Positions 1-23,685 of a stretch of 23,685 nt of DNA are shown piece after piece (within the stretch, counting starts at the first letter, position 1; each line of letters starts with the position of its first letter). The position numbers and the translations under genes are program-made. The notes below the pieces were generated by a model, which did no database searches, was not told where the DNA came from, and worked only from the letters and a program-made list of their open reading frames with translations. Source of the DNA: a virus; the IMG/VR virus record IMGVR_UViG_3300043469_001250, positions 1 to 23,685 of that record; one strand, 5' to 3'.

Positions 1-351
1 ATTCAGGGCCATGGCCTTGTCGGTCAGGATGGCAATGGCTAGGGGCAACTGGCCCACGGGCAGGTTGTCCACCTCTTCGACCAGACGCTGGCCCATCTTA
101 GCCGCGGCCTGCATGAGGTTGTTGCGGTGACCCTTCTTCCACGCGTTCAGTTCGAGCGTGCCGCCCATATCGTTCCTGATGGCGGTCACGGTATGCTCCG
201 AGGACCCAACGGCCTTGGCGACGGCAACGAGGCCCTCTCCCTCCTTCAGCCGCTTCTCAATCTCAGCCCGCTTCTCAGGGGGCACCTTAGACCCAGTGTG
301 ACGCGAGCCGACGTCGGTCCTGATAGGCTCCTGCTTAGGTTCGTATTCCAT
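1..351 (-). CDS. HTH DNA-binding protein, 3' end beyond window (small-terminase-like?)
   Basis: Reading leftward from an ATG at 351 gives 117 codons with no stop before the window edge, so the C-terminus is missing. The N-terminus is charged (MEYEPKQEPIRTDVGSRH). Residues about 25-60 look like a helix-turn-helix of the resolvase or small-terminase type (PPEKRAEIEKRLKEGEG, then VAVAKAVGSSEHTVTAIRND). The following segment (MGQRLVEEVDNLPVGQLPLA, then IAILTDKAMAL) recalls phage HTH proteins that end in a helical LTDKA segment. It is the only leftward gene and is divergent from the RusA-like gene, with about 50 bp between the starts. It could be a regulator or a small terminase far from TerL; the sequence does not decide. 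Confidence 0.75.
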   Translation of the reverse strand, partial: MEYEPKQEPIRTDVGSRHTGSKVPPEKRAEIEKRLKEGEGLVAVAKAVGSSEHTVTAIRNDMGGTLELNAWKKGHRNNLMQAAAKMGQRLVEEVDNLPVGQLPLAIAILTDKAMALN

Positions 352-401
352 ACCTGTATTGTCTTGAGGTGTCCTGAATGGTCAACTACGTACGGCACCC
401 C

Positions 402-860
402 ATGACCACGCCCAGCACCCAGACCACCTACCACTTCAACATCGACCCGCCCACCAGCACGCACCAAGCGGCCCTGCGTATCCTGAAAAACAAGACGACG
501 GGGAAGATGTTCGTCGGCAAGATGAAGAAGTCCGAGACCAAGAACTGGGAGGGCCAGTTCAGGGCTGAGTTGCTGAAGCACAAGCCCAAGTTCCCCATCC
601 CAGCCCACACCCCCGTGCGGCTTATCTTCGCCCTCTTCTACGTCCCGCCCAAGAGCCGCCCGTGCAAGGAGATTGAATGGAAGGTGACCAAGCCTGACGC
701 GGACAACGTGGTCAAGGTGATGATGGACTCGCTGGTAGCCGAGGGGTACATCCAAGCCGACCAGCAGGTGGCGGACCTCCGCGTGATGAAACTGGAGTGG
801 GATAAGGGGGGCTTTATCGAACTAATCATCGACCAGCCTGCCCCGTTTGTGTCGGCCTGA
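402..860 (+). CDS. rusA: RusA-family Holliday junction resolvase
   Basis: The protein is about 152 aa, near the usual length for RusA, a small homodimeric endonuclease that cuts Holliday junctions. The diagnostic motif KPDADN is at residues 97-102 (counted from the 402 start), with a further Asp at 120 in QADQQV. The spacing D99, D101, D120 equals that of the catalytic Asp triad of E. coli RusA (D70, D72, D91). The segment VVKVMMDSLVAEGYIQADQQ fits the family. An in-frame ATG at 378 would add 8 residues; 402 is preferred because of its CCCC-ATG context and because it starts just before the conserved part. It probably resolves recombination intermediates made by the RecE-like and Rad52-like proteins downstream. 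Confidence 0.88.
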   Translation: MTTPSTQTTYHFNIDPPTSTHQAALRILKNKTTGKMFVGKMKKSETKNWEGQFRAELLKHKPKFPIPAHTPVRLIFALFYVPPKSRPCKEIEWKVTKPDADNVVKVMMDSLVAEGYIQADQQVADLRVMKLEWDKGGFIELIIDQPAPFVSA

Positions 861-861
861 G

Positions 862-868
862 TATGACA
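862..868 (-). promoter_or_regulatory. TGTCATA motif copy 1 (TATGACA on +)
   Basis: TATGACAC lies one base after the RusA-like stop codon and just before a hairpin and the leader of the next gene. It belongs to the motif set described at 12797-13080. Confidence 0.5.
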
Positions 869-873
869 CAAAT

Positions 874-888
874 GCCCCAAAGTGGGGC
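874..888 (+). terminator. Short GC hairpin after the rusA-like gene
   Basis: GCCCC (874-878), loop AAAGT, GGGGC (884-888), then TT. The stem is perfect but only 5 bp and the T tract is very short, so this is a weak terminator or an RNA processing/attenuation element. A related hairpin with the shared AAAGTGGGGC side is at 10396-10415. Confidence 0.4.
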
Positions 889-917
889 TTGCAGAACGGA
901 ACGGATGTACCACAGTG
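889..917 (+). promoter_or_regulatory. Possible promoter for the 935 gene
   Basis: TTGCAG (889-894) could be a -35 box. No convincing -10 box is visible at 16-18 bp; CCACAG or ACAGTG fit poorly. It is listed because the stretch CCACAGTGGA followed by CCAGCAACC is similar to the clearer promoter and leader at 10422-10478. Confidence 0.3.
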
Positions 918-934
918 GAAGTCCAGCAACCGCT

Positions 935-1177
935 ATGAAGAACACATCCAAGTACCGCCGCCACTACGGGTTTCGCAAGCCCACCAAGCCTAAGACCATC
1001 GAGTTCGCCGACGGCGTCACGCGTATCCAGCACGCCGTGACCCTCGACAAGACTCAGTACGACTACGCGGTGAACATCGCCGCCCTCAGGAACGTCTCCG
1101 TCACCTACCTCATCAGCACCCTGCTGAAGGACGCGGTCGACGCCGAGGTCACCCGAATCCTCACCAACCTCAAGTAA
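935..1177 (+). CDS. Small basic protein, possible ribbon-helix-helix fold
   Basis: 80 aa. The start at 935 is chosen because the in-frame upstream stretch from 863 overlaps the motif, hairpin and promoter-like sequence, and because a CAGCAACC leader lies just ahead of this ATG. The N-terminus is basic (KNTSKYRRHYGFRKPTKPK). A predicted strand (TRIQHAVTL) then precedes two helices (TQYDYAVNIAALRN and VTYLISTLLKDAVDAEV), the order of an Arc/CopG-type ribbon-helix-helix protein. If so, it would bind DNA as a dimer. It lies 22 bp ahead of the RecE-like gene and may share its transcript. It could instead be an unrelated small helical protein. Confidence 0.7.
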   Translation: MKNTSKYRRHYGFRKPTKPKTIEFADGVTRIQHAVTLDKTQYDYAVNIAALRNVSVTYLISTLLKDAVDAEVTRILTNLK

Positions 1178-1199
1178 CTCTCCACCCACACAAACAACC

Positions 1200-1997
1200 A
1201 TGACCATACCCAAAATCAACAACCTGCTCTCCGCTCCTGAGTACTTCGCGTACAGCGGCCTGAGCAAAACCCAACTCGGCTACCTGAAGCAGTCGCCGTC
1301 TCACCTGAGGAACTACCTCGACACGCCGCACAAGCCCGCGACGCCCGACCAGAAGTTCGGCTCCGCGGTGCACACCGCGTGCCTCGAGCCTGACGCCTTC
1401 GCTGACCGTTACTGCGTGGCTCCCGTCGTGGACCGCCGCACCACTGTCGGCAAGGCCGCGTACGCGGAGTTCCTCGCCGCCAACGTGGGCAAGGAAGCCA
1501 TCGACGCCGAGGACTACCAGACCGTGCTCAACATCGCCGCGGCCTTCCGTGCCTGCCCTGCCCTCAAGCAGTTCGGCATCAGCGAAGGTGAAGGCATCGC
1601 CGAGGCCAGCGTCTTCGCTGTCGACGGTGGTACCAACCTGAGCATCAAGGCCCGCCTCGATTACTACCATCCCGCCACGAACACCATCCTCGATATCAAG
1701 ACGACCAAGTCGGCTGATTTCTGGTCGTTCCGCCGCGAGATTTTCAAGTACTCGTACGCGTTGCAGAGTGCCCATTACCGCGACATCGTGGAGCAAATCA
1801 CGGGCAAGCCCGCTCGCTTCATCTTCGTTGCGGTGGAGAAGGAAAGCCCGCACGGCATCCAGTTGTTCGAGTTGGACGCTGAGTCCCACCTGAAGGCTGA
1901 CACCGAGCGTCGCGAACTCATCCGCGGATGGGCCAAGGCCCTCGCCACTAACACGTTCACCTCCTACCCGTCCGAGGTCGCCTCGGTCACGCTCTAA
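1200..1997 (+). CDS. RecE-like / DUF3799-type PD-(D/E)XK exonuclease
   Basis: 265 aa. The motifs match the putative exodeoxyribonuclease VIII C-terminal domain: GSAVHTACLEP with H58, AEAS with E135, KARLDYY with D154, the core ILDIKTTK with D165 and K167, and YALQSAHYR (residues 187-194). In lambda-exonuclease/RecE-type enzymes these residues bind metal and cut, resecting double-stranded ends to leave 3' single strands for an annealing protein. A Rad52-type annealing protein is encoded at 5175, so together they would form a two-component recombination system, though the genes are 3 kb apart. The start follows a C/A-rich leader (CACAAACAACC-ATG) without a Shine-Dalgarno. The stop overlaps the next ATG by one base. 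Confidence 0.85.
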   Translation: MTIPKINNLLSAPEYFAYSGLSKTQLGYLKQSPSHLRNYLDTPHKPATPDQKFGSAVHTACLEPDAFADRYCVAPVVDRRTTVGKAAYAEFLAANVGKEAIDAEDYQTVLNIAAAFRACPALKQFGISEGEGIAEASVFAVDGGTNLSIKARLDYYHPATNTILDIKTTKSADFWSFRREIFKYSYALQSAHYRDIVEQITGKPARFIFVAVEKESPHGIQLFELDAESHLKADTERRELIRGWAKALATNTFTSYPSEVASVTL

Positions 1998-2263
1998 TGG
2001 ACCCGACCCATCTGGTCATCGACATCGCCGAGAAGCGGGACCTCGGCGTCACGTTCCACGTGCTGGTGCTCGCGTACCTGCGGGCCAAGGCAACGGACTC
2101 GGACCTCGGTCCGTGCAAGGTGACGGTCAAGAACACCGAGATTGCCAAGTACTTCGGCGTGACCAAGCGTTACGCCACCGAGGCCGTGACGGCCCTTCGC
2201 CAGAAGGGTTACGTCAAGGGCTTCGAGTACGACGGGAGGGTGCGAACCATCGTCCTAGCATGA
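1997..2263 (+). CDS. Small winged-helix DNA-binding protein
   Basis: 88 aa. The middle and end read as a winged helix-turn-helix: VTVKNTEIAKYFGV, then KRYATEAVTALRQKGYVKGF and a wing (EYDGRVRTIVLA). This form is common in phage replication initiators and accessory proteins. The ATG overlaps the stop of the RecE-like gene (TAATG) and its own stop overlaps the next ATG (ATGA), so it is translationally coupled on both sides. Its place between the nuclease and the replication protein suggests a part in initiation or its control. No enzymatic motif is visible. Confidence 0.78.
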   Translation: MDPTHLVIDIAEKRDLGVTFHVLVLAYLRAKATDSDLGPCKVTVKNTEIAKYFGVTKRYATEAVTALRQKGYVKGFEYDGRVRTIVLA

Positions 2264-2967
2264 GCGACGTTAAGCCATCACTCGGGTTCGTCGGCATCTT
2301 CGTGCCGCGTGACCTCGTGCTCAGGGAAGACCTGACGCTGACCGAGAAGGTGCTCGCCGCCGTCGTCGACTCGCTCGACAACGGTGTCGGGTGCTGGGCG
2401 TCCAACGCCTACCTCGGCGGTATCATCGGGTGCGGCGAGCGTCAGGTACGCGAGTACCTTACCCGCCTCGAGTCCCTCGGCATCATCGTGCGTCGTCAGG
2501 AGCAGGACGGCACCCGCCGCATCACGACGGTCTACGCCAAGGCCATCAGGGACCTGAAGGAAAGTTCCACGGCGGAAAACCGCCACCCTCAGGCGGAGGA
2601 AAAGACCCTCCCCCCTAGGCAGGATTCCGCCACCAATAGGAAAGAGGATAAGAAAGGTGATAGCAAAGATATCTCTGTTGCATCTCTTCTCAGTTCAATC
2701 GGGGTCACGGACAAGGAGTCCATCGACACCGTCACTGAGTTCGTGAAGCACCGCGAGGACATCAAGCGTCCCCTGACCCAGCGGTCCCTCATCCAGAACA
2801 TCGGAGTCATCAAGGCTCAGGCCGACACGCAGGCCGTGCCGTTCGCTTCCGCCGCCAAGGACATCGTCGGTGCCACCGTTCGCAACGGCTGGTACGGACT
2901 GTTCCCGACCGCGACGAAGAAGACCACCAAGCAAACCCTTAAGGCCAACGACCATGGAGCATTCTGA
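2260..2967 (+). CDS. Replication initiator-like protein with N-terminal winged helix
   Basis: 235 aa, started at the ATG overlapping the upstream TGA (ATGA). Residues about 10-95 form a winged helix of the replisome-organiser type: LTLTEKVLAAVVDSLDN, then ASNAYLGGIIGCGERQVREY and LTRLESLGIIVRRQ. A charged linker rich in K, E and P (about 100-135, including TNRKEDKKGDSK) leads to a helical C-terminal domain ending in ATVRNGWYGLFP. This two-domain plan and its place just before a DnaC-like gene fit an origin-binding protein that recruits the helicase loader, as lambda O or DnaD-like proteins do. The function is inferred from architecture and context. Its 3' end overlaps the next gene by 14 bases. 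Confidence 0.75.
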   Translation: MSDVKPSLGFVGIFVPRDLVLREDLTLTEKVLAAVVDSLDNGVGCWASNAYLGGIIGCGERQVREYLTRLESLGIIVRRQEQDGTRRITTVYAKAIRDLKESSTAENRHPQAEEKTLPPRQDSATNRKEDKKGDSKDISVASLLSSIGVTDKESIDTVTEFVKHREDIKRPLTQRSLIQNIGVIKAQADTQAVPFASAAKDIVGATVRNGWYGLFPTATKKTTKQTLKANDHGAF

Positions 2968-3637
2968 ACTAGGCAACTGCATCTACTGCGGAGCCGTGAC
3001 CAAGGGCATCAACCTCGGCGTCATCTCCTTCCCGCCTGCCCAGTGCTGTGCGTCGAAGGACTGCATCGCCAAGAACGATGCCGCCGCCCGTGAGGCTGAC
3101 CGCAAGCGTCTCATCCAGAGCACGCCTGCCTTGGTCATCCCTCCCGTGTACCGCGACACCGACCTGACGCGTCTGCCTGCCCGCTGTGCCGCCGCGGCCC
3201 GCGACTGGACGCCTGAGAGCGGCAAGGGCAACCTGCTCATCCACGGCACCACCCGCACGGGCAAGAGCCGCACGGCATGGTACATCGCCAGCAGGCTCCA
3301 CCCGTTCCCGTCGGTCACGCACCTCAGCATGAGGGACGTGGAGTTCCAACTGGCTGAGGGCTACGCCCGCGGCACGTGGCACCGTATCGTCGACGCGTGG
3401 TGCAAGGCACCGCTCCTCTTCATCGACGACCTCGGAAAGGAAAAGGCCACCGAGAAGATTGGCTCCATCCTGTTCCAGATTATCGACGAGCGTACGGTGA
3501 ACAAATTACCCACCATCGTGACGACGAATCACAACGGTACCGCCCTCGAGGCCCGCTTCATCGAGCCTGAGACTGGTGCCGCGTTCATCGCCCGACTGCG
3601 TGAGTTCTTCGACACCGTATCCGCGAACCAAGGTTGA
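2954..3637 (+). CDS. dnaC: DnaC/IstB-like AAA+ helicase loader
   Basis: 227 aa, started at an ACC-ATG at 2954. Near the N-terminus, Cys 9, 12, 31, 32 and 37 (CIYCGA and QCCASKDC) suggest a zinc-binding module. The AAA+ core follows: Walker A GTTRTGKS at 98-105, Walker B LLFIDDLGK at 154-162, sensor-1 TTN at 190-192, and a candidate arginine finger near R214. DnaC-type loaders use ATP to place the replicative helicase on single-stranded DNA. The start lies inside the upstream replication gene, supporting a joint function. No replicative helicase is seen in the window, so the phage may recruit the host DnaB or carry one elsewhere. Confidence 0.88.
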   Translation: MEHSELGNCIYCGAVTKGINLGVISFPPAQCCASKDCIAKNDAAAREADRKRLIQSTPALVIPPVYRDTDLTRLPARCAAAARDWTPESGKGNLLIHGTTRTGKSRTAWYIASRLHPFPSVTHLSMRDVEFQLAEGYARGTWHRIVDAWCKAPLLFIDDLGKEKATEKIGSILFQIIDERTVNKLPTIVTTNHNGTALEARFIEPETGAAFIARLREFFDTVSANQG

Positions 3638-3662
3638 CAATAAGGCCCCACATTGCACCATC
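3634..3662 (+). promoter_or_regulatory. Possible promoter ahead of the lysozyme-like gene
   Basis: A perfect -35 consensus, TTGACA (3634-3639), overlaps the stop of the helicase loader. A -10 at the usual distance is poor (ACCATC at 3657-3662). The following leader contains TCCAACAACC directly before the ATG at 3676. Confidence 0.35.
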
Positions 3663-3675
3663 CAATCCAACAACC

Positions 3676-4104
3676 ATGAAGCACATCCTACTACTACTAC
3701 TCACCGCCGCCGCGGCTCACGCCACGGTGGTCACCGACCAGTTCCTCGAACGCGTCGCGTATGTCGAAAGCAATAACCGCTCCACCGCGGTCGGCGACAA
3801 CGGCAAGGCACGCGGAGCCTTCCAGTTCTGGGCCATCGGTTGGGAGCACACCTCTCAACTACGCAAGGCCAAGGGCCTGAGCGTGTATCCGTACTACGCC
3901 GCGGCTGACACCGCGATTGCTACCGAGTACGCCCGCACGTACCTCCAGTACCTCGAGGCCAGCCTGACGAAGTCTCTAGGCCGCAAGCCCACCGCGGGCG
4001 AAGTGTACGCCGCGTGGAACTGCGGACTGGGCCGCTTCCGCCAGTTGGGCTTCGACCTGAGCCGCGTTCCAGCCACCACCAAGAAAGCCATCAGCAAACT
4101 GTGA
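3676..4104 (+). CDS. Exported lysozyme-like / transglycosylase-fold endolysin
   Basis: 142 aa. The start at 3676 gives a typical signal peptide: MKH, a Leu/Ala hydrophobic core, and AHA-T as a likely cleavage site near residue 17. The mature part has the lysozyme-superfamily pattern: catalytic Glu in AYVESNN (E31), RGAFQFW (46-52) in place of the usual GxxQ motif, and AAWNCGLGRF, equivalent to the AYNxGxGxx motif. It should cut the glycan strands of peptidoglycan after export, as a Sec-dependent endolysin or an entry-related muralytic enzyme would. Lying directly after the helicase loader is unusual for a lysis gene, and no classical holin or spanin is adjacent. Confidence 0.82.
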   Translation: MKHILLLLLTAAAAHATVVTDQFLERVAYVESNNRSTAVGDNGKARGAFQFWAIGWEHTSQLRKAKGLSVYPYYAAADTAIATEYARTYLQYLEASLTKSLGRKPTAGEVYAAWNCGLGRFRQLGFDLSRVPATTKKAISKL

Positions 4105-4112
4105 GACGCCTT

Positions 4113-4289
4113 ATGAACTTTGACGAAGAACTTGCGGCACTCGGCAAGGAGTTCACCGAACTCCGCGAGGAGAACGCCCGCCTCAAGGCCGAGGTCAATC
4201 GGCTCGAGGCAGAGGTAAAGGACCTCAATGGTAAATTGAACCACACCAAGACCCTACTGGTACGTGCCAGCGGAAGCACACACGCATGA
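4113..4289 (+). CDS. Short coiled-coil protein
   Basis: 58 aa. Almost the whole protein is a heptad-repeat coiled coil (REENARLKAEVNRLEAEVKD, with L, V and L at a/d positions), like a leucine zipper. The start at 4113 is 8 bases after the preceding stop, and the stop overlaps the next ATG (ATGA). No signal peptide or membrane segment is seen, so it is not an obvious spanin. It probably forms an oligomer or tethers a partner. The function is unknown. Confidence 0.72.
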   Translation: MNFDEELAALGKEFTELREENARLKAEVNRLEAEVKDLNGKLNHTKTLLVRASGSTHA

Positions 4290-4432
4290 AAGGCCCGAGC
4301 ATGAAGAACAAGGCGTTCAAGAAGCGTAGCCTGACGCCTGAGGAGAAGAAGACGGTCGCCGCGTGGAAGGCTGAAATGAAAGCACGCTGGAGCAAGATGC
4401 TCGAGCGTAACCAGTGGAAGCCTACCAAGTGA
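4286..4432 (+). CDS. Small basic protein of unknown function
   Basis: 48 aa, coupled to both neighbours: its ATG overlaps the upstream TGA (ATGA) and its TGA overlaps the next GTG (GTGA). It is rich in Lys and Arg with several Trp (KGPSMKNKAFKKRSLTPEEK, later AAWKAEMKARWSKMLERN), consistent with a small helical nucleic-acid-binding or accessory protein. The tight overlaps are the main reason to call it real. Family not recognised. Confidence 0.65.
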   Translation: MKGPSMKNKAFKKRSLTPEEKKTVAAWKAEMKARWSKMLERNQWKPTK

Positions 4433-4890
4433 GCCGCCCTACCTACGAGACCAGCGAGCACCTCGACGGCGAACGCCGTGCCATCGAGCATGTCGAGGCC
4501 ATCTGGGGCGTGCAGTGCAACAAGACCCCCAAGTACTACAAGATTGATTACACCGTGGTCTCACCGAACAACAACGTCGTTGGCTGGGCCGAGGTCCGCG
4601 GGAAGAACTTCGTCCGCGGGAAGTACCGCACGTTCTACACGTCGCTCGAGAAGGCCATGACCCTAGTCCGCTTCGAGGCCCTGACCGCCAAGCCCGCGGT
4701 CGTCATCGTCGCGTGGCTCGACGGCATCTACTGCTACAGGTTCACGGTCAACGACACCCGCACCCGTCAAATCAAGTGGGACGGTCGCACGGTCAACAGC
4801 CGCGGCGACGACCAAGACATCGAACCAGTCATCCACATTCCAGTCGACGCGTTCACCCTTATCAGCGAGACTCCCTGCCCCTTCGCATGA
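4429..4890 (+). CDS. Possible PD-(D/E)XK-fold nuclease-like protein
   Basis: 153 aa from a GTG at 4429 that overlaps the upstream TGA; another in-frame GTG at 4414 is less likely. The order of an N-terminal helix with E20 (RRAIEHVEAIWG), a strand with D40 (YKIDYTVV), the next strand GWAEVRGKN (E55, K59) and a later VVIVAWLDGIYCYRF strand resembles the restriction-endonuclease fold used by many small phage nucleases. However, the core reads E-V-R-G-K rather than a clean E-x-K. It sits among recombination genes. This is inferred from pattern only; it may be a non-catalytic relative or an unrelated fold. Confidence 0.72.
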   Translation: MSRPTYETSEHLDGERRAIEHVEAIWGVQCNKTPKYYKIDYTVVSPNNNVVGWAEVRGKNFVRGKYRTFYTSLEKAMTLVRFEALTAKPAVVIVAWLDGIYCYRFTVNDTRTRQIKWDGRTVNSRGDDQDIEPVIHIPVDAFTLISETPCPFA

Positions 4891-5165
4891 AGACGTTCAA
4901 ACTGTTCGACGCACCGACGCGTTACATCTTCGAGTCCACCAAGAAGGATGCGGCCCACGTCGTTGACCTGACCGAGCACGACTACATTGGCGAGTGCTCG
5001 TGCGAGCACTTCCAGATGAAACTGCTCCCCGTGCTCCGCGAGACGTCGCGTGCCGACCGCGAGGCCAATCCGAGCAAGCACCGTTGCAAGCACATCATCG
5101 CCGTCCGCGAGGGCGTCGCCAATATCTTCATAGCCGCCTTGGACGCGACGAACGAACTCCAATAA
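4887..5165 (+). CDS. SWIM-type zinc-finger mini-protein
   Basis: 92 aa, with its ATG overlapping the previous stop (ATGA). It carries a SWIM-like metal motif CxCx(n)CxH: C37 and C39 in GECSCEHF, C67 and H69 in HRCKHI, with 27 residues between. SWIM domains bind zinc and act in DNA or protein binding; some SWIM proteins are partners of Rad51-type recombinases. Here it is followed after 9 bp by the Rad52-type annealing protein, so a helper role in recombination is a reasonable guess. The protein is little more than the finger and a short helix, so it is unlikely to be an enzyme. Confidence 0.78.
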   Translation: MKTFKLFDAPTRYIFESTKKDAAHVVDLTEHDYIGECSCEHFQMKLLPVLRETSRADREANPSKHRCKHIIAVREGVANIFIAALDATNELQ

Positions 5166-5174
5166 TTTCCCACC

Positions 5175-6008
5175 ATGAGTAACGACATCATCAACAAACT
5201 TCGGGCACCGTTTCCCGAAGACCGCATCGAATGGCGAATCCAGTCGTGCGGCGAAAAGACGGACGGTACGGTCTGGGCACGTGTGCTCGCGTACATCGAC
5301 AACCGCTCCGCGATGGAGCGTCTGGACGAGGTCTTCGGCCTCGACTGGTCGCACCGCGAGGAGTTCCACAACATCGGCAACTCTGCCGTCTGCGTCGTGA
5401 CCATCACGACCGCGGGCCGCACCGTCACTGGTTCGTGCGAAGTGGAACTGAACAAGGGCGACGACATCGACCCGTTCAAGTCCGCGGCGAGCGGAGCCAT
5501 GAAGCGTGCCGTCGTGAACCTCGGCATCGGTCGATACCTGTACGACCTGCCTGAAGCGTGGGCCGTCATCAGCGACCGCGGCAAGCATCAGGGCAAGACC
5601 AAGCAGGGCACACGCTTCCGCTGGGATGCTCCGAGCCTCGATGGTGCCGCACGTGCTACGACCGAAGCGTCGTATAATTCCAACTACGTCGCTATCGACC
5701 ACTTGGTGCCGTCGATTAACTCCGCCGCTAGGAGTCCTACTCCCGCAACCGCTCCCGCGGTGACGCCTGTCGCCGACGCTGGAGACTGGCGGAGCGTCGT
5801 CATCCCTTTCGGAAAGCAACAGGGGAAGACGCTTGGTTCGTTGCCCGCGGCTTCTTTGAAGTGGTGGCAGGACAACTACCAGCCGAAGCCGTACAAGGAC
5901 CGCATCAGCGACAAGGACAAGGCGTTCCGTGCCGCCCTCGACGCGAGCATGGCTGGCAAGGCGTTCACCCTCACCGAGGAGGAGCCGAGCGATGACGTCC
6001 CGTTCTAA
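5175..6008 (+). CDS. Rad52/Rad22-family single-strand annealing protein with SSB-like tail
   Basis: 277 aa. Residues 1-130 match the Rad52/Rad22 annealing fold of phage recombinases: FPEDRIEWRIQSCG, VLAYIDNRSAMERLDEVFG, and the hallmark DPFKSAASGAMKRAVVNLGI, then GRYLYDLPEAW. Such proteins form rings that anneal complementary single strands exposed by an exonuclease, here probably the RecE-like protein. After a low-complexity linker (about 160-203), residues 208-235 (VIPFGKQQGKTLGSLPAASL, KWW) resemble the small FGKxxGxxL..LP module of DUF3820-type proteins. The last residues, EEEPSDDVPF, closely resemble the acidic tip of bacterial SSB. The end overlaps the next gene by 17 bases. Confidence 0.88.
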   Translation: MSNDIINKLRAPFPEDRIEWRIQSCGEKTDGTVWARVLAYIDNRSAMERLDEVFGLDWSHREEFHNIGNSAVCVVTITTAGRTVTGSCEVELNKGDDIDPFKSAASGAMKRAVVNLGIGRYLYDLPEAWAVISDRGKHQGKTKQGTRFRWDAPSLDGAARATTEASYNSNYVAIDHLVPSINSAARSPTPATAPAVTPVADAGDWRSVVIPFGKQQGKTLGSLPAASLKWWQDNYQPKPYKDRISDKDKAFRAALDASMAGKAFTLTEEEPSDDVPF

Positions 6009-6210
6009 GTCGACGCCCGCCCGCGAGTGGAAGCAGGTCCGCATTCCGCCCGACGAATGCAAGGCCATCCAGTCCTACGCCTCGAGCGTAGGGCTGGCCT
6101 TCCCCGCCGCCCTGAGGCTGGTTCTGAGGGCTGGCCTAGGTTGGCATACCCCCATGAGCAAAGCCCTGTCTGGGGCCAATCCTGAGGGGTCCCAGCGTAT
6201 GACAAAATAG
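5992..6210 (+). CDS. Small ribbon-helix-helix-like protein
   Basis: 72 aa. The ATG at 5992 lies inside the last codons of the Rad52-type gene, with a purine-rich Shine-Dalgarno (GAGGAGGAG, 5976-5984) that also encodes the Glu run of that protein. A basic N-terminus (TSRSKSTPAREWK) leads into QVRIPPDECKAIQSYASSVG and PAALRLVLRAGLG, a strand-helix-helix order typical of Arc/CopG proteins. It could be a small repressor or RHH-type accessory protein. The TATGACA motif at 6198-6204 encodes part of its final residues. Confidence 0.68.
   Translation: MTSRSKSTPAREWKQVRIPPDECKAIQSYASSVGLAFPAALRLVLRAGLGWHTPMSKALSGANPEGSQRMTK
6198..6204 (-). promoter_or_regulatory. TGTCATA motif copy 2 (TATGACA on +)
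   Basis: Lies three bases ahead of the stop codon at 6208-6210 and about 20 bp before a candidate -35 box. Part of the motif set described at 12797-13080. Confidence 0.5.
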
Positions 6211-6223
6211 TTTGCGAATCGTG

Positions 6224-6251
6224 TTGCACGGTGGGGCACGGGTGGTACGGT
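6224..6251 (+). promoter_or_regulatory. Candidate promoter for the 6285 unit
   Basis: TTGCAC (6224-6229) and TACGGT (6246-6251) with a 16-bp spacer. The direct repeat ACGGTGGG occurs at 6228-6235 and 6247-6254, overlapping both boxes and spaced 19 bp apart, which could form a regulator binding site. The leader then contains TAGCAACCACCC before ACC-ATG. Confidence 0.45.
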
Positions 6252-6284
6252 GGGTGTCTAGCAACCACCCAGCATATCACCACC

Positions 6285-6812
6285 ATGAGCAAGCACACCA
6301 AGTACAACAAGGCCCCCCACACCGTCGACGTCTCCAGCATCCACGAGGACTACAAGTCCACGCGTCGTGACAGCAACGACGAGGCTCGCTGGGTCGACGG
6401 CTCCAAGTACGGTCGCACCTTCTACATCGAAGGCGTGACCGACAACGGCACCGAATACAACGCCCGCGTCGGCGTCCTCATCCAGACGTGGGAGGACATC
6501 AACGCCGAAGGTCAGTTCGTCCATACGACGAACGTCGTCGTCGAGCGGTTCTTCGACGTCAACGGCTACATCCCGACGCCCGAAGGCCGCGGCATCGGCT
6601 GGAACCCCAGCCAGTTGACCGAGGAAGAACTCAACGCCGAGGACATCGCTCAGGAGCAGGTCAACCTCGAGGTCACCCGCTACCTCAACGCGGTCGAGTA
6701 CTCCGTGCTGTCGACCCCCGACGACGCCCGCCTGCCGTTCGCCACTGGTGCTCGTGCCATCCTCGACGCCATCAAGCGTGCCGCGGTCTACTCGCACCTG
6801 AACCTCCGCTAA
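6285..6812 (+). CDS. Unknown phage protein, 175 aa
   Basis: No family recognised. The start at 6285 follows a C/A-rich leader (AGCAACCACCC...CACC-ATG) with no Shine-Dalgarno. The N-terminus is polar and basic (SKHTKYNKAPHTVD). The middle has alternating strands (YGRTFYIEGVTDNGTEYNAR, VGVLIQTW; TTNVVVERFFDVNGYIP), suggesting a beta-rich domain, followed by an acidic helical C-terminal half (TEEELNAEDIAQEQVNLEVT). It is the first gene of an early-type unit whose motif, promoter and leader lie just upstream. Nearly all codons end in C or G, which may mean high expression. Confidence 0.75.
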   Translation: MSKHTKYNKAPHTVDVSSIHEDYKSTRRDSNDEARWVDGSKYGRTFYIEGVTDNGTEYNARVGVLIQTWEDINAEGQFVHTTNVVVERFFDVNGYIPTPEGRGIGWNPSQLTEEELNAEDIAQEQVNLEVTRYLNAVEYSVLSTPDDARLPFATGARAILDAIKRAAVYSHLNLR

Positions 6813-6831
6813 TCTCCAACCAACCACGAAC

Positions 6832-7077
6832 ATGAACGATATCAACGACCCCCAGTACCACCGCCTGCTGAAGAAGCACGCGGACCTCATCACCCTCGTC
6901 GACGGCACGCTCGGTGCCGCAGGCGACGACCACCTGACCGCCGCCCAGCGTCAGAGCATCGAGACGCAAATCGACGCGGTCGCCGCGGACCTCGCGGCTA
7001 TCGAGTGGGAACACTACGACCGCACCCACCCGCTCGGCGACTACCTCGCCCAGCACAGCAAGGAGGTGACGAAATGA
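6832..7077 (+). CDS. Unknown small helical protein, 81 aa
   Basis: Starts 19 bp after the previous stop, behind a C/A-rich sequence (CCAACCAACCACGAAC-ATG). It is predicted to be all-helical and acidic (QYHRLLKKHADLITLVDGTL; AAQRQSIETQIDAVAADLAA). Its last codons contain the near-perfect Shine-Dalgarno of the next gene. Family not recognised. Confidence 0.7.
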   Translation: MNDINDPQYHRLLKKHADLITLVDGTLGAAGDDHLTAAQRQSIETQIDAVAADLAAIEWEHYDRTHPLGDYLAQHSKEVTK

Positions 7078-7268
7078 GCCTCAACCACATCGGGTGCTTC
7101 TCCATCCTCAGCCAGCCTGAGCGGTGGGACGAGTACGACGACGCCGACCTGCACGTCGTGCTCGAGGCCGTCGCCGCCGAGCCGCACCTGTATCTCACCT
7201 CGGGCCAGACGTGCCGCCACGTCGAAGCCTTGCAAGCCTACCTCGGTCTCGACGAGGGCGACGAATGA
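7074..7268 (+). CDS. Unknown small acidic protein, 64 aa
   Basis: The ATG at 7074 overlaps the upstream stop (ATGA) and has AAGGAGGTGA at 7060-7069, a near-perfect complement of the 16S anti-Shine-Dalgarno, so the start is secure and the host evidently uses such sites. The protein is acidic (RWDEYDDADLHVVLEAVAAE) and ends in DEGDE. Its stop overlaps the next ATG. No known motif. Confidence 0.72.
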   Translation: MSLNHIGCFSILSQPERWDEYDDADLHVVLEAVAAEPHLYLTSGQTCRHVEALQAYLGLDEGDE

Positions 7269-7684
7269 GCGACCACGTCTTCGGCGAGGGCCAGCCGCCC
7301 AGCGACCAGCCCGCCCCTAACACGGGCGGTCAGTGGTCTCGCTACATCCGCCGCCTGCGGCTCGCCAAGTCTCTTGGGGCGACGCGGCACATCTACATCA
7401 GCCGCGTGCCCAGCGTGCTCCGCGAAGTCGTCGTCAGCGTCGAAACGTTCCCCGACAACGAGTGGGTCTACACCCACGTCGAGACATGGAACCGACCGAC
7501 CGCTCTCAACGTCCTCGGCTCGGACATCTTGAACGCATTCGACGCGACCACTACGCACCCCGTCCGTGCCCCGTTACAGACCGTCAGGGACGCCGATGGC
7601 ACCGTGCTCTACCCCAACGTCCCGACGTGGTCCATCGGGGTCCTAGCGGCCCAGTCCACGTATGACACTGCAACCGAACAATAG
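7265..7684 (+). CDS. Unknown protein, 139 aa
   Basis: Starts at the ATG overlapping the preceding TGA. A Pro/Gln/Gly-rich N-terminus (about 1-25) is followed by a basic helix (SRYIRRLRLAKSLGATRH) and a beta-rich part (IYISRVPSVLREVVVSVETF; VYTHVETWN). Family not recognised. The TATGACA motif at 7661-7667 lies within the last codons, so the unit-end motif is read through by this gene. Confidence 0.7.
   Translation: MSDHVFGEGQPPSDQPAPNTGGQWSRYIRRLRLAKSLGATRHIYISRVPSVLREVVVSVETFPDNEWVYTHVETWNRPTALNVLGSDILNAFDATTTHPVRAPLQTVRDADGTVLYPNVPTWSIGVLAAQSTYDTATEQ
7661..7667 (-). promoter_or_regulatory. TGTCATA motif copy 3 (TATGACA on +)
   Basis: Inside the 3' end of the 7265 gene, 17 bases before its stop. 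ATGACA could also serve as a -35 to TCTACT (7686-7691) with an 18-bp spacer, so here the motif may overlap a promoter. Confidence 0.5.
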
Positions 7685-7697
7685 TTCTACTCCCACC

Positions 7698-7726
7698 TTG
7701 ACCTACGCCCTGACACGGGCACATTG
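7698..7726 (+). promoter_or_regulatory. Candidate promoter for the 7774 gene
   Basis: TTGACC (7698-7703) with CACATT or ACATTG about 16-17 bp downstream. A second possibility is ATGACA (7662-7667) with TCTACT (7686-7691). The stretch TTCTACTCCCA at 7685-7695 also occurs at the promoter at 8936. Confidence 0.4.
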
Positions 7727-7742
7727 CACCTCTGCCACTACT

Positions 7743-7760
7743 GGCACCAACAACCCAAAA
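7743..7760 (+). repeat. Leader repeat, copy 1
   Basis: GGCACCAACAACCCAAAA is repeated exactly at 8956-8973. Both copies lie in untranslated leaders within about 30 bases of a start codon, and neither leader contains a Shine-Dalgarno. Confidence 0.75.
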
Positions 7761-7773
7761 TACCAATAAGAAC

Positions 7774-8547
7774 ATGCCTACCATCAACACCATCATCACC
7801 CGCGAAGACGTCAACGTCGCCGACAAGGCGGCGGTCTTCGAGGTCATCCGCGACGCCGTCATCGGCTCGTTCCTCGACGCGTGCCCCTCGGGCGTGACCG
7901 CCGAGGTCCGCGAGTACGACAGCACGACCCTCGGCCTTTCGGGCTGGGAGGTTCGCGTCAACGTGTCCAAGGCCCTCGCCGAAGTCGTCGCCCGTCACGA
8001 GGGTCTGAACGCCATCGGTGCTGGCGTGCACAGCAACGCGGCGTACGGCGTCCAGCGTGAGGTCGTTCGCGGCTACGGCGAAGACATCCAGTTGGCCTTC
8101 GTTCGCCTCGTGCCGAGCCGCGGCTACGGCAACGCCCCGACGACCTACGACCTCGCCGTGACCGTCAACGCTCTCGCCGTCGGTTCCGACGACCGCAACC
8201 AGCACGTCTCGACGACCGAGGACAAGGCGTTCACCGCCCGCACCATCCGCGTCGCGAACATCAGGGCCGCGGCGAAGAAGCAGGGCACCGCTATCTACGA
8301 CGCCCTGCTCGACGCTCAGGTCCGCATTGCTCACCTCGAGCAGACCGCGACCCAGACCATCGCCCACCGCACCGCGACCGCCGAAATTAAGGCCGCGGTC
8401 AAGGCGGACCATGGCATCAACGTCGAGTGGTCCAACCGCCACGACGCGACGACGGGCACCCTGTCGTTCCCGTACCTGACGCCCGCTGACGCCCTCCGCA
8501 TCCTCGAGGCGGTCAAGGCCCTGCCCAACCCCGCCTCTGCCCGCTAA
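7774..8547 (+). CDS. Unknown protein, 257 aa
   Basis: Starts after the C/A-rich repeated leader. The N-terminal 100 residues mix helices and strands (DKAAVFEVIRDAVIGSFLDA; WEVRVNVSKALAEVVARHEG). A long helical stretch (about 165-205, including AIYDALLDAQVRIAHLEQTA) may be a coiled coil, and the end is Pro/Ala-rich. No known family or catalytic motif was recognised. Codon choice is strongly C/G-ending. The stop is embedded in a 6-bp hairpin (8540-8558). Confidence 0.73.
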   Translation: MPTINTIITREDVNVADKAAVFEVIRDAVIGSFLDACPSGVTAEVREYDSTTLGLSGWEVRVNVSKALAEVVARHEGLNAIGAGVHSNAAYGVQREVVRGYGEDIQLAFVRLVPSRGYGNAPTTYDLAVTVNALAVGSDDRNQHVSTTEDKAFTARTIRVANIRAAAKKQGTAIYDALLDAQVRIAHLEQTATQTIAHRTATAEIKAAVKADHGINVEWSNRHDATTGTLSFPYLTPADALRILEAVKALPNPASAR

Positions 8548-8558
8548 GGGCAAGCGGG
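8540..8558 (+). terminator. Hairpin at the 7774 gene stop, no T tract
   Basis: CCCGCT (8540-8545), 7-nt loop, AGCGGG (8553-8558), overlapping the stop codon. It is followed by ACCCCTTCC rather than a T run, so it is more likely an attenuator or RNA-stabilising stem than a full terminator. Confidence 0.3.
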
Positions 8559-8566
8559 ACCCCTTC

Positions 8567-8579
8567 CATCCAACAACCA
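8567..8579 (+). repeat. Leader motif CATCCAACAACCA, copy 1
   Basis: CATCCAACAACCA precedes the 8590 start and recurs exactly at 11695-11707 before the 11724 start. The shorter TCCAACAACCA precedes the 3676 start. No Shine-Dalgarno is present at these sites. Confidence 0.65.
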
Positions 8580-8589
8580 GAACAAGACC

Positions 8590-8889
8590 ATGAGCGACAT
8601 CAAGACCAGCCGCGTGACGTACACGAAGTACGGCACCACCATCACGACCAAGTTCCTCTCCGCCACGGGGAGCCGCGGTCCCCGCATCAAGGCCAGCATC
8701 GTCGGCGTCGACTACCCGTCGCGGACCACGGGCTGGGACTACGAACTGGGCCTAGGCTCCCACGGCAAGGCCGCTCAGGCCCTCGCCGAGGCTTGGTCCA
8801 ACGGCCTGTGCAAGGGTGCCGATATCCGCCTCATCGGCGGCATCGTCGCCGACGGGGTTTACGCATGGCACGTGGTGTTCGAGGGCTAA
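8590..8889 (+). CDS. Small conserved-type phage protein, 99 aa
   Basis: Residues 20-75 (SATGSRGPRIKASIVGVDYP, later WDYELGLGSHGKAAQALAEA, then W) recall a widespread family of small phage proteins with a TxxxGxRIxA segment followed by a strand and a helix containing H-x-x-A-A-x-A-L-A. Their function is unknown. It starts after a CATCCAACAACCA leader. The final codons GAG-GGC-TAA form the 5' arm of the terminator at 8881-8911. The family link is from memory of the pattern and is not certain. Confidence 0.72.
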   Translation: MSDIKTSRVTYTKYGTTITTKFLSATGSRGPRIKASIVGVDYPSRTTGWDYELGLGSHGKAAQALAEAWSNGLCKGADIRLIGGIVADGVYAWHVVFEG

Positions 8890-8911
8890 TTGTCATAGCC
8901 CTCCTTTTTTT
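8881..8911 (+). terminator. Intrinsic terminator containing a TGTCATA motif
   Basis: GAGGGCTA (8881-8888), 7-nt loop, TAGCCCTC (8896-8903), then C and seven T (8905-8911). The 8-bp perfect stem and T tract make a strong Rho-independent terminator for the 8590 gene; the 5' arm includes the stop codon. Confidence 0.85.
8891..8897 (+). promoter_or_regulatory. TGTCATA motif copy 4
   Basis: The motif lies in the loop and first two bases of the 3' arm of the terminator at 8881-8911. It is the only early-unit copy in the + orientation. Confidence 0.5.
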
Positions 8912-8912
8912 G

Positions 8913-8941
8913 TTGTACGACCATAGAACTTCCCTTCTACT
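8913..8941 (+). promoter_or_regulatory. Sigma70-like promoter for the 8980 gene
   Basis: TTGTAC (8913-8918), 17-bp spacer, TCTACT (8936-8941), directly after the terminator. The -10 type (TCTAYT) is shared with the promoter at 11646-11674. Confidence 0.6.
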
Positions 8942-8955
8942 CCCAATCGCCATCA

Positions 8956-8973
8956 GGCACCAACAACCCAAAA
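8956..8973 (+). repeat. Leader repeat, copy 2
   Basis: Exact second copy of GGCACCAACAACCCAAAA (first at 7743-7760), ending 6 bases before the ATG at 8980. Confidence 0.75.
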
Positions 8974-8979
8974 AACACC

Positions 8980-9987
8980 ATGAGCAACAACACCACCATC
9001 ACCGTCACGAACGTCACCGCCGACCTCGTGCTCACCCTCAAGCCCAAGCAGTTCTGGGACCTCGCGAGCGACGTGCTCACCGCGGTCGCCCCGCTCCTGC
9101 GGGCCAAGGCCAAGGAGTGCGAGGCCGTCTACCGTGCCGCTCAGGACGCTGGCAAGGCTTCCTACGGCTCCGACGCCTACGCTCAGTGGGACCTCGCGTG
9201 CAAGTGCCGCGACTGGGCCGAGAAGGCCGAGCGTCTGCCGAAGAAGCGTATCGAGGACGCCGCCAAGGCCGAGCGTGCCAAGGCCAAGGCCAACAAGGCC
9301 AAGAGCGACAAGGAGCACGTCCGCCTCGTGACGCCTGAGTCCGTGCTCATCCGCGAATCGCTCGAGGTCTGCCGCAAGCACATCGCCGACTCGCACTTCG
9401 CCCGTGGCAAGGTCGCCCTCGCCCACTGGACCAAACTGCTCGTCGAGTTCATCGCCGCCAACCCGTCGTCGACGAAGACCGTCGAGGTCGGCACCAAGGG
9501 CGAGACCTACACCTACGCCGTCGGCAAGTCCTACTACGACTTCAGCCGCCAGTTCCGTGGCGAGCGTGGCCCCCGCGAGGAACTCCTGCTCGTGAAGGAA
9601 GAGAACACCTTCTCGCACCAGACGCCCGTCGCCAACCGCACGCTCAAGGCCGCTCACGTCGCCGAGCGTACGCTCCGTGCCGAGGCCGAGCAGTACGCCG
9701 ACTTCGTCATCGCCACGTACGCCTACCGCGTCGCCGAACGTACCGTCGCCCGCCACTACGCCGCCGTCGGAAAGAAGTACGCCAAGGTCACCGCCGCCAA
9801 GTCGGATAACGACCAAGTCTGGGACGGTGCCGTCATCACGGTCAGCGTCGGCGAGCACACCTACCAGTTCCGCACGACCTGCATCCTGAACTACAGCGTC
9901 TACGGCAAGCCGTTCAACCAGTGGCCCACCCGCGAGATTGCCTCGAGCCACGAGGACGAGACCACCCTCGAGAAGTGGTCCGCCTAA
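8980..9987 (+). CDS. Unknown protein, 335 aa, with FNQWP-type C-terminus
   Basis: The N-terminal third is helical. A Lys/Ala-rich charged segment (about 88-112, KRIEDAAKAERAKAKANKAK) may be a coiled coil or flexible arm. The C-terminal part (AEQYADFVIATYAYRVAERT, then VITVSVGEHTYQFRTTCILN and YSVYGKPFNQWPTRE) resembles the end of several large-phage proteins that finish with a strand and a G-x-x-F-x-Q-W-P motif; their function is not known to me. It has its own promoter and C/A-rich leader, and codons end almost only in C or G. A long open frame on the opposite strand is a by-product of this bias. Confidence 0.75.
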   Translation: MSNNTTITVTNVTADLVLTLKPKQFWDLASDVLTAVAPLLRAKAKECEAVYRAAQDAGKASYGSDAYAQWDLACKCRDWAEKAERLPKKRIEDAAKAERAKAKANKAKSDKEHVRLVTPESVLIRESLEVCRKHIADSHFARGKVALAHWTKLLVEFIAANPSSTKTVEVGTKGETYTYAVGKSYYDFSRQFRGERGPREELLLVKEENTFSHQTPVANRTLKAAHVAERTLRAEAEQYADFVIATYAYRVAERTVARHYAAVGKKYAKVTAAKSDNDQVWDGAVITVSVGEHTYQFRTTCILNYSVYGKPFNQWPTREIASSHEDETTLEKWSA

Positions 9988-10010
9988 TCACCCCGAACCA
10001 GACCACGACC

Positions 10011-10304
10011 ATGGAAGCCGAACCCATCCACGCCCCCGCCGCCATCGCCGCCCTCACGGCGGCGGTGCACGCGGCAATCACCGACGAACTGGTCGCCCAC
10101 CGCGTGGGCACCATCGCCGCCCAGCAGGACGCCCGCCAAGCCCTCTGGAACGCCCGCCACGCCCTCGAGGTCGCCCACCTCGAGAATCGGGTCCAGCACC
10201 TGAACCAGCGGGCCTTGGCGAGCGGCTACGCCTGCGACGTCGACGACGCGGTCGACGCCGAGCACCGCCTCGCGGCCCTGAAGGCCAGCGGCCCCCGCAC
10301 CTGA
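10011..10304 (+). CDS. Unknown Ala-rich helical protein, 97 aa
   Basis: Starts 24 bases after the previous stop behind a C/A-rich, SD-less sequence (GAACCAGACCACGACC-ATG). The protein is Ala-, His- and Gln-rich and predicted to be two long helices (AAIAALTAAVHAAITDELVA; ALEVAHLENRVQHLNQRALA), consistent with a coiled-coil or helical bundle. No family recognised. A large inverted repeat starts shortly after its stop. Confidence 0.65.
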   Translation: MEAEPIHAPAAIAALTAAVHAAITDELVAHRVGTIAAQQDARQALWNARHALEVAHLENRVQHLNQRALASGYACDVDDAVDAEHRLAALKASGPRT

Positions 10305-10310
10305 GACCTT

Positions 10311-10374
10311 GCCGCCCTGCACACCACGCCCCCAACCTGCCGAGCATACTCGAGGCGGTGGACAGCAGGGCGGC
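10311..10374 (+). repeat. 10-bp perfect inverted repeat with 44-nt loop
   Basis: GCCGCCCTGC (10311-10320) and GCAGGGCGGC (10365-10374). As RNA this would give a very stable stem at the end of the 10011 transcript. There is no T tract, so it is probably a 3'-end stabiliser, a pause site or part of a small RNA. Confidence 0.6.
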
Positions 10375-10385
10375 TCCTCTGGACC

Positions 10386-10392
10386 TATGACA
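10386..10392 (-). promoter_or_regulatory. TGTCATA motif copy 5 (TATGACA on +)
   Basis: TATGACAC lies between the large inverted repeat and the GAAA-loop hairpin, 30 bp before a consensus -35 box. Confidence 0.5.
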
Positions 10393-10395
10393 CTG

Positions 10396-10415
10396 GGCCT
10401 CACGAAAGTGGGGCC
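10396..10415 (+). terminator. GAAA-tetraloop hairpin before the 10479 unit
   Basis: GGCCTCAC (10396-10403), GAAA, GTGGGGCC (10408-10415); the one mismatch is a U-G wobble in RNA. It is followed by TTGGTGTTG, which is only moderately T-rich. It is a weak terminator or a structured insulator, related in sequence to the hairpin at 874-888. Confidence 0.5.
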
Positions 10416-10421
10416 TTGGTG

Positions 10422-10450
10422 TTGACAGGGGGTAGCACACCTGTTCCACT
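10422..10450 (+). promoter_or_regulatory. Promoter for the 10479 gene
   Basis: Perfect -35 TTGACA (10422-10427), 17-bp spacer, TCCACT (10445-10450). The sequence ACACCTGTTC across the spacer and -10 edge is shared with the promoter at 11646-11674. Confidence 0.55.
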
Positions 10451-10478
10451 GGAGCCTCACCCAGCAACCCATACGACC

Positions 10479-11585
10479 ATGAGCACCATCCACAATCCCT
10501 CCCAGTTCAACCCCGAGCACTACGACGTCGTCGACTACATCGACGCGGGCGAAATCGCTTCCATCTGGTCTGGCTACAACAGCCTCGCCCAGTCCAACCG
10601 CGAAGCGGGATGCCCCGAGTTCAACGCCGCCGCGTACGCCAAGGCTCAGGCCGACGAGAAGGCCGTCCGCGACACGTACGAGAAGTACTTCGGCGTCCGC
10701 TCCTGCCCCACGCAGTGCCAGCACTGCGGCACGGGCCGTGCCCGCTACTTCGCCGTCGCGTTCCACAAGCCGACCAACACGCACATCGCCGTCGGTCACA
10801 TCTGTGCCGACCACCGCCTCGGCCTCAGCGTCGACGAGTACCGCTTCGACCGCCTGAAGGAACGTGCCGCCGCTATCCGCACCGAGCAGAAGCGTGACCT
10901 CGCCCTCGCCAAGTTGGCTGAGTCCGACGCCGAACTCGCCGACGCCTTCGACGCCGCGAACTTCGACGCCCGCCACGAGGCCACCGCCATCGCCCGCGAG
11001 CAGGCCGCTCTCGGTCTCACCGCCGAATCCACCGACGCCGAACGCAACGCCGTCGCCGCCGCCGTCATCCGCGGCATCCAGTTGCTCGGCTCCATCTCCG
11101 CGACCGCCCGCCGCTACGACTACGTCGTCAGCGACAAACAGCGTGCCGTGCTCCTCAGCGGCCTCGACAAGAGCCGCCAGTTCGCCGCCGCGAACCTCGA
11201 GCGTGTCCGCACCGACGCCGCCCTGAAGGCCAACCTCGGCAACATCGCCGCCCTCGAAGGCCGCGTGACCCTCAAGGGCCGCGTCGCCTCCCTCAAGCAC
11301 ATCTCGAACGACTACGGCACCGTCACCAAGTACCTCGTGGTGCTCGAGGACGGTCGCAAGACGTTCGGCTCCCTGCCCGCCGACATCAGCGTCACCTACA
11401 GCCTGTCCGCCGAAGGCCACCTCCAGCAGTCGTGGAACCCAGTCGACGTCGGCTCCCTCGTGGAGTTCGTCGCCACGGTCGAGCAGAGCGACCGCGACCC
11501 CCTGTTCTACTTCCACTCCCGCCCCGTCATCACGAAGGCCCTCAAGGCCCTCCACAAGGCCCAGCAGGCGGGCAAGGTCGGCTGA
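10479..11585 (+). CDS. Zinc-finger plus OB-like domain phage protein, 368 aa
   Basis: Started at the ATG after CCAGCAACCCATACGACC. Residues about 75-115 contain a probable zinc site: CPTQCQHCGTGRARY, then HIAVGHICADH. The middle (about 130-260) is a long Ala/Glu/Arg-rich helical region. Near residues 265-320 a strand-rich segment (LEGRVTLKGRVASLKHISND, then GTVTKYLVVLEDGRKTFGSL, PADI) resembles an OB-type module found near the C-terminus of similar zinc-containing proteins in large phages. This suggests nucleic-acid binding, but no enzyme motif is seen. Single-gene unit with its own promoter. Confidence 0.75.
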   Translation: MSTIHNPSQFNPEHYDVVDYIDAGEIASIWSGYNSLAQSNREAGCPEFNAAAYAKAQADEKAVRDTYEKYFGVRSCPTQCQHCGTGRARYFAVAFHKPTNTHIAVGHICADHRLGLSVDEYRFDRLKERAAAIRTEQKRDLALAKLAESDAELADAFDAANFDARHEATAIAREQAALGLTAESTDAERNAVAAAVIRGIQLLGSISATARRYDYVVSDKQRAVLLSGLDKSRQFAAANLERVRTDAALKANLGNIAALEGRVTLKGRVASLKHISNDYGTVTKYLVVLEDGRKTFGSLPADISVTYSLSAEGHLQQSWNPVDVGSLVEFVATVEQSDRDPLFYFHSRPVITKALKALHKAQQAGKVG

Positions 11586-11599
11586 CCCCTCAGGTCACC

Positions 11600-11643
11600 C
11601 CTCAGGCCCTATGACACGTGACCGTGAAATAGATGGCCTGAGG
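11600..11643 (+). repeat. 9-bp inverted repeat enclosing a TATGACA motif
   Basis: CCTCAGGCC (11600-11608) and GGCCTGAGG (11635-11643) with a 26-nt loop that contains TATGACAC. An overlapping direct repeat, ACCCCTCAGG, is at 11585-11594 and 11597-11606. It lies between the end of the 10479 gene and the next promoter. Confidence 0.6.
11610..11616 (-). promoter_or_regulatory. TGTCATA motif copy 6 (TATGACA on +)
   Basis: Located in the loop of the inverted repeat at 11600-11643, about 30 bp before a -35 box. Confidence 0.5.
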
Positions 11644-11645
11644 AC

Positions 11646-11674
11646 TTGACCACCACTCGAACACCTGTTCTATT
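11646..11674 (+). promoter_or_regulatory. Promoter for the 11724 gene
   Basis: TTGACC (11646-11651), 17-bp spacer, TCTATT (11669-11674), with TG one base upstream of the -10 as in extended -10 promoters. This is one of the clearest promoters of the early set. Confidence 0.6.
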
Positions 11675-11694
11675 CACCTCGTCGCCCTGAGCGG

Positions 11695-11707
11695 CATCCA
11701 ACAACCA
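11695..11707 (+). repeat. Leader motif CATCCAACAACCA, copy 2
   Basis: Identical to 8567-8579; lies 16 bases ahead of the ATG at 11724, with no Shine-Dalgarno in between. Confidence 0.65.
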
Positions 11708-11723
11708 AACCATACCAAACACC

Positions 11724-12488
11724 ATGAACAACAACACCGCCATCAACAACCAGAACGTCATCGCCCTCGCCTCCGCGTGGACCGCCGCTTCTGAAATCAC
11801 CCGCGTCGCCTTCGAGGCGTACGACGCCGCCCAGTCGCTGTCGAAGCGGAGCAAGTCCCGCGACCTGCTCATCGCCGCGACCAAGCCCGCGTACGATGCC
11901 GCCAAGGCCACGTCCGACGCCGCGTACGCTACGTTCACCGAAGCCCGCGACGCCGCCTACGCCGCCATCGAGGTCGCCCACCTCGACGCCGCCGTCGACT
12001 CCGCCCTCCAGCGTGCCACCGTCCGCCTCAACGTCGACTACGCTCAGGTCGCCAGCCTGAACGCCATTGCCTCCCGCTTCCGCAAGAGCGTCGAGCAGGG
12101 CGAGTTCAAGGGCCTCCAGAACATCGGCCTCAGCGGCCTGTTCGAGGGCATCGACGTGACCATCGAGACCAGCCACCGCAACACCATCCGCCAGTTCGAC
12201 GTCGGCTTCACCCTCGTCCGTGAAGGCCGCGAGGGCAAGAAGTACGTCAGCCGCTTCAGCCCCGTCCGCGTCGACCTCGACGGCTTCAACCTCACCTCGA
12301 CCAACATCGGTCGCGACGAGATTGCCGCCCACTCGTTCAGCAAGGCTTGGCAGGTCGCCGAGATTCTCGCCGACGTCTGCACCGCCGCCGCCGCCCTCGT
12401 CGACGCCGACCGCAAGGCCCTCAACGCCACCCTCGACGCCGTGTTCGACGCCGCCGACGCCGCCCGCAAGCCCGTCACCGCCCAGTAA
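11724..12488 (+). CDS. Unknown Ala-rich protein, 254 aa
   Basis: The N-terminal half is Ala-rich and helical (NNQNVIALASAWTAASEITR; AYDAAKATSDAAYATFTEAR). The middle (about 130-195) is strand-rich (GLFEGIDVTIETSHRNTIRQ; YVSRFSPVRVDLDGFNLTST), and the end is again Ala/Asp-rich helix. No family recognised. It has its own promoter and leader and a strong terminator 30 bases after the stop, so it is a single-gene unit that may be highly expressed. Codons are almost all C/G-ending. Confidence 0.73.
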   Translation: MNNNTAINNQNVIALASAWTAASEITRVAFEAYDAAQSLSKRSKSRDLLIAATKPAYDAAKATSDAAYATFTEARDAAYAAIEVAHLDAAVDSALQRATVRLNVDYAQVASLNAIASRFRKSVEQGEFKGLQNIGLSGLFEGIDVTIETSHRNTIRQFDVGFTLVREGREGKKYVSRFSPVRVDLDGFNLTSTNIGRDEIAAHSFSKAWQVAEILADVCTAAAALVDADRKALNATLDAVFDAADAARKPVTAQ

Positions 12489-12517
12489 GCCCCAGCGGCC
12501 CACCAGCCGCCCCTCAG

Positions 12518-12544
12518 GCCCTGCCTCACCAGCAGGGCTTTTTT
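12518..12544 (+). terminator. Strong intrinsic terminator closing the early region
   Basis: GCCCTGC (12518-12524), loop CTCACCA, GCAGGGC (12532-12538), then TTTTTT (12539-12544). It ends the last early-type unit and separates it from the control region. Confidence 0.9.
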
Positions 12545-12796
12545 GTGCCCCCACGCCAGACCAGCCCAGCGTGCCCTCCAGCCCCCTCAGGCCATCCCAC
12601 CCCACCCAATCCCCTCCCTAGCCCCTATCCCCGCTCACAAGCCCGCCTAGGCCCCAAGGCCAGCCTGCCCGCTCGCGACCGTCAGGTGCCCGTAAGCCCC
12701 TAGGACCTAGCCCACCTTTGCCCCCCATCCTTCGGATGCCCCAGACCACAGTGGCAATGGCCCAAAAGAATAGCCTCCTGTGCCCGTACAGGCCAC

Positions 12797-13080
12797 TGTC
12801 ATAGCATGCACGGCTCAGTGCCCTGCCCAGTGCCCAAGCCCACCTCCTAGGCCCAGCCAGCCCGTCAGTTACGAACCGAGTCATACCCGTGTCATAGGTC
12901 CGCCGCCTGACCAGTGTCATACACTGTCATACCAGCCAGTGTCATAAACATCTGTCATAGCCTTTCCCGTCATACGTGTCATAGGGGGTGGGGGGGGTCT
13001 CGTGTGTCATACGCGACGGTTGCATCTACGCATTACAACCCACAGAATTATTTGCCAAAAGAGGCTTGCAGTGTGTCATA
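12797..13080 (+). repeat. Array of TGTCATA motifs (9 exact, 2 near copies)
   Basis: Exact TGTCATA begins at 12797, 12890, 12915, 12925, 12940, 12953, 12977, 13005 and 13074; near copies are AGTCATA (12879) and CGTCATA (12968). All are in the same direction and most are preceded by G or C. Spacings are irregular (10-93 bp), unlike CRISPR or simple tandem repeats. The last copy lies within the promoter region of the 13103 gene. Six further copies lie at the ends of early units. Confidence 0.8.
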
Positions 13081-13095
13081 CTAGCCGCATTTACT
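13066..13095 (+). promoter_or_regulatory. Candidate late-operon promoter with embedded TGTCATA
   Basis: TTGCAG (13066-13071) with ATTTAC (13089-13094, 17-bp spacer) or TTTACT (13090-13095, 18-bp). The motif at 13074-13080 lies between the two boxes, a classical operator position. An alternative is TTGCCA (13052-13057) with CATACT (13077-13082), spacer 19 bp. Confidence 0.45.
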
Positions 13096-13102
13096 TGGGT
13101 CC

Positions 13103-13558
13103 ATGGATGACTCTGTCCCCGTGAAGGAAGCCGACGTCGCTAGGCAACTAGGCATGCAACGGAAGGCATTGTCCGATTTGCGTAATACGGTGCTAGAAGC
13201 CGATGATTATTTTCGTGAGGAGGGGAAAAAGCCCGAATCTATGCGGATTGTGTGGCTACGCCCCTCTGGGATAAACAAGATTTCTGTTCATCTTGGCCTA
13301 AAGACCGAAGATGTGGCCCCAAAAAAAATCGCTTCGGCGGCTGACGCCGCCGAGGTTCGCACCTTCACTGTCCAAAAGGTGATGCCCAGAAACCCTTATC
13401 TCGTCGAGGTGCTCGCTGAGAATGGGGAGAAGGGGATTATGAGGGTTAAGGATTCTACCAAATGGGTGAGGGGCATGAAAGTGGAATGCCGCAAGGGTGG
13501 GAACTACACCAAGTGGCTCATCCCGCTCCGCAACCCTCGCTACAAAGGCCGCTTCTAA
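13103..13558 (+). CDS. HTH DNA-binding protein, candidate regulator
   Basis: 151 aa. Residues 8-29 (KEADVARQLGMQRKALSDLR, then N) form a helix-turn-helix. Residues 46-66 suggest a wing or linker (MRIVWLRPSGINKISVHLGL), and 84-148 a strand-rich domain (TFTVQKVMPRNPYLVEVLAE; WVRGMKVECRKGG) that may be OB-like. The gene stands directly behind the TGTCATA array, one copy of which lies in its promoter, so it may be autoregulated and could be the protein that binds the motif. Being the first gene of the terminase operon, it could also be a small terminase or late activator. GC content and codon use are visibly lower and more mixed than in the early genes. Confidence 0.75.
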   Translation: MDDSVPVKEADVARQLGMQRKALSDLRNTVLEADDYFREEGKKPESMRIVWLRPSGINKISVHLGLKTEDVAPKKIASAADAAEVRTFTVQKVMPRNPYLVEVLAENGEKGIMRVKDSTKWVRGMKVECRKGGNYTKWLIPLRNPRYKGRF

Positions 13559-13560
13559 TC

Positions 13561-14211
13561 ATGCTCAAGTTTACCAAAGGTAACTCATACCTGCCGAAAG
13601 GCACGTGGTCGTTTAACCTCCCGAGCGGGTGGTCATGCCCGCAGGCACGCGAATGCCTTGCGATGGCGGACAAGCACGACGGCAAGATTACCAAGGGCAA
13701 GGAACAGACCTACCCCTGCTACTCGGCTACGGTCGAACGCTACCCAGCGGTCCGCAAGCAGGTCTGGGCCAACTTCGACACCATCAAGCACCGCAAGTAC
13801 GAGGAGATTGTCCGTGCCCTGATGGAGGCCCTTCCCGTCAAGGCTACCCACGTCCGTATCCACGGCGGCGGCGACTTCTTCAGTCAGAACTACTTCGACG
13901 CGTGGCTGGCTGTGTGCCGCCTGCGACCAAACGTCCAGTTCTGGGCCTTCACCAAGTCCCTGCCTTTCTGGGTGGCACGTAAGGATGAAATCCCAGTGAA
14001 CCTTTCCCTGACCGCCTCGTATGGCGGTCGTAGCGATTTTCTAATCGAACAGCACAACCTTCGGTACGCCATGGTTGTCCAGTCCGAGGAGGAGGCCAGT
14101 GCACGGGGCCTGCCCGTCGACGTGAACGACTTCCACGCGATGCGTCGCGGCGGCTCGTTCGCCCTAGTCCTCAACTCCAAGCGTAAGAAACTTCCCCCCA
14201 AACAAAAATGA
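13561..14211 (+). CDS. GP88-like conserved phage protein
   Basis: 216 aa, started at the ATG two bases after the previous stop. It shows the pattern of the 'gene product 88' family known from mycobacteriophages and other phages: an early Cys-containing segment (GWSCPQARECLA, C26 and C32), a further YPCYSATVERYPAV (C53), VRIHGGGDFFSQNYFDAWLA (98-117) and FWAFTKSLPFW (127-137). The biochemical role of the family is not established to my knowledge. Three Cys plus the HxxGDF segment may indicate a metal or Fe-S site. It overlaps the next small gene (ATGA). Confidence 0.78.
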   Translation: MLKFTKGNSYLPKGTWSFNLPSGWSCPQARECLAMADKHDGKITKGKEQTYPCYSATVERYPAVRKQVWANFDTIKHRKYEEIVRALMEALPVKATHVRIHGGGDFFSQNYFDAWLAVCRLRPNVQFWAFTKSLPFWVARKDEIPVNLSLTASYGGRSDFLIEQHNLRYAMVVQSEEEASARGLPVDVNDFHAMRRGGSFALVLNSKRKKLPPKQK

Positions 14212-14288
14212 GCAAAAACAGCAAGAAGGCCCCTAAGGCCAAGAAGTCCAAGATGAACAAGCCCGTCCGAGGAGGCAAGCGATGCTAG
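14208..14288 (+). CDS. 26-aa Lys-rich mini-protein
   Basis: A very short frame whose ATG overlaps the GP88-like stop (AATGA). It encodes SKNSKKAPKAKKSKMNKPVR and ends GGKRC. About 40% of residues are Lys or Arg. Its codons for PVRGG include the AGGAGG used as Shine-Dalgarno by the next gene, whose ATG lies inside its last codons. It could be a DNA- or RNA-binding peptide, or simply a translation-coupling frame. Confidence 0.45.
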   Translation: MSKNSKKAPKAKKSKMNKPVRGGKRC

Positions 14289-14467
14289 TCTTCATCATCG
14301 GTCTGGTCATCGGCATCATTGTCGGTGCCGCGGCGGCAGTCCTCGTCGCCCGAAACAACCGTGCCAAGGCGGAACGCGTGTTCCTTCAGGCCGACAAGGT
14401 TTCGGAGCGTTACAAGGACTACATGACCAAGTGGAACGGCAAGACTGAAGGCGAAGATAAGCACTGA
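14282..14467 (+). CDS. Small single-pass membrane protein
   Basis: 61 aa with an SD (AGGAGG, 14270-14275). Residues 1-23 (LVFIIGLVIGIIVGAAAAVL, then VA) form a glycine/alanine-rich transmembrane helix, followed by RNNRAK and a charged helical cytoplasmic or periplasmic tail. With no other holin candidate visible it might be a holin, spanin part or anchoring protein, but its place before TerL gives no proof. Its stop overlaps the next ATG by one base. Confidence 0.72.
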   Translation: MLVFIIGLVIGIIVGAAAAVLVARNNRAKAERVFLQADKVSERYKDYMTKWNGKTEGEDKH

Positions 14468-14658
14468 TGTTCGAGGCTAAGAATCCAAACCGAAAGGCTA
14501 CCCGACGCTATGCGAAGGGTAAGTCCTACTACGAATCCGCTGTGAAGTTTCAGATGCGGAAGAAGGGTGGGACGTTGAAGTCCTCGGCGGCTCTTCCTAG
14601 CAATCGAGAGTACCACCGAAACTACAGTAGGAAACTACGCAGTAAGGGCGGTGCTTAA
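14467..14658 (+). CDS. Small basic protein, 63 aa
   Basis: Very basic (NPNRKATRRYAKGKSYYESA; YHRNYSRKLRSKGGA), with Tyr and Ser scattered and no hydrophobic core of note. The start overlaps the previous TGA and the end overlaps the TerL GTG by 8 bases. It probably binds nucleic acid or a virion protein. A small-terminase role is conceivable from position but no HTH is visible. Confidence 0.68.
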   Translation: MFEAKNPNRKATRRYAKGKSYYESAVKFQMRKKGGTLKSSAALPSNREYHRNYSRKLRSKGGA

Positions 14659-16252
14659 CCTCACTCCTCATCCTGTTCTCAAGGCCCCCAGTGCGGACGA
14701 AATCCGCAAACTGGTGGCTGAACATGGTGAGGAGAAGGTCCTTCACATCCTTCAACTCCGCGAAGACAAGATTCAGGCGGAGAAAACGGACCCGTATCGG
14801 CACGGGTACGAGCCATTTTACTGGAAAGACGCCGACAGACTGCTCGAGGAGAACGACGAGATGCTCCTGAGCGGCGGAAACCGTGCTGGAAAGACCGAGT
14901 ACGCGGCAAAACGCGTGGTCTACACGCTCGTGAACAAGCCGAACAGCCGTGTTTGGTGCCTTCACACGACTTCCCAGTCCTCAATCCAGATGCAACAGAG
15001 CATCATCTGGAAATATTTGCCCGCTGAACTGAAAACGGTGAAAAAAACGCGGGTCACCAACATCTCCTACACCCAAAAGAACGGTTTTTCCGAGAACTCG
15101 TTCGTTTTGCCCAACGGAAGCCAGTGCTTCTTTATGAATTACGCTCAGGACCGCACTGTTATCGAAGGCGGCGAGACGGATTTCATCTGGTGCGACGAAT
15201 TAGTGCCTCTGGACTGGGTTGAGACGCTCAGATTCCGAAATGTGACCCGCCGAGGCAAGTTGCTGGTCACCTTTACGCCGATTACTGGCTACACGAACGT
15301 CGTTAAGGACTATTTGGCTGGCTGTCGCATCATTCAGACCCAGCCGTCGCGTCTGTTGGACAATTCCCGCAACGTGGTGAACTGCAACAGCGGTACCATG
15401 CCCTACGTCGCCAAGTGCGTCCGAAAAGGGGCAGTAGCAATGTGGTTCTTCTCCGAGTTCAACCCTTACAACCCTTTTGAGCAACTGGCGAAGAGCCTGA
15501 GCGGCAGAACTCAGTATGAGGTGAAGATTCGAGCCTACGGATGGGCTGAATCGCTCCAAGGCACCCAATTTCCGCGTTTCAACGACATCCACGTCCTCGA
15601 GCACTCGAAAGTGCCCTCTGGAGGCATCAACTACTTTGCCTGCGACCCTGCTGGTGCCAGAAACTGGTTTATGCTCTGGATGAGGGTAGCCGAGGACGGT
15701 ACGCGGTATGTGTATCGAGAATGGCCCGACATGTCTGTCGGGGAGTGGGCATTGCCCTCAGAAAAGGCTGACGGCAAGATGGGACCAGCCCAGACCATGA
15801 ACTCTGGTCGCGGCCTCGACGAATACATCCATCTCATCAGGTCCCACGAGGGAACCGAGAATATCGTCGAGCGGTACGTCGACCCGCGTGCTGGCAACAC
15901 TCAGGCGGCTGGCATGGAGCACGGGACGAGCATTATCGAGATGTTTGCGAACAGCGAGGACCCTATGTACCTCACGCCAGCGAGCGGCATCCAAATCGAA
16001 GAGGGCGTCGGCCTGATTAACGATTGGCTGGCCTACGACCAGAACCAGCCCATCAGTGCAGTGAACCAGCCCAAACTGTACATTTCTGACAAGTGCCAGA
16101 ACCTGATTTACTGCCTACGCGAGTGGACTGGACGCGACGGGCAGAAAGGTTGCTCCAAGGACCCTATCGACTGCCTTCGCTACCTCGCGGTGATGAATCC
16201 GCAGTACGAGGACGAAAAGACCTACAAGGCGTCCAACCCATTTTCCTACTAA
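14651..16252 (+). CDS. terL: Terminase large subunit (TerL)
   Basis: 533 aa. It is the packaging motor and headful/end nuclease that pumps DNA into the prohead through the portal. The ATPase has Walker A GGNRAGKT at 75-82, Walker B DFIWCDE at 177-183 with E183 as catalytic carboxylate, and motif III TFTP at 207-210. The nuclease (RNase H-like) has D332 (ACDPAG), D411 (YVDPRAG) and D504/D507 (KDPIDCLRY). The start is a GTG overlapping the previous gene by 8 bases; no closer ATG gives a full N-terminus. A small subunit is not obvious; candidates are the 13103 protein and the partial leftward HTH protein. Confidence 0.95.
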   Translation: MLNLTPHPVLKAPSADEIRKLVAEHGEEKVLHILQLREDKIQAEKTDPYRHGYEPFYWKDADRLLEENDEMLLSGGNRAGKTEYAAKRVVYTLVNKPNSRVWCLHTTSQSSIQMQQSIIWKYLPAELKTVKKTRVTNISYTQKNGFSENSFVLPNGSQCFFMNYAQDRTVIEGGETDFIWCDELVPLDWVETLRFRNVTRRGKLLVTFTPITGYTNVVKDYLAGCRIIQTQPSRLLDNSRNVVNCNSGTMPYVAKCVRKGAVAMWFFSEFNPYNPFEQLAKSLSGRTQYEVKIRAYGWAESLQGTQFPRFNDIHVLEHSKVPSGGINYFACDPAGARNWFMLWMRVAEDGTRYVYREWPDMSVGEWALPSEKADGKMGPAQTMNSGRGLDEYIHLIRSHEGTENIVERYVDPRAGNTQAAGMEHGTSIIEMFANSEDPMYLTPASGIQIEEGVGLINDWLAYDQNQPISAVNQPKLYISDKCQNLIYCLREWTGRDGQKGCSKDPIDCLRYLAVMNPQYEDEKTYKASNPFSY

Positions 16253-16253
16253 C

Positions 16254-16454
16254 ATGACTCCGCCACTCCTCTCCCGCAAAGCCGCGTCGCAACTGACGGG
16301 CCTGTCCGTAAGATACCTCGACAGGCTTCGCAAGGACGGCACCCTCCGCACCTACGTCACCAAGGGGGGCCATCATCGCTTTTACCGAGACGAACTTATT
16401 CAACACATCAAACTACATGAATCCTCTATACCCCAAGGGCAGTCGCACGGTTGA
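16254..16454 (+). CDS. MerR/excisionase-like HTH mini-protein
   Basis: 66 aa. The sequence LSRKAASQLTGLSVRYLDRL, then RKDGTLRTYVTKGGHHRFY, is a complete MerR/Xis-type winged helix (HTH-17 style) with the usual GGHHRFYRDEL ending. It starts one base after the TerL stop and overlaps the portal gene by 38 bases in another frame. Proteins of this type bind DNA as recombination directionality factors or regulators. Between terminase and portal it might serve as a small packaging or late-regulation protein. No integrase is seen in the window. Confidence 0.78.
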   Translation: MTPPLLSRKAASQLTGLSVRYLDRLRKDGTLRTYVTKGGHHRFYRDELIQHIKLHESSIPQGQSHG

Positions 16455-18867
16455 CGCCACCGCTCAGGCTTCCAAAAAGCCTGACATTGATAATCTTATC
16501 CGCGAGTTCAACGACAGCCTGTACAACGGCTCGTCGCTGGACCGCCTCGCCGCGATGGACGACATCCGCTTCTGCCGCTGGGGCGGGCAGACCGACGACG
16601 GCAAGAAGCACAGCGACCCGCGAGGCAACGGCAACCCTGCCATGCCGTGGGAAGGTGCGTCCGACGTCCGCGTCCGCCTCGTCGACCGTACCATCAACGA
16701 CCTGACCGCCCTGCTCATCACGGCGTTTCAGCGTAGCATCCTGCGGGTGAGCGGTGTCACTTCCGAGGACGCCGCCAACGCCTCCGCCGCTGGCACCATG
16801 ATGCGGTGGCTCCTCGAGGGCCGTCACAGCCGCGAGATGTATCAGGAAGCCTACCTTGGTTCCCAGTACGCCCTCCAGTACGGCTGGACCGTGTTCCACG
16901 TCACGTGGGAGCAGACCACGTCCATCCGCCGCCAGAAAATCACGATGGAGGACATTCAGGCTATCGCCGAGATGCAGAAGGAGCAGGACCCGAACGGCAT
17001 CATCACCCGACTCCCCGAACTGATTACCGACGAGAACAACGACAACTACCTTGCCCAGTTGCTCAGTGCCGTGATGAACAACGCCAAAATCTCCGACTGC
17101 AAGAAGATGGTCAAGGACCTCCGCGAGAACGGCATCGCCGAGATTGAGGAGCCTTACGTTCTCAGCAACTCCCCGTGCGTCACTGCTCTCAAGCCGTACG
17201 ACGAAATCACCTTCCCGCAGGAAACCACGGACCTCAGCCGTGCCCGCGTCATCTTCCGCCGTACGTTCCTCACCGAGGTCGAAGTGCGTGCCATGGAAAA
17301 GACCGACGGCTGGAGCAAGGAGTTCATCGAGCAGGCTTGTGCCAGCATCGGCAAGGCTTCGATGTACAACGACCCGAGCCTCACGCCCGTCACCAACGTG
17401 CTCACGACCAACGTCTGGCGTGGTCGCAACATGATTGAAATCGTGTACTCCTACGCCCGCCAGATTAACGAGGAAGGCGTGCCAGCCATTTACTACACGG
17501 TCTTCTCACCGCAGGTAGGCAACAACGTCTGCGGCAAGCACGAGATTCTCGACTACTACCATGGCAAGTACCCGTTCGTCGGCTTCCGCCGCGAATGGAT
17601 TCGTCGAGCCATCATGGAGTCCCGAGGCATCCCCGAGGTCAGCCGCACGGACCAAGACGAGGTCAAGGCCCAGCACGACGCTCTGCGTGACCGCACCGCG
17701 ATTGAAACCCTGCCGCCTATCCGCGTCAGCAAGCGAATCGGTGCACTTAACCGTCTCGGACCTGCCGTTCAGTTGCCTGTCACCACTAAGGATGACTACA
17801 CGTTCATGGAGCCGCCCGCGGGCAACCCGCAGGTTGCGTTCAGCATGATTGAACGCGTCGAAGCCCAGCACGCCTCTTACTACGGCCTCACGTCCAAGTA
17901 CGTCGAGGACGTCCGTTCCCAGTTGCTCCAGCAGACGCTCGTCAACTCGTGGCTTTCCGCTTGGACCGAAATCTACCAGCAGGTGTTCGCACTGGCACTT
18001 CAGTACCTTACCCCGCAGGAAAAGGTCCGCATCTGCGGCGTCGACCTGCCTTCTCAGGCTAGCGAGATTCAGGGCGGCTTCGACTTCATCATCAAGTTCG
18101 ACGTCCGCGAGGTCGACACGAACCTCGTCATCGAGAAACTCGACGCCCTCACGAAGTTTGCCATCCCGCTCGACTCCTCTGGCGTCATCGACCGTACCAA
18201 ACTCATCAAGAAGATTATCGAGGCCATCAGCCCTGACTTGGGCAAGGACCTCATCGTCGACAGCGAGCAGGCCAGCCAGAAAATGTTCCGCGACGTTCAG
18301 ACCGACATCGGCCTCATGTTGCTCGGCAATGCCCCGCAACTTGTCGAGGGCGACCCGACCGCTCAGTCCAAGATGCAGTTGGCCCAGCAGATTCTGCAAC
18401 AGAACCCGAAGGCCCAGCAGGCCCTACAGGGCGACCCTCTGTTCCAGCAACTCTTCCAGACCTACGTCCAGAACCTTACCATGTCCGTTCAGCAGGACCA
18501 GAACAAGCAGACTGGACGCACTGGCGTGGCCCCTGAGGGCACTTCCATGGCGGAGCAGGTCAAGTCCTTCATCGAGCAGGCCCGCGAGGCCCAGAAGGCA
18601 CGTGGGCAGGGCGAATCAGCGGCTAAGGCTGACTTCGCGGCTCAGGGCCTTCAGGAGCAGGAAGCCATGGCCCAGCAACAGCAGGGTCAGATGCAGGCTC
18701 AGGACCAGCAGGGCCAGATGCAGGCCCTCATTCAGGAACTCGTCCAGCAGGGCGTACCTGAGGAGCAGGCCGTTATGATGATTCAACAGCAGATGCAGGG
18801 CGGCGGTCAGCCCCAGCAGGCCCCGCAGGAAGGTGCTATGCCGCCTCCTATGCCTGAAGAGATGTAA
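16417..18867 (+). CDS. Portal protein
   Basis: 816 aa. It follows TerL and precedes scaffold and capsid, the standard portal position. The length of about 90 kDa and the features PWEGASDVRVRLVDRTINDL (early), YGWTVFHVTWEQ, and YPFVGFRREWIRRAIMESRG followed by IPEVSRTDQDEVKAQHDALR fit the large portal proteins of podovirus-like phages. The portal forms the dodecameric ring through which DNA enters and leaves. From about residue 700 the protein turns Gln/Met/Ala-rich (ending GAMPPPMPEEM), a usual flexible C-terminal barrel. The ATG at 16417 lies inside the HTH gene and lacks a clear SD, so the exact N-terminus is less sure. Confidence 0.9.
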   Translation: MNPLYPKGSRTVDATAQASKKPDIDNLIREFNDSLYNGSSLDRLAAMDDIRFCRWGGQTDDGKKHSDPRGNGNPAMPWEGASDVRVRLVDRTINDLTALLITAFQRSILRVSGVTSEDAANASAAGTMMRWLLEGRHSREMYQEAYLGSQYALQYGWTVFHVTWEQTTSIRRQKITMEDIQAIAEMQKEQDPNGIITRLPELITDENNDNYLAQLLSAVMNNAKISDCKKMVKDLRENGIAEIEEPYVLSNSPCVTALKPYDEITFPQETTDLSRARVIFRRTFLTEVEVRAMEKTDGWSKEFIEQACASIGKASMYNDPSLTPVTNVLTTNVWRGRNMIEIVYSYARQINEEGVPAIYYTVFSPQVGNNVCGKHEILDYYHGKYPFVGFRREWIRRAIMESRGIPEVSRTDQDEVKAQHDALRDRTAIETLPPIRVSKRIGALNRLGPAVQLPVTTKDDYTFMEPPAGNPQVAFSMIERVEAQHASYYGLTSKYVEDVRSQLLQQTLVNSWLSAWTEIYQQVFALALQYLTPQEKVRICGVDLPSQASEIQGGFDFIIKFDVREVDTNLVIEKLDALTKFAIPLDSSGVIDRTKLIKKIIEAISPDLGKDLIVDSEQASQKMFRDVQTDIGLMLLGNAPQLVEGDPTAQSKMQLAQQILQQNPKAQQALQGDPLFQQLFQTYVQNLTMSVQQDQNKQTGRTGVAPEGTSMAEQVKSFIEQAREAQKARGQGESAAKADFAAQGLQEQEAMAQQQQGQMQAQDQQGQMQALIQELVQQGVPEEQAVMMIQQQMQGGGQPQQAPQEGAMPPPMPEEM

Positions 18868-18873
18868 TCTCCC

Positions 18874-19137
18874 ATGGATAAACCTACCTACAAACCGACA
18901 GAAGATACGCTCCAGAAACTTGCGTTCAGGGGCAAGAACGAGGCGTGGGAGACCGCGTTGCACGTTCTGGACACGTTCATCGAGATTGAGGTCGCAAACG
19001 CTATCAGGCCGAACCTTTCCGACGCGGATAGGGCACACGCGTGCGGTCGGGCCGACAGTCTCGCTGATTTGAAGAACCACTTGTCCGAAATGCGTTCTGA
19101 GGCTCAAAGACGGTACAACATTCCTGACGTTGAGTAA
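18874..19137 (+). CDS. Small protein between portal and scaffold, 87 aa
   Basis: Starts 6 bases after the portal stop (CTCCC-ATG). It is predicted all-helical: TLQKLAFRGKNEAWETALHV, LDTFIEIEVANAI, then RADSLADLKNHLSEMRSEAQ. Small helical proteins in this slot are common in podovirus-like head modules, but no specific function is evident. A weak hairpin follows its stop. Confidence 0.72.
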   Translation: MDKPTYKPTEDTLQKLAFRGKNEAWETALHVLDTFIEIEVANAIRPNLSDADRAHACGRADSLADLKNHLSEMRSEAQRRYNIPDVE

Positions 19138-19167
19138 ATCTTGCTCAATCATGCCTGAAGTCACCAA

Positions 19168-19201
19168 CCCGTCCGACCCCAGTTGACGGGCGGTAATTTT
19201 T
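19168..19201 (+). terminator. Weak terminator/attenuator before the scaffold gene
   Basis: CCCGTC (19168-19173), 11-nt loop, GACGGG (19185-19190), then a T5 run at 19197-19201 six bases later. The stem is short and the T run offset, so partial termination or attenuation within the head operon is more likely than a full stop. The rest of the 136-bp gap (19138-19273) shows no gene. Confidence 0.35.
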
Positions 19202-19273
19202 GCAAAAAGTCCACCTTAGGTTCTTGGACCTTCCCAAAAAACCATGTCTGTCCCTTGCAGGACGTAAAACCGC

Positions 19274-20275
19274 ATGACTACCGAAAACGAAAATCAGGGT
19301 ACTAACCCTCAAAAAAGTCAGACCGAAATTGGCGGTCTGAACGTAGAGAACCTCGCGTCTCTACTAGACTCCTCTGGGCTGTCCAATTCGCCCCAGACGG
19401 ATGCCGCCGAATCCGTGAACCAGACGGCGGAAGCCCAAGAGTACCGCGTTGAGGACCCTCTAGCCGAGGGAGCAATCGCAGGACTTGGCATTGATAATGA
19501 GTCATCCCAGAACACGGCAGTGGGCCGCGAGGATGATTCGGAACAGGAAGACGGTATCCCCAAGCACATCCAGAAGCGTATCGACAAAATCACCGCCAAA
19601 CGCCGTGAGGCGGAAGCGGAAGCCGACCGACTTCGGAAGCAACTTGAGGATTTGCAGAACAAGAAGGACGAGGTAATCCCTGCGTCTTCGCGTGCGAAGA
19701 ACCCGTTCAGGAGCATCACCGACGAAGCGGCTCTCAGCAAGGCTGTTGAGCAGGCCCGTCAGGTACGCGACTGGTGCGAGGAGAATCCATACGGAGGCGA
19801 CATTCCCCGTTCTGACGGTTCGTCGGTGCATGTAGACGAGACTGAAGTTCGTCGGATGAAGATTCAGGCCCTCAAGGACCTTGAAAAGAACATCCCCGAG
19901 CAGGCTTCGTTCCTTAATGCCCGCAAGCACTTCGACCCCATCGCGGAGCAGGAATACCCGTGGTGGAAGAAGAAGGATACCAAGGAGTACAGTACGGCTA
20001 TTGCACTCCTGAAGAACTTCCCAGAACTGACCGAGTTCCCTGACTACAAACTCGTGATTGGGGACTTCGTCCTCGGCATGCAGGCCCGTCAGGCGAAGAA
20101 GGCAGTCCGTCCCGAATCTATCACGAAGCGTGCCCCGTATCAGCCCAGTCGCCCCTCTGCTAGCCCGAGCACGCATTCAAACACTAAGAATGTTTCGGAA
20201 GTGGAGAGTCGGTTCCTTAAGACTGGTTCTAAAGATGACTTGGCATCGCTCATCGAGTTGAAACTCGGTCGTTAG
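19274..20275 (+). CDS. Capsid scaffolding-type protein
   Basis: 333 aa, acidic and polar. An N-terminal low-complexity part (TTENENQGTNPQKSQ) is followed by a strong coiled coil at about 95-134 (PKHIQKRIDKITAKRREAEA, EADRLRKQLEDLQNKKDE), and a Ser/Pro/Lys-rich tail. It sits just before the capsid gene. This composition and place are typical for scaffolding proteins, which guide prohead assembly and are then lost. There is no sequence proof of a protease function. Confidence 0.82.
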   Translation: MTTENENQGTNPQKSQTEIGGLNVENLASLLDSSGLSNSPQTDAAESVNQTAEAQEYRVEDPLAEGAIAGLGIDNESSQNTAVGREDDSEQEDGIPKHIQKRIDKITAKRREAEAEADRLRKQLEDLQNKKDEVIPASSRAKNPFRSITDEAALSKAVEQARQVRDWCEENPYGGDIPRSDGSSVHVDETEVRRMKIQALKDLEKNIPEQASFLNARKHFDPIAEQEYPWWKKKDTKEYSTAIALLKNFPELTEFPDYKLVIGDFVLGMQARQAKKAVRPESITKRAPYQPSRPSASPSTHSNTKNVSEVESRFLKTGSKDDLASLIELKLGR

Positions 20276-20305
20276 TTGTCGGTTTAACCTCTAAATATTA
20301 CTACT

Positions 20306-21460
20306 ATGGGACGCTTATTTGAACGTGACCTTGGAAACTACAACGCCGCTAATGCGGAAAATCGCGTCGGTCGCCGCGAAGACATCGCTGATATGATTAC
20401 GATGGTGGACGCGAAGGACACCCCCTTCACCACCATGGCCCGTAAAGGTGCCGAACCGTCGAACACCCTGTTCCAGTGGCAGGTTGACAAGAACCCCGAC
20501 CCCCGCGTCATGCCCGTCATCGACGGTACTGACGAGTCGCTCACTGGCGACACGGCTGGCGGTGCCAAGATGGACCAGTACACCATCGGCTACCGTGCTA
20601 CCCTCGCGGCCTACCCTCAGATTTTCCGCCGCAAGTTCGGTGTGTCTAAACTGACGGAGTCCAACATGGTCAAGGTCGCTGGCGTCGCTTCCGAACGCTC
20701 CCGCCAGATGGCTAAGGCCATGCTCGCGATGAAGCGTGACGTCGAAGTCGCCCTCACCTCGAACCAGACCGCTCAGGCTGACAACGGCTCCGTTGGCTAC
20801 CGCACGCGTGCTCTGGACTCTTGGACCAAGACCAAGTGGGAAAAGGACACCACCCTCCCCGTTCCCGACGACTACTGCGTCCCTGCCGATAACATCATCG
20901 CCGCCTCCGCGACGAAGACCATCGGTGGCGTCAGCCGCACCGTCGCGAACGCCAACGTCTGCTCTGGCCCGTCTGCCCTTAATGAGTCTCACGTTCAGGA
21001 CCTCCTGACGGCTCAGTACAAGCAGAGCGGTCAGAACAAGACCTATGACGCCCTCGTCGCGGTCAACCTGAAGCGTGCGTTCTCGAACCTCGTCTACACG
21101 ACCCCGAACGGTGCCGCTCAGTCCGCCAGCCCTATCCGCACCCTGCGTGAAGGCGGCGAATCGACCTACACCCAGTACATCGACGTCTTCCAAGGCGACT
21201 TCGGTCAGTACAACCTCCACGTCTCCAACTGGCTCGGCTCGCTCGATATCGACCCTGCCAGCGGCACCTACGGTAACTTCACGCCTGACCTCGACAAGGG
21301 TTTCGTGATTCCGTTCGAGCACGTCGAAGTTCGCTACGGCGGCAACATTGCCGAAGTCATCGAACTCACCGACAACGGCGGCGGTCCTCGTAATGCCATC
21401 GAGATGGTTCTGGGTCTTTGCATCCATAACCCGCTCCTCTTCGGCAAGTTCGACTTCTAA
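20306..21460 (+). CDS. Major capsid protein, SU10/DUF5309-like
   Basis: 384 aa, HK97-fold type by context. It resembles the SU10 major head protein family (DUF5309): MVDAKDTPFTTMARKGAEPS, NTLFQWQVD near the N-terminus, MKRDVEVALTSNQTAQADNG in the middle, VRYGGNIAEVIELTD and the closing HNPLLFGKFDF. It forms the icosahedral shell. The leader (CTCTAAATATTACTACT-ATG) is A/T-rich and without SD, unlike all nearby sequence, which may favour strong translation initiation. It is preceded by the scaffold and followed by head-completion genes. Confidence 0.92.
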   Translation: MGRLFERDLGNYNAANAENRVGRREDIADMITMVDAKDTPFTTMARKGAEPSNTLFQWQVDKNPDPRVMPVIDGTDESLTGDTAGGAKMDQYTIGYRATLAAYPQIFRRKFGVSKLTESNMVKVAGVASERSRQMAKAMLAMKRDVEVALTSNQTAQADNGSVGYRTRALDSWTKTKWEKDTTLPVPDDYCVPADNIIAASATKTIGGVSRTVANANVCSGPSALNESHVQDLLTAQYKQSGQNKTYDALVAVNLKRAFSNLVYTTPNGAAQSASPIRTLREGGESTYTQYIDVFQGDFGQYNLHVSNWLGSLDIDPASGTYGNFTPDLDKGFVIPFEHVEVRYGGNIAEVIELTDNGGGPRNAIEMVLGLCIHNPLLFGKFDF

Positions 21461-21466
21461 TCGAAC

Positions 21467-21841
21467 GTGGACCTTTCGCTTGAACTAGCCAAAGGAGTCC
21501 CCGAGCAACTTCTCAAGGAGTTGCATCAGGAACTCATCAACGGCTGGAACATCCGAAAGGTCCAGAACGAGGCGGCTGTCCGCCGTCGTGCCGCTTTTAA
21601 CCACAGCGGCAAGGCCAACACAGTGGAGGGACTCGGTCAGTTGATGATGCGGGTCCCTCCTGATGTGTGGCATTTTTGGGAAATGAAACTCGGTAAGGGC
21701 TGTTGGTCGGACAAGGGCTTCCTCGCTTACATGCGTAAGCACAACCCAGAACTATTCGTCAAAACCACCACCAAGACTCAGGTCGTCGTCCAAGGCAGAA
21801 AGCCTAGCGGCATCGTTGACCAGTTTGGTCGCTCCCTATGA
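21467..21841 (+). CDS. Conserved-position head protein of unknown function, 124 aa
   Basis: Starts at a GTG 6 bases after the capsid stop; the protein is intact from there (LSLELAKGVPEQLLKELHQE). A helical N-terminal half carries a basic patch (VQNEAAVRRRAAFN), followed by PPDVWHFWEMKLGKGCWSDK and GFLAYMRKHNPEL. A small protein often lies between capsid and adaptor in this type of head module. It has no known motif. Its stop overlaps the adaptor ATG (ATGA). Confidence 0.7.
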   Translation: MDLSLELAKGVPEQLLKELHQELINGWNIRKVQNEAAVRRRAAFNHSGKANTVEGLGQLMMRVPPDVWHFWEMKLGKGCWSDKGFLAYMRKHNPELFVKTTTKTQVVVQGRKPSGIVDQFGRSL

Positions 21842-22599
21842 GAACCGTAGATTTCAGCACCGTCCTCCTCGACGCCATTAACCTTTGCGGTTATGACGTC
21901 TCCAATGTTTCGGACCAGAACTTCCGAACCATTCGCCAATTTTGCAACCAACGCCTTCGCATGGCTTGGGAGGCTTACCCGTGGTCTAGCCTCACGGTCT
22001 TCGCCCAACTCACCATTACCAAGGACGCCAACAACGTGACCAGCATGACCGTACCCGCGGACGCTGGCGAGATTGTAGGCGTATACACCCAGAACCCGCT
22101 GGCTACCACTCAGGCCACGTACGTCTCGTACGCCCTGACGACCATCGCTGGGGTCGAGAAAATCGTCGTGATGTCGACCGACGCGACTGGGTACTACGTC
22201 GAGTACCGAACCAAACGCCCTGAGATTCAGGGAGAACTTTACAAGAGCCGTGACTACGCCACTGGCTCCTACGTCTACTTCGACACTGGGTCCAACTCTG
22301 GAACCTATATGCCTGTCGAGGGCTTCCCGCACCACGGCAACTTCTACAAGGCCAAGGCCAACGTGACCTCAGCCAATAACCCCAGCAACGCCTCCCTGTG
22401 GGAGAAGGTTGAAATCCCGTACCTGTTTGGCTCCTACCTGAGCCGAGGCGTGTACGCCGACTTCCTCCGCTCCGAGCAACAGTACGAGGACGCCGCCAAG
22501 GCCGAGGGAGACGCCGCTGGCATCCTTGAGATGGAGTTCGACAAGGAACTTCGCCAGCAGGGTCAGGTCCGACGTATCAACTTTATTTCGTCTTACTAA
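21838..22599 (+). CDS. Head-tail adaptor-like protein
   Basis: 253 aa. The N-terminus FSTVLLDAINLCGYDVSNVS, then FRTIRQFCNQRLRMAWEAYP, W, is the form seen in podovirus head-tail adaptors (tail tubular A/gp4-like): a helix bundle that meets the portal. A beta-rich insertion follows (about 60-190, with GVEKIVVMSTDATGYYVEYR). The C-terminal helices (YLSRGVYADFLRSEQQYEDA) return to the bundle and end in RRINFISSY. It should close the portal and join the tail. The assignment rests on pattern and gene order. Confidence 0.78.
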   Translation: MRTVDFSTVLLDAINLCGYDVSNVSDQNFRTIRQFCNQRLRMAWEAYPWSSLTVFAQLTITKDANNVTSMTVPADAGEIVGVYTQNPLATTQATYVSYALTTIAGVEKIVVMSTDATGYYVEYRTKRPEIQGELYKSRDYATGSYVYFDTGSNSGTYMPVEGFPHHGNFYKAKANVTSANNPSNASLWEKVEIPYLFGSYLSRGVYADFLRSEQQYEDAAKAEGDAAGILEMEFDKELRQQGQVRRINFISSY

Positions 22600-22600
22600 A

Positions 22601-22900
22601 ATGAGCAACATCACCTATCAGGGAGCCTTCATCAAAGGCTATGTCCACGCTGACACGACCGTCGGCACCTCCGCCGTTCAGGTACTGCCCACCGCTCCCG
22701 CTGGCACCCGCCGCGTTGCTCTGGTCGTCCAGAACACTTCCGCCACCGCCACCGTTCAGGCTATCTTCGCCGACACTGGTGCCGTAGGCATCCGCATCCC
22801 CCCGCTTGGTAGCATCACTCAGGAGAACTACAACGGCACAGTCCGCCTTATCTCCTCTGCCGCCAACACTCAGGTCCACATCGCCTACGCCAACTCCTAA
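22601..22900 (+). CDS. Small beta-rich virion-type protein, 99 aa
   Basis: Starts one base after the adaptor stop. Almost the whole chain is short strands (YVHADTTVGTSAVQVLPTAP, AGTRRVALVVQNTSATATVQ, AIFADTGAVGIRIPPLG), like small head-decoration or tail-attachment proteins with an Ig- or jelly-roll-like fold. The ending (NTQVHIAYANS) fits a beta sandwich. The ATG of the next gene overlaps its stop (TAATG). Confidence 0.72.
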   Translation: MSNITYQGAFIKGYVHADTTVGTSAVQVLPTAPAGTRRVALVVQNTSATATVQAIFADTGAVGIRIPPLGSITQENYNGTVRLISSAANTQVHIAYANS

Positions 22901-23532
22901 TGGGAATCTCCATCTCAGGTCCTAGCACCCAAATCCCGACCAATGTGGTCGAGGTTGGTAACGAGATTACACAGAACCAGTTGAACGCCATCACGGCGGC
23001 TCAAGTGCCTTCTACTGGGAATCCGTTCACGACTGTTTCTGCCGCGTACAACACCGCCGCCTCTCTTGTAGCAAATAAGCAGAACACGCCGACTGTCAGT
23101 TGGGGATTTTCTTTCCCTATCCCAACCGACAGACCGCTTGGCCTCCTTAATGGCAGTTGGGTTCCGTTGGCACCCACTGGAACAACTGTTGGAGAAGACT
23201 ACGGTGCCGCCTACCCCCGCAGTAACACTTACAATTTTGACTTTCAAGACGGACAGTCGAATTACGTTTCTCTGAACGGAAGTGCAAACGTCGGGATGGA
23301 TAATGTAACTTACTACTACTCAGCAGGAGACTATAACGGCAACATCCAGTCTGGCACTACTTCGACCAACTACCCTGCTACTGGCCCTAATTACACTAGC
23401 GGAGACTGGAGCAGTCCTGAAAACTACGCTAGTTACTACGATGGTTCGTATAACACGATGTACCGTTATGTGTACCGTGACGGTTCTGGCGGCTTCTACA
23501 CGGCGGACAATCCGTACAACCCGCCGTACTAA
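22900..23532 (+). CDS. Tyr/Asn/Gly/Ser-rich virion-type protein, 210 aa
   Basis: The N-terminal part (about 1-65) is polar and probably helical (VVEVGNEITQNQLNAITAAQ). From about 110 to the end it is very rich in Tyr, Asn, Gly and Ser with repeat-like stretches (DVQ-free, e.g. YYYSAGDYNGNIQSGTTSTN; NYASYYDGSYNTMYRYVYRD) and ends NPYNPPY. Such composition is typical of surface-exposed phage proteins. It lies between the head genes and a tail-type gene, so a head fibre, tail or decoration role is likely. Codon use is more A/T-rich than in the neighbours. Confidence 0.7.
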   Translation: MGISISGPSTQIPTNVVEVGNEITQNQLNAITAAQVPSTGNPFTTVSAAYNTAASLVANKQNTPTVSWGFSFPIPTDRPLGLLNGSWVPLAPTGTTVGEDYGAAYPRSNTYNFDFQDGQSNYVSLNGSANVGMDNVTYYYSAGDYNGNIQSGTTSTNYPATGPNYTSGDWSSPENYASYYDGSYNTMYRYVYRDGSGGFYTADNPYNPPY

Positions 23533-23685
23533 TGCCTAATGCTGAGTACAAGCAGGACCTAGACGGAGGATTCGTGGGCTTTGAAAGCCGCACGAACGCG
23601 TCCCTGCTGAAGGCTCAGTACTTGCAGTACTCCCAGAACACCCGCCTAGAGCGGGGCCATGCTACGGTACGCAAGGGTAACACCA
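23532..23685 (+). CDS. Partial tail/head-completion protein, continues past window
   Basis: Only the first 51 codons are in the window. The ATG overlaps the previous stop by one base (TAATG). The segment LDGGFVGFESRTNASLLKAQ, then YLQYSQNTRLERGHATVRKG, resembles the start of podovirus tail tubular B-like or stabilisation proteins, where a GG.. segment leads to an N-x-R-x-x-x-G-x-x-x-x-R-x-G stretch. It would follow the adaptor in the tail module. The C-terminus lies beyond the right edge. Confidence 0.7.
   Translation, partial: MPNAEYKQDLDGGFVGFESRTNASLLKAQYLQYSQNTRLERGHATVRKGNT

Follow-up and report, generated by a model that had tools for sequence, protein, structure and literature searches.

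A TGTCATA array upstream of a phage terminase operon as a candidate multi-site control region

Described systems closest to the locus

Activator sites of bacterial class I and class II promoters include those of CRP type and the phage P2 Ogr site at about -55. Sites of this kind are short words at a fixed, helically phased distance upstream of the -35 box, as are the isolated copies of TGTCATA described here; however, TGTCATA is an asymmetric 7-mer, usually single per promoter, that also forms a 6-12-copy array elsewhere. Classical iterons of theta origins are longer, regularly spaced and placed beside the initiator gene. The present array resembles them in being a series of same-direction repeats adjoining an AT-rich block, but its repeats are 7 bp long and irregular, with the initiator ~10 kb distant.

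The repressor of mycobacteriophage L5 binds as a monomer to asymmetric, oriented sites (PMC9283540). As at this locus, its operators and stoperators repeat a single asymmetric, oriented word many times across short intergenic gaps, although the L5 word is a 13-mer, whereas here a 7-mer stands upstream of the -35 box and a dense array runs in the opposite orientation (PMC9283540). The PhoB pho box has the identical half-site word (PMC10294691), but no 11-bp repeat rule is followed here. Finally, a G-run neighbouring the array is built like mitochondrial CSB II (G5-8, one interruption, G4-8; PMC8780183); here, the associated T-run is ~50 nt away, and the likeness is given as an analogy, with no homology claimed. 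The array belongs to a known kind, the multi-site control region, in a form not found described, and a literature search returned no account of this array or of the G-run element.

The array, its gap and its relatives

The IMG/VR record was analyzed over all its 23,685 bases (the window). Nine exact copies of TGTCATA were found on the plus strand only, at 12797, 12890, 12915, 12925, 12940, 12953, 12977, 13005 and 13074, plus the near copies AGTCATA (12879) and CGTCATA (12968), in agreement with the nine exact and two near copies of the first-pass annotation. The remaining six exact copies are at 868, 6204, 7667, 10392 and 11616 on the minus strand and at 8891 on the plus strand. The total of 15 compares with 0.95 ± 0.98 expected from dinucleotide shuffles (0 of 100 reached 15), and the motif is not frequent in coding DNA, so that the claimed enrichment stands. 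One-mismatch words were depleted outside the array (7 vs. 18.5 expected under a third-order model), a ratio equalled or undercut by 1 of 199 permuted control words. No second strong repeat array occurs in the window. Adjacent spacings in this array and in its relatives are irregular (9–37 bp), with no 10–11 bp phasing and a weak half-turn tendency (R = 0.41, from homologous arrays that are not independent).

The array lies in a 614-bp gap between an early ORF (11724-12488) and ORF 13103-13558. In order, the gap contains a terminator, a C-rich/G-poor stretch, a hairpin, the box GTGGCAATGGCCCAAAAGAA, the array with its G-run, and ACGCATT with ATTATTTGCCAAAAG (Table 1). The 13103 gene is followed by a GP88-like gene, two small genes and the terminase. 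A search of 12450-13150 yielded no sigma-70 promoter pair, and therefore neither a late promoter of that type adjoining the array nor the proposed position of the last copy between the promoter boxes of the HTH gene was confirmed. No credible Rfam family was found in the window or gap, hairpin included, and no tRNA in the window. In L140 the hairpin differs in sequence; the conserved box GTGGCAAT...AAAAGAA comes after the hairpin.

Table 1. Positions of sites, gap elements and downstream genes in the window.
Feature	Position	Strand	Remarks
Isolated site, TATGACA-N20-TTGCA read on + strand	862..868	-	
Isolated site, TATGACA-N19-TTGCA read on + strand	6198..6204	-	End of ribbon-helix-helix-like gene
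Isolated site, TATGACA-N30-TTGAC read on + strand	7661..7667	-	
Isolated site, opposite orientation	8891..8897	+	89 bp before gene start
Early promoter TATGACA-N29-TTGACA-N14-TGTTCCACT	10386..10450	+	Box 10422-10450; G002 homologue at 8382
Early promoter TATGACA-N29-TTGACC-N14-TGTTCTATT	11610..11674	+	Box 11646-11674; G002 homologue at 9556
Intrinsic terminator	12516..12544	+	3' of early ORF 11724-12488
Conserved hairpin CATCC-TTC-GGATG	12726-12738	.	Compensated to TGTCC-TAC-GGACA in L150
Conserved box GTGGCAATGGCCCAAAAGAA	12751-12770	.	After hairpin
TGTCATA array, nine exact and two near copies	12797..13080	+	Word count; kept in nine related loci
G-run GGGGGTGGGGGGGG	12984..12997	+	Immediately 3' of a TGTCATA
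ACGCATT box and T-run/AAAAG analogue (ATTATTTGCCAAAAG from 13047)	13028..13061	+	49 nt past G-run
Predicted winged-HTH and OB-like protein	13103..13558	+	Terminase operon gene 1
GP88-like gene	13561..14211	+	PF17338, E = 2.5e-38
Terminase large subunit	14651..16252	+	

Terminase relatives were taken from IMG/VR for comparison of their upstream regions. An array of the same word was present upstream of the terminase, in the same place and orientation, in nine loci (L125, L126, L128, L129, L134, L135, L136, L139 and L150; GC 44–63%), which bears out conservation in close relatives. Copy number (6–12) and spacing vary and the word is constant, with one copy of each array immediately before the G-run. 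The TGTCATA array is real and conserved.

In five loci (L130, L131, L132, L133 and L170) the hairpin, box and G-run are kept and the array is absent. These phages group among array-bearing ones by terminase and major-capsid identity, and the L130 clade therefore probably lost the array. Four contigs of this clade (168 kb) contain one TGTCATA in total, and the word is missing from both the array and the early promoters; avoidance of the word is no more than suggestive, because the result depends on the null model. Another relative, L140, carries 22 dispersed copies and no dense array.

Among isolate phages, no match to the HTH protein or the gap was found except two 25-base chance matches, and the nearest terminase, in the sole relative, is that of Phage C75C1 (TerL 31%). 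Other-word arrays were sought by the G-run in more distant relatives, and few exceeded control windows (AGGCTCT in L149, TCTTTTAG in L290 and TAATTTAC in L259, with TCACTACG in L299 barely above); a lineage-wide array with changing words is therefore not established. A one-direction array of GTAACGCT (6–8 copies) was seen in the more distant relatives L188 (1231-1500) and L202 (1580-1850), in the gap upstream of the terminase and ~1 kb from the G-run. In an IMG/VR scan for triple TGTCATA, the matches listed were mostly tandem or coding repeats; irregular TGTCATA/TATGACA clusters beside C- or G-runs were observed in four other phage contigs (L018, L112, L118 and L092). As a separate observation on word usage, the window has no GATC (0 vs. 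94 expected), nor do G002, G003, G004 and G008, but G005, G006, G007, G009 and G010 have 10–14 per kb.

Isolated copies and the putative regulator

The six copies outside the array fall between early genes or at their extreme ends, ~70–115 bp ahead of likely gene starts; for the ORF at 863, the start was reassigned by eye to about 935 for this distance. Read along the genes, they are mostly TATGACA. Spacers from TATGACA to TTGAC were 29, 29 and 30 bp in the window (19 and 20 bp to TTGCA), 9, 10, 10 and 11 bp in G008 (L140), and 11, 29 and 29 bp in G002 (L128), and G006 (the L150 contig) has TATGACA-N9-TTGACA at five early promoters. Across these four phages, a TTGAC -35 box stood 9–11 or 29–30 bp downstream in 15 of 21 isolated TATGACA sites, once at 27 bp, and never at 12–26 bp. 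Under independent sites this spacing gives P ~4e-24, which is overstated because the sites are related and the offset ranges were picked after the data were seen. The spacers nevertheless agree across phages 25–33% apart in terminase, an agreement that would not be expected in the absence of selection.

Early promoters of the lineage have the common form TTGACN-N13/14-TGNTCYAYT, an extended -10 form, seen in the window (10422-10450 and 11646-11674) and in G002, G006, G007, G009, G011 and G012. The same promoters in G007, G009, G011 and G012 are without the word. Among strict early promoters, the word was found at 10/14 in site-bearing phages vs. 0/14 in the others (Fisher P = 1.5e-4, kinship ignored). 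In G005 and G007 the array is present and word-bearing early promoters are absent, so the array is independent of the early sites.

Because a conserved cluster and single copies at fixed promoter distances share one word, TGTCATA is probably the docking site of a putative gene-control protein. As read from the sequence, the spacing of the isolated sites, helically phased to the -35 box as for an activator, has the geometry of sites at which a transcription regulator binds DNA. The best supported reading is that the array is an upstream control region with multiple sites that governs the early-to-late switch, to which a probability of about 0.5 was assigned; the multi-site operator of the first-pass annotation is favored by the retention of the array in relatives and the helical phasing of the isolated copies. 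In such a scheme, TGTCATA would be recognized by a sequence-specific transcription regulator, encoded by phage or host. Bound to a single copy one to three helical turns upstream of an early -35 box, the protein could touch RNA polymerase, with activation the likelier sign of regulation. At the array, placed between the early-operon terminator and gene 1 of the terminase operon and adjoining the G-run/T-run leader element, several regulator copies may assemble and set expression of the late operon, and as genome copies increase the array may draw the regulator away from the single early sites. Against this reading stands orientation: isolated copies mostly follow transcription, and the array copies are reversed. 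The arrays of G005 and G007 with no word-bearing early promoters, the lack of a sigma-70 late promoter next to the array and the failure of any compared phage gene to track the word also count against it.

Orientation bears also on a repressor. If the copies were asymmetric repressor sites of a temperate phage, similar to L5 stoperators and with the array as a strong operator, the asymmetry of the word and its mainly single orientation at early genes would be accounted for. Such an arrangement is improbable: the sites lie upstream of the -35 box and not over the promoter, the dense array is unlike stoperators, and no repressor or integrase was recognized among the proteins scanned (part of the window's ORFs).

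Five of six genome matches to the terminase profile were Verrucomicrobiota or Kiritimatiellota-type MAGs, and the phage probably infects freshwater Verrucomicrobiota, a host that is likely rather than proven because MAG binning can err. The copies might be half-sites of host PhoB, through which the phage would sense phosphate starvation, given that the half-site word is TGTCATA (E. coli pstS box TGTCATAAAACTGTCATA; PMC10294691). PhoB requires 11-bp repeats; however, only 6 of 48 adjacent array spacings are 11 bp, the array does not follow the pho-box pattern of two half-sites 11 bp apart, the isolated sites are single, and TGTCATAN4TGTCA is absent from five host-type genomes, all of which makes this the most remote of the alternatives. 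In host-type genomes, TGTCAN6TGTCA gave five scattered vs. two control matches, and TATGACA-N8-11-TTGACA was not above chance.

Among the phage genes compared, none had a presence/absence pattern that followed that of the word. The 13103 and 2260 proteins, put forward earlier as binders, have near-identical HTH helices in relatives without the word, so that neither proposal is supported. Five proteins do not track the word: the 13103 protein, the winged HTH encoded at 1997, the O-like protein, a MerR-like protein (16254) and a ribbon-helix-helix protein (5992-6210) all occur in the word-less clade as well, with DNA-reading segments very similar to those of word-bearers. The binder may accordingly have undergone a subtle change of specificity, be an overlooked, fast-evolving small protein, or be a host factor. 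The 13103 protein was predicted to have a winged HTH (~residues 8–63) and an OB-like domain (~residues 86–141) at moderate confidence (pLDDT 79, pTM 0.40); the OB part of the predicted fold resembles IF-1, and in a PDB fold search no match reached E ≤ 0.001. The exonuclease/wHTH/O-like/DnaC-like replication block is strand-flipped in G005-G009, G011 and G012 relative to the window and G002.

The G-run/T-run element and the alternatives tied to it

Of 62 distinct terminase loci whose upstream sequence was long enough, 46 have the G-run there; past the terminase start, 231 kb of sequence gave 2 matches. The G-run to T-run distance was 49–52 nt in 36 of 46 loci with both, and within 200 nt a T-run seldom stood at any other offset. 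The pattern GGGGGAGGGGG-N46-55-TTTTT-N2-5-AAAAG matched 119 IMG/VR stretches vs. ~1 by uniform chance (the author's estimate, with no tool control). A terminase relative was identified in 59 of 116 element loci read, always downstream of the element, and in several loci the start codon of the 13103 homologue was within a few bases of AAAAGG. GGGGGGGAGGGGG is also present in Phage C75C1 and in the Verrucomicrobiota-type MAG contigs L233 and L236. This bipartite element (a G-run with one interruption, ~50 nt, then T-run/AAAAG) precedes the terminase operon in phages whose GC content ranges over 33–66% and is conserved more widely than the adjoining array. The G-run often forms the loop between the arms of an inverted repeat, the sequence of which is clade-specific (L172, L193 and L129).

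A replication origin is the main rival to the control-region reading, albeit an unlikely one. The TGTCATA copies would be iteron-like initiator sites, the G-run would anchor a G-quadruplex or R-loop, the AT-rich T-run would open, and the initiator would also regulate the early promoters through the single copies. One-direction repeats do adjoin the G-run and an AT-rich block, no other strong repeat array is present in the window, and the G-run has the form of mitochondrial CSB II, an element linked to the priming of replication (PMC8780183). In G007 the array coincides with a local minimum in the cumulative GC skew (maximum near 25.7 kb), but the minima of G006, G009, G011 and G012 are elsewhere. 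Of the iteron proposal in the first-pass annotation, the same-direction repeats stand; it is weakened by the irregular spacing (9–37 bp), by the lack of an adjacent initiator gene, as O-like initiator and helicase loader (DnaC-like) genes lie at ~2.1–3.6 kb and the array at 12.8 kb, ~10 kb apart, and by loss of the array in the L130 clade with no clear replacement.

Packaging was also weighed. The array and G-run would be the start site (pac or cos) for the terminase, with the 13103 protein as the small subunit. The element is just upstream of terminase operon gene 1 in many phages and stays with the terminase, the pac site of phage P1 is built with repeated short words, and a few contigs (L189, L199 and L274) begin at the G-run or no more than 20 bp from it, where either the genome physically ends or the assembly broke off. 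Most contigs, however, pass through the G-run, runs of G are themselves a cause of broken assemblies, the 13103 protein matched no small-terminase family, and the copies at early promoters are left unexplained; a packaging start is thus considered improbable, about on a par with the repressor.

With the control-region reading retained as the preferred one, a broader proposal is made tentatively. The array may be a clade-specific add-on to an apparently undescribed element consisting of a G-run (11–15 nt), ~50 bp and T5-7-N2-5-AAAAG, which may be a new late promoter or a G-quadruplex/R-loop start of replication or packaging, served by the neighboring winged-HTH/OB protein and tuned by a TGTCATA-binding regulator. 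The G-run/T-run element is a more novel lead than the array, and since it is kept far beyond the array, its role as promoter, origin or packaging site is directly testable. For the phages themselves, one 7-letter word marks both the early promoters and the early-to-late junction, which would amount to a readable regulatory code in a large uncultured lineage.
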